From Umbilicaria muhlenbergii (taxonomy: Eukaryota > Ascomycota > Lecanoromycetes > Umbilicariales > Umbilicariaceae), in contig KK106981.1 in NCBI GenBank assembly GCA_000611775.1, positions 3,617,370 through 3,681,369 on the forward strand: DNA of 64,000 bases. Reading direction: 5' to 3'. The position numbers were made by a program, and so were the translations under genes. The notes beneath the pieces are model-generated. The model did no database searches, was not told the DNA's origin, and saw only the letters and a list, made by a program, of their open reading frames with translations. Shown in pieces: positions 1 through 64,000 of the stretch (position 1 is its first letter; each line of letters starts with the position of its first letter).

Positions 1-282
1 TCCGAGTGTTGCCTCAGTTAACTCAGACCCATTGCGAAGAACATGGCTGCGCCACAACTAGTCCCCTTCAAGAACTTCTTCTCCATAGGGTCTGAGCGCG
101 TTATTGATAATTACAGGCTGAAATCACTTCCAGACATGTAATTTAAGTTTAGTGCAATGCTCAGATATTTCTGCTGTGTACATCTGAGAAATACTTGTTT
201 TCTATCTAGTAATCAAAAACATAAACAAACTTCTCACACGTTGAGAACTTATCTCTTTACACTTATTTTCTGTCACTGCTCT

Positions 283-424
283 GCTGCCTTTTCTGCTGCC
301 TTTTCTGCTGTTTTGCTGCTGTTTTCTCTGCTGTTTTTTCTGCTGATTTTGCTGCTGTTTTCTCTGCTGTTTTTGCTGCGGTTTTCTCTGCTGTTTTTGC
401 TGCGGTTTTCTCTGCTGTTTTCTG
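283..424. repeat. CTG-rich degenerate tandem repeat
   Basis: A run of TTTTCTCTGCTG-like units contains two perfect 24-bp copies at 370-393 and 394-417, flanked by degenerate copies. On the minus strand it is open and would encode a Lys/Gln/Arg-rich tract. It lies inside the putative transposon and may be the remains of a charged transposase tail, or simply a microsatellite. Confidence 0.6.
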
Positions 425-807
425 CGCGCGCAAGTTTTGTGCATGTTATGCACATCACTATGCAGAAGTTATGCAAAATCTCTACATTTTCATCATACAG
501 AAGATTCTGTGCTAGGGATTTTTATATAACTCAGTCCGGAGGCTGCTATCAATGAGTCTAAATGGCGAAGCAATTTTGAGAGAGTGTGACCGTCTAGTTT
601 TTGAGATATAAGATCACTGTTTTGAACTGAAAAGTGCACTCTGTGAAGACTTAAGAAACTGTTCAATAACAAGACACTTTTTTGAAATACTGACTACAGC
701 ATTAGATAAAGCGGCCATTATATAATCTATTACAGTTGTAAAATTGAATAACAAAATTGTGGTTGATTTTGTGTGACAGTTGTGCCTACAAGACTTGAGA
801 TTTTGAC

Positions 808-868
808 ACGAAGCGTTTTCTATATACAGTCATAATGGGTGTGTGTACAGCTAAACGAAGCGTTTTCT
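808..868. repeat. 14-bp direct repeat pair in transposon-like region
   Basis: ACGAAGCGTTTTCT occurs at 808-821 and again at 855-868. It lies just inside the right subterminal repeat of the putative element. Function unknown. Confidence 0.5.
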
Positions 869-1000
869 GGCCTGTTTTTAGAATTACGCTCAGACCCTCC
901 CCGGAAAACGCACACAGTCAGCGTTTGTAGCTAATCCCAAAGGGCATTAGGGCCCGGCTAGTCCTAGCCGAGGCAGGGGGTTCTGAGTGACTGAGGCAAC

Positions 1001-1475
1001 AAAATCCTCTAGCTGCAACTACCTTGTCACCAGATCAGAGCAACATGAGATTCTTTTGCCGATGTGTGACAGCCCCTTACAATTACTATGTGATTCCTTT
1101 TCCACATCGCGCATAATGCAGTTATAAAAGGGTCTTCTTGCATAAAATCCCATTTTCTGACGTATCAAAACTTGCTTACTGTGAGAGAACACTAATAGGG
1201 TTACCTTACCGTATTTACCCTCTCGGCCAAGAGATCGGTTCCAGGGGAGATGACATCAGATGAAGCGTGCAGATGGTGTTCGTCCTCGGCACTCACTACA
1301 GAGATCTAGAAGGTTCCACTTGCTCCGTTTGGTTCTTTATGCAGAGACGAGCCTGGCCCAACGCTGGTTGCTTTCCCAGTCGGGCAGGCTCTCAACCAAG
1401 ACCCTGCTGCTGCCCCTCTCCTACGGTGACGTCAGCCGATCAGATGATGTCACTGGCTCGCCACCAGCTGCCGTG
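1001..1475. other. Promoter-proximal region of grg1, no gene seen
   Basis: No supported coding sequence. A TATA-like TTATAAAAG lies at about 1122-1130, more than 500 bp upstream of the grg1 start codon, so it may serve a distal start site or nothing. Confidence 0.4.
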
Positions 1476-1549
1476 CCCCACGGGAATTCCATCACATGCA
1501 GTTGCCTAGCCGCAATAGTGGGGCACGTCCCTGGGTACAAGAACCCCGC
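1476..1549. promoter_or_regulatory. Cluster of CreA-type sites upstream of grg1
   Basis: Three matches to the fungal carbon-catabolite repressor consensus SYGGGG lie within 75 bp: CCCCAC at 1476-1481 (GTGGGG on the minus strand), GTGGGG at 1518-1523, and CCCCGC at 1544-1549 (GCGGGG on the minus strand). They are 110-180 bp upstream of the start codon of a glucose-repressible gene, where such sites are expected. Binding is inferred only. Confidence 0.45.
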
Positions 1550-1657
1550 TTCAACCTGGTTCTCTTCCCTTTCCACATCAACAACGTCTCGAAATCCATT
1601 TCATCTCTCAAACCAAACTCAAACTCAACAACTCTTTCCAAACTACCAACCTACGCA

Positions 1658-2079
1658 ATGGAGACCGTCAAGTGAGTCTTCCACAGGCCCTGTTCATCTC
1701 CAGGGGAGCACTGCTAATCTCACCTCGGTAGGAACGCCGCCAACTACGTATCCGAGTCGGTTCAGGGTGGAGGTGCCACCGCTTCCAAGGAGGCCAACAA
1801 GAGTAAGTCTTCCTGTCTGGGCGATCCAGATTACTACACCATTTGTCCAACACCACGGCTAACATACCATCCTTTCTTCCAGACGTTGCCAAGGACAGCG
1901 ACGCTTCCCTCAGCTCCCGTGCCAGCGCTGCCAAGGATGCCGTTGGTGATAAGGTCGACGAGTCCAGCCACAACGTCAGTCAACCCTTTCCAACCTTGTA
2001 TACTCTTTCCATGTTCGTTACTGACTTGCTTTCACTGCAGACCAAGGCCGATGTCAACAAGGAGGCTGCTAAGCACTAA
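1658..2079 (+). CDS. grg1: Glucose-repressible protein Grg1/Ccg-1
   Basis: Four exons at 1658-1671, 1732-1802, 1883-1974 and 2041-2079 join in frame to 71 residues, the same length as Neurospora GRG-1/CCG-1. The product starts METVKNAANYVSESVQ and ends TKADVNKEAAKH, matching the family at both ends, with the conserved AAKDAVGDKVDESSHN segment between. All three introns (50-80 nt) have GT donors and AG acceptors. The protein is small, hydrophilic and without a signal peptide. In Neurospora the gene is induced by glucose starvation, stress and the clock; the biochemical role is unknown. CreA-like sites just upstream agree with glucose repression. Confidence 0.93.
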
Positions 2080-3480
2080 ATGTGCATAGCTCGCATATCG
2101 GGACTGTCATAGAGATACCCGGGTTGCTTTTGCGACGGCATAGCGAGAGACTGTTGTGCTATTAGCAGGTGGCTTACGAGCAATGAACACAGTCGACGAG
2201 CTTTAATGATCCTGTGCACCTGCAACGTGACGAAATATGACACCCTTGGTGTATTCTGATGATTCCCGCACCTATCGTGTGACCGATGACTACACCCTCA
2301 ATTCTTTGAAACACCAATTACGTGACAAATGCTTGACTTTAATTCCTCGATTACGTTGGACTTAGAATCCTCACCAGTCATTCCCCCACGACCCTCTGTT
2401 TCACCACCTTAGAGGACCTTGAAACATAGGCGAGTAGTAAGGTTGAGTGTTGTGCTTGTCGGCGATTTCTACATACGGCAGGTGTTAACTGTCACATGTA
2501 TATCTGACTACTTCCAACCGACTATCCAAGCAAACAAACCAAAACCGCCTCGTGTTCTCACAGCGTACGTTCTCCCATTTTAACAGCCAGACATAAAGAG
2601 TTCCGCAGCTACCACAATCATAGAACTAAAGGAGCTTTCCACTTATACGCTCTAGCCCTTGTCAAACGACAACCCGTGATTGTTACATTAACAACCCCAT
2701 GAACACACATATCTAACTCCAGCCACCTACCCGCTCGCTTCGCTGCGCTCGCTCCTAGGCCTAACCCCATATCGACGGCCTCGGTATTCTATTACTGCAG
2801 AGTTTTGCGCAGAATTCATCATCGTGGAAGGGGGGGAGGAGGTGGTAGCGAGCACTGTAAAGCGCTTGTGTTGCGAATGTTATCTTGGGCTGGGGTTTAG
2901 AATAGGTAGGCCTCGAATCGAGTGTTCTACTCCGAGTATGTTGTAGGGGGGCCGGTTGGTGTCAATGTACTCCGATAAGAAATGGGGGTGCCGTTTTACG
3001 AGGACCCCAACCCGGACACGGATTCCCGCTGATGCCCGATCACTTATTTAGTGCAAGGCAAGAGTTGACCCAGGCTTTGAGAACTTCAAGTCAAGTCTAA
3101 CGAGTGATATTTGAGTTGCCGTTATCCCCCTTCAGGACAGCAATGAATGATGGCGCAGAGTGAAGCTATCTCGGCTCTCAACAAGGAACGCCAGATAAGG
3201 GATAGGCGCCACCAAGCAAACTCGTCTCGGAAGAGAAAAGAGTGGGAAAAGAAGCGTTGAGTGGGTATCATCGTCGCGAAAACAAAACAACTCGAAAAAC
3301 CCAATTCGAGTACATCGACGAGGAAAATGAGCGCCTGTAAAGTCCTTCCCCCCAATGCATGCAAGTCATTCAGTCATTCATAGATCCATCCGTGCCCGCC
3401 CAGTCCAGTCCAGTCCAATCCACGAGCCAGACCCCATTCAATCGATCGACCCAGCGACCGAACCAAACCGTTTGCCTCAT
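2080..3480. other. Intergenic region between grg1 and the kinase gene, no gene seen
   Basis: About 1.4 kb between the 3' ends of two convergent genes. Only short, unconvincing open frames are present. It should hold both transcript ends. No tRNA or repeat family was recognised. Confidence 0.5.
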
Positions 3481-5505
3481 TCAGCTTTCCTTCCACTCGC
3501 TATTAATCTCTGCCAGCATCTCCTCGCAGCCATTAAGCCATCGACTCTCCAACACCTGCGTCACCGTCCACCGATTCTCACTCTGCATCTCCAAGCACCC
3601 TCTGACCAGCTCCAAGACCTCTTCTTCCGTGCCCGCCGCTCCCTTGGCCCGCCGCAGAGCCGATTGGTCCCATTTGCCGGCTAGGATCATCATCTGCACT
3701 CGCGGTTGCAAGATGTGCTGGAAGGGTAAATCGCCGACGAGGAGCGCGTAGACGATCACGCCGAAAGCCCATAGATCCACCACCGTGCTGAGGAGACCGG
3801 CGGGGCTGAGGATTAGCTCGGGGGACGCGTACTGCAGACTGCCTGCGATGGAGGTGCTGGTCTCGGATGGTCCGATGTTTCGCTGTGGAGGCCTGTCCGC
3901 GGCTCTCTCGTATGGATCCGGGGAGTTGCTGCGAGAATTACTGCGGGTTTCGTTGGTGATGAATTCCGAAAGACCGAAATCACAGAGAAGTAAATGGCCT
4001 CCTTCGATCGCGGCGTTCGGCCCGGAGAGGTCAATCAGACAGTTCTCCAACTTGAGATCTCGGTGCACGACACGGACATCGTGGTGAAGGTAGCGGATAG
4101 CAGAGGCGAGTTGGTACGCGTAGCGCCGGGCAAGATCTCGTGGGAGACCTTGTCTATTCGCGCGGACGAGGTCGAAGAGGGTGCCACCGGTGTTCAGCTT
4201 TGTGAAGCAAAAGGTTGCAAAGTCCGTGACATGGACCGCAATGAGCGGGAGAATATGTCGATGACTCAAGCACCGCCAGAGTCCCACTTCATGCTCGAAT
4301 TCGGCTTGTAGTTGCTCATTCTCAAGATCTGCTCTGCCAATGACCTGTTTTCGAACGATCTTGACGGCGCGGCAAACACGCTCCCCACCTTCGAGTGTGT
4401 ACGCCTCCCTGATAATGCTGAAGCCCCCAAAGCCAATCTGTTTCCCTAACACGTAGTCACCTATTTCTTGACCCTCCTCGTCCGGCTCAGGGGCTCGCTC
4501 CTCTTTGGCCCATTTCGATAAGAAGGCAACTGCTGGTGAGATGGATGATGATGTGGACCGGCGTGAACTTCGACGCCTGCCTTGAGGCGAACTTCCGGAT
4601 CTCTCAAGGATATAGCTCTTGGTCCTGCTAGAGCCTTGCCGTCTTACTAGTTTGGGCCACGCGCTTGATTCCTCAAGGGAGATGGGATGGTGAAAAGGTG
4701 AGTATGCAGAGATCGGGGAGAGGCATTCCATATTTCCGTTCGGCGGCGTGCGTACTTCTTCGGTGACTGGCGATGCTGTTGAGGCCGAGGTTAATGATGC
4801 GTCCCGCTCCAAGTCGGATGTTTTGTTATCACTCCTAAGGTTGTGGAGGATGGGGTACCGAGGGCTTTGAGGTAAACGCCGCCTAAGCAAGGACTCCCTC
4901 GGTTTGTCCGATGATATAGGGAGCTGGCCAGTAAGAGGACTGTAATTGGAGCGCTCTGCTTCAATTTGGGCTCTTCCGGGCAAGTGCGAGAGATGATGGG
5001 TTTCGGCCTGGAAAAGGGAACGGCCCCTTGGGGGAGTCTCGATATGTAGCTTGGGCAATGGCTCCTCCAAAGCATGCCGGTGCCCTGATTCGAGCGTAAC
5101 TTGCGGGTTAAAGCTTATGGAAGGCCGCCGGTTGCGAAGGAATTCCTCTAGCGGTGAGGGTTCGTAGTATCTGGACTCGTCAACAAAGCTATCGTTATCA
5201 GCCGGCCATGTCGGAAAGTCTGCAGCAGCTGCAGGCATGTCGATCGGCGGCGTGGGCGCATGACTCTCGTCATCCAAGTAAGCTAGGTGCCTCGCATTAC
5301 TGTCTGCGGCGCCGGCAGAAGCTTGATTCGTATCCGAGGGGCCTTGCTGTATTTCTGATAGCCAGGCATCATGATCTGCCAGCCTATCTGCTCCGTCGCT
5401 GCCATTGTCGCGGTTGGGCGACGGTCGTTTCGAGGCGGTGGGCGATAGGGATGCGGAGGTGTCTATTCTCAGCTTTTGGAACAACGGCTGCGTGTCGCAG
5501 GCCAT
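3481..5505 (-). CDS. Serine/threonine protein kinase with long disordered N-terminus
   Basis: From the first ATG in frame (5505) the product is 674 residues. Residues 1-345 are Ser/Pro-rich and probably disordered; the kinase domain fills about 350-665. Visible motifs are the glycine loop IGFGGFS (about 357), AVK with the ATP-binding Lys near 382, HRDLKLEN (481-488), DFG (509-511) and YASPE (about 559-563), where Ser replaces the usual Ala of APE. The DFG-to-SPE segment is about 50 residues, longer than usual, and rich in Ser and Asn. Catalytic residues are intact, so activity is expected. The fold looks CAMK/Snf1-like, but I do not recognise the orthologue. The frame stays open upstream to about 5718 without an ATG, so a spliced 5' exon is possible. 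Confidence 0.88.
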   Translation of the reverse strand: MACDTQPLFQKLRIDTSASLSPTASKRPSPNRDNGSDGADRLADHDAWLSEIQQGPSDTNQASAGAADSNARHLAYLDDESHAPTPPIDMPAAAADFPTWPADNDSFVDESRYYEPSPLEEFLRNRRPSISFNPQVTLESGHRHALEEPLPKLHIETPPRGRSLFQAETHHLSHLPGRAQIEAERSNYSPLTGQLPISSDKPRESLLRRRLPQSPRYPILHNLRSDNKTSDLERDASLTSASTASPVTEEVRTPPNGNMECLSPISAYSPFHHPISLEESSAWPKLVRRQGSSRTKSYILERSGSSPQGRRRSSRRSTSSSISPAVAFLSKWAKEERAPEPDEEGQEIGDYVLGKQIGFGGFSIIREAYTLEGGERVCRAVKIVRKQVIGRADLENEQLQAEFEHEVGLWRCLSHRHILPLIAVHVTDFATFCFTKLNTGGTLFDLVRANRQGLPRDLARRYAYQLASAIRYLHHDVRVVHRDLKLENCLIDLSGPNAAIEGGHLLLCDFGLSEFITNETRSNSRSNSPDPYERAADRPPQRNIGPSETSTSIAGSLQYASPELILSPAGLLSTVVDLWAFGVIVYALLVGDLPFQHILQPRVQMMILAGKWDQSALRRAKGAAGTEEEVLELVRGCLEMQSENRWTVTQVLESRWLNGCEEMLAEINSEWKES

Positions 5506-8485
5506 CCCCCACGGGGGCACCCGTACCCAGGGGTACGGAGCTCCCTGCTGTATCGTAGGCTGCAGCGGTGAATGCTTCAGGCGCTCCTCTCGCGATTCGG
5601 TGTTTCGGTAGGGAGTTGAAAGCGAGCCCGAGACGAGAGACCCCCGGTCAAGGAGAGTGCTCCGAGCGTCGCCCTGCTTCCTAGAACACCCGACCAGTGT
5701 GTATGACAAGATTAACAAGTTGTACAGGAAGGTGGCTATGCTGTTGCTCGATCACGAGGCGGGCGAGGTGAAACGACGATGAAGAAGTGCGATGAATGAA
5801 AGCGAGCGTATGAAGGTGGGAAACGGCGGGCTAAATGTCGAGGTGGAGGAGAGGGTGGTCTTTGTTCACCGATAAGAGGGAGGCCCCCACGTGGACGACT
5901 GCACAGTGATGGTGGCGCTTCCGTCCTGCGCCTCGTTTCAGTGCTCGCTCGACAATGGATAGGTTGAGATAGCAACGTGCATGAGGGACTTGGACTTGGC
6001 GACGAGGGAGAATGATGACTGCGACTGCTTGGAATGAAAATCGAGGGAGAAGATGGAGACTTGGATGGCTACTTAAATCCGCAAATCAGGTGGGGATGGA
6101 GTGGAGGAGAAATCGAATTCTCGTTTATCTTACCTAAGAGGTTGAGCCAGCCTAAGTTCAAGCTTAAGGGTCCGCTGGGTCTGTTGCTCCCGGCGAGGCA
6201 CAGCTTAATTCCAGTACCTTAGCAGCTTACCACGCTTACCTTAAGGTGCCTGACACTGCTCGTACCTTAAGGCATCGCCTACTGGCAGCTGCGGCCCCAC
6301 CGCATTCTTGGCAAGGCAGCACTTGCGTGACACTGTCCATCGACCTTCCTGCGCTCACCTCTCAGCCATCAGTGATTGGACCACCATGCTTCAAGGAATG
6401 GGACCGACAGTTCCGCAAGCAGCCGCTGGGGATCCGGAGCAAACTGCCTGCTCATTATGCCTGTATCGATGCCTTTGTCGATGCCTGTGTCCAAGTCGAT
6501 GCCAATAGTTGAGACAATTTGTGTGTCGTGCACAGCAACGAGCATCCCCCGAGACTGCCGGACAGCACCGCCCCGCCTCCGTTGGGATATTGTGCGTACC
6601 AATCAACAGACCGACCATCCCCATGTTTCCATTATATAACACATATGTACCTCTGCTCGCGACCACGATTTCTTCTCTTCTCATGCGCCAGATCTCCGCG
6701 GTATCACATACCACAGTGCTTGCGCATGTTCGTCTGTACGCACCGTTCGTGCTGCGCTCATAGCTTTCGAGCCATTCCGGGGCTGGGAGATGCACTTTTT
6801 ATGCTTTCTTGCTTCTATGCCGCCATACCCATCTTCACCACACCTGACGTCCCACACTCGGCGTGTGTATGACGTGACATCACTATAGCCAGATTGCTTG
6901 CGCAATAGGCTCATCAGACTTGACAAAGAGGCCATCAACGGGGTTTGCTAGCGAAGTGAACGCTGTACGCCTCTAATTAACCCGAAAGCCGCGCTTGGGT
7001 CACGTTGACCGGAAAAATAAACAAATCGGTACACACGGCGAGGGAAATCAGAGACTCAGAGGCCGGAAAACTCCCAGATTTCATTGAGCGAGCAGTGAGA
7101 GTCGTTCGCTGATGCGTTCCACATATATTTAACAGCTTCAAAAGCGATGATATTTGATTATAGGTTTCAATGGGTCGTACTATTCTTCCATTCGCTGTGC
7201 TCAAGTACATTCAAGGCTTTGTATGCAGGCTCCCTCCCGGGAGAACTGGGCTGTGGAGGCCATGTTTAGTTTGGAATTCAAAGCTTGCTCGAAGAACATT
7301 GATCATTTCATTTCATTACGTTTTTGCGCTGCGCTGTGTCTCACCGTCTCAACTTTTGCATCTTCTTGCTCCCAATCACAACATTGCGTTTTTCGACATC
7401 GTCCCTAAAGCGCCAAAGCCGGGCCCCGGACTCCGTAGACGTCAGTGTAGTACGACAGTCTTGAACGCCATGGCCAGGTACGTCAACCGGCCTCCGTGGA
7501 GATATTCGATGCGCGCGTGTCACCCGAAGAGACTCGGATTTTAGCTGGCACAGAAGCCTTGCTCTTACGCAATAACTTCTCCCCCTTGAATCTACAAAGC
7601 TTCCTAGAAGGTGCCAATTTCTGTCTTCGGAACTATGCTATGCCCCGTTGGTTGGAGACCTCACCGGCCCCCCTGGTGTCCATGTACCTCTGAGTTAGAT
7701 TGTCAAGAACGGAGGACGTCAGGTGAAGGAACGAATGGTAGTTTTGTCTTTTCGAGTCAGCCGTGCTGTTTTGATCAAAGCGTGCTCGCCTTACACTCAG
7801 TTTGGAAGTGTTAGGGCAAGCACCCTCTTTGTTACAAACACCTCCTAATCCACGGCGACAGGGACTGCTTGAAGCCTTTCCGGGAGCTTTCCTGATGCGA
7901 ACATGTTCAACCATCGCTTCCCACACGTCTGTCTGGACTTCTATAGGAAAGGTTTCAGAGAACGCTAGGAGAGGGGAGGTGGTTTGTGGTTAGCTCTGCT
8001 CGGATTTTATGATAGCTTTCAGTGTCCACTTCGTGAGCCAATGAGAAAAAGGTCAGAAGTAGATAAATCATATGTCTTGCAGGCAGCGCCTACGGTAGCT
8101 GAAGTGATAAAGTACGATGATATAACCTAAGTACCGAAGAAGATCAAACCATACCCTCCAGATTACTCTCTCAGCCATGATAATTATATTCTCGGGATTC
8201 ACGCGATCGATATGTTCAAGATAGGCTGGTTCCACAAGGGTCGCGTGCCAAAGCAAAGTAGGGGAGAACAATTAGCCGTAGTTGTGACTGTGAAGGCATC
8301 TCAGTAAAGGCAAAATGAACCCATGTCATGACGCTACCGTACCGAAAGCTCCGTTGGCGACGTGAAGCTTCAAGCTGTCGACGAGCACAGCAACGGCCGA
8401 CAAATTTCACAGCAATTTATATCCTACCCAGGCCTTCGAGGTAGATCGTGTTTTAATATTTCTGGACGGCGCTGTCACATCCACG
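5506..8485. other. Divergent intergenic region between kinase and mvp1, no gene seen
   Basis: About 3 kb between two gene starts that point away from each other; the part to 5718 is an open continuation of the kinase frame. It should hold both promoters. A short degenerate repeat of TCGATGCCTNTG type lies at about 6464-6508. Several frames of 60-135 codons exist, but none shows a recognisable domain or a splicing pattern I can support. Confidence 0.5.
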
Positions 8486-10901
8486 ATGTCGCTGTTCGGA
8501 AGCTCGCCTGACGATTCGAGCTTACCGTCGCATTCGCGGCCTCAGTCCAAGTCGCTCTTCGAAGACGATCCTACCCCTGGCGCGACGTCCAATGCCTCCC
8601 TGTTTGCAGATGAAGCCGACGGTAGCGGCCCCTCGCCCTGGGCCTTGCCAACGCCAAAGAAAGCTGGGCGAAGCGAGCTTGTCAAGACATTGCTGCCAGC
8701 ATCTGCAGTACCAGAAAGCTACATTGACATGTTCGATACCGTCTTAGAATCCGGAGATCGGCTTGGGTCAGGAATTAGCCTCACAGGCATCAAAAAGATC
8801 CTGGAAGATAGTGGACTGGATGCAACCGAGCAAGCTAGGGTTCTCAATTTAGTCATACCTGGTGGGAAAGAAGGCGCTGGGGGCTTGGGAAGGAGCGAGT
8901 TCAATGTTTTGCTTGCTCTCATAGGGCTATCGCAGGAGGATGAAGAGGCAACCTTAGATGGAGTGGATGAGCGACGGAAGAGTGAGTGCATCAATCTTGC
9001 TATTAGAGGTTTAAGTAAGGCCGCCAAGCTGACATTCGTGCTAGATCTTCCAAAACCATCATTGCCCTACATCAAGCGGATCAAGACAGCTAAGGTGTCA
9101 GAAAACCTTGGAGCGTCAACAGCGGAGCAACGTGAAGCAGCTCCGTCACAGAAACCAAAATCTTCAGCTCCGTCTCCGATGAAATCGCGTCAGATCCGCA
9201 GGGACTCATTGGAGAATTCAGAGGTGGATCCATGGGCTAGCCCGGAAATGCATGTCGGTCATACCCATCCAGTCAACAATGATCTCACGCCGAAGTCGAA
9301 CGGAACAACCGCGGCGAGACCGATAACAAACGGGCACAGCGGCCCCGTGAGAACCACAAGCGCCTTCACCACTCACCCAGAGTCGCCCACGAATACGTCA
9401 TTGAGCGCACCTCCCCCTCAAGAACCTCAATCTGGCGGTAGTGGAGAAGGGTGGGACGCCAGCGGCGGCTTCCCAAACGCCGATCAGTCAGGCCTGGGTC
9501 CCGAGGGGTTTGGACCTTCTGGTGATCGGCAACGAGACTCAAGTGGTAGTGCTATGGGTAGGTCAATTGGTGGTGGCCACACGACTAGTCGCGGCGTGGA
9601 GGAAATTGTTACGATTACAGTGCTCCCCGAGAAAGAGGGCATGTTCATGTTTCAGCATAGGAATTACGAGGTCAAGAGTGCTAGAAGATCAAGTACAGTC
9701 GTCCGACGATACAGCGATTTCGTATGGCTACTGGATTGTCTGCATAAGCGGTATCCATTTAGACAATTACCCTTGCTGCCTCCGAAGAGGGTTGCGGGTA
9801 TGTTCGGGCCTCTCTGTGATTGCGAATTGGACTAACTCAGATGTCTGACGAAGTGAACGGGAGGCATCTCTCGTCAGATGTGACGTTCATCGAAAAGCGG
9901 AGAAGAGGTCTCGCAAGGTTCACCAACGCCTTGGTCCGACATCCAGTCCTCGGTCAAGAGCAGCTTGTTGTCATGTTTTTGACGGTACCGACAGTGAGTA
10001 CAAATATAGTAAGATTTAGTTACAAGCCGGCTCATAATCAGCATCAGGAACTCGCCGTGTGGCGAAAGCAAGCTACGATTTCCGTACAAGAAGAGTTCTC
10101 CGGCAAGCCGCTTCCACCGGGCCTTGAAGACTCTCTTCCTACCAACCTAGCCGATACGTTCGACACTGTTCGAGCTGGCGTCCGTCGTTCGGCAGACGCC
10201 TATATCAGTCTCTGCAGTCTGCTTGAGCGCTTGGCGAAACGGAATCAAGGTTTAGCCGTGGACCAGTTGCGGTTTTCTCTCGCTCTGACAGCGCTGACAG
10301 AGCACTCGGACAGCACATACGCGGTAGACACTAATGACGTTCCCTCCCTCAATGCGGGGATCCACGCAACAGCCAAACACCTTTCCAACAGCCAGACTTT
10401 GCTAGAAGATGAAGCACGTGGCTGGGACGAGGGTGTGCTAGAAGACTTCAAGAGGCAAAGGGACACCCTAGTAGGCGTCCGAGATATGTTCGATCGGCGA
10501 GATCGATTTGCCAGGGACAACATCCCACAGCTTGAAAGGCGTATAGAAAATAATGAGAACAAATTGGCCGGTTTAAGAGGCAGGCCCGAAGGGACGGTGA
10601 AGCCTGGAGAAGCCGAGAAGGTCGAGCAAGCAATTCAGAGTGTAAGGACAGCCGTAGCCATGATGACCTACCTCGACTAACCGGATTGTAGGACAAACGA
10701 TCTATTGTAGAGCAACATGCGCGGGGCATCTTCATCAAAGAGTGCATACGAGACGAGTTGATATACTTCCAACAGTCACAGTATCATGTGACCAAGCTGC
10801 ATCAGGACTGGAGTCAGGAGCGGGTCAAATACGCCGAGCTCCAGGCGGACAACTGGAGAGCGTTGAGCGAGGAAGTGGAAAACATGCCAACAGGGGACTA
10901 G
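8486..10901 (+). CDS. mvp1: Sorting nexin Mvp1 (PX-BAR)
   Basis: Exons 8486-9797, 9854-9993, 10048-10641 and 10692-10901 join to 751 residues, normal for fungal Mvp1. The start MSLFGSSPDDS is typical. Residues 1-365 are low-complexity, with an EH-like segment near the start (MFDTVLESGDRLGSGIS). The PX domain begins near 372 and contains RRYSDFVWLLDCLHKRYPF and LPPKR, the phosphoinositide-binding pattern. The rest is a helical BAR-type region ending in QADNWRALSEEVENMPTGD. Mvp1 binds PI3P on endosomes and drives tubule formation for cargo recycling. Intron 1 has branch site GACTAAC and an unusual GAAG acceptor, chosen because the other nearby AG gives an immediate stop. Confidence 0.95.
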
Positions 10902-11396
10902 ATGGCTTGGTACTGAGTACAATGATTCGGAGCTTTGCCTCTGACAGCATTAGCAAGGTGTTGGGCGGTGTCGTACACAGTCAGATTGTCATATACCGGT
11001 GTTGACAAGACTATCTTTTCATGCAAAGTTTGCTATATAAGTTCAACGTGAGTCTCGTATTGCGTCGAAGATAACAAAGTCACCAGCAATCTTGCAGTGG
11101 GTAAGAGACCTAATGGTGAATGGCCACCGAGGAAGTTTAGGCACGAGTTTTGGCGTATCTCGGGCAGGTAGAGACGGGCGCGATAGGCTCCTCCAAGCAC
11201 CCGGACCCCTGTGGCTCCTGCCTAAGCGTGCTAAGGTCCCGGCGAATTGGTTCCGCCTTCGCCGATGCATTCAGCCCTACAACCTATCGTCACTTTGCAT
11301 TCGGTCATTGGTGATTGCTCTCCATTATACACATATCTACATTCTCTGAACTGCGTGGAGCCTGTGAGCCGTGCCATTCAGCCTTTTACTCTCACA
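10902..11396. other. Spacer between mvp1 and dcn1, no gene seen
   Basis: About 500 bp between tandem genes, expected to hold the mvp1 transcript end and the dcn1 promoter. No coding or RNA feature recognised. Confidence 0.5.
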
Positions 11397-14300
11397 ATGC
11401 CGCCCCCATATACGCCCTCGCAGAAAAACGCCATCGCCCAGTTCGTGAGCTTCACACACGCCAAGGACAGTATTGCTGCAAGAGTAAGTCGCATCCCCCA
11501 TGACTCCATGCGCCGACGGCTCCTTCATGTACTGCCCTGTTATCCTGCACTGTACTGTCTTTTCCCCAGACGCCCTACCGTCGTTCCTTCTCGATCTGGC
11601 AAAGCAATTGGCTAACACTGGGCTACCCGTAGCACCTCAAATCGCATGCATGGAACGTGGAGCAAGCGGTAGATGCGTATGTAAATATCAATTTCTTCAC
11701 ATCGTTTTCCTGGTTTTCTTTAGGTTGTATCATACAGGGGCGTTGTCAACAAGGACTACGAGGCCTAGAGTGTCATGGGGGGCAAGTCACACGAGGGCCC
11801 CTGGAATACCCCTCAGGCTTCTCACTGCAAGGACGAGACTCCAGAGGCAGACCAAGTCTGGGAAGACCAAGGGGATGATACCGCGGAGAGGAGGCTCCGC
11901 AAGGCGAGAGCTCGACTGGACAGGAAACTAGCGCAGAATCACCTGAGTCGTGGAAGGGAGACCATGCTAGACGACGACGAGGAGGAGAACTCCAAGATGC
12001 TGCTCAACCTAGACGACACAGGTTCATTTGAATATGATCTCGGCGAATACCTGCATGATGATCCGGAACAATCATTGGACCCGTTGCACTCGAGGGAGAT
12101 CTCTATGCTCAAAATACAGGACACCTTCCTCCTGCTATGTGAAAAAGCAAAGGATCCCACTAGTTGGGTCGATCCCAAAAAACTACCTTCAATGTTTCGC
12201 TTCGCTCTCCGTCGTCCCTTGATGCCAGAAAGGGAGCTTTACTGGAACTTGGCGGTTGTCGGTATAGATCCTTCCCTTGGATTCCTTGACCGCGACGATT
12301 ATACCCCAGAGGGATCCCATCGACGGCCTAGACAGATATTGAAGGGCATAACGTTCAGTCAAGAAGAAAGAGGTCATGTTAGTAGGAGGTACGAACGTTT
12401 ACCGAAGGGCCTTTGCCTCCTGACGGGTCATGTAGATGATGTCGATGATGCTAGCTCCGCGGAAGATGAACCCACTGATCAGGATGAGATGATAGCAGAA
12501 CTTTGGACTGTTTTCAACGGAGTCGAAGCTCACGAGATACGCCTCGAAGATGCACCAACGAGGTATCGGGATGTCCTAAGCGCCTTTGACTGCGGCAATG
12601 ATGAACTTGCGGCGTGGTTGGAAGATCTTGAGATTCCTAGCGACCACATTGATTGTGGTAGTCATCAGGCAGCACTCTCGAAAGCCTCTGGTAGTCCGAG
12701 CGTTGCTACAAGTCCCACGCTGCTCAAACAAATTGCAAGGCTAGTCCAGCTTCATCGCTCAAAAGATATCCGAGTGGAAGACTTTCTTACACTTCTCCGA
12801 GGAAGAATGGCTGGCTTCATCTTCAACGAGGATGTAATCATGGGCTATGTTAGGAATTCTGGCTTCGACGCAGAAGCGGTTGCTGATCTCCTTGTTGGGA
12901 AGAGCAACTCAACGTCCTCTTCTGCTAACGGAAGTGCAACACCTGCACAGGAAGAGTTATATCGATCGCCCCTTGAAACATCAAAGCTCGAAAGACCTGT
13001 GTTGGGCGATTCCGTCAAGCAAGACCTCAAAGGAGAATTCGCAGCAATACATAGGGAGGTATTGTGCTCACATATCTCTTTTGGCCGCGCCCTATCACGT
13101 TTCCGGGAGCTTTTGGGTGATCCTGATATGAGCAACGCCGTATTGTCCAAAAACCTTGTGGCGTATGGTATTCCCCCGGACCTGTTCTTTGGAGGTGAGA
13201 ACCTCGATGAAACCCCTCCAAAACTAGATGGCAGTTTAGAGGAAGCACAAATACCCTGTTTCAAAAAACCACGGATAACCCTGAGGCTTCCGGCGAAATC
13301 CAGTTGTCCTACCTCGCCCAGAGATCTAAATTCGACGACTACAGCATCCCGCAGTGTTTCAACAAACAGAGATACAGAAGATCATGTTCTTACTGAGAAA
13401 GCAATGCTCAAGATGCCCCCTCATGATGATTACGATGCAGCTTTGAAAGTTCAGGCAGATACAACGCCCGGCACCATCTTACAGTCCTCACCGGCCTCTT
13501 CTGGAGGTATATCGTCTGATGAGCAACAGTCTCCAACCACTCAAGCCAAGCAGCAGCCGGAGCAGCATCGAGAGGATGGTTCTTGCCAGACCGCCTTGAC
13601 AACTCAGTCTACGCAGAAAGCTCATTCGAGAAGTAATGAAAAGTCTGTAGATCTTCAGGGCTTAGTGCCCACCAGCATGCTAACAGATCCCGTGGATCCA
13701 CACTCCAAGCCTGAGGTCACTGAGATTGCTCAATCCGTTGAGCACGCAACTTTTGCGCAACCCCTCCTTTGTAATAGGCTAGACAAGTCTAAACAGAACA
13801 ATAAGGCACAAGCAGAGTCACCAAAACCACGAGCTGGAACGCCCATGCCGAGTGCCTCACTGCCACTGTCTGTCTTATCGCAACGTCGCAACGAAAGTAT
13901 AGGGATTGAATGGAAGCGGTATGCGACTTGTTTCGCAGGGAACCCTAGCGAGGAGTTTTATGATCGCGGAAGGCTATCTGTCTCCCCCGAGAAGGGTACT
14001 TCGGTCGACTTGTTTGGATTGCCCATCCCTACAAAAGATGCTCGCGACATGGCCAAGGCCATGAAATTGCCACCCGATTTTGCCGAAAGGCGGATCCGGT
14101 CTACAACGCCTCGAAGGGTCAGTGCACAAAGATTTGAGAAAGCAACCTCCAATATAACATTACCGAGCCCTAAGCGTAAATCCTCTACCACTTCGGAACC
14201 GGGTCATCGGAAGATGATGAAACAGGAGGCCACAGAACCTGATGTGTTCGCTGCAGAAGGGCAAGATCATGACGACTTCATTCGAAGCTTATTTACCCCT

Positions 14301-16435
14301 GAGATTCTAAGTCAGTCGGGTCTGGCATGCGGCTGGTGTCTTGAAATGAAATGCCTTTGCGGTAGAAGCAAGGAGACAAAGGAGGAGGACGCCTCTGAGA
14401 AACTGAGTAGCACACCCATGGAGCGAGATACACATCCAATGCTTCTTCAACAGCCCCCGACTTCTGTGGAAAAAAATGAACACAGTTCCACGACAGATCT
14501 AAGCTGGCATCTTCTCAAAGAGGCAAGCGAGACCTGTATCTTTGGCGCGGTGGGTACTGACGAAGCCGCCAATGCTGCTCTTTCCTTGACTTCGATTGCA
14601 ACAAATCATCAGATTACGCTGGATACTGTTGTAGGGAATAAGCGCAAGAGCAATGTTATATCTGCAAGGAATCTCCCAGCCAGCGATGAGACCACCAATG
14701 GAAGTACAGAACACATTGAAGTTTCAAGCCAAGACGAGTGCCCTCCCAAGAAGGGTGAAAAGTTAACCTCAGAGGCAACAGATCAACGGTCCAGTGGTCG
14801 TGGCGAAGATATTGCTCCACCTCCCACACCTGGGCAAACTTCGTGGGAATCAAGTCCTCTTCCGGCCGTCAGATACTCAATAGTAGATGACGTCGGATTA
14901 ATCTCGCCTGTCTCTCGTGATTCATCTTTCTCGTACGAACCGATGGGCCAGGGGTTGGAGGATCCATCAGACCTGGAAGAAACTGCAGCACCCGATGAAC
15001 CGAGCTTACCACTGTCGCGGTGTCCATTCTCCTCATCCACATCAGCACTTCGTGAATCATCTGCACAGGCAGAATCAGAAGATACAGCAGGGGCAGATCC
15101 AGTGACGCTATCCATGTCACGGCGTCCGCGTTCATCGTCAAAGTCTACGCTTGTAGAGTGGCCTGGCCAGACAAAGGAACAAGACGCAGGGGTCCCAGAT
15201 GAATTGATGCCGCCACTGTCGCCCCGTCCACCACCCACGCCACACCCAAGAGCGCTGAAATTACCGGGCAAGCTACTGGATAGCTCCTCCTCAATAGATG
15301 AAAGTCAAGCCAAACAAATTGGATCAGGAGGACTGCATCGACGACGTGCATCAATTCGAGCACGCACCGGATCCGAAACCCTGTCGGTTCGTACGAACAA
15401 GTTAAAGGCACAACGGCGGCGATACAAACTGTTTGAGCGTAGGAGAAACAGGCAAAAGGGGATGTCATACGCTCGGACGCTCGACCGGGTACTGGAAGAG
15501 GGCCGTCGTGAACACAAGTCGTATTTTGTTGTCATGGCGGAATTGAGACACAAAAGAATTCAAGCTAACTTGCTAGCGCGTCAATACAGGTTTTTCCAGA
15601 CTTCTAACGGCCTGTCGGGCCCTTCGGGGCAGACGGTAGCTCTCAGCAAACTGTTCGACAAATATCGAGGTTCGCGAAACTCCATCAAGTCCTTTTGCAG
15701 TGGTAATGGCTAATGAGTATGCTCTTGGTGCAGAAGAAGCGACCGAGAGCCCCGACACCATCGGCGTCGAAGGCTCAATGAAATATCTCGGCGATCTCGG
15801 CGTCAACCTAGACGAAGTCGTCGTCCTCGCCGTCCTCGCAGAGCTCCAAGCCCCCACCATGGGCGAATTCAGCCGCGAAGGATTCATCCAAGGCTGGAAA
15901 ACCTACAGGCACTCCCCCCCCCCAACCAAACCCCTTGTTCCCCAAAACCCACTCCCCCACAAGTCCGCACCGCTAACATACTCCCCCGTTCCCTCACCGC
16001 AGCGCCGACACCCTCACCAAACAACAATCCCTGATCCCCCAATTCCGGCGCCACCTCACTACCGCCCCCGACTTCTTCAAACGCGTCTACAAACACACCT
16101 TCCTGATCGCGCGCTCCCCCGGCCAAAAGTCCGTCCAACTCGACACCGCAATCGAATACTGGCGCCTCCTCTTCACCAACCCCAGCATCGCGTGGCATAC
16201 CCCCACGACCCCTTGGCTGGAGTGGTGGATCGAGTATCTCGAGGCCAGGTGGAAGAAGAGCGTTAATAAGGACATGTGGGACCAGACGGGGATTTTTGTG
16301 GGGAAGAGTCTGGCGGATGAAAGTATGGGCTGGTGGAGTGAGGATGGGGCGTGGCCGGGGGTGTTGGATGAGTTTGTGGGGTTTGTGAGGGAGAAGAGGG
16401 CGGAGGCGGAGGGGGAGAGGATGGAGGTGGAGTGA
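11397..16435 (+). CDS. dcn1: Cullin neddylation factor Dcn1 with a giant second intron
   Basis: Exons 11397-11483, 11633-11676, 15590-15669, 15734-15908 and 16003-16435 join in frame to 272 residues, the normal Dcn1 size. Exons 1-3 give a UBA-like domain ([32 protein letters not shown]). Exons 3-5 give the PONY/DUF298 domain ([55 protein letters not shown]). Dcn1 is the co-E3 that helps Ubc12 attach Nedd8 to cullins, activating cullin-RING ligases. Intron 2 is 3,913 nt (donor GTATGT, branch GCTAAC, acceptor ACAG), against 64-149 nt for the others, and carries a long same-strand open frame. Intron 4 appears to be GC-AG (AG/GCACTC). The gene faces saf1 tail to tail. Confidence 0.9.
11775..15713 (+). 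CDS. 1,312-codon open frame inside dcn1 intron 2, function unknown
   Basis: An uninterrupted ATG-to-TAA frame fills most of dcn1 intron 2. The sequence looks protein-like: an N-terminal ordered-looking part (about 30-420, including [19 protein letters not shown] and [18 protein letters not shown], the latter faintly UBA-like), a long Ser/Thr/Pro-rich middle, a Cys cluster ([11 protein letters not shown], from about residue 852), and a basic C-terminal part ([31 protein letters not shown]). I recognise no family. The last 41 codons overlap dcn1 exon 3 in the same frame and end at a TAA inside dcn1 intron 3. It may be a nested gene or an alternative first exon of dcn1. If intron 3 is removed, the frame continues into the PONY domain. 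Expression is unproven. Confidence 0.6.
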
Positions 16436-16877
16436 GGGTGGGTTGTGAGTGGGTCGAGTGAGGGGTGTGAGCGCTGAAGCGGAGTGACGGGCTGATGAGG
16501 ATAGGAATTAATGATTATGAGCGTTGTTTTCAGCGGTTGACTGCTCGCTAGCATGGTTAGGGCGCGGGTGGGATGGAACTGCTTATGAGACAGACGTACC
16601 TTAGATATTGATCATAGAAGCATGATCCGGTCGTTTATCAGTCAGGAAGTAAGATCTTCCTTCCGGGTATTCTTGACCACTGTGCATTTTTATTTACCAC
16701 CAGCTTACCTACATTTCCGGTGGTTTATCACAACTCGTCAGCTATATGAGAACATCAAGAACCGTGCCCCAACTCCCGGAAGAGAGAACAGAACGAAGTG
16801 CGCGAATCCATTCAAACCCATCATCCTCAGCCCATACCATATGTACGCCCTCATCTCCAACTCCCCCCGACCTTTTC
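16436..16877. other. Convergent spacer between dcn1 and saf1
   Basis: About 440 bp between two gene ends. The left part is G-rich on the + strand and the right edge C-rich, following the skew of the flanking coding ends. No gene seen. Confidence 0.5.
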
Positions 16878-19405
16878 TTACTCCTCTCTCATCCCCCAAT
16901 CCGGCTCCTCACCCCTCCATTCCGTCAACGGCACACTCCCCGGCATCTCCTCCCCACCCGGCAATCTCAACCTCGGAAACGGCCGATCCCGCCACGCATA
17001 CACCACCCCATCCACCCCTCCATCCGCATCCGCCCCACTTTCGCCCATCCCACTCTCCTGCGCCACCATCGAAGCGACCCCTGCCCCGGTCCCCGGTCCC
17101 ACACTCCCACTCCCCCCCCTGGCTCCCAGCCCCAAAAACCACCTGCCGAGCATAACGACATAAGCCCAATACCACGCGATCGCAATCTCGACCTGCTCGA
17201 ACGGCGAATGCGGTCCATTGGGCCCATCCTCCTCATCGCTGCCCGGTCCATCATCCCCCTCATCGTCGGCGACAAAGTCTTCGTCGAATTCTCGTTCCAA
17301 CTCCGCGGCTTGCACGGCGGCGGATTTGAGGATGTGGAGGTGTTCGACGCGGGTGGCTTTGGCTTCGTCGACGAGGACGAGAGCGCCGCTGTGCCAGCCG
17401 GCGGCGCTGACTTTGAGGGCGAAGAAGGGGGTGAGGTCGGGGGTGGGGGTCGTGGGTGCGTTACTGGAGGAAGACGAGGAGGGGGATGAGGAAGGTGAGG
17501 AAGGGAGACTGGTGGTCCAGGCTCGGCCTTCGCGTTCGAACCATTCGCTCGTGACGATGTGGGCGTCCGAGGTGGAGTCGCTGATCATGCGCCAGCGGTC
17601 CGCGGCTTCGGGCTGTTGAGCTTTGGTCACCATGTCCTGCAGCCAGATTCGCTTTTCCTTTTCGAACCAGATGCTGCGGCCGAGGCGGATCTTGTTGGCT
17701 TCGAGATAGGCGTCTTGGGCGAAGCCGCCGTCGGCTCGGACGCCGCGGAGGAGAGCGTGTATGCGGGTTCCGAGGCCTAGGGCACCACATGCTCGGGACT
17801 CGCGGCCCCAGGAGGTGATGATGCCGTTGGAGTGGAGGGCGTGGAAGTGGTAGTCGCCGAAAGCGAGGGAGATGACGTTAGTATTCTGGAGGGCTGGTAT
17901 TATGGTGGGTTGTGGGAGCGTAACTTCCGGTGATGAGCCATTGATCCTGTGGGAACGGACAGCATCGAGGAAGGCCCTGTCAGCGATGAGGACCTTGCCA
18001 GAGGCAGTGAACACCGCAAAACTTCTGAAAGACCCTTGAACGTCACAGATCGGATCATCAGGTGATGAAAATGACGTGATTTCAATAGGACCCTCTCCCG
18101 TAGACCCTTGATGAGTGGACTGGGATGTCGTATCGAAGAGAAAAACTTTGTTCAGGCTGGTTTTGAAGACTATGTACCTCTCAAGAACGATGTGATTAGT
18201 GACTTCGCCGACTTCATGCGCTGACGGCGAGTTGCGGTCGTCGCCTCTCTGACGGTAGCCAGTTCCAGGAATCGTGAAGCATTCAGACTCAAGCGTATCT
18301 TCTCCTACCCTTCCAAGAGGCGGTAATTCGTATGGCCAGTAAATTATACCTGTGCCGTTAACATAAATGGTGCTTTTGTCCCAGCCTATCAGGAGTTTCG
18401 TAAGCTCTTTCTATCTGAATAATTGCAATGGATCGTGCCATTGTCTTACCAGCAACGACCCGTGTGACTCTTCCCACTCCCGACGTCAGCCCATTCTCAA
18501 CCAAGTCAACGTGCAGAGGCCGCATGTTCCAACCGTGTTGGTTGATGTTGTGCCACATCCACACCTTGCCACTGTCTGCCAATCCGAGAACGTGAGAGCG
18601 ACCCGTAGAGAATTGTCTTATAGCTGTAGCAGGTTCGTACCACCTGTTACTACTCATTGGGTAACCCGGAGGGAAATGTAATCGGACCAGGCTTGGCATG
18701 GGTGCTTGATCGAAAAGTTCCCCATTCATCACACCAACAGCATAGACAGCGCCATCGGCGTTAAGCAGTGTAGTCGACCATCCCCTACCTCAATGTTAAG
18801 ATTAGCCCCACGAGTCTCCAAAGATTTCAGATCGTTTAAACCCCCATTGTCTATCTTGACTTACCCACATTGTAGGTCTGCAACGACACCAACGTCGTCC
18901 ACACCCTCCATCCTTGCAGGCCATCCTACCGTCCTACCTGCCCTCAATTGTCGCTGGTAGTGCGGCAACCGATTCGATTCATCTCCTGTGGGATAGCCAT
19001 GTCCTAGGTTACCTTGTTCATTGTTGCCCCACGTAAAGACCCTCGTTTGTGTTAGGAGATGCCTGTAAAGCCATTGCCAGCGGGCGCCATCGGCCTGGAG
19101 GAGGGGTTGCGGGGGAATGCGGAAAGTGTTACGGGTAAGAGTGCGCCAAAAGGTAGGGTCAAGGCGAAATGAAAGTAAAGCTTTCTTACATACGGAAGAA
19201 ATCAGCAGATTCGTTGGAGAAGGGAGGGGAGAAAAGGGTTAATCAAAGAGTACCTACAGCAGAACTCGTGAGGGAAAGGAAATCCTGAGCATCGAGGTAG
19301 GGGAAGATAGCGAAAAGGACGTCAGTGGCTGTCTCGTGATATCAGAGGCAAGCCGGTCTTTCTGTAGCAACGTTGATACATACGCAGGTCGGTGAGCAGC
19401 ATCAT
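16878..19405 (-). CDS. saf1: F-box/RCC1-repeat protein, SCF-associated factor 1 (Saf1)
   Basis: Five exons (19405-19384, 19328-19258, 19184-18865, 18784-18450, 18385-16878) join in frame to 751 residues. The N-terminus is an F-box (LTDLPTDVLFAIFPYLDAQ, residues 4-22), which recruits Skp1. RCC1-type blade motifs follow: RVFTWGNNEQGNLGHG, then HVLGLADSGKVWMWH and HALHSNGIITSWG. In yeast, Saf1 is the SCF substrate receptor for adenine deaminase Aah1 as cells enter quiescence. A poly-Ser and acidic insert lies in the C-terminal third. Introns are 55-80 nt with GT-AG ends and CTAAT-type branch sites. The frame is open upstream to an earlier ATG at 19504; I chose 19405 because family members begin just before the F-box. 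Confidence 0.85.
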
Positions 19406-20031
19406 GTCAAGACTAGAAGCCAGACTTGATTTCGTCTCCGCTGAAACGGCTGAAGGCTTGTGGTTGATGTGCCCAACATGTCCTTTAAGATGATGGGCGA
19501 ACACAGATCGAGCAGCTAAGGCAAGGTACGCTTGAGAATATCACATGTTAGCATCGGGGAGGAGAAAGCACGCGTCAACAGCTGCAGCTTAGTCATGTCA
19601 CTACCTGAAGGTAGGGTATTTGCTGTACGGCAAACAGGTCTCCTCAGCCGGATGGATTTACAACACAATTTCCTTGAAATGGATCCTTCCGATTGCCTTA
19701 GACTGAAGGACGGCTAGGTTGAGGCTAAAGAAATAGTCACGTTGATGTATGACGCTACCTTAGTAAGTGGAAATCTCCCCGAAGTTGTGCTTCATTTCCA
19801 ACGCAAGACTAATGCCGAGAAACGACATGCCAAAACAAATTAGATATTCTTATTTTACACCTACAGCACTTCTCTCAATCCGACTCAAGTCGGCAACCCG
19901 TAGGCTCACCGATTCATCGTAGAGTTGTCTAGCAATACCATGGTCCGCTGCCGAGGCTCCTTAGGGCTCCCATTCATCGACTCCTTCCCAGTTCCAGCAC
20001 CAAAAGCCAAACTATCGACAGCTTGCCCCTA
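19406..20031. other. Upstream region of saf1, no gene seen
   Basis: About 630 bp between the saf1 start and the stop of the next minus-strand gene. It should contain the saf1 promoter. Nothing else recognised. Confidence 0.5.
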
Positions 20032-20671
20032 TCACTTCCCAACCCACGTCACATTCCCAGAACCAACCTGGTTGGGCCCGTCATGAATGTCGAAGTTCAT
20101 TCCGCCGTTGAAACTGAAGTACTGGACAAAATCCAACAAGGCACTATACGCGGCGCTCAACACCCCCCACGTCGTTTGATGGTTGCCTGCATCCCACGTT
20201 TGCACGTCCACGGGCCCAGAGATGTACTGCAATGGATGCCCTATCACGCGGTCATTGGTCATTGCCAATTCTCCCCGAATGTCAACAGCAATCTCGCGGA
20301 GCGAGGAGTAGAGGGCCGAGGCTTGCGGGCCGGCGGGGAAGGGCGAGGTGAGGGTGATTGAAACGAACGACTCGGTCCCCATGGCGCACCATATGACAGG
20401 CTTCTCCTGGCGTTTGACAAAGGGCGGGGGAACGGCACCCTGCAAGAAAGTGCTGGATAGTCCTGTAAGCTTTGCTTTCTTCCTTGCCCAGTGCGATTGA
20501 CAAGGAACGCTGGAATTACCTTCCGGCCACTGTGTTTGGGGAATTGGCACAATATGGTACAGGTAGAATTGGGGTCGGTCGATGCGTGGGTCCTCTAAAG
20601 AAGGACTCTGCTAAGCTTAGAACAGCGCATTGGCTCCATCCTAAAAGGACGGAGAGACTGGAGGCGCGCAT
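20032..20671 (-). CDS. Small secreted protein of unknown function
   Basis: Exons 20671-20520 and 20452-20032 join to 190 residues. The first 20 or so residues (MRASSLSVLLGWSQCAVLSL) form a plausible signal peptide. A Lys-Arg pair in VPPPFVKRQEK (about residue 65) looks like a Kex2 site. The rest contains MTNDRVIGHPLQYISGPVDV and NHQTTWGVLSAAYSALLDF, a pattern I associate with uncharacterised secreted fungal proteins. Few Cys are present, so it is not a classic Cys-rich effector. The intron (67 nt) uses GTAATT and TCCAG; a second acceptor at CTTGCAG does not keep the frame. The role is unknown; an extracellular or host-contact function is only a possibility. Confidence 0.6.
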
Positions 20672-21655
20672 TGTCCTTTTTCTCCAGAATATGAAGGACC
20701 AAAGGTGACACATAATGTCACCAGCGACTTATTTACATGTTTTCGATCCCTTCCTTTGGTCGTGTAGACAGAAAGGCCAACAGCAGTCTCGCTCCTCGCC
20801 GGCCCGAGAAGTCGCCTATAGCGATATGTTTCAAGGTGTTTCCGATCCCAGCTTCAAACATGCATCTGCACAGCCGGCAGTCCGGATTACAACCAACGAG
20901 ATTAGAAAATCTGAAGCGTACCTGAGGTACTTAATAAATTGACACCGAGAAACCAAGGATGAAAATTATACATATTAGAGCACCATCCAGATGCTTGAAT
21001 TTCATTTGCCATCCTCAATTGGGACAAAGTTACCGAATGAATCACCAAGTTTTGTGTATGGAACTTGAATCATGCAGTCAACATACCGACATCGAGCTGA
21101 TTCTTCTGACCATGTATATTGAAGGGTACCTTTGCACAACCAATAGGTGTGGACAAGGCACAGTCTCGGTTGGTGATAGCTGCGCCTTTGACAACCCCAG
21201 ATTGTATGGTGGCCATTTACCAAGTTCACCGTAATCGCTGAAGCTCCCGCAGAGGCTGAAGATAGTGATTTCAGGGTAACTTGCATCTCATACGAGAAAG
21301 TAAGTAATCCTATAGGGTGGCAATGAACGCCTAGAGTTTGCGCGTGCAGCTCTTCAGATCGTCATCATGATGATCATTAGGAGCAAGAGTGTATCGTCTC
21401 GCTCCGATAGCGGGCATGGTGGGCGCGATGGGCTAAAACAAGGGATACACTTCGACGGGAGATCATCCCTTCTGCATGCTCCTCCAGTGTTTCTGCGGAG
21501 ATGCTGAAGCTAATGCATACGTGAAAATATGCATGAACTTGGATAAGTTCCCTGGGTCGCGGGAGATGTAACGCTCTTCGCGGCGTTGAAGACCCTTGGT
21601 CATGAGCTTCCGAAACCCCCGAAAGCATATGTCGCGCGAGATCGTTTCCTAGATC
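20672..21655. other. Intergenic region, no confirmed gene
   Basis: About 980 bp upstream of the secreted-protein gene. It contains the palindrome GGTGACA-CATAA-TGTCACC at 20705-20723. Two small overlapping minus-strand frames near 21000-21290 are not supported as a gene. It should hold the PLAC8 transcript end. Confidence 0.4.
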
Positions 21656-22783
21656 TCATCGTGGTGGTGGTGCGTAGGACATTGACTCTGGTGCGATGTA
21701 TGCACCGCTTGCAGGACCTGCATGTCTTCGAATGAGCTCCTCTCGGTCGCGTACTTCTCTCTCATCTTGCATCAGGACGCAACAGCAGCAGCAAAGCGAC
21801 TTGAGACAGTCTTGACCGAAGCTGCCATGGAGGTGGTAGAGTTTACGGATTCGTGTATGTTGAATCATAGCGGCAGCCCCTACAAGAAAGTATCAGCGCA
21901 TCGTATGCTTGCGCAGACTACGGCTAGGGCTCATCTTACATTGAAACCCGCATACCGACGCCATAATCCCACAGGAGCCATTGCAAGACTTATAGCCTAA
22001 AAGATCCGTAGCGTCTTGTTTTTGGGCTTTCTGTGACAGGCGGTACTGTGTCTTGCCGTAGAGCACGCAAGGGCACCAGATACCCAAGCAGCATATTGTG
22101 TCAATTTCACAAAGACCATGTTTCCATTCGGGGTTCACTGCCGCGTTAGGATGCGGAACTTGTCCTGGCCGATGAGCTTCAGGTGCACTGTTGGGTCCCA
22201 AAAGAGAATCAGGATTATAGACAGCCGGCCTGCGGTCAACGTCAGGTGCTACTGCTTGCGCATGGAGCGCTGACAGGCCAGTCGTAGCAGTTGGTGGCAA
22301 AACTGGAGTTGGCACTGAGCCTGCCATTTCGCCCTCAGTCTTGATTGGTATCGGTCCAGGGGACTGTGGAGGTTGTGGTTGTGATCTGTGCTCTTGTCGC
22401 TGTGGAGACATCCCGTCATCGGCATATGGGGCGAAGTGTGCCGGGTGAGATTGTGAAGGAGCTGGGAAGTTGTATGGCGATGCTGTGCGCTCAACCGCTG
22501 GTTTCTTTTCAACAGGATATCCCGAGTCCACGTAAGGCAGTGGAAGCCCCCTGAGGTCTTGCTTTGATACTGGTGACATTGGAGACTCCTCGATCATGGA
22601 ATCGGTCGGGCTTGACAGGGGGTAGAATGTGGGCCGCTGCATTTCGATTGGCGTTTCTGCGTACGAGTATCGAGGGTCGCGATTTGTGTCTTGAGTTTGT
22701 TGGAGCTGGCCTGGCGAAGCTTCCAAACGCATTCTACGTTGTCCTGAGGAGCCTCTCGTGGCAATCTGGGGGTTTGAAGCCAT
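21656..22783 (-). CDS. PLAC8-family cysteine-rich protein
   Basis: Exons 22783-21940 and 21879-21656 join to 355 residues. Residues 1-215 are Pro/Gln/Ser-rich and probably disordered. The PLAC8 domain follows, starting KHGLCEIDTICCLGIWCPC (from about 223) with the signature CCxxxxCPC, then SCNGSCG, and after the intron a run of five Cys (SLCCCCCVLMQDERE). PLAC8 proteins are small membrane-associated proteins linked to cell size control and metal or calcium handling in plants and animals; the role of fungal members with long N-termini is unclear. The intron is 60 nt (GTAAGA...GTAG). The spliced join CGFQ-W restores the family pattern. Confidence 0.88.
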
Positions 22784-24030
22784 CGTGCCAACAGGTATCT
22801 GGTCTAAAGGCTTCCTGCAAGAACATGCATGTCAGAGATAAGCTTGAAATTTGAATACTTGATCGCACCTTTGCTGCCCTGTCAAGCCCCGTTAGGACAA
22901 TTGTCAGCTGCGTATGCCGAGTCCAGGGTGTGTGATATCAGTGGAGAATCGGGTGTGGTATGATACTGACAGTCCTCCAAGCGCGGCTTGAAGCCGCTTA
23001 CATGGGTGACTTCCTGTGATACTCTATGACTGGTAGTCGATGTTCTGCATCTTGGGGTCTCTGAGCCCGCCTCGAGCACGCCGAGGGCGGCGTAAGGAGC
23101 CATTGGAGGATACGGGGTAAGCGCCGAAGGCTGAGAAGCGAGGGGAGGGCACAAGCGAATCAAATACGAGGAACCCCTGCTAGTCCACCCGTCGTAACGG
23201 CTGCTGTGGCAGGGGTGGCGAAGATCAAGGTCGTGCTTGACTCGATGAGGATCGCGAAGTCCGAAAGGTGCGGATCTTTTACCACTGAGGGATGAGACCT
23301 CGGTCAGAAGTGGCAATACGAGGTAAGTAAGCCATCTGTTGCCAGCCGATTGGGTGCAACAAGTGGCTCATGTCACTGACCTGATAAGTCGACAACCAAG
23401 TTTTAATTCCAGAATCTACGATTGCGATTTCACTTCTCAATGATCGTTGATTTCCAATGACTACACCTTGCATCCGTCCTTCCCAACGTTCTTGCGTGTT
23501 GAGTAGTTCGTGGAGCCCCGCAGCTGAGAATGGGATATGAAGAATCATCTGAATAAATCAAGAATGGAAAGGCGAAGTAAGAAAACCCTAAGCATGAAGG
23601 TCATACGGCTTAAGCTCCTCCTTCACACATTGGGTGTCAATGATGGAGGGTGTCCCGCCCGACGATTGGCACTCGTTTTGACCCTGCGCCTGACGATCGA
23701 ATGTAGAACACCCCGTTCCAAGGGTGGGAAGGAACAATCGCGATGCAATGAGACTACCAAGGAGCATGGTCGGATGTCTCCAATAAGGAGTCTTGAATTG
23801 TTCGAGATCAACTGCGCTTTTCCCGGTAATGTACACTATTTACATTATGATTGCATAGCAATAGGTCAACAGCAGTTGCTCAACAGTACTTCCCGAGCTT
23901 GACCTATCACACCGAGGCTGAGGGGCCTTCCTGATACGACCGTTGAACATGCCTTCACATTCAAAGCTGACAAAGCGCCCTCTTTGCTACGTCTGGACAA
24001 TTTCATTACAGCCAATCACTCCTCGACCTC
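22784..24030. other. Intergenic region upstream of the PLAC8 gene, no gene seen
   Basis: About 1.25 kb. Short frames on both strands show no domain or credible splicing. It should hold the PLAC8 promoter and 5' leader, and the 3' end of the next minus-strand gene. Confidence 0.5.
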
Positions 24031-25283
24031 CTATTCTCGAGGGTCTACGGTTCCTTTGGCTTTGGCAGTTTCCGGACTACCGTCACTCTTCGAAGACTTC
24101 TCCTCATCACCGGCAACATCCGTTGAGTGCTTGGTATCGGTGTTCGTCAATCCTGCTTGCTTGCCAGACATAGTGTTTTGGCTTCCCTCTGGCTTCGATG
24201 GAGCGGGCTGTGTTGTTGTCAGCACACGACCAATAACGACATCTCTCTTGCCTAGATGCCGGGGACTAACCTTATCCCTAACTTTGCCATCCACTCTTGT
24301 TTGCCCTTCAGGGTCTTCAGCTTGTTTTATCCCGTAGTCACTCTCTATCCTCTTCTTGTTTCCACCCTTCGGGTCTGGGTAGCTCTTTCTCGTATCACCT
24401 GGCTTGCCGTCCTTCGTAGCACCCTTGAATTGGACACCTTCGACATCTCCACCGCCATCCTTCAGCTGGGTTTCATTTTCCGACTCCTCGTCGTCCGAAG
24501 TATCTGGAGTGTTTTGCTGCTCTTCTTCCTCGCCACTCGACTCCTCAGACTTACCCTCCTCTTCGTCAGACCCGCTTGTATCATCACTGGACTGCGTTTC
24601 ATCTTTCTCATCACCTTCAGGTTCGCTGTCATTACCGTCCTCGGATGTCGCATCCTCCTCTACATGCTCTTGATGACCACGGCCCTCATGTTCCGGATCG
24701 TGGTGCCCGTGGCCCTTATCTGGACCCGGTTGAAGAAGAAACGCGCAAGATGGAACAGTGACCGCAATGGCTCCAATCAACCTATCAGCAACCATTATAT
24801 TAGCTAATCATACTGCATTGATTTTCAAAAGACATTCCAAGGATGTAAAAGCAGCAGGTACGTGGCCATTAGGATCGGCGGTTGCCTGTTTGGGGGCAAT
24901 GTCAACAATACAACAATCAAGAAACATCCTGTCAGATATCCAGCATGTAAATTCCGGAAGCCAATGGCCCGTATCAATGGCATTCTAGGAATTGCTCGGT
25001 ATTAAGTAGTCGACGGCTCTAGGAACTGAGAAATGCTACTTCTTTTGATCTTGCGCCTGGTAGTGTTTCTAGAGCGCTTGAAGAGACACAGATGAATGAC
25101 AATCATGCGTTGAGCATACCAGGGCAGATCACTTCCTGATTTTGTTGCACCATGATCACCTCCACTTGCATAGCCTCTTCTTAGTATCTGACGCCATAGT
25201 TGAGGGCGAGACGGAGCACGGGCTGTCCTCACAGCTGGGTTCCTGAGAGCACCCCAAGGAATCGAAGCTCGCGGAAGTACCAT
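24031..25283 (-). CDS. Acidic mitochondrial membrane protein, conserved in fungi, function unknown
   Basis: Exons 25283-25120 and 24781-24031 join to 304 residues. The N-terminus is Arg/Ala-rich without acidic residues (MVLPRASIPWGALRNPAVRT), a typical mitochondrial presequence. One membrane segment follows (WLIGAIAVTVPSCAFLL, about 55-71), formed across the intron. The rest is hydrophilic: a His-rich patch (HGHHDPEHEGRGHQEH), about 80 residues dominated by Glu/Asp/Ser, then conserved-looking pieces GVQFKGATKDGKPGDTRK and KKRIESDYGIKQ, and the end ETAKAKGTVDP. I recall similar hypothetical proteins in many filamentous fungi but no assigned function. The intron is 338 nt, long for this region, and could hide a small exon. 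It is divergent from cand1. Confidence 0.72.
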
Positions 25284-25861
25284 TGCAGAAGATAGAATAT
25301 AATTGCGGTGAATACAAAAGTTCTCTGAGAATAAGGGCACTTTCCGTGGGCACTCAATTGGACAAAACCGAGGTAGATGATTGGGAGGTCGTGGTCGGAG
25401 GAGGGTTGGAGCTTTGAGGTTGAGAAGAGACTACGTCAGGCACAGCCGAAAGCTCAAGCTCAACACCAGCAGACACACCTTGCCTTAACAGGAACCCCGC
25501 CGCCCAGGACTGAGGCAGCCCTATCGCAAGGTATTGGGGCTCAGATAATTAGGTCAACAGTAGATTTATCTTGTGTCTCTGGCCTTGAGTTCGTCGTCTT
25601 GTTCCAGTCTCTTAGAATAAACGAAGGGATGCTCTCATTTCCGTGACATGCATTTGCAGAGAGGTGCCACGCGTTTTCTACAGTGTACGTCTGTTTTCCA
25701 CCTCAAATGGGGGGTGTTTTCTAAACAACTGCCAGTTGTGATCTAGCTTTCATTTGACTACCTCACTCACGATTTCCTGCGACCCTGACGATCTCACCAA
25801 ACCCCAATAAGCCAAGATTACCGCCTAATCTGTTTGCCCTCTCAAAGTACATGATCCAACC
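25284..25861. promoter_or_regulatory. Divergent promoter region, mitochondrial protein / cand1
   Basis: About 580 bp between two start codons pointing away from each other. It must contain both promoters. No specific site was recognised. Confidence 0.5.
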
Positions 25862-28800
25862 ATGTCGAGCGCCGTTCCCCAGCACCCAAACGCGAACAAT
25901 GTAGCAGCGTTGCTGCCCAAACTCAACGATCCAGACTCCGACCTCCGGTACATGTCACTCAATGACCTCTACAATATATTGAACGCGGGAGCCCCGAATT
26001 TCCTGCTCAGCGACTATAACACATGCGCACGGACGATCGATGGCCTGCTGAGGACGTTAGACGACCAGAATGGTGAGGTCCAGAATCAAGCGATCAAGTG
26101 GTAAGCGCCTCCAGAACAAGGTACATGGAGAGCTCTTCTCCGGCTAAGTCTGTTCACAGTCTCGGTCCCCTGGCTCAGAAGGTGCCTCCGGAGATTCTGG
26201 CTCCATTGATCGAAAAGCTTTCGAATCTAAAAACCACAAACTCGGTGGATAACTCAATACCTGCTACTGCTTTACGGACCCTGATCATCTCCTTCCCAAG
26301 ACCAGTACCAGCAATACCGCCTTCTAAGCCCACTCAAGACGCATACTCCGCCATCAGCAAAGTGCTCATACCTCGCCTCGTCGGCTACGTAGTGATATCT
26401 CATGGGATCCGAAATCAGCCGAATCCTCCACCTGGGCTGTTGGAAGTTGATCCGGAGAGGGGCGTCGACAGTGATGCAATCGATGTTCTTACTGAGGTTG
26501 TGAGGTGTTTCGGGCCGATGCTTCAGGATGCGGAGAAGAAAGCTCTACAGAGAGCCATCGTCAAGGTTCTCGACAACGAGCGGACAGGGACTATTATCAA
26601 GAAGAAAGCAGTGATTGCAATCTCTATACTGGCAGTCTATCTTTCCGATGCACTGCTGAGCGCCTTTGTCTCTGACACCATCGAGAGCTTCCGAAATCCT
26701 CATTTGACCCTTGCTAAGCGGCGCCTGCTCATTTCTATGGTAGGCTCACTCGCGAGGTCTGTACCACAAAGACTCGGACCTTATTTGAAAACTCTGGCCC
26801 CATTCGTGTTGAGTGCTCTGAGCCAGCAGGAGTACGAAGACTCGCTCGAAGAAATTGCTGAAGATGGTAGTCAAAACCCTGAGATTGAGGATGTCAGGGA
26901 AGCTGCTCTAGTGACCTTGGACAGCTTTCTTTCGTCGTGCAGTACCGAGATGCGTCTGTATACTGAGGAAGCCATTGAAGCCGCACTTCGCTATATTAGT
27001 TATGATCCAGGTTTGGCAATGGTTGAAGATGACGAAGAAATGGGAGGAACTCAAGATAGAGACGACGAGGAAGATGGGGATGGATCTGACGGGCTTGAAG
27101 ACGAAGAGGATGACTTCGAGGAAGAAGAAGGAATGAGTGATGATGACAACGCGAGTTGGAAAGTACGACGATGTGCAGCAAAAGTACTTTACACCATTAT
27201 ATCAACGCGGGGCAGTGGAGACCTCCTGGAGAATGGTACGCTATATGAGAAGGTAGCACCAGCACTAATTAGCTGCTTCAAGGAGCGAGAAGAGAACGTC
27301 AGGCTTGAGATATTAACAACATTGGCATCGTTGGTAAGGAAGACAGGCGAAGGGGTAACGTTACCTATATCTAGTGGGACCGATGCCGGCTATGTCTCGG
27401 CTTCGCAGACGACTTATTCTCGAAAGCGTCGACGAGGTGGAAGTGACGCCAACCTTTTCGATACTCATGGCACCTTTTCTTCCTCTATGGGAGCCAGTTC
27501 GCCAGCCGTTTCGCCACCTCCTGTTTCTGGTCCACGGGCTGATCTTGCCCGACTCAGCTCACCCATCATCCGAGGTGTTGCTAAATTGCTCAGGCAAAGC
27601 TCACTACCTACCAAGCAAGCTGGAATTACTTTACTGCGCGATATGGTTACAGTTCAACATGGCGGGCTCTCTGACCATTTGAGTCAGCTATCTGACCCAA
27701 TCATCGATGCTGTCAAAACTTCGAGTGCGCTAGCCGGGGGCTCTACTACCACCTCAACTGGCGGGGCTGCGTCTGCTACTGGTAGCAGTCTCCGGATCGA
27801 GGCGCTGCAGCTTGTAAGCGTCATCTGCGATACCCATTCATCGAGGCTGATAGTGCCATACGTTGGAGGGATTACCACGGCCGTCATCGCAGCAGTCAAA
27901 GATAAATACTACAAGGTAGCAAGTGAGGCTATCTACACAGCTGAAAGTCTTGTCAAGGTGATTACACCACCTAGATCTGCCGGTGCTGAGCAACAGCATC
28001 AGGCGTATCTGGACAACCTTTTCGATGTGATCCTTGACCGTATCACTGCGTATGACGCTGATCTTGAAGTACGGCAACGAGCTATGCATGCTCTAGGCGT
28101 GCTATTGGCTCGCACATCAGCAACGAATGTTGCAAGGCTCCTTTCACCCACAAAACGGTCGAGTGCACTTGATGTGTTGTATGATCGCCTGAAGAATGAA
28201 ACCACTCGGATCGCGGCCGTAGGAGCAATCGATAATGTGGCGGCGTCAGCAGCAGACAAGGATGGACTAAAATCAGACTGGGTACGAAATGTATCCCTGG
28301 AATTAGGAGCGCAACTGCGCAAGTCTGATCGGATACTGCGAGGTGCCAGCTTGGCGGCTTTGAAAAACATCGTAACCAACCGAGTTGCGCTTGCGAATCT
28401 TGACGACAGAACTGTTCGGGGATTAGTCGAGATGCTTCTCCCTCTGCTGAATGCGAACGACCTTAGTCTTCTGGGTCTGGCCTTAGTCGTCCTAGCGAAC
28501 CTCGTCAAGCGTAATCCCAAGCGGGTTGTCGATAGCAAACTGGACAGTGCATTGTGTACAGTTGTCCTAGCACCACTCGGCGGTGCCGTTCTCGATGCCT
28601 TCCTTGTCCTCGTCAGTGCCATTGGGGAACAGGGCGTTGGTGGAGCACTGATGCAAGGCTTCCTTAAGAATGTGGGGGTTACTGGTGAGCCAGCAATTGT
28701 GGGCAAAGCGATAGGCACACTCCTGGTTTGTGGTGGCCTTACGGTTGGTGTCAAGCTCGAAGATTTTGCAGCTGAATTGCAGTCTGCACAGGATGATCAG

Positions 28801-30096
28801 CGCAAGTGCTTAGCGCTTTCAATCCTTGGTGAAGCCGCTTTTCGCCTAGGAACGGCGTCGTCTCTACGTCCAAACCTTTTCATCACTCATTTCAAGTCGA
28901 AATCGGAGCAGGTACCTCGTGCGGCGGCTGTTGCATTAGGACGTGCAGGAGCTGGTAATGTGCCTATGTACTTACCTGTCATCTTGAAAGACATGGACAA
29001 GTCGGGGGAAACACAATACCTGCTCTTACATTCAATCAAAGAAATATTACAATATGCCAGTAAAACGCGGACTGATCTATCCCCGCATACAAAAGAGATC
29101 TGGAAAAAGCTGCTGGCGACATCACAAGCAGAAGACAATAAGGCTGTGGGAGCTGAATGTATAGGAAGATTGGCTATTATAGAGCCAGGGACCTTTCTTC
29201 CTTTGCTTCAGGTGAGAGTGTGCAGCGTTACCGGTCGGATCAATGGCTAACATAGCACGATCAGGGCTACCTTCAAGATTCAGTGCCCGCGGTGCGCGGT
29301 ATGGTAATCCAGGCAGTACGCTTCACTCTTGCCGATAGTGATGAGAATTTTGACGAGGTCTTGAGGCCAAACCTGATTGGCATGCTGAAGACCATGCTGA
29401 ACGATAGCAACTTGGAGAACCGACGACTGGCCTTGACAACCCTGAACTCTGCCACGCATAATAGACCACACATCATTCTTCCGCATTTAGCCCAGCTGCT
29501 ACCATTAGTGATGAAGGAGTCGAAAATCAAGCCGGAACTTGTGCGAGAAGTACAGATGGGTCCCTTTAAGCACAAGGTTGACGACGGCCTGGAGATTCGC
29601 AAGGTTAGTGCGGCCAGTTCCTTGGCTTCATTGCTCGTCTAACGTCAGGGAACAGAGTGCCTACGAGACTCTATACGCCCTCATGCAAAGCGCGTTCTCT
29701 CGCATCAACCCCATTGATCTTCACGACCGTGTGATTGCGGGTCTCGAAGACGAGCACGACATCAAAGTGCTCTGCAACCTTATGCTTACAAAGCTAGTCA
29801 CGCTGGACCCAGAAGAGACGGTCCGCCGACTCGATTCCATCGCCGAGCGGTTCCGGACCATTCTCGCGTTCAAGCCGAAGGAAAACGCAGTCAAGCAGGA
29901 AGTGGAGAAGGCGCAGGAGGCCAGTAAAGGTGTTTTAAGGGTCACTGTGATACTGCACAATGCGTTCCCGGCCACTGTGGGCCCAGCAGCGACTGCGCAT
30001 GGCCAGGCTTGGAAAGGCTACTGGGAATGGGTGGCGAAGGACTACAAGGCGCCGCTACTGGCCATGGAGCAGGAAGTTAAGAACCAGAATGGTTGA
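25862..30096 (+). CDS. cand1: Cullin-associated Nedd8-dissociated protein CAND1 (TIP120)
   Basis: Exons 25862-26100, 26160-29211, 29265-29603 and 29656-30096 join in frame to 1,356 residues. The protein is all HEAT-like helical repeats. It starts with LLPKLNDPDSDLRYMSLNDL and ends with the TIP120 region (SAYETLYALMQSAFSRINPI, HDIKVLCNLMLTKL). CAND1 wraps around un-neddylated cullins and exchanges SCF substrate receptors. Two inserts break the repeats: an acidic stretch near residues 370-410, and a basic/Ser-rich loop near 498-535 starting YSRKRRRGG, possibly a nuclear signal. In Aspergillus nidulans this protein is split between two genes; here it is one. Introns are 52-59 nt and phase-consistent. 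Confidence 0.95.
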
Positions 30097-31522
30097 TAGC
30101 CAGTTTTGCCGTCGTTGGCATATGGAGAGGCGGTGAATGCCCTCTGCTTTACATTGAGGGACTCCTCACGGTACTTCCAGACAGGTTAGACAAATTCCAA
30201 GAGTCGAACAAGTGACGACCCAGTTCACAATCTAGCACTTGTGCTTGATATACGAGTAAGAGGTTGCTTCTCTTGTCCAATGCCCTTTAAACAAGCGCTG
30301 GTTGAGCGCTAAATCGTAAGAATATTCTGCTTGGCGGTGCATCGGAGTAAGGTAGCATGCTCAACTCGGCGGTATCTTCACCCTTGATCCAAAATTACGT
30401 GTTGTGACAGTGAAACGCTCTGGTGTTTTCAGTAAGATACGAATGGTCTGTTACTCTAGGCCACCCCGCGTTCACGCCTTTAGCGCCGATTGAAGGGTCC
30501 GCTTCATCGCTCGTGGGGCAGTCCGACAGCAGACTTCCGAGGCTTCGGTACTTGCTACCATAGACCATCAAGCCTACATCCTACCGAGTGCCCGTTAACC
30601 TCTCCGCTCGAACCTGCTTTTCGGGTGGCGTGCCAGCAGCGGGAAGCTGTGCCTAAGTCTGTCGCCAGCTCCACGTACTTGGTAGCGGCTGTATTTACCC
30701 TTCCTCGCCTTCCCCACAACCCCATGGGACTGCAAACTACATAACCTTTGTTACCGCTGCCCTTGGAGCAACGGCCTACATAATCGAGCATACCCATCCT
30801 GCTCTGTCTTCCGCTATTTCCTTTGGGGCTTTGTGCTGGACATCGGCGAGGCTATTTCCCACGCTTCCGCTGATCGTCAAGCCACCTCGAAAGTGACCCT
30901 ACGTGCGTCATCGTGCTCCAACGACCACTCCAGGGTTCGAATCCCCAACTTCCCCTGGCGTCAAACAAATTCACCTACTCCACGACGCTGAATGATCGAA
31001 TTGACTATCCAAAGCTCTCACAGACACTCACCACAGTAAGTCCGCATCAGCTGCGCGCGAAGTGAGATGACTCTGCCAACAAGGCACTTTGCCTGAACGC
31101 TGAGAAGAACCCCACCCGCTGTTCAACTCTACGCTGCGTAAAAGGCACCCTTGTTCACGTGTGATTCTTTGATTCCCTGGCAAATTAAGATCCAGATCAC
31201 TCAGGTAGAACCGAGCTGACTTGTGTCTGCAAGTAGTCACTTCGACCAGTTTCCACTTGACCTCCTATCTTCCAAACGGTAACCCCTTCAAGAACGAGTT
31301 TCCAACGGTGCCCGTTGCTCAAGTCTTAGTTGACTTAGGTCTACTGCTCAAACTTGATACGGAATTCTTCTTCTCGGGCCCTTTCGAGGACATAAAAGAT
31401 CGCTACCGGCGTCAAACGAGCGGCTTGTCTCTACCGGAGACTTCCACGATTAATCTTACAAACTGGCAGGCAACAAGAGGCGGAGCTTCTCCACCCAGGG
31501 GGGAGGTGGCTTGTTGAACAGG
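30097..31522. other. Intergenic region between cand1 and PP2C gene, no gene seen
   Basis: About 1.4 kb. GGTTCGAATCC near 30935 resembles a tRNA B-box, but no cloverleaf can be built around it. The right part should be the PP2C promoter and 5' leader; the PP2C frame is open for a few codons upstream of its ATG. Confidence 0.5.
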
Positions 31523-33370
31523 ATGTTCGGAAGTTCCAACAGTCCACCCAAAGACGGCGAGACCATAGTTGCATCACATTCCCCTCCAAAGTCAAGTGTA
31601 GGACCTGGAAGTATACCGGACGGAGTTTCTCTAAGCCCCGAGGATGATGCCTCAAGCAGCGGTGGAGAGAAGAGAACTTCGGTGGGCCCAAGTGCAGGAA
31701 GGAAATCGACTGACGAGGCCAGGCCTAGTGGTGAAAAGAAGCGAAGAAGCAGCGGAGTAGCGAAGGCCAGTGCACTCTTCTCCAGTGCGAGGAATTCATT
31801 GCATCTATCTGGATCTTCGCATTCAACCCCGCCGGATAGTCCACTTATTCCACAGCCAACCCCAATGCAGAAGCTTGGCAAAACAGATGCTGCCCTTAGT
31901 GTACCGCAAGGCTCGCTCAACAATTCTGCAGGAGACTCGCGGCCTGGGCCTAGATCTACATTTCGTGTCGGGGTGACCGAGGACAAGAACAAGAAATGCA
32001 GGCGAACTATGGAGGATACACATGCTTACTTATACAATTTCCTAAGCACTCCTGCTCCAGCCGTCGGACCAGAAGGAACCCCGATTTCACGTACCAAGAC
32101 AAGTGCATCCAAAGATTCAGCGGACTCGAGCAGCAGTCTTTCGGTGCAATCACATGTTGTGGAAACTGATAACGGATATTTTGCCATCTTTGATGGTCAT
32201 GCTGGCACTTTCGCTGCAGATTGGTGTGGTAAGAAACTCCACATTCTGCTGGAGGATATGATACGAAAAAATCCCAATACTCCAATTCCCGAACTCCTGG
32301 ATCAGACGTTCACCAACGTCGATCAGCAATTAGAAAAGCTTCCGCTCAAGAACAGTGGCTGTACAGCCATTTGTGCCGTCCTTAGGTGGGAGGATCGAAT
32401 ACCAAATTCTCAGTCGGCCACGGGCTCAACAGCCATTGCACCTGCAACAGCTGCAGTGGTGAAGGCCTCGGAATCTACGACCGATAGTTCTACTTCTGGG
32501 TCCTTGGAGGCTCTGGCGTCGCAGATCAATGCGGCTTCAGCAGACCCCTCAAGTACCCTACCCAAGCTTCAGGAATCCGCCTTGCGACAGCGTGTGCTGT
32601 ACACAGCAAATGTTGGAGATGCTCGAATCGTGCTTTGCCGCAACGGAAAGGCGCTAAGGTTGTCTTATGACCATAAGGGGAGCGATGAGAACGAAGGGAG
32701 GCGGGTTGCCAATGCCGGCGGCTTGATACTCAACAACCGAGTGAACGGTGTTTTAGCAGTTACAAGAGCACTGGGGGATGCCTACATGAAGGATCTTGTC
32801 ACTGGCCATCCTTACACGACAGAGACGGTAATTCAGCCTGACATCGATGAATTCTTAATCTTAGCTTGTGACGGTGTAAGTACAAGTTCCTTACCTTACT
32901 CTTCACGCCGTTTCTTTGACACATCGTGAACGTAGCTCTGGGATGTATGTACCGATCAGGAAGCAGTCGATCTAGTCCGGCATACACACGATCCTCAACT
33001 TGCGTCTAAACAACTTGTCGATCACGCCCTCGCGCGCTTCTCCACTGATAATCTTTCTTGCATGATTGTCCGATTCGACGGCAAAGCTGTCCAGCAGACA
33101 GTTGAGCGGAAAATGGAACCCATCGGTGTTGAGGGTGATCCTTCATCTACCAAGAAAGGCGGGATTAGTGAGGCGGATGCGATTGTGCAAGAAGCGAGGA
33201 AGAGTATGGACGATTCTGGTTTGGGTGGTAGTGGCAAGGAAGAGAGCCCGTCGTCGGCACGGACGGATCTCAGTCAAGAGACAATCGAGGAGGAGCAAGG
33301 CAAGGAACCCGGACCCGAACTAGATTCGGAGGCCGCAAAGAAGGTGGCTGGGTTGAAGCAGATTCCTTGA
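31523..33370 (+). CDS. PP2C-type protein phosphatase (Ptc1-like)
   Basis: Exons 31523-32875 and 32936-33370 join to 595 residues. The first ATG in frame gives [13 protein letters not shown]. Residues 1-150 are Ser/Pro-rich. The PP2C domain runs from about 150 to 500 with metal ligands visible: RRTMED (Glu164/Asp165), FAIFDGHAG (Asp224), NVGDARIVL (Asp366), LILACDG (Asp450) and STDNLS (Asp489). A Ser/Thr-rich loop of about 60 residues interrupts the domain after CAVLRWEDR. The C-terminal tail of about 100 residues is acidic. The family consists of Mn/Mg-dependent Ser/Thr phosphatases; Ptc1 switches off stress MAP kinase pathways. Assignment to Ptc1 over other PTCs is by general resemblance. 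The intron (60 nt, GTAAGT...GTAG) is phase 0. Confidence 0.9.
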
Positions 33371-34131
33371 CAGGCTGGAACTTGTAGCGATTGCTTTTCG
33401 TTTCGATCTGTGTACTTTCAAGCATAATTGTCGAGCCAGTCGGCAGTGTGCGGTCTCAGGGAGCTTCTTACTTGTGCTCAAAGGTGCGTGTAGCTTTGGT
33501 TATCAATTATCGGGGGCGACACTGAGCGGCGGGTTGACATGAACCCACATCGAATCCATCATGTCTACGCAAATTAGTTGGGACAGGGCCCCCCAATACC
33601 GTGCATCAAGTCCAAGACATCCATGCCTTCCATCGGACAATTCTATGCTTATGCGACACGGATGGAAGTCTACTCTGGCGCGTCATGCCGGCCATATATT
33701 AAGGTACGCCCAGGGGGTTGCCATGCCGGGGGATTACTTTTCGTCTTCGGATTCGTCGTAGCATTATGCCCGGGGTTAACTATTTCGCCAGCGCTGATCC
33801 GTTACCTCCCAACAGCATCATGACTCCCATGACCTGGTTGAAAGGAGGCCGGCCTTTCTGGAATTGCTCCCGTACGAGGCAAGGCACGCGACAGGGCACG
33901 TCAGCGAGCTCAGGTACCTAATTCCTGATTCGAAACACGGACGTATTGAAATGGTATCGAAAGGCGAGAAAGATAGAATCGACGTAGTGCGAAGCTCGGG
34001 ACAATGTCGCCGCAATTGCATGCCGCTTATCTCGAAAAAGTAATTTGTTGGCGCGAGAGCCGAGCTGAAGCTCCACCGACACCTGCAATTCTTCCCATTT
34101 TCCGGTCGACCCCCAAGGCATTGCCATCACA
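33371..34131. other. Spacer between PP2C and NADH dehydrogenase genes, no gene seen
   Basis: About 760 bp between tandem genes. Short frames only. It should hold the promoter of the downstream gene. Confidence 0.5.
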
Positions 34132-35923
34132 ATGGCCACGAAAGCAGCCATGAGGCTTCCAATTGCCTCATCCAAGGCTGCTTTCGCTCTCACCTCAACC
34201 GCTCGCCGGACCATCAGCACCTCGCCGCGGCAGAGCATTGCCAACGCACGTGTCACTGTTAAACCGGCTTTCTCTCGATCAATCCTACAGCAACAATTCC
34301 GGCGGTCGTACGCCGAGAGTGTGTCACCCAAGACGAAGAGACGAGGTCGCACCTTTCTCAAATGGACATGGCGGGCGATTTACCTGTCTGCGCTGGGCGG
34401 GATTGGCTGGCTCACGTACAACATCTACACATTACGAACGCCACGGGAGCAATTCGAGCCAGATCCATCCAAGAAAACACTTGTGATCCTAGGTACGTAT
34501 GCTTCTTCCAGACCTCGCGGGGTGCCTACTCACCATCATAGGTACCGGCTGGGGCGCCGTGTCTCTTCTGAAGAAACTCGACACCGAAAACTATAATGTT
34601 ATCGTCATCTCTCCGCGCAATTTCTTCCTCTTTACGCCCCTGCTCCCGTCATGTACGACGGGAACAATCGAGCACCGATCGATCATGGAGCCTGTCCGGA
34701 ATATTCTGAGGCATAAGAAGGCTGTTGTGAAGTATTACGAGGCAGAGGCGACCAAGATTGATTACGAGAAAAAGGTTGTCTACATCAACGATGAGTCGGA
34801 GGTCAAAGGTGACACTTCATCAACAGAAGTTCCCTTTGACATGCTAGTTGTTGGCGTTGGCGCCGAAAATGCGACCTTTGGTATACCCGGTGTGCGAGAG
34901 CATTCCTGCTTCTTGAAGGAAGTAGGCGACGCCCAACAAATCCGAAAACGAATCATGGATTGCGTGGAAACTGCAAGCTTCAAGGACCAATCGCCAGAGG
35001 AAAGGAAACGACTTCTGCACATGGTTGTTGTTGGAGGAGGCCCTACGGGTGTCGAATTCGCCGGTGAACTACAGGACTTCTTCGAACAGGATCTCAAGAA
35101 ATGGGTTCCAGAAATTACGGACAACTTCCATGTTACATTGGTTGAAGCGCTTCCCAATGTTCTACCCATGTTCTCGAAACAGTTAATCGACTACACTGAA
35201 TCCACTTTCAAAGAAGAATCCATCACCATTCGGACCAAGACCATGGTCAAAAAAGTCACCGACAAGTACATCGAAGCCGAATACACAAAACCTGATGGGA
35301 CCAAGCAGACGGAAATCATGCCATATGGCCTGCTGGTCTGGGCAACAGGCAACGCCCTTCGGCCAGTTGTCAAAGATCTCATGAGCCAGATCCCGGCGCA
35401 AAAGGACTCGCGCCGTGGGCTCGCCGTAAACGAGTACCTCGTCGTCAACGGCACCGAGAACGTGTGGGCCGTCGGCGACTGCGCCATCGCCAACTACGCT
35501 CCCACCGCGCAGGTGGCCAGTCAAGAAGGCGCCTTCCTCGCCCGCCTTTTCAACTCACTTGCCAAGACGCAAGCCATCAACGCCGAACTCGCCCAACTCT
35601 CCGATGCGCAAGCCAAAGCCAAGGCGGAAGACCGCACCGAGATTCTCTCGGAAATCAAAACCCTGCAGAAGAAACTCCATCGCGTCAAGCAGGTCGGACC
35701 GTTCGAGTACAGTCATCAGGGCAGCTTGGCATACATCGGCAGTGAGCGGGCGGTGGCGGATATCAGCTGGTTGAGTGGGAACTTTGCCAGTGGAGGCACG
35801 CTGACGTATCTGTTCTGGAGATCGGCATATCTTTCCATGTGCTTCAGTACGAGGAACAGGGTCCTGGTTTGTCTGGATTGGTTGAAGGCAAAACTGTTCG
35901 GTAGGGACGTGAGCAGAGAGTGA
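34132..35923 (+). CDS. nde: Mitochondrial alternative (type II) NADH dehydrogenase, external type
   Basis: Exons 34132-34492 and 34542-35923 join to 580 residues. The N-terminus is a Ser/Arg/Ala-rich presequence (MATKAAMRLPIASSKAAFAL), followed by a membrane segment (AIYLSALGGIGWLTYNIYTL, about 84-103). The FAD-binding fold has VILGTGWGA (about 118-126) and the NADH-binding fold VVVGGGPTGVEFAGEL (about 282-297); NVWAVGDCA is the second FAD contact. The enzyme passes electrons from NADH to ubiquinone without proton pumping. The presequence plus membrane anchor is the layout of Nde1/Nde2 enzymes facing the intermembrane space. I see no EF-hand insert, so it resembles the calcium-independent NDE2 form. 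The intron is 49 nt. Confidence 0.92.
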
Positions 35924-36516
35924 TGCGTTCCACGGCTGTGGGCTTGAGCGAGTGGATGGGGAGGGTTTTAAGTTCGAATCAGAGCAGGGTCCGGCTCGCT
36001 GGCCTTGAAGAGCCGTATAATTCTTGTTTCTTTTTCTTTTTCTTGTTCGCGGAGCGATGTATAGAAGGCTGTGTAATCTTGTAGTGGCGCTTTTGCTGTT
36101 AGATCTGTCTTTCCGCGGCTTCTCCTTTGTATGGAGGGATGTAAGCACAAGCTTACGTTTCAATTCCAGCGAGTGTCTTACCCTTTACCTGATTGTGTAT
36201 GCCAGCTGCGGCCATGACTATAGCACCGAAGCATCTGTCAATCGCATCATCTTTGAGTACCAACGTCTGGCTCACCATCTGAATGAGGAGACCATAATTT
36301 AGCTTCACCATCGGTTTGATCTGGCTTTCCAGCATGTACCAGCTTCTGAACTGATACATCTCTGAAAGCACTGGACTGCTCACGTCGGCTTTTACTGAAG
36401 GGTGTGCAAGACAACGGTGCAAGAGGGTATAAGCTATAGTTCCTCTTTTCCAAAGCCCGCAACCCGCAATGCAGCATGCAGAAATTCTCCGTGATAGGCA
36501 AACCTCATCCTCCATC
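35924..36516. other. Convergent spacer between NADH dehydrogenase gene and hem3, no gene seen
   Basis: About 590 bp between two gene ends. A short CTTTTTCTTTTTC-type pyrimidine run lies near 36027. No gene seen. Confidence 0.5.
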
Positions 36517-37640
36517 TCAAGCCCCATCCTGCTTCTCAATAACCGCCCTATTAAGCGTAATCTTCTCCAAAATCTTCCCCGCCCCCTTCTCCACCAACTC
36601 CTGCGCCATCTTCCACCCACACTCGTCCGCCTCCTCCAAATTCCGAACCCGCTGTCTCCTCTCCCCCTCCACCGCCTCCGTCCCATCCAAACTCACCACT
36701 ATCGCCCTCATAACCAGCACATCCCCTGGATTTCCCTTCCCATCCACCTCCTCGTCCCCTCCACCCTCCCCCTCCCCCTCCACATCCCCAGCCTCCCACT
36801 CCGTCTCCACCCCAATCGGCACACTACACCCCCCCTCCAACGTCCTCAAAAGACTCCTCTCCGCCACCCCCTCCATCCAACTCTTCCCATCCCCCAACCC
36901 CTCCAGCACCGCCCTCACCCTCTCATCCCCCTCCCTACACTCCACCCCCAACGCCCCCTGCCCCACCGCCCCCANNNNNNNNNNNNNNNNNNNNNNNNNC
37001 CCCCCTCCCTCCCGCTCAAAAAACTACTAATCCTCGCCCCCAACCCCAACCGCTGCACCCCCGCCGCCGCCAGGATCAAACAACTATACCCACCATCCCC
37101 GCCCTCGTCGAGTTTCCGCAGCCGCGTCCCCACATTCCCCCTCACGTCCGCACACAGCAGCCGCGGGTACGCGCGCGCAATCTGCGCGCTCCGCCGCACC
37201 GAACTCGTCCCCACCACCGCGCCGGCCTCCAACTCCGCCAACGTCCGCACCCCCCGCGCCGCCAGCGCCGGCTTCATCACCACCACGTCCCGCCGGTCCG
37301 CGCGCTCCAGCACGCTGCCCAAACGGCAGCCGCGCGGCAGCTGCGTCGGCATGTCCTTCAGGCTGTGGACGATCAGATCCAGCGTCCCGTCCAGCAGCTG
37401 CGCTTCGAGTTCGTGCGTCCAGAGCGATTTGGCGTTGAAGGCGTGCAGGGCCGTCGTTTGGTTCTTGTCGCCGAGGGTGGCCATGGCGTGGATTTCGACG
37501 TGCAGGGAGGGGTGCAGGCGGAGGAGGGCGCGGTGGACGAGGGAGGTTTGCGCGAGGGCGAGGTCGGAGCGGCGGGTGCCGATGTGGATGGCGGCGGAGG
37601 GGGTGGGGAGGGAGGGCGAGGACGAGGGCTCCGTGGCCAT
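36517..37640 (-). CDS. hem3: Porphobilinogen deaminase (hydroxymethylbilane synthase), interrupted by an assembly gap
   Basis: The product starts MATEPSSSPSLPTPS and shows the family motifs GTRRSDLALAQT (21-32), DLIVHSLKDMPTQLP with catalytic Asp88, VGTSSVRRSAQ and CADVRGN. After the gap come GQGALGVECREGDE and LRTLEGGCSVPIGVE, whose Cys holds the dipyrromethane cofactor. The enzyme joins four porphobilinogen molecules in haem synthesis. Twenty-five Ns (36975-36999) sit just before GQGALG. The two sides are out of frame with 25 Ns; the true gap length must be 2 modulo 3, so this is a sequencing gap and not a mutation. The end near the gap is very G-rich on the coding strand, which may explain the failure. 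No intron is needed. Confidence 0.92.
36975..36999. other. Assembly gap (25 N)
   Basis: A run of 25 undefined bases inside hem3, in a region with an extremely C-rich + strand. The reading frames on the two sides do not match for this length, so the N count is nominal or slightly wrong. Confidence 0.98.
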
Positions 37641-38224
37641 TGTGGGTGGGGGGGGCGGGTGGAAGGGTGGAAGGCAATGGGGTGCGTTGGTTTGTTTATG
37701 GAATAAAGATTGTCATATTGCGTATGCTGGTGTGAGGTCAGATTGAAATTGTCGAACGGGGAGGAAGAATAGCGCTAGAAAAAAAATAGGGTTTAAACGG
37801 TCATAGGGCTGGAGAGGCACTAGTCTGACTCGAGCATTTGCACGCGGCACTTTGCAGTTCAGCGTTAGGAATGAGGAGAGGCGTCTGCACAGAGCATCAC
37901 AGATATTACGGGCACGAGGAAATGAGTTCCGCATCATGTTCTGCATAACTGCCAGGAGCTGATCTTACACACAGCGTTCAAATGGGAATGTACCGCTAAA
38001 TGTCAAAAGCCACCCTGTGCCCCCTCTGCCCTGATATTGCTCCCGAACCGCCAACACCGAAACCCGCTAACGCCAGATTAAAGCCCTGAACGCCTGAAAG
38101 ACCTTGCTTTGCGACGGCGTAAATGTGTGCCAGATCACAAAGCACAAAGCATAAAGCACACCACTATGTACACACCATATTCGTCACCTCGTGGATCACG
38201 TTCCAGGCTTGCATAGATATTCTT
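37641..38224. other. Spacer upstream of hem3, no gene seen
   Basis: About 580 bp between two minus-strand genes, holding the hem3 promoter. Nothing else recognised. Confidence 0.5.
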
Positions 38225-40787
38225 TTATTGCGCGACTGTGCCCCCAATCGGAAGCCATTGCCGTTGCACATCCATACTTCTATTCACCCGTCCACCCGGC
38301 GTAAGGGGCATGTCCACTCTGGACCTACTCACGCTCACCTCGTCGTCGGAACCGGTTTCGTCCGCCAATCTTGAAAAGTAATCGGCCAGCCCGTTCCTGG
38401 TGGGATCAACGAGGCTGTCGTATTGTGGAGGCGGGGTGATGAGTGGTGGGGGCGGGTCTTCGTCTTCGAAGGCGGGAGGATTGAAAGAAGGATTACGTAG
38501 CATGTGAATTGGCCTGCTAACGCCCGAGTTGGGATCGTGGACGTGAGCGGCCTGGGGTCTGGTCACGCCCGGGGAAGGCAATGCTCCGTTGTTGTTGTTC
38601 AGGCTCGATGAGGACGCATTCCGGCCATTGCGGAGACTGCTCAGTGTTGGTAGTAAGGATGAAGGTGAGTTACGACGTTTCGGAGCTCCAGGGCATCCGC
38701 ACTCGTAATGATCTGTCATGGGAGTGGTGGATTCAGGGGAAGAATAGGCCGGTAGGGAGGTATTCGCCTGAGTGGCACGGCAAGAAAGTATGTGGAAGGG
38801 CGAATCAATGGAGATTTCGAAATGGCGGCGTTTTGTAGAGTCCGCTGCATCGGGCTTCGACAGGCGCATCACAATCTGTGAGAATTACCATAAGCATCCT
38901 ATACAAGAACGTGCCGTGGGAGCTCAAAACTTACCTTGATCCAGTGATGCACCTGAATGTTCTGAAACGTTGTATCAAAATGTAGCTTGTGAACCCTGTC
39001 CTTCTCTTTCATAGCATGGCAGCTGGGCAATTGAACATTAAACTCCATCTCTGTTGGGCCAACATTATGTTCCCCCTCCAGATCTCCCAAGAGATTTGTG
39101 TTGTCGCGGGTCACGTTTTCATCTCCTCTTGCTGCGGCTTCTCGGGAATCGTAATCGACGCCGCCACCCGCAGTGATGCGTACGGTGCTCCCAGGGTAAG
39201 TACTTGTGCTTGGCCCATCAGCCCTTTTCTCAAACAATTGCACTTTCCTAGTTGGCTCTAGTCGGTGCACTCGCTTGTTCTGCGTATAATATTGTATATT
39301 CTCCGTGACGAACACCTTGATACGATGACACTGGACTTTGGCGAGTGGCGTGAGTTTGAAAGCTATCGGAACCTGCGACCCCAATGGAAATGATTTGCCG
39401 GAAATGACGATGTCGTAGTGTAGTTGATCTTCCCAATTTCTCGATATTGCAATTGGCTCAACCTGCTCGAGTGAACCTTCCGCTGGTGCGCGGATAAGAG
39501 TGACTTCTTTAGAGCCCATAAGGTTCGCCCGAAATGCGCCTGCACGCTCCACGATAGCCTCCAGATGATACTTCACCTTACCAAGCTCGACGTTAATGGT
39601 CTCTGGTAAGCGTGAATCAAGCGGGAGCTCAAAATTGTAGATGTAGTCCCCGGGAACGAAAGTTCGGTAGCCTTTTTGCGCGATTGACGGGCCCCCTGGA
39701 ACAGAATCACCCTTCCCAAAGCTGCGTGACTGATTGACCTGCAGTGACAGTCTCCTTGCGTCTCGCTGGCTAAGATTGCCATTCGTCGGTGCAGATGATC
39801 TCTGGAAGTGGTCAAACGCAGAGGAGGTAACGCCGAGCTCTTTCGTCGATGATTGGGGGCCCTTGAGCTGTACATGGTCCGCGCCATGGCCGGCCTCGGC
39901 CGTAGGGAATTGTGCGTTGAAAAAGGTCCACGTGTGATTCATGATACTTTCAGTGTCTCTGAACTCCACCTTTTTGGGCGGAATGCCTGCGTCAAACATA
40001 TCCGATTAGTATCTTCACAGCATCTCAGACCAAAAGATTTCGCAAGCAACTCACCCTCTGGCCATTCCGTCTCTGACCGGCCCCGAAATGCCAACGTTAC
40101 AGCTTTTATTTTCGCACTTTTGGCCACGTGCAAATGCAGGCTCCCTCTCAGCATCGACGTTGTCCGAGCTCCCGCATCAGCTTGGTCGAACCCTTGAAGG
40201 AACAAAACCGGCTCAGCGAGCGCTATTGATATGGATACACCATTGCCAGAAGCTATCGGTTTCTCATCGCCAATTGCGCCTGTTACATTCAACGTGCTCC
40301 TACTGCTCACAGTCGAGGTGCCCGACGCAGTCCTGACAGTCTCTGCCAACGATGGCCTGTGGACCATCCCGCTGACCGGCCCACCTATCACCGAATGTGA
40401 TCTACTCCGCTCTCCATCCGCAAACACCATCTCTTCAGCCGGGGGTGGATTGGGAATATCGATATGCCGAGGCGCAATCGAGTCTCTCGACTGTGTGGGG
40501 TTTACTGGAGGGACGATGTTCGAGGTGGAATGCGAGGAGGAGACGAAACGAAGGAACCGTTTCGCGTTGTCTCGAGAGTTCGCCAGCTTTGCTTTTGGAA
40601 GATATCTTCTGAGAGTGTGCTTGGCTCTGTCTTTCGGGTTGGGGCCTTCTGCCAATCGTGTTATGCTTAACGATGCTTGCCGAGAAGTACGAGGTCGAAA
40701 GTAGCCAGAAGGTAGGGCTGGAGGGTCAATCCACGGCAAGTAATACAGCTGGCCACTGGAGGACGGGGATTCTGGGATGCCAGCCAT
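38225..40787 (-). CDS. Alpha-arrestin trafficking adaptor (Aly1/Aly2-like)
   Basis: Exons 40787-40055, 39986-38935 and 38875-38225 join in frame to 811 residues. Residues 1-190 are Ser-rich. The arrestin N-domain contains LRGSLHLHVAKSAKIKAVTL and TEWPEGIPPKK (across intron 1) followed by IMNHTWTFFNAQ, a pattern I associate with yeast Aly1/Aly2. The arrestin C-domain includes YIYNFELPLDSRLPETINVE and PLGSQVPIAFKLTPL. The C-terminal tail carries a PPxY motif (PPQY, about 743-746), the docking site for Rsp5/HulA-type HECT ubiquitin ligases. Such proteins bring plasma-membrane permeases to the ligase for endocytosis. Introns are 68 and 59 nt with GTGAGT and GTAAGT donors. The exact subfamily is less certain than the family. 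Confidence 0.88.
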
Positions 40788-41285
40788 GTTAGAATAGTGT
40801 TCTTAACTGATCCATCATTGGATTGAGTGCAATCTCGAGATGATTCCCAAGAGCAAAAAGCAGAGGGAAAACTATGGAGAGAAGGGTATCGACGGGCTCG
40901 TGCCACGATGATGTATTTGGGGTCCACAGGTAAGTGACAATGTTGGAAGGAGCAGCAAACAAGGTTGGGATGGTGCTGAAAGAGCCATGGTACGGATACT
41001 CACATTGTACCGCCTTTGAATTTGCCTCCACCGCCGAAGAGAAGGGTAAAGGCAGGTGAGATGCAGGTGGTCAGACCACAGGCTGATATTTCTTGTTTCG
41101 GTTTCAGTTTCGGATCATGGAGCGTGGACATCCAGGCTTAGTTGTATAAACAGCGCTGTCACATCATACCCCACGGGAGCACATGGGTCGGAGGGAAGAT
41201 GGAGATGTCGGTCTGAGCAGGATTGAGGTTCTGGACTGGCGACGGAAGCGTGCGGAGTGAAGTGAGGAACACCGGTGGAAGAGCG

Positions 41286-41312
41286 GGTATAATTGGGTAT
41301 AATTGGGTATTG
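41286..41312. repeat. 10-bp tandem repeat, 2.7 copies
   Basis: GGGTATAATT is repeated twice in full and once in part, about 500 bp upstream of the arrestin gene start. Confidence 0.8.
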
Positions 41313-42610
41313 ACACTGCTACTCGTCTCTGCGCCTCGCCTGGATCTTGGCGAGATCTCCTGCGCGCGAGAATGGAGCGGCGCTTGAGCCGCAGGGGCCA
41401 AGCTATGACGAAACGGAGAACCGTGGTACGAGTAAGGGTCGCGTTGATTTGAAGAAGAGGCTTCGGCGGGGTCCACCCTCGACTGACGATGCAAGTCTGA
41501 AGTCAGAGGGCTTGACGACGTGGATGATGATTGGAATCTCAGTCGGAAAGTCAGGGACTGCTGCAGCACGGCGATGCCCACCGTAGAAACTCTGATAAGA
41601 ATAGCCAATGGCAGGCAGGGACAACGGCGGAGATGGCCAGCTTGCTTATTGGGATCACGGTGCAAGTTCCGGCCCTGTCTGCTACTTCAAATACTCGCTC
41701 GGTGTCCAAGCTGTTTACGCAGATACTACTCCTCCAGGAGATCCTACGGGAATGACAGGAAAAGAAATTCCCCGAACTGACCGCGCGGCTTTGATGACCG
41801 TTGTCTGCCCTGATTCCCATTCGTGGTGCCATGGCTGTAAAAGGTGCTCGACCGGTCCCTTTCAAGGCATCGATGGCTCACGGGTATTGGAAGTCGGATC
41901 GCTGCGGAGAGCCGGAAGCGCACGCTTGACTCGGCTCCGGAGTCACGTTCGAAGAGGGAAAGGGCCATCCCCATGCTCAGTGTCCATTCTCATTCGCCTC
42001 ATTCTTTCTCTCATGCTCCATTTCAGTCACAGCATTTCCCCCGGTCCGCGGCAAGCAAGGTTCGTTTGCAGGGTTTAGATTAGAGATGCATCAACGCCTG
42101 GCTGACTAGCTGCCGAGTAACCGGATCGAGCTTCAGCAAACCTGGTCGAGCCATCGGTCCATCCTGTTTCAACCATCAGCTTCCAAGATGCAAGCCATCA
42201 CAATTCACGCATGTAAACAATCTAAGGCAATGATATGTTGAGACCCGTTCTAACAAGACCACTGTCTACAATTGGTGCCGGAGAGACGGTCATCAATATC
42301 TTGTGGCTCTTCGTTTCCTAATCGTCAGCCCATACAATGACCGCATGATGGTCATAAGCCGATGTGGGTGAGTGCAAAGGCTTCAGCGGACGGAAGCAGC
42401 AGCAATAGCAAGCAGATGGGCCAGTGAGTTGGCATATTCATGCACTATGAACGCGGCTTGGTACGAATTCAGCACACCATGCTCCGCAGTCCCTCGACAT
42501 CTGACCTTTAACATCTACCGTAAAGGGAAGGCCACGCGTGTGATGTGACAAAGAAAGCCGGCTTCTGCGGGGTCATCATCGTGATTACCTTACAGTGCCG
42601 CCTGTGAGCT

Positions 42611-42642
42611 GGAAGGGAGCAGGAAGGGAGCAGGAAGGGAGC
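42611..42642. repeat. 11-bp tandem repeat, about 3 copies
   Basis: GGAAGGGAGCA is repeated almost three times, about 470 bp upstream of the dpb11 start. Confidence 0.8.
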
Positions 42643-43109
42643 TTGTTTCTTTGTCCACGCTCCGTAGAGTTTCTTTGCCGTGATGACTCCAGATGACGAG
42701 GACATGTTGTAGACCAGGTTCATCTTAGGGACGATCCAAGGATCTGGACAACCCCCGTGGTAGGAGTACCTTAGGCACTCTTGCGTGGTGGTACGAGTCG
42801 AGCACGAGTACTGGTGCTCCGAGTTCGGGGTGAAGATCGTTGCACAAGGTGCCGGCCTTCCCGGCTTTCAAAGCTTGTTTTCGGGGGCGAATGGACCCTC
42901 GGCCATTCGCATCGGCATGAAGGAGTTGTCCCGTCCGCCGTACTCAGATTGACCTGACTCCGGAGTAAGGTAGATCTCGTGAACACGTGAGTTCGCGAAC
43001 ACGGTATTCTCCGCGTCCCTTACTCGTACCACGCTTGAGTACCAACCTGAGGCTTCTGCTTCTTGGGATCCGTCAATACGATATCTCGATGCTCTGACAT
43101 CAACAAGCC

Positions 43110-46105
43110 ATGGCGGACAATGGGGCAGAGAGTACGGGGAACCTATTGCCACATTCGAGATCTGACGCTGAATCTCTACAGACAGGTCCCAGACTCCCTT
43201 GCTGGGAGTCATTATGTGCTGCACTTCCATACCACAAGAGAAGCGCGTAGGTCTCTCTCTATTCTAGTGGTCGGGTCGAAACTCCACATTGTTACTCGTT
43301 TATGGAGAGTGCGGAGGACGCTGACAAGCTGTGCCTTTCTCATACAGTCAGAGCTCGCGTCAACCGCCTCGCAGATGGGAGCCATCCACAAACTCGACCT
43401 GACCTCTGACGTCACGCATCTTATCGTAGGTGATACCGATACCCCGAAATACAAATACGTCGCAAAGGAGCGGCCCGATGTCAAGTGCCTTCTGCCAGAA
43501 TGGGTCGAGGCTGTCCGCCAGTCGTGGCTCGAAGGCGGTGAGACAGATGTCGAGACTCTAGAAGTTCAGTACAAGGTGCCCACGTTCTTTGGTCTCCGGG
43601 TGTGTGTCACGGGCTTCATTGATCGTATGTGGCTTGTTCGTTCCATGGGAGGAAGCCAACGTGCTGACACATCGGGCATAGCCGTGTTCCGCAAGAAGCT
43701 GGAAGACGTCGTCAATGGCAATGGTGGACAGTATCGAGGAAATCTTACCAAAGAAGTCACGCACCTGGTTGCATCCACACCTTCAGGCGACAAGTATGAA
43801 CACGCTCGATTATGGGGAATCAAAACTATTTCGCTAGAGTGGTTAGAACACAGTCTCGAGAGGGGGATGATCCTGGACGAAAACCTATATCACCCACTGC
43901 TACCAGCTTCTGATCGAGGGAGGAATGCATGGGTAAGGAGGACCGTCTCTCTGTCTTCACTGGGGAAAAGGGCACGTGACGAAGATATTGCTCAGAACCA
44001 CTCCAGAAAACTGAGGAGGACTGCTAGTGCTAAGCTTAGCAGCCAGAACGATGGTCTATGGACAGATATCGTGGGCGGTGGCTTTGGTCTAGAGGAACGC
44101 AAGGAAAGCCCGTGGGACGCGCAGGAGGGCACCTCCGAAGCTGACGTCAAGGCTCCAGATACTTCCCAGACCAGACATGGCAGTGGGACATCTCTCAAAC
44201 ATGTGCACAAGACTACAGCTGGGGTAGACAGAGCCGCTGATGCAGACACCCCAGCTGCAGCGGAAATAACACCGAACCAGGGTCTCTTCTGGGGCAAGAG
44301 GTTCTATTTGCACGGGTTCAATGCTAAGAAAGTATGCAACTCGAGGGTCCGAAGATGAGAGAGATGCTGATGTCGACACGGTTAGACAACTATTTTACGG
44401 GATCATCTGCGCTCGCACCAAGCAGAGGTCTTATCGGAGCTTTCTCAGTTATCCCAGCTCCCTATTTCAGTCAATGACAACGGCGCGTATGTCGTGGTGC
44501 CTCACACTTCCTCCGACCGCGACATTCCCTCAACCCCTGATCCAATCCCGCAGCCAACCGCCGTCACTGATATGTGGGTCGAGCGCTGTTTGCATCGTAA
44601 AGAAGTCGTATCACCCGAGGCCAATGTCACAAGTACCCCTTTCCGCCGGTTTCCCATACCAGGTAGGAATATACGTGCTCCTTGCTTATAACTGCACTAA
44701 CGACTGTTAGGATTCGAAAATATGATCATATGTTCAACCGGTTTCGAAGGCGTGGATTTACTACACTTGTCAAAAGCGGTAAAACTTATGGGTATGTGCG
44801 CGCACTTTTACGGAGGAGAAAAAAAGCTGATCAATCTCAGGCGCAACTTACGATGAATTCTTAACGCCGAACGCTTCCGTCCTTGTATGCAACGGGAATG
44901 CACCTAACAAAGAGAAGCTCCGTCACGCTCTTGAATGGGATGTTCGAGCTGTGAACGCAGAATGGCTTTGGAATTGCATCCGCATTGGTGAGAAGAAACC
45001 GATTAGTGCATACCTCGTAAGCTACGGCTCTCCAGGCAACGCATCATTGAGAAGTCTCGGCAACTCGGAGACGGAGAAGGCGCTCCAAGCAAGATCTCAT
45101 ACGCCAGACCCGGAACGGGAGCGGCCACGAAGAGACCAGCAGCCACAATTTGTGCAACGCCTACGTCCTAATGATCCAGGGCCCGTACCAGAACAACCCC
45201 ATACTGTCAAGATACATTGTCAAGCAAGTGAAGCTGGGATTTGCAGCGATACAAAGACTAGGCATACAATAAAAGAGAAGGAGCCGAATGACGACGATGA
45301 TGATGATGATGATGAAGATGACTCAAGTCCAAAGAACGACTATGAAGACCATGACAATATAACACAACAGACTAGCGAATACTCCTCTCGCCAATCGAGG
45401 GACTTCATACCATCCCATTCTCTCCCAGCCAAGTCATCCGTGCTTACTGAGATATCGCCCAATCCCACCCCTAAGCCTTCACTCTCGCCAGACAAACCCT
45501 TCCAACCCGCCAACCCGCCACAGTCCCAACAAAATTCGCTTTCTACAGCCATCACATCGCTTCTCGCACACCACCAGCGTGGCCTCACCAACTCCTCTTT
45601 CTCCTCCGTGACGACCACCACCACTGCGCCGCTCGATCAAGCACACCCTCCCTGCCGCAGCCGGAAACGCCAACTCCTCGGCCGTGCCCCTTCAAACTTG
45701 AGTGCCCGGAGTCTGGGGAGCAGAGCCAGTAGTGTAGATACGCTGAACACAGACGGCGTGGGCACGCCGCTTGAACCGGCGTCACTTCATGCCGAAAGCT
45801 CCGGCAAAGCAGTCAATGATAGCGCCAAGGTGGATCCTATGACATTCTATGCGCAGCCCCAGGACGAAGAAGAGAACGCATCGAAGCAACAGCTGCAGTT
45901 GACTCAGCTAGGGTATGAAGACCCTGAGGCTGGTGCTTGGCGGGAAAGGGTCGTGAGGAAGATGAAGGGAGGAGGACAGAAAGAGAAAACACCCCGGAAG
46001 ACGGATGGAGGGATGATGGGCAGGACGATCGGGACGGTGAAAGATCTTGTTGGTGGTGGGGCTGGGAGTGTGGCGAGAAGGACGAGGCATGCAGGGGCGA
46101 GATGA
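43110..46105 (+). CDS. dpb11: DNA replication initiation/checkpoint protein Dpb11/Rad4 (TopBP1 family), four BRCT domains
   Basis: Seven exons (43110-43131, 43182-43246, 43348-43624, 43682-44331, 44386-44662, 44711-44791, 44841-46105) join in frame to 878 residues. BRCT1 starts LLGVIMCCTSIPQEKR and has TSDVTHLIVGD and CLLPEWVEAVRQSW. BRCT2 has VCVTGFID and TKEVTHLVAS. BRCT3 starts GKRFYLHGFNAKK and BRCT4 starts FENMIICSTGFEGVDLLHL, ending VNAEWLWNCIRIG. The order and spacing match fission yeast Rad4/Cut5. The protein bridges CDK-phosphorylated Sld2/Sld3 at origins and activates the ATR-type checkpoint kinase. The tail after about residue 525 is long, disordered, has a run of eight Asp, and ends in basic repeats. 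The first exon codes for only seven residues. Introns are 48-101 nt. Confidence 0.94.
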
Positions 46106-46452
46106 CAGGCTATGACTGATGTGAATTGCGTTTTGGTATAGTTCTGTCAAGGGCTCGGGCGAGAACTCCTGGTAGGATTGGATAGCATAGGATACCCATG
46201 CTGGGATACAGCACATTTCATCAGCTCTGTCTCCTTCCACCATGTGTGGAGATGACCCAGTGGAATGTAGTCGACGTCTGGTCAAGATCCTGAGTATACA
46301 ATGCGAATAATACCACCAAGAGCCCTCGCATGAGTCCGTCTAGATGCCCGACGCCTAATAGGTATTATCTCATAAGAAGCCACCCCGACAAGCACCAATA
46401 AGTCCACCAATGACGCACCCGAAATTCATTAAACGTGCTCCCCTCCAAAATG
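46106..46452. other. Convergent spacer between dpb11 and vps2
   Basis: About 350 bp between two gene ends. No gene or repeat seen. Confidence 0.5.
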
Positions 46453-47436
46453 TCACCGCCGTAGGCTATCAAGCCTGGCCTGCAAGTCATCGTCGTCCGT
46501 CCCGCCACCACCTCCGCCTCCCCCAATAGCTTCCGCGACCCTCCCATCGGTCACAGCCGTCTTCTGAAGACCGGACGGTGTTTCGCCCATCTAAAACAGT
46601 GTTTCAATTAGCACAAGCCCAACCCCCGCCCCCCACACGCCCCTCCTCCCACAACCCCGAGTAAACCGAGTAAAAACGCGCACATACCGCCTGGCCCAAA
46701 TCCACCCCAATCTCATCCAACACCTCCCTCACGACCTCCTCCCCCTCCTCCTCGTCCTCCAACCCGGTCACATCGTCAATCGCATCGTCCATCATCTCCT
46801 GCCGCTGATCCATGATGTCGTTTTCCTTTTCGAACTCCATGGCGATGCGTTGGAGCGCGGGGAGGTTCATGCTGCGGTTCATGCTGCCGAGGAGAGAGGT
46901 CGCGCCTTTCATTGATTGCATCATTTGTTCGTTGGAGCGCACGGTTTGGATGCGCAGGGATACGGCTTGCAGTTGGGTGCGCATGGAGTAGAATTTTTGG
47001 ATGTATCTGGGAGCTCCCCCGGGTGGGGGGGAGGATTAGCTAGGGAGGTGAATTTGGGGGGGGTGGAATGGAGTTGCTCGACCGGTGATGACAGCAAGGC
47101 TTTGGGCTTGAATAGGGCTGCTGGGGGAGATCTTTCAAGAGAGGATGTACCTTCGTGTTCGCACTAGGTCTTTGGCTTGGATTTTGCAGGCGCCCATCTG
47201 GCCGTTCTTCGCGCTCTTCTTGATGTCTTGCACCAGCTTCCTCTCTTGGTTTTCGAGCTTGACTCTTTCGCGGTCGAGTTCTCGTTGGGTCTTTTCGAGG
47301 GCGCGTTGGTGTTTTCGTAGGCGCTCGGCGGGGCTCATGCGTTTCCCGAAGGCCCATTCGATGACCTGGGGTGAGGGTTAGCTGGGGGGATGTGGAGATG
47401 GATGCGGGAAGGGGGTTGGGGGGGACTTGCGTTCAT
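46453..47436 (-). CDS. vps2: ESCRT-III subunit Vps2/Did4 (CHMP2 family)
   Basis: Exons 47436-47431, 47365-47151, 47006-46688 and 46590-46453 join in frame to 225 residues, the family length. The start MN/VIEWAFGKRMSPAERLRK is diagnostic and is made by splicing a two-codon first exon. The basic helical Snf7 core follows, then MMQSMKGATSLLGSMNRSMN, an acidic helix, and the C-terminal DDDDLQARLDSLRR, a MIM1 motif that binds the Vps4 ATPase. Vps2 caps ESCRT-III filaments on endosomes for multivesicular body formation. Intron 1 has a GC donor (AAC/GCAAGT) with acceptor CCCAG; no GT donor is available nearby. The gene is divergent from fzo1 with 325 bp between start codons. Confidence 0.92.
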
Positions 47437-47761
47437 TTTGAGGTGTTGCGGGAGAGGAGCAGGTGGGGAGAGGAGCAGGCGGGGAGAGGATGAAGAATGA
47501 GGGCGCTGTGACAGTTGTCGAGCTGGTGAGAGGAATGAATTGTAAAGTAGCACTTAGCAGCTGCCTACTCAAGCTCCTTCCCTCTGATGCTCCCGCCGTT
47601 CTGGAATTATGACGTTCGCTTGCTTAGACGCCCGCGGCTAGCGTCCGCGCCAAAGGCAAATTCCCAGTTGTATCCGGAGCAAGAACGGGGGGCGCCACGA
47701 ACCATTGTCGATAACCTTACATTTCTCTGTCCCATCTTTATCATCTTAATCATCTGGCGTC
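47437..47761. promoter_or_regulatory. Shared divergent promoter of vps2 and fzo1
   Basis: Only 325 bp separate the two start codons, so both 5' leaders and promoters must fit here. The vps2 side has repeated AGGAGCAGG/GGGAGAGG purine runs at 47453-47490. Confidence 0.6.
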
Positions 47762-50688
47762 ATGAGTCGAGATTACAAGCCCGGTGAGGGCAAATCAACT
47801 GATAGAAGCTCACCTCGGCCATCATCCTTGCGCTCAGGAACCGAATCTCCACATCGAAGGCCAGGACGGCCACATTACATGACAGTAGGCTCAGGTTCAA
47901 CGTCAGCAAGTGCAGCAGCCCTAATGGCATCCCTCGACAAGGACTCGGGATATGGAGGCAGCATAGCCGGCGATAGCCATACAAATGATGGAAGCGCGAG
48001 GGGCTGGCATCCAGGTCTAACAGAGGACAGGCCAACACCAAGTCACACACCAGTGTTGCCGGGAGAAAGCAATCCAGCCTCAGAACATGAACGGCGCGTC
48101 CTTGCCGGTCATGTTCACCAGCTATACTACAATCAGAACAGGGTGGCGCTGGGTCGTGCCATAAATCGGACGGTGGAGACTCTCAAAGAACTCCAACAGA
48201 TGAATTCAACATGGCCGGCCCACTACCCATCTGTTCAGCGCCCACAGGAGCCACTACCTTCCAGGCCAGATCCAAGACCTGGAATACATCACACTCAAAC
48301 AACCCTCGGTAATGCCAACAATCAAATCGAAAACGCGCCATTACGACCAGGACCTCGGCGCGCCGCCACCTCACTTGGGGAAAGTTCTTCTGGAGAATCA
48401 AGCGCTGCGGCCGAGAAGAGGGCTGTACCGGAACCCAGACTCATTACCCCGCAAATAGCACAAGAGTTCCAGATACTCAAGTTAGATTTCAAGGTCCAGG
48501 GGTTGACACAGGCGGAGATAGCACATTCAATGGACAAAGGCTCGATAGCGTCGTTACTGGACGGGAAGATCAATACGAGCATAAGGCATCTACTTCTGTT
48601 ACGCGATCGTATCGAAGACACTTCAAGCAAGGTGCTGGTGACCGGAGACTTGAATGCAGGGAAGTCGACCTTTTGCAACGCTCTCCTACGGCGGAAAGTC
48701 CTGCCTGAAGATCAACAACCGTGCACAAGTATCTTCTGCGAAGTCCTGGATGCTAGGGAGAACGGCGGTGTGGAAGAGGTGCATGCGGTGCATAAGGAAG
48801 AGCAATACAACAGGAACGACGAAAGCACCTACGACGTGTATTCCTTGCTGGAGTTAGAGAAAATCGTGACGGACAATGATCAGTACACCCAATGCAAGGT
48901 CTACGTCAGGGATATCCGGACGATAGACGAGTCACTACTAAATAATGGCGTCGTTGATATATCTATCATTGATGCGCCCGGCCTCAATTCGGATTCTTTG
49001 AAAACGACAGCGGTATTTGCCCGCCAGGAAGAAATCGATGTGGTTGTCTTTGTTGTCTCTGCAGCAAACCACTTCACTTTGTCAGCCAAGGAGTTCATCT
49101 GGAATGCGGCACACGAGAAGGCCTATATCTTTATAGTTGTCAACGGCTTTGACAACATTCGAGACAAGGAGCGATGTCAACGCATGATTCTTGAACAAGT
49201 GGCCACGCTCAGTCCACGCACCTTCAAGGAGTCCTCAGAGTTGGTCCACTTCGTTTCTAGTAATGCGATCCCAGTGATTCCAGCCATGATGCAAGGCCCT
49301 GGCGGAGGCGGAGATGGCGGTGGAAGCTCGGATCCTTCGGATGATGGACCATCGCCGGATGATGATGATGAGCCAAGTGGGAAGCATGGCGAACCGGGAT
49401 CGCCGCCAGGAAAGGGCAAAGGAAAGGAGAAGGAGAAACTCCAGGACTTCGAAAATCTAGAGGGCGCTCTACGCCGCTTTGTGCTCGAGAAGCGCGCCCG
49501 CTCAAAACTCGCACCGGCGAAGACTTACCTCCTCAACGTCCTTGCTGATCTAAACGTTCTAGCCAGCGTGAACCGCGACGTGGCTCAATCAGAACTGGAC
49601 CGGGTCACCAAGGAACTCCATGATCTCGAGCCTGTCTTTGAACAATCCAAGAAAGCCCGCTCGGAAGTCAGTGATAACATTGATAAGACCATCGAAGAGA
49701 CCTGTTCGGACATCTACTCCCACACCCGCAATGTCCTTACCATGACCATCTCTCGCGTTGCAGATGCCGATCTCGGCGTTCCATACCCTGGTCTTCTGAA
49801 CGCCTTCCAATATGCCGAGGATATCAAAGCTGCCATGCTGGACGAGATATCTGCTTCCGTGACTACCTGCGAGGAGCACGCTCGAACCAGGGCAGTGGCC
49901 GGCGTCAATACAATCAAGTCTCTTGGTATACTCCACTTAGGCGACGAGTACACCGACCTGAACTTCCGGTCTGACATGATGTTCCGACGGAGAAGAGATC
50001 TCCTGGCGAGACAGGTAGACACCGAAGTCGAGATCTGGGACTTCTTCGACATCGGTAGCCTATGGCAGCGACAAGAGAAAGTCGCCGGTACAGGCATGGC
50101 AATGACAGTCGTAGGCGTACTAGGAACGCGCATGGTCGGCGGCATTGGCTGGATCGATGGGGCGATGGGCGCCGCAAAAGTCATGGGCACGCAACACATG
50201 CGGCGGATGATCATCCCCGGCATCATCGCTACTGGTAAGCCCCTCACTCACTCACCCCTCCAGCCCTAGCATCCGTCCGCATGCAGTATCTAACTTACTT
50301 CCCCCACGCAGTCGTCCTCGCAACAACCTACGCCCTCCACTCCATCCCCTCCTCCCTCCCCAGCCGCCTCTCCACCAAGCTCTCCGCCCGCCTCGCCTCC
50401 CTCGACTACGTGCACACCAACTCCAGCCGCATCTCCACCGAAGTCCGAAAAGTACTGCGTTACCCGGCTGATAGTCTACGCGTCGGTCTGCAGCGCTCGG
50501 TCGAACAGATCGCTGTCAGGAGAGACGAGACGGTCAAGGTTAAGAGGGAGAGCGAGGTCGCGAGGAAGTTTTTTGGGAATTTGGTTAGGGAGAGCGCGGA
50601 GGGGAGGAGGGGGGTTGAGGGGGTGGATTTGGAGGGGGTGGCGGTGCCGGGGGTGGCGGGGGGGTATGAGGAGGGGGTTATGGTTTGA
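47762..50688 (+). CDS. fzo1: Mitofusin Fzo1, outer-membrane fusion GTPase
   Basis: Exons 47762-50234 and 50312-50688 join in frame to 949 residues. The GTPase motifs are visible: P-loop GDLNAGKST (295-303), switch PCTS, DAPG (from 404) and NGFD (from 461). Two membrane segments lie near 780-800 (MTVVGVLGTRMVGGIGWIDG) and 815-835 (MIIPGIIATVVLATTYALHS); the intron splits the second. Heptad-rich helices lie on both sides. Fzo1 tethers and fuses mitochondrial outer membranes. A low-complexity Gly/Asp/Lys insert (about 511-560) follows the GTPase domain. The last 60 residues are Gly/Val/Glu-rich and encoded by a very G-rich strand. The intron (77 nt) has donor GTAAGC and acceptor CGCAG. Confidence 0.94.
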
Positions 50689-52660
50689 GGGAGTGGTGAC
50701 GCATGGGGGGGTTGGTGAGATGGGGAGGAGGGGGGGTTTTGGAGGGTTTCTGTGGGGTCGAGGTTTGGTACTGAGGGAAGGAATGGGGTGTACAGATTGA
50801 TCCCGGGCGTTGGGTTTGGGGTAAAGCGGGAAAATAAATGCCTGGTTTGCAATGGTCGACGGAGGCTTGGTGTTAGGCGAGGGCGACTCGTTCTTGTGAC
50901 CATGTGGTATGTAGCGGAAGGCCGGGGTGGGAAGCTGTAGATATATCCACTCTTAGGCAGAACATATGATTATTTCCAGTTGAATGTCGGAATAAGGTGA
51001 GGGCCATCAACGTCCGGGTACCTCTGACTTATGACAAACAATATCATGAAATTTCTCTAAATACAATCACTCCTAATTAGAGATACAACCTGTCTACATA
51101 ATCTGTATCAAAATCACTTCCATTCCCAGCCCCATCACCACCATCCCGGTCTACGGACCAACCAAGTCATATACAGAACCCTCCTCGTCCCAAACAGGCC
51201 CTTCCACTCGACCGCCAAAACCCTGGACCCCATGCCGGCACCAGCTCTAAGTCAGCACTCTAGTCTGGAGGTGCGATCAATCCCTCAAGGGCAATTGGGA
51301 GACTTCCAAATAGTTGTCACGTTTCCGGCCTGCTGGAGCTAGCCAGGGTGATGGCCCGAGTTTCCGCAAGACAACAATTGGCAGCATTCATACCCTGAGG
51401 GGTCAAGCGTAAGCGCTGGCGATCTTAGATATCCTGTGATGAGGAGCTGAACTCGTAGTGAGTGGTTACCAGTCAAAACCAGTCTCTTGATTCATAAAGA
51501 CAAGGGAGCGAAGGAGGATTCGCGGCTATTGTGTGGAAGCAGCACTGGTGCTGACGGATCCCCACGCCGAAACCAGAAACCCCGTATTCCTCTAGGGACA
51601 TATGTCTTTAGTGCACGGAATGACGGAGAGGTATCAAGGCCCTAGGGCTTCCAATCCAATCGCTGTTTCTACAGCCCAGACTCGCCAGCTCCAACATACC
51701 AACCATCAAGGGAGGAAACCGTTTGTGGCCGCCGTTGTCAGCTCCATCCATGTGTCCAAGAACATCACCATACAAGCAAAATTTGGAGACCTCTGTCGGC
51801 ATCCCAAACAGGGAAAATACGTAATGCAAATTACACCCCGATTTCGAACACATAAATACATAAGCAACCAGATCAAAACGTGCAGTGACAAGCATTCCGC
51901 AGCTTTTCTCGAACGTTCCAAACCGCGGATCTGAGTGTTAAAGGATCAACATCCCAGTACATATAGATGGAAGAAGACGTCAGAGCCTACTGCACATAAC
52001 CGACGAACAGTTCGAGTGGCGGCTTCTCATGTTATTTAGTACAGGTTGCAATCAGCGTTGTTTTGTGAGTATAGCAGAGGTCCCAACTGTACTCTGTAAT
52101 CACAGTCCATATTTATTGCCCCGGACTTGAAAAGAAACAGAAATGTGTTTATCCCTGCCATTCCATAAGGCAGTCTTCCTACGCTTAAGCTAGACCCTTT
52201 CGGGCCACTTGTCGTCCGGCATGTCATTCTCGCTCGCCGCAAGTGATCTTCAAAGTAGACGTAAGGCACTTTTCGATTTCTGGCAGACATTTCTCTTGAA
52301 AAGAGTCTCGATTGGATGCCACAACGTAGTATCTATGCCTACACTGAACAGCTACAATGCCTAAGCGCCCCTCCCCTTCATGCCCCTGCCACATTAACGC
52401 AGCCCCCCAAACTCAAAGCCAGTGCAGTCCCACCTAGCCAGGATCGGCATATGAAGGAACCCCCCCAAAAAACGCCCAATCTATGCGTCGTCGATGCAGA
52501 GTGCTGGAGCTCTCGTTCGTAAATACACTCATCCCGAAAAAAAGCGCCGGTGCAAATGCTAGTGATAAACCCGCCATACCATGCAGTGTAAAACGAATAT
52601 GCCTCATAAGAGCAGGAAGGGATGTAAGAAGAATGTGAAAGCGAAAGCTGCGATGCCATT
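50689..52660. other. Convergent intergenic region between fzo1 and cyclin gene, no gene seen
   Basis: Nearly 2 kb between two gene ends, long for a region where convergent spacers are otherwise 350-600 bp, apart from the 1.4 kb after grg1. Frames of up to 110 codons without recognisable domains. Long 3' UTRs or a non-coding transcript are possible. Confidence 0.4.
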
Positions 52661-54741
52661 TTAGTTCTGGAAGCTGGGTTGCGGGAGCGATGGCCACTGT
52701 GGCATTTGGAGCTGCGGCCACGCGTCGTGGTGCATATATGGCACGACACCGGTCTTCCGCTCGCTCATCGGTTTCCCGAGAGGTTGGTAGTGCATCTGGT
52801 CGAAGCCCAGATTCTGTGATGGATTGTGCATCGACGCTGACGGAGGGGGAACCAAGAGGGTGTTGACACCTCGGACCGGTCGGTAGGGTGAGCTGCGCTG
52901 CGCCGCAAAGTAGGATGGAGATGAGAGGTTCTGTGAGTGTTGTGATTGGGAAAAGTTGCTCGATATCGGAGAAGAATTCCCGGAGGCTCCGGGGTAAGGA
53001 CTTTGCCGTCGTGACGACTCCCCCATCGGCGATATTATGTTTGCGTGGGGGTACAACGGCGCCGGTTTCTGAGACGAAGATATGCTACCAGTCTGTGGCC
53101 AGTTGCCTAGTCCTGGATAGACCATCGACATAGCTCGTCCTGGAGGAGGTAGTTGTGTAGAGTGTAGCCCATCCACTCCGCCTCCATAGTTGGTCGTATT
53201 GATGGAGAGGTTTGGTATGGGCAATCGAGGGATGTTCGGAGTAATCCCGTACACAGTTGAGGGAGTCAAGGTTGTAGAAGAGGCGGCTGAGGGTGCTATA
53301 CTCTGGCTGGGTCTCTTCGTTGGCGGTTCCTGACTGTTGTCGTCATAACTCCGTTTCCTTGCCGTGGGTCTGAGGTCGATCTCGGGCATGGGTGGGGCGG
53401 GTGAGGGGATTGTGGGAGCCAAGTACGGCGGCATCGAGAGCGGGTGAGGATATGCTGAATTCGAAGTGGAGGTATGGTGGCTCGGCAGGAACGGTGGTGA
53501 CGCGTTCGTTGAAGCTGGCGGCGAGGGAAGAGAGGGCGGTAGGGTGAACATAGGCGTAGGCGGACCGACCGTTCTAGATGGGACATTCAGTTGCGTCTTC
53601 GAAGCCCTGTCGAAATAGTTCCAGAACCTGCCCAACTTGACATGCCAGTCTCTCCATTCGACGTCGGAAGTGTACAGGTTGTATTTCATGTTGCTCAGGA
53701 ATTCCACTTCCATGATATGAATTTCCTGTACCGATATTCCTGATACTTCGGCCCAGGTCTTGTTGGTGTAGGTATTATCGTCAAGGACTGATCCAAAATT
53801 AGCTCTTGGTACCAAGATTCACTTGATGGACAGAAAACTTGCATTTGTTCCCCAACATTAATGCTACGGTGAGCAGTCTGAATTCACTCCCTGGTTTGCC
53901 CTTCACCGTCGGATTAAGCTTCTTTAATCGGTATATGAACAGTAGCGCTAGAAGTATGACGTTTTGGGTGACCTGAGTCGTGGATAGTATTGTTGTAACC
54001 CATTTACGGAAGCCCATGGATGGCATTGCTTCTGGCACAAGAGGCGTAGTTGGCATGGGGATGGTCTTCGATTCTTCAACTCGATGGAGGGTGAGGGACG
54101 ATTCAAACCAGAAAAGGCATGTAATCTGGCCCCAGTTAGCCCATGAGTCTCGTTGCAGAGCTTTTTATGTAGATCCAACTCACCTGAGCCGCAAATTCGG
54201 CCAAACTGCCTTTGCTGTCGTTGATGGTAGATGGTATTTGAAGGTAATGCACGATTGCATTCCCATTGCTCGAGCTCCTCCGTCGTGATGACTGCTCCTG
54301 GTTCGTCGTATTGTCTCTGTGAGCTCTGGGGCTCTGAGGGCGACTGGCAGGCTTGAAGTTTAGCTGGTCATTACTGCCATGGAGCCCACGCGGAAAAGTG
54401 TTTGCATTGCCGAAGGTGCCCGTGGTCGAGCGGTAGGATGTGGCACCGGGCATCGATGGGAGAACACTGCTATACTGAGATCCTGGAGCAAATAGCGGGT
54501 TGAAGCTCGCTGCCGTCATGTCTTTTGGAGGTGTCCGTAGTCCGTGGACCAGAGGAGCAGCACCGCTCTCCAGGCCCGAAACTGTCCGTCCACACGGCCC
54601 CCAGTTCGAATTATCCTTCTGCCGTTCACAGGCCTTGAAATATTCGGCGTATGTTTGTGGTGAAGGTAGTGAGGCAAGTGATGTGTACTGGTTCGACGAC
54701 AGAATGGAAGGCATCGAGAGTGGGAGCTGGAAGTGCAGCAT
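52661..54741 (-). CDS. Cyclin-like protein, Clg1/Pho85-cyclin type
   Basis: Exons 54741-54184, 54125-53843 and 53787-52661 join in frame to 655 residues. The cyclin box is central (about 185-320): LAEFAAQ-ITCLFWF, FRKWVTTILSTTQVTQN, LLTVALMLGNKFLDDNTYTN, KTWAEVSGISVQEIHIMEVE and FLSNMKYNLY. The ALMLGNKFLDDNTYTNKTW block is typical of Pho80/Pcl-type cyclins, and the last part recalls Clg1. The N-terminal 180 residues and C-terminal 330 residues are Ser/Pro-rich. Such cyclins activate the Pho85-type kinase in nutrient and cell-cycle control. Intron 2 has a GC donor (T/GCAAGT) with acceptor TCAG; splicing there restores the cyclin motif. Clg1 over another Pcl is a judgement by resemblance. Confidence 0.85.
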
Positions 54742-55870
54742 CGAGAACGAGTGGGCTCAGACTACCGCTGCCGGGGAACTGAAGGGGGAGGAACGGTTGT
54801 CGACGTGGTTCGAAAGTTCGGTGTGGAAGGTGTGAGGAAAGGTCGATGGAGGGTGGGCTTCACTTCGAGGTGGTGCATGGCATTGAGCGTGGTTCAGTAG
54901 TCGATGGTCATACCAGGCAGGTATCAATGGGGGCACTGAATCAACAAGTAAGGTGAATGGTACGTGACAATAGTAATCTATTGTCAGCCGTGCCAGTTGC
55001 AGGTTGACACACTGGTCAAGCGGTAGTAGTAGTACAGGAATGTTCGTGAACCCTGGGGAGAGACCGGGATGGCGTGACTATTGAGGTATGATGTAGAAAA
55101 AAGAAGAACGGAATTGACTAGGAAGTGACTACTCGTGACTATTGAATGTGGCACGCCCAAAGTGGAGAATGGAGAGACGAAACATCAACAAGAAATGACC
55201 CAAGGGAATGAACGATAATATGCTGTTCGTCAAGCCGAGCTTGATCCAGGCAATGTTCAGGAGGCCGATCTCTTGTCTTGGGCTTGGGGTGGGATAGGGA
55301 AAAAAGAGTAAGGTATCTGTCAAGGTTCCCGGTTGATGTCAGAGCCACCAGGTCGGTGGATGCAAGTGACAAGGGCGCGTCACCTAAAGTTTTGCAGAGG
55401 AAGCTGTGTGGAAGTGGAAGAGGTGATTATGTGGAAGGATAGTCTAGGCAGTTAGTGGCACATGGCATCGTGCTGTGCGGTAGCCTGTGAGAGTGTATCA
55501 GGTCCAATACGATCCTCATACGGCGCAAGACGGGCCAATAGCACGGGCCCGGTCACTGCGTTCTGGCAAGTGGGAAGTGGTTTAGCTGCTCCTGTAGCAT
55601 GCTAGCCCGGCTGGATGGTTAGAGGTAGAGGTGCACTATGTGCTAGACAGCTCGATGGCGAGATGACTAGATGGCTGGCCCAACGCCGCGAGCCGGTGCC
55701 GCAGACATGAATGACTCCTGCCTTGTCTTGTGATGGCGTTTGGCGGCCTTTCTGGCGGGCTTGGACGGTGCCTTGCCTGCTTCGGGCTCCTTGATTGTTG
55801 CAACACGCGGAGAGGGGGTGATGGGATGCGAGAGCGCGTTCCGTGTGTGAAAAGTGAAAAGTGAAATTTC

Positions 55871-55893
55871 TGGGTTGCTGGGTTGCTGGGTTA
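55871..55893. repeat. 8-bp tandem repeat, about 3 copies
   Basis: TGGGTTGC is repeated, with the last copy degenerate. Confidence 0.75.
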
Positions 55894-55898
55894 CTCTC

Positions 55899-55922
55899 AC
55901 GGCTACGGCTACGGCTACGGCT
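55899..55922. repeat. 6-bp microsatellite, 4 copies
   Basis: ACGGCT is repeated four times without error, 6 bp after the TGGGTTGC repeat. Confidence 0.85.
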
Positions 55923-55970
55923 GCGCTGACGGATGCGGTTACGACGCAAACCAAGCACGATGGGGTGGAA

Positions 55971-55991
55971 GGAGAAAGGAGAAAGGAGAAA
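55971..55991. repeat. 7-bp microsatellite, 3 copies
   Basis: GGAGAAA is repeated three times and continues as a purine run. Confidence 0.75.
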
Positions 55992-58900
55992 GGGTTAAAG
56001 TGCTGGCGAGAGTGTGCACTTGCGAGCCTTCCAGTGCCGCCCGAGAGGATGAAGGCATTGACTGCTGCTGCCAACGCCGCCCGCTGATTGGCCGCCGTAA
56101 GACATCCAGGAGGGGAAGAGTGGGGGGGAGGAGGGTGATAGGCCAGGGCTACATGGACCAGAACATTGAAGGGATTCGTGAGTGTCAGAGACCTGCTGTG
56201 TTAATAGCGGCCAAATGACGATGGACACGCCCCCCAACATCGCCTCTCCAGTTGCTCATGTAGGGGGGCTTACTTCGTACAGATCCCAGGACCCAGGCTT
56301 CCTTGGAGCGAGAAAAGTACAAGGGAGAGGGGAGAGGGGAGAGGCTAAAGGCCAGATGCTAGATGCGACCGAGGCTAAGGCATCACACGGATTCCGGAAG
56401 TATGTGCGAGGATGGGCATCAGCATGGTTTGTGGATTTGTGGATTCGTGGATCTGTATGGGTTGGGCCAGGGAGATTTGACGGTCCCGATGGAATAGCTT
56501 CGCAAAGGCAGAGCCAGGAATGAAGGGAAGGCGAAAAAGGCCCGATTGCGTTCTCGGCTGAATTGCATGATTTGCGGTTGGGAGTGCGCTCCTTGCTTTA
56601 GCGAATTGGAATCCGACGCTGTTTGTGCCGTGTGCTTACCTCTGCCTCCTAGCTCCCCGCTCCCCGGGTGGAGCTGAGTGGCCTGCCTCATGCCTACTCG
56701 TGCTGCTGTCTTGCACAGTCTTGCACCGTCGTGGGCCCGGGTCTGGCCTGGCTCGCCGGGTCAGGAGTTGTCTTACCTCAGCCTGGCGCGGAGGCTTTCG
56801 CTGCTGCTTGGCTGCACAGAGCAGCCAAGCCAAGCGTCAAGCCCGTGGACCGTGGATGAACTGACGCTGCAGTCGGCGGGGTGCCACTCGTACTCGTAAT
56901 TTGGCCGGGCGCAGCAAAGCAGGTGGATCATGGCGCTAGGGGAGGGCAATCCCAATGCAGAGGCCAGAAGGATGCTGCGACCGCTAGACCATACAACGGT
57001 GCTATGATGATCTTTGCAACGATATCCTTCATGTATGTACGTATCATGATTCTTGCTGGCTAAAGTTGGGTTTTTGCATTCCGCCCATGCAGACCGGGTA
57101 GCTGATTGGCCGGTTGGACTTGATGCGAGGCGCGACGCCTGAAAGGAGGTCATAGATTAATTGATGAGCAACGTGATACCGTTCTCATCGCCCTTTTGCC
57201 TCCTTTCTCCCCTCGCCCTTTCCGGCCTTACTCTCGTGGCAACATCACAGGCCGGTGTACAGATCCGAGACGGTCGAGCTGCAGTACCAAGGAAGGCAGG
57301 GTGGCATGATCTTGAAAAACAAATCCTGAAGCATAAGCCCGTACCAGTCACAGTTCTTGCACCAGCCTCCAGCAACCTCTGGACTTTGGAACGAACTAAG
57401 CAGGCAAATGATTGATCGTGAAGTCTCCGACGACTTCCGCAGACGAAGGTTACTACTTCTGCAAAGTATGATGTACAGCAATCGGGCTTGGTGCAACGAT
57501 CCTTTCGGCTAGGGATGGGATGGGCGACATGAACAATCCGCAAAGGGCGATCATTATTATTTCTCATACCCCGAGCACAAGAACTTCGTCGCTGCTGATA
57601 GTATCCTCTGTCAGGATAGCGCATGAGGGGCCCGACGAAGGCCGGCGCTTCGCATTCTCTTGATTGGCCCGGAGTACCGAGAAAATCGGGCTGGTGGATG
57701 CCAGAACGATAAGAGCACACATCAAGGAAAGTTCGTACATCTAGAGACGAGAGAGGCTGGGTCGAATGCCAACGCCACTGTTTGCGGCTTGAGGCCATCG
57801 TGAAGGCAGAAGGCAAAACCGCGAGACTAGTGTTGATTCAATCGCCCCCAATCTCCAATCGACGCTCATCCATTGCCAAGACCCTATACTCCTTTTCGTC
57901 GCGCTCAGAGCTTATCAGCGACTGGATATGATTGGGCCAATGACGAGTTGGCCGTTAGCATGTTTCTCAGCTGCACTGGTTTGCGTTTCAATGGGCAGAC
58001 GCATGAAAAGGCTCGCATGGCTACTTCTGGTATCAGGCAGCAGAAACAGAAACAGAAACACGTCCTGCGGCCAGTCATCTTTGCAGTTTCGGTGTGCCCT
58101 ATGTGGGCGGTAAGACCGCGTTTGTAAGGCAGCAGAATCAAGTGTGGATGGAACACTCCTGTCGAACAAGGTTCATCGCGAGTGGAGGCGTGTCCGTAAG
58201 TCTAAGTCTTCAACTACTCCGACCACAAGCTACCTTCCAATCCTCCTGACCCGTACAGCAAAAGAGTGTAAGACGTAAGACGGTAGATGGCAAACGGCAT
58301 GATCCATGTCCAATAACTGATAGTGTCCCCGCTCAAACGATGCTATCTATCGGAGTACACGGTACACATCACTGATGCGGAATCTGCCACACAGAAATAA
58401 TCACCATTGCCTCTGTGGTCGCGGCCATTGCCTCTTTCTCAATGTTCCAGCCCCAAACCCAATAATCCCGTCGAGACGCGATCCAGGGATAGGCAAACGT
58501 ACGCGGCCTCGGCGGACTGACCGCCCCGAGCGGTTTGCATCAACCTTCTGCTTCTGCCAGCATGAGGCATGCGGTGCGACCATTTGGATGGGCCCCCTCA
58601 GCCATTTAGAAAAGGCTTACTACTCGGAATGTTCCAACTTTCTCAGGTTTAGGTCAGCGGTCACTGGTGCTGATGAGGACGAACGAACAGATCTGGAGAT
58701 CTCGATCGCTTTTTCGCCTGACAAAAAATGCACCTTGCGGCGCTGCGCAAGGGGACGATCCTTGCACATGCGCCCTCCTCCGTTCAGGTAGTGCCTTCTG
58801 ATATTCCGTACCGTAAGCGCAACACGTAAGGATTCTATTCACGGAAGTATCAAGTACGTGATCGTCGGTCACCGGCATCCCTTGGACAGTGGAGAAGACC

Positions 58901-61023
58901 TAACCCACGAAGCACAAATTCCATCAAGCAAACACGGGCATGGCGACGAGGCCACTAGAATCCTTCGCGTAAGCCAACATATTCATCTCGTAGCCCAACA
59001 CATGTACTCGTAGCTGGATTGACGCATCACATCCGGCAAGCTCAGGATGGTGTTGTCAAGCGATCATCAAGCCGCCCGAGACCTGAAGCACGACTTGCAA
59101 GGCTCATCGCCACATCAGGGCCACAAGACCGAGCGTGATGCATGCAAACAAAAGAGCCTTGTCTCGTACAGAACGATGCCATAGCGGACGGGAGTACGAG
59201 TACAGGAGTCTGTATCCCGGCACGGTTTCGACACCATCATTTATTCGTGCCAGCAGCATCCCACGAACCCCCTTCATCTTCTTATTGCCGCCCCGCCATA
59301 GCCGCGAAACCGGAGTGTCCAGTACTCTACGGCTGAGGATTATTCAACGCACTGCATGAAGGCTGAACGTCAGGACATGTTCCAAAGCAGGCCTGGAGGG
59401 TATCACCACGATCCAGATGCTCACGGGACATGAGACGGTGACATGTGGTGAGAGTCCAACCAATCGTTGGTATGGACAATGCAGCTATCCGAGTCAACGG
59501 GTCTTGCATCTCCTCCAAACGGTCGCCTTTCAGTTAACCTTCATATACCTGGCGCTTGGTAGATACCAAAGTCGACTTCATTCACACGTTGCTGCCTGAC
59601 TCCCATGGACTACGTCACAAGGGTTCCAAGGACTTCTGCGGCACCCAGTCCACGACGACACGTCTCAGAAGGCAGAGCGCCTCAGCACTAGGCGGCGCAA
59701 AGACCCTAGTCGTGGCCAGGCTTTCTTTCCAACTCGGCAGGTCCTTTATTTCACTTGGCCCCATCGCTGTCCAATCCACAATGGCATCGACACTCCGTCG
59801 TGAGGCTACCCCCACTAGCATCCGAACTTCGGCGCCTACTTCACACTCCGGAGCAGATTGTCCTACCCTTTGTCCGAGACTCAAGGGCTGGCATGGCACT
59901 CCTAGGGAGGACTATAGTAGGCATGCGCGCAGGGGACGGATTGGTCCGCAACCAGCCAACGGCATACCGTACCGCGTCTTGGATCGATATTAATGTTACA
60001 GAGTTTCTGCACGCAAGACAACTCCAGGACTAAGATATGCTGTACACGGGAGTCTTCGTTGTCAAATTGCTCATAGACTCTGTGAATCTCTATGGCGCGC
60101 CGATGTCCAATCGGACCATATACCCTGGAGTAGCTCCTGCTAGAATGGAATTTCTTCCGAGTAATCTGTTGTTGTCAGAGCGCGCTCTCTCCTCAGTTGC
60201 ATTTACGCCACTTGGCTCATTTTAGTCAAGGTCGGCAGCGAGCTAGCTTCTGAGCTATCGTGCTTATCGTTCATCACATGTTTCGAGTGTGGTTATCTCT
60301 GTCATTGTAGTCTCTATTATTCGTGCAATGTTTTCCTGTTCGTGGATTATGAAGAACCTCAGGTAGTTACGCCTTGCATCTTATACTGCTAATTGTGGTG
60401 GCAGTCTGTGTCTGTCGTTCACGTTGTTTAGCTTTTTCGGTGACGGTCATGTGAGAATTCCCTCACTTAATTGGCAAATATCCCGAGGATCCTCTCTGCC
60501 AGTGTTCCATGTGAATGGAGAACAACGCTTTGGAAGCCTGCATAATTGTCGGGGTTCCCGGTGTCTGGGTTCTCCTAACTGATTTAACCAAGGCAAGGTC
60601 AACATACTCGGGAAATCCCCTGTGGTTTTGGTCAGCTACAAGTGCAGGTGATGGGGACGCTGTATGCTCTTCTACGCCCCTCGAGGACCATGGACCGTGG
60701 ACTGACCATTTCTTGCGGTCAATGTACACATTGAACCTTCTGAACAGAGCTACGCGCATGGAATGTAGGACTCACAGCGAGTTGGCTTCTGGTGTTTATC
60801 AAGGGAATGCATCTTTTTGACGATAAATACGACATTTCTGGATTCAACAAAACTCAGCGCTGTTACTTGAAGTTATCATAGCGCCACCATCTTGTCAAGG
60901 ACTTATTCACAGTTGTCGTTGCGAACAGCATATGAAACAGCATATGACTGATTTTCCTGACGTGCCACCCAGTCGGACTTCGTTGGCCGACCTTTCAATG
61001 TAACCACCAACGGAATCCAATCC

Positions 61024-61030
61024 TATATAT
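61024..61030 (+). promoter_or_regulatory. TATA-like box upstream of orphan gene
   Basis: TATATAT lies 75 bp before the ATG of the orphan gene at 61099, a suitable spacing for a core promoter. Confidence 0.4.
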
Positions 61031-61098
61031 GGGTATCAACTTTCTAGGAGCCACGACATTGGCTTGCAGAGACACTCTCCTTTGGCTTGACACTTATT

Positions 61099-61632
61099 AT
61101 GTTGGATTTTACACCCCTTGGCGACGAAAGTGCTCAACTCACTTTGCTCGGTGAGATGCGAGGCGCTTGCAACAAGCTCCAGAAGGTCCAAAACTCTATC
61201 TGGAAACTACGAGGTGCCGCTCACAGGGCGAAAGACAAGAATCCAAACCAACCCTTCCAGAAGTATGGCCACGAAGAATACCCCACTGCAATGGCCGGTC
61301 TACGCAGCCTTTCTGAAATGACCGACCGCTTGTCCCGAGGCGAGTATTGCTCCAATTCAGGACTCGACTATACTCTTAGCGATGCGATTGGCAATCTGGC
61401 TCGTCATATCCTTGTACGGGAAGAGTTTGATGAGATCAGGAAGACGGCCCATGGCACCCCTTTGGAGGTTCGCCGCCTACCTGAGACGGAGCAAATGTGG
61501 AATTCGTTCTTTAACAAGAAGCAGGTACTGTTCAAAGACCTTGCGAAGTTGCAGTTGTTGGTGAGCAGTTTCAAGAGGGAGGTGGTTGCAAAGTTGGATT
61601 CAATAGAGATGACTATGTATGCTTCTTCTTAG
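61099..61632 (+). CDS. Orphan protein, 177 residues, function unknown
   Basis: A single-exon frame starting MLDFTPLGDESAQLTLLGEM. The composition is that of a soluble, mostly helical protein with amphipathic segments (GACNKLQKVQNSIWKLRGAA, LAKLQLLVSSFKREVVAKL) and no signal peptide or membrane segment. I recognise no family. A TATA-like box 75 bp upstream and the balanced amino-acid use favour a real gene; its isolation in a gene-poor stretch and lack of known relatives weaken the call. It may be lineage-specific. Confidence 0.5.
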   Translation: MLDFTPLGDESAQLTLLGEMRGACNKLQKVQNSIWKLRGAAHRAKDKNPNQPFQKYGHEEYPTAMAGLRSLSEMTDRLSRGEYCSNSGLDYTLSDAIGNLARHILVREEFDEIRKTAHGTPLEVRRLPETEQMWNSFFNKKQVLFKDLAKLQLLVSSFKREVVAKLDSIEMTMYASS

Positions 61633-63125
61633 CCTGTACTCCTATTGCTCGCGAGCTTTTGCTGTTCTGTCGCTATTTCCATGGCTTTCTCTGTCCATGC
61701 ACGGTTACTGTTGGTCCTGCAGCTACGAAAGAATATTGATCTACTCTTATTACAAGTTTGTGCCCTTTACAAGCTCAGTGACTGCGCTCTCCGAGGAATC
61801 ATCGTCTTCTAACCAACCCATTACCATCTCTCTGTTCGAACCTATTGGCCTGGCCTGGACGGTCAACAGACGCTGCCAAACCTTACCTGCGTTTTGCGGC
61901 GACCAGACGTGTTCAGAGCTGTATCGATCCAAAACTGTCTTACTGTGTGTCCAACCATGACCCTCGACGCAATGACTGCGCTATTTAACGGTGTCAACGG
62001 CTTTTGCTACCCTGCCTCGATACACATGGCAGAGAGCCGGCGTGCGAAAGCGCCACTTTCCAACGAGACCCAAACCAACACCATCCCTCAACCTCGAGAT
62101 CCATCACTCAACCCCCCACCTCCACCAAGCACCCTCACATCTCTCTCACCCCCGCTCCCCATCACGCACACAACCCCCACACTCTACTCAGCAGCCCCGG
62201 CACCCACCCAAGACTCCTCACCACCCCTCCTTCCACACCGCACCCAACCCCCCCCACCGTGCCATTCAAGCCCAACCCTGCTCCTCCTACGACAGTACCC
62301 ATCCGAGCCACAGCTTCAACTACCCCCCATCCACCAAGCGCCGACCCTATCCCTCCCCACTCACCGCACCGCACCGCACCCCTCCCTACCAACCCCCCCC
62401 AAGAAAGACACATCGACACGCACGTATGCCCCTCAGCCTGAACCACTACGGGCCGATCTGCCTCCCGCTTCGTCTACAGAGCGTCTCAATCGGTGGGTTC
62501 GAAGACTTCCACGCCGAGATGGACGCCTCTCCCATAGTCGGTGGGGAAATGATGCGATGCGGATGAGGTTCCGAACGCGCGGTCGTAAGTCTTGGGGTAG
62601 ATTGATGGCTCTGGCTCTGATGAAGCGGGTGGGTGATGGGTAGAGAGGTTGTGTACAGGAGAGGGGCTGGTGGTGATGAGGTTTCGTGAGTCTGGTGGTG
62701 GTGGGTTGTGGATTGGATATGGGACTTGATGGCGATGGGGGTGGAGAGAGTTTGCTAGAGGCAGATGTGGGGGATATAGTACGAATGGCAGGACGATTGT
62801 CTTTAGATGCTTGGATTGTTTGACCAGGACTGTGATTCCGGAGGATCTTGTTCGTATACTAAGCCTCCTTGCCTGTGTATACTCTATCGCTCTCAGCGGC
62901 CGCTTTCGGAAATTCCATCGTCTAGCCCCCCTATCGCAAAGCCAGCAGTAAGTGACTAAGGCCAGCAGACCCCATACCCACTTTCTTTCGAACGCCCGAA
63001 GACACCATCTATCCTCATCTATACACACTTCCCGGCCTTCCCCACATCTCCACTTCCTCCCCCCCCAATCTCCTCTCCATCTCCACATCCAACCCGCACC
63101 AACCATATCCTCTCCTCTCTTCTCC
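61633..63125. other. Intergenic region with an extremely C-rich tract
   Basis: About 1.5 kb. Between about 62080 and 62420 the + strand is dominated by C with few G, so all three forward frames read as Pro-rich and open. No frame stands out as coding. The right part lies 3' of the hydrolase gene. Confidence 0.4.
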
Positions 63126-64000
63126 TCACGCGCTACCAGCATACCACCCCTCGTCCACCCACCCCATAATCAACTCCTTCGCCCTCTCACTCATAGCATA
63201 ATACCCCGGATGTTCCCTTGGCCAAAACATACTCGTATGCGCCACCATCTCATCCGTCGCCTTCTCATTCCTAACCAACTCCCACCCCTCCCTCATCTCC
63301 TCCCTCTTCGGCAACGTACAAAACGTCCTCTCCCCGACCCCCCACTTATTCTCCCCACCCCCCGCCTTCTCTCCCTTGCCCGTCCCCTTCCCCTCCTTCC
63401 CCGTCCCCTCCGCCTTCACCCCCGCACCCTTCCCCAGCACCGTAACCAAATTCCCAAACCCAACCCCCCTCTCCACCCCCACCTCCCGCACCCTCCCCAA
63501 CCTCGCCTTTAACTCCTCCCCCCGCATCAAACACCCCACAAACTCCAAATGCGACCCCACCCAGCTCCACCCCTCGGTAATAGTATCGCGGTGCAACCAG
63601 GCCGCCCCTCCCGCTGCCGCTACCGCACCCGCCGCCCCCGCTACCATCGCCACTTTGCCCCATCGCTGCCACGCGGGCGCCGCATCTGCAGCCGTCGCAT
63701 TGGCAGCTGTGGCGCTGGCGGCGAGGGCTTCGGTCGCGCCGGCCGCCGGGGGTGCCGGCAAAGCTTTCTGGTTCTTGGGGGGGGCGTTGGGATTTGGAGC
63801 GGGAGCGGGATTGGCAGCGCCCCAGCCGAAGACGCCGGCGAGTTCGGAAAGGGTGCTGTAGGCGGTGGTGGCTGTTTTGAAGTGGGTTTCGGCGCCGTGG
63901 GCGATGACGCTGGGGGCGACGCCGAGGTAGGGGGTGTCGAAGGCGAGGAGGCCTTGGATGTGCGGAAACATGAAGGGTGGGGAGGGGGGTGGTTCGTCGG
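63126..64000 (-). CDS. Alpha/beta-hydrolase-like protein (DUF676-type), 5' end outside the window
   Basis: The C-terminal part of a longer gene; the frame is open to the right edge. It starts within the hydrolase region: MFPHIQGLLAFDTPYLGVAP is the strand that follows the nucleophile elbow in fungal DUF676-type lipases/esterases, and VIAHGAETHFKTATTAYSTL is also familiar from uncharacterised members. A membrane-like Ala/Gly segment follows (VAMVAGAAGAVAAAGGAAWL). The nucleophile Ser and most of the catalytic domain must lie beyond 64000. The end reads SERAKELIMGWVDEGWYAGS. The coding strand changes from C-rich to strongly G-rich in the second half. An intron close to the right edge cannot be excluded. 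Confidence 0.65.
   Translation of the reverse strand, partial: DEPPPSPPFMFPHIQGLLAFDTPYLGVAPSVIAHGAETHFKTATTAYSTLSELAGVFGWGAANPAPAPNPNAPPKNQKALPAPPAAGATEALAASATAANATAADAAPAWQRWGKVAMVAGAAGAVAAAGGAAWLHRDTITEGWSWVGSHLEFVGCLMRGEELKARLGRVREVGVERGVGFGNLVTVLGKGAGVKAEGTGKEGKGTGKGEKAGGGENKWGVGERTFCTLPKREEMREGWELVRNEKATDEMVAHTSMFWPREHPGYYAMSERAKELIMGWVDEGWYAGSA

Follow-up and report, generated by a model that had tools for sequence, protein, structure and literature searches.

Through alternative first exons, a single dcn1 gene of Umbilicaria muhlenbergii may encode two NEDD8 ligases. One would be a small Dcn1 of UBA-PONY architecture; the other, 1,500 aa long, would carry in place of the UBA domain a hitherto undescribed N-terminal region of ~1,275 aa, here termed X. 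These products would be mutually exclusive, because the exon of one is the intron of the other. We put this two-product model forward tentatively, as somewhat less than an even bet; that X stands in for UBA at the N-terminus of a second, giant Dcn1-type ligase comes close to an even chance. X itself appears to be coding. The gene lies on the forward (+) strand of a 64,000-nt window of contig KK106981.1 (assembly GCA_000611775.1), to which all coordinates refer. The best match of the mitoribosomal uL4 was a Neurospora chain (6ywe_D, E 8e-78), from which it differs widely by eye; together with the fungal-type introns, this points to a member of the Pezizomycotina outside the Sordariales.

The dcn1 gene model comprises five exons on the + strand. 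Exon 1 (11397–11483) carries the start of the UBA domain and exon 2 (11633–11676), which ends in VDA, the remainder; both are covered by the UBA_4 match and are separated by intron 1 (11484–11632; 149 nt, GTAAGT...CTAAC...TAG). Intron 2 (11677–15589; 3,913 nt) has the donor GTATGT and the acceptor ATACAG, and is followed by exon 3 (15590–15669; FFQTSNG...FDKYR), whose reading frame is the same as that of X. Intron 3 (15670–15733; 64 nt) has the off-consensus donor GTTCGC, and intron 4 (15909–16002; 94 nt) has a GC donor (GCACTC) together with CTAAC and CAG. The PONY domain is encoded by exon 4 (15734–15908) and exon 5 (16003–16435), the latter with the Cullin_binding match in Pfam and the stop codon. 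The joined exons encode a 272-aa UBA-PONY protein, in frame across 11677–15589. This product scored 112.7 bits for PF03556 (PONY/Cullin_binding; cut-off 27.9) and, over its whole length, 48.4 bits for UBA_4 (cut-off 21.8), indicating that the PONY domain and an N-terminal UBA domain are present. Its residues 7–262 were aligned with human DCN1-like protein 1 (8or2_F, E 6e-34), and in this alignment D219, A245, and D251 line up with the human KD, GAWP, and DDF positions, which we take to be the cullin-binding patch of DCN1-like proteins. The residues of the yeast cullin-binding patch are named in PMC4886823. By its domains and D-A-D patch, the 272-aa product is a Dcn1-type NEDD8 ligase with predicted neddylation activity. 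A six-frame search of the 34.8-Mb genome found a single dcn1, with one PONY match (PF03556, 114.6 bits, one candidate scored) at this locus; all Dcn1 function must therefore come from this one site.

Few fungal introns are as long as 3.9 kb. The donor, branch point, and acceptor of intron 2 were all consensus-like; the branch-point-like GCTAAC is located at 15564–15569 on the + strand, with its second A 21 nt upstream of the final intron base, and is read in X as the codons GCT AAC. The UBA_4 score was 51.3 bits when exon 2 was joined to 15590 (70-aa piece), compared with 43.3 bits when only exons 1 and 2 were scored and 42.6 and 43.6 bits when they were continued in two other ways. The 11676/15590 join is well supported, because the score rises on joining relative to these alternatives. 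Together with the Pfam matches and the human alignment, this gain confirmed the preliminary description of this DNA, in which the UBA and PONY exons belonged together and joined in frame to 272 aa. Its estimate of an intron ~50 times longer than most was set against the median of 77 nt among 19 introns predicted de novo; the ratio is indicative only, because the scan could detect just introns of ~43–140 nt with consensus sites.

Nearly all of intron 2 is occupied by the X frame. X extends on the + strand from 11775 to 15713 (1,312 aa with intron 3 unspliced; 1,314 codons from stop to stop), and a TAG at 11766–11768 closes the frame upstream of ATG 11775. Within the 3,913-nt intron lie 3,815 nt of X, corresponding to about 1,270 codons, and 124 nt extend past 15589. 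There is no stop codon in X inside intron 2; the frame passes the branch point and the acceptor and enters exon 3 in frame, and its sole downstream stop, TAA 15711–15713, falls in intron 3. The in-frame crossing of the acceptor was absent from the preliminary description. Among 300 simulated intervals (second-order Markov, six frames), the longest frame was 318 codons and the mean of the maxima was 172, and with stops arising at the simulated rate of 0.033 per codon, a run of 1,271 open codons has a probability of ~2e-19. The earlier claims that one uninterrupted ATG frame from 11775 fills nearly the whole intron, and that its origin by chance is very unlikely, thus both held. Taken separately, the last 221 X codons (14925–15587) gave an openness p of ~6e-4, and the last 54 codons alone 0.16.

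The codon statistics of X were compared with a training set of ORFs of at least 280 codons from the window and fetched stretches, X being excluded. X outranked only 5 of the 48 training ORFs in a first codon-bias scan, and its five other frames were negative. The codon signal reached z 6.5 over codon-permissive simulations, none of which (0/500) attained the score of X. Consensus intron candidates numbered zero in X, whereas three known exons totalling 7.0 kb contained 10. The statistics are coding-like up to ~14.9 kb, and farther 3' the support is that of openness only. Codon bias in the last 221 codons was z 0.6, and two overlapping windows at the X end gave 0.9 and 0.1; values below 1 occurred in only 2 of 24 known-gene segments. 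The known-gene controls of these windows and of the whole-frame codon comparison are optimistic, because they were largely drawn from the same training set. Weak-donor introns near 15431–15439 could terminate X sooner or shift its frame. GC3 was 0.473 in X, 0.473 in CAND1 and 0.472 in the PP2C gene (both in the window), and 0.765 in the PONY exons.

When the whole of X was searched against Pfam, no family was obtained at E ≤ 10, in line with the earlier view of a product outside known families. Eight X segments (11775–11948 and 14661–15293 omitted) gave three Pfam matches, the best with E 0.034 and all under the cut-off. KIF1C, the only solved-structure match (E 0.56, X residues 1207–1272), was taken as chance. 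No paralogue of X was found in the genome, where it is single copy. Scans for relatives yielded 34 pattern-matching stretches in prokaryote genome contigs and 5 and 2 in two scans of viral contigs, none of them confirmed, as is to be expected of collections that lack fungi. The Cys cluster mentioned in the preliminary description was located at 14328–14360 on the + strand as C-x2-C-x4-C-x-C (C852, C855, C860, and C862 of X), and the basic tail mentioned there is present, but the last ~220 codons are without support from codon statistics. The MGGKSH sequence does not fit the PROSITE pattern for N-myristoylation, and this modification was rejected. Four segments chosen by eye in the N-terminal third were compared as six pairs: the score was reached by 1, 2, and 18 of 2000 shuffles for A-D, B-D, and B-C, respectively, and pairs A-B, A-C, and C-D were not above shuffles. 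We make no claim of internal repeats.

Joining X to exons 3, 4, and 5 produced no internal stop and 1,501 letters including one terminal stop, i.e., 1,500 aa. This sequence-derived open frame contains the complete PONY domain, and 11775–15669 on the + strand (X plus exon 3, in frame) is proposed as an alternative first exon ahead of exons 4 and 5. Since X has no stop of its own in intron 2, runs in frame into exon 3, and ends only in intron 3, the simplest mature product of an X transcript is a PONY fusion. This reading is favoured by the frame shared with exon 3, which stays open across the branch point and acceptor, and by the fact that intron 3, holding the only downstream X stop, must be spliced to obtain PONY. 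Against it, frame agreement by itself is expected in one third of cases, codon bias gives no support to the last 221 X codons, GC3 differs between X and the PONY exons, and the weak-donor introns near 15431–15439 are present.

In the proposed scheme, a transcript from the dcn1 promoter would have exon 2 spliced to 15590 and the 3.9-kb intron removed, and would yield the 272-aa Dcn1. A second transcript would begin within intron 2, probably past a pyrimidine-rich tract at 11692–11721 on the + strand, a possible start-site region from which the next ATG downstream is 11775. ATG 11775 would then be the first AUG, 11775–15669 would be kept as a single exon, and introns 3 and 4 would be spliced as usual, giving a ~1,500-aa protein with X in place of UBA ahead of a complete PONY domain. 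The PONY domain binds cullins and promotes neddylation. Because this is the cullin-binding part and N-termini set location, X would direct this additional cullin-neddylation activity to a specific site or partner; its basic stretches make the nucleus or chromatin a possible destination.

A coding frame within an intron is ordinarily read as an independent gene nested on the same strand. X would then be a separate protein of 1,312 aa or slightly fewer, starting independently within the intron and not fused to PONY; its mRNA would either be polyadenylated inside or beyond intron 3 or keep that intron. We regard this main rival as rather unlikely. The off-consensus donor of intron 3 and the GC donor of intron 4 make retention conceivable, and the loss of codon signal near the X 3' end would fit a true end located upstream and reached via a weak intron (e.g., donor 15439, acceptor 15589, stop 15637). 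However, X is without a stop before the acceptor, its C-terminus as read is encoded by sequence from exon 3 and intron 3 of dcn1, and Dcn1 can be made only if this intron 3 is removed. A nested gene is a start-to-stop frame inside a host intron; X starts inside intron 2, and its stop at 15711–15713 lies past exon 3. Thus, from the large nested protein of the preliminary description, the same-strand coding frame of no known family in a dcn1 intron was retained, but a separate nested gene was not established.

X could also be an internal exon, skipped or not, of one giant UBA-X-PONY protein, with a short intron between it and the UBA exons; we consider this improbable. Splicing the 11677 donor to 11738 (CAG) sets UBA in the X frame, and 11738–15589 is a multiple of three, but the resulting product ends after 53 aa at TAG 11766. 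Among the AGs checked between 11717 and 11960, seven more acceptor-like sites are in the right frame (11771, 11891, 11894, 11909, 11924, 11948, and 11957), but only 11924 is preceded by YAG, inspection by eye showed no CTRAC-type branch site nearby, and the UBA_4 score is higher with exon 3. The rarity of 3.9-kb fungal introns and the off-consensus donors of introns 3 and 4 would fit a locus that no longer produces UBA-PONY dcn1, the UBA exons being remnants and the gene X-PONY alone; this is very improbable, since both ends keep consensus-like sites, the UBA reading frame is intact, and weak donors would be equally harmful to X-PONY. The least probable reading is an artefact (mobile element insertion, misassembly, or a non-coding open frame), as its size, intronic position, and lack of a known family might suggest. 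The coding statistics of X, its GC3 equal to that of CAND1 and the PP2C gene, a region without N, and flanks without element-type direct or inverted repeats argue against it, and X as a mobile element was rejected given its single copy, absence of terminal repeats, and absence of an element domain.

We favour alternative first exons at dcn1. One small Dcn1 is regarded as sufficient for fungi and yeast, while in mammals the work is divided among five proteins that differ in their N-termini. If the proposal is true, a fungus reached mammal-like Dcn1 diversification within one gene, and the effect of a non-UBA N-terminus on cullin activation becomes directly testable. The gene structure would also be unusual: coding sequence of ~3.9 kb that forms an exon for one product is wholly intron for the other, and the catalytic exons are common to both. 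Searches of the open-licence PMC literature returned no account of such a gene structure in a fungal dcn1.

VAChT and ChAT, of the cholinergic gene locus, are encoded on the same strand. As described in PMC3053374, the whole VAChT ORF is a single exon in the first ChAT intron, near the 5' end, and the locus uses several promoters and alternative splicing; unlike X, which runs into the next host exon, VAChT has its stop inside the intron and no ChAT fusion. In the human CPNE1/RBM12 pair, according to PMC2568002, a single promoter region serves two proteins, with common 5' non-coding exons and alternative splicing; what that pair shares is the non-coding 5' end, as against the coding 3' end proposed for dcn1. 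The 272-aa product resembles the Dcn1/DCN-like (DCNL1-5, SCCRO) NEDD8 E3 ligases in its UBA_4 and Cullin_binding domains and its end-to-end alignment with human DCNL1. In mammals, five DCN-like proteins have a common PONY domain and a differing N-terminus that sets location, and the UBA domain is dispensable for neddylation, as stated in PMC4886823. The fungal locus would resemble this family in pairing one PONY domain with different location-setting N-termini; unlike the five mammalian genes with short N-termini, a single gene would supply both a UBA N-terminus and one of ~1,275 aa without a known family.

The gene dcn1, which hosts the frame studied here and encodes the cullin activator Dcn1, was read from five joined exons (11397-11483, 11633-11676, 15590-15669, 15734-15908, and 16003-16435) as a 272-aa product with UBA_4 (48.4 bits) and Cullin_binding (PONY; 112.7 bits) domains. 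The product aligned with human DCNL1 over residues 7-262 and with yeast Dcn1 (3bq3_A) over 9-258, and its residues D219, A245, and D251 fall opposite the DAD patch positions of the human protein. The junction between exon 2 and 15590 falls inside the UBA domain: a 70-aa piece carrying this junction scored 51.3 bits against UBA_4, compared with 43.3 bits for exons 1-2 alone and 42.6 and 43.6 bits for two other continuations. A PONY family search of the genome (34,788,950 bases in seven contigs, with the window on contig 1) gave a single match, at this locus. The gain at the junction and the single match indicated that 11677-15589 is intron 2 of the one dcn1 found, in agreement with the preliminary description, which had joined the UBA and PONY exons across 3.9 kb. 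This intron has GTATGT as donor and ATACAG as acceptor; a GCTAAC sits 21 nt upstream of the acceptor end. Two successive introns with unusual donors lie in 15670-16002 (GTTCGC, off-consensus, in intron 3 and GC in intron 4); removal of both is required for the conserved reading, and such donors might lower the efficiency of PONY exon splicing or place it under regulation.

The inner frame X, on the same strand, runs from ATG 11775 to TAA 15711-15713 (1,312 codons). Its length was rightly judged to exceed chance, as the longest frame in 300 runs of simulated sequence with the same second-order composition was 318 codons. Codon log-odds were positive in the X frame only; the training set was 48 long frames from the window plus 200 kb of this genome, with X left out. 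Compared with stop-free simulations, z was 6.5 and none of 500 reached the X score. Known exons, most of them part of the training set, gave 9.1, 8.2, 8.6, and 3.4. By sixths from the 5' end, z was 3.7, 4.2, 2.4, 2.9, 2.4, and 0.6, so that what backs the last 221 codons is their openness (p ~6e-4, rising to 0.04 when the final 97 codons are taken and to 0.16 for the final 54). In a comparison with 24 similarly long segments of known genes, z was below 1 in 2 of these segments and in the last two of 11 windows of X. Consensus intron candidates numbered zero in X, five in the exons of CAND1 (3.15 kb), four in mitofusin (2.44 kb), and one in NDH2 (1.42 kb). With a looser donor pattern, 15391-15632 yielded nine candidates that overlap one another, and some of these would terminate X at 15605, 15637, or 15704. 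GC3 of X (0.473) was the same as that of the neighbours CAND1 and PP2C; that of the PONY exons was 0.765.

The whole X protein had no match in Pfam with an E value of 10 or less, consistent with the first impression that it belongs to no recognized family; eight segments gave sub-threshold matches only, a search of solved structures gave no credible match, and no second copy was found in the genome. The N-terminal third is acidic and partly ordered, and the middle is long and S/P/T/Q-rich. The Cys cluster noticed earlier proved to be C-x2-C-x4-C-x-C at residues 852-862. Of the supposed basic tail, a basic segment at about 1181-1260 stood, but it lies in the last 221 codons, which codon statistics do not back. 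Four helical-looking segments, A to D, were picked by eye in 12090-13215, with likeness in three of six pairs by shuffling. Loose repeats of ~33 aa (PLS.RP... units) were seen by eye in the S/P-rich part at 14980-15260, but were absent from the Tandem Repeats Finder output at score 30.

X has no stop codon within intron 2. The frame stays open across the branch point and the acceptor, coincides with that of exon 3, and meets its sole downstream stop inside intron 3; with introns 3 and 4 removed, X extends into PONY to give an open frame of 1,500 aa, X-PONY. Of the nested gene proposed earlier, the coding-like frame in the intron held, but its separateness from dcn1 is in doubt. An independent nested gene is possible but not the simplest reading, as its mRNA must end early or retain intron 3, and its C-terminus would consist of exon 3 plus intron 3. 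Alternatively, the UBA exons could be joined to X, but such a join either relies on a poor acceptor or is cut off by TAG 11766 after 53 aa.

We tentatively favor alternative first exons at one dcn1 locus, a reading to which we give slightly less than an even chance. The frames, splice-site sequences, domains, single copy, and coding statistics were observed; the transcripts, start site, protein, and location are inferred. In this reading, splicing out of the long intron 2 would yield the ordinary UBA-PONY, and transcription begun within intron 2 would yield X-PONY. The first ATG from 11680 onward is 11775; therefore, a transcript beginning in the intron 5' of X would use it first, and the pyrimidine-rich tract at 11692-11721 is an example of a possible start region. 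The functional logic would follow mammalian roles, for which the available text of PMC4886823 describes that PONY binds cullins via the DAD patch, that neddylation does not need UBA, and that location is set by N-termini.

Pfam matches identified CAND1, NDH2, and PP2C in the window, as well as frames that we take to be Mvp1-like and mitofusin-like; introns of the window genes are of fungal type. The best match of a mitoribosomal protein, uL4, was a Neurospora chain (6ywe_D, E 8e-78), although by eye the two are far from identical; the source is probably a filamentous ascomycete that does not belong to the Sordariales. An 18-kb stretch (11397-29250) contains three cullin-RING ligase genes: dcn1, a minus-strand RCC1-repeat gene (~16878-19320) whose F-box-like match, at 20.7 bits, stays under the cut-off of 24.3, and CAND1 (TPR_CAND1, 110.5 bits). 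The window start (280-430) is AT-rich with repetitive CTGCTGTTTTCTCTG-like units, and 36975-36999 consists of 25 N. A 100-kb stretch that lies ~100 kb upstream of the window (contig 1 3417371-3517370) has a GC of 0.387, compared with 0.52-0.53 elsewhere, and is perhaps a repeat-rich or centromeric block. CAND1 is bound by mammalian DCNLs, according to the same partial text (PMC4886823).

Titles and abstracts of open-licence literature on fungal nested genes and fungal Dcn1 contained nothing on this locus; a fungal gene-prediction paper states, in its available part, that nested genes on the opposite strand are rare (PMC4363200). A shared coding 3' end, as proposed here, is not described in the accessible portions of the papers on two arrangements among the nearest to this one: VAChT, which lies within the first ChAT intron (PMC3053374), and CPNE1/RBM12, a pair of genes that share a promoter (PMC2568002).
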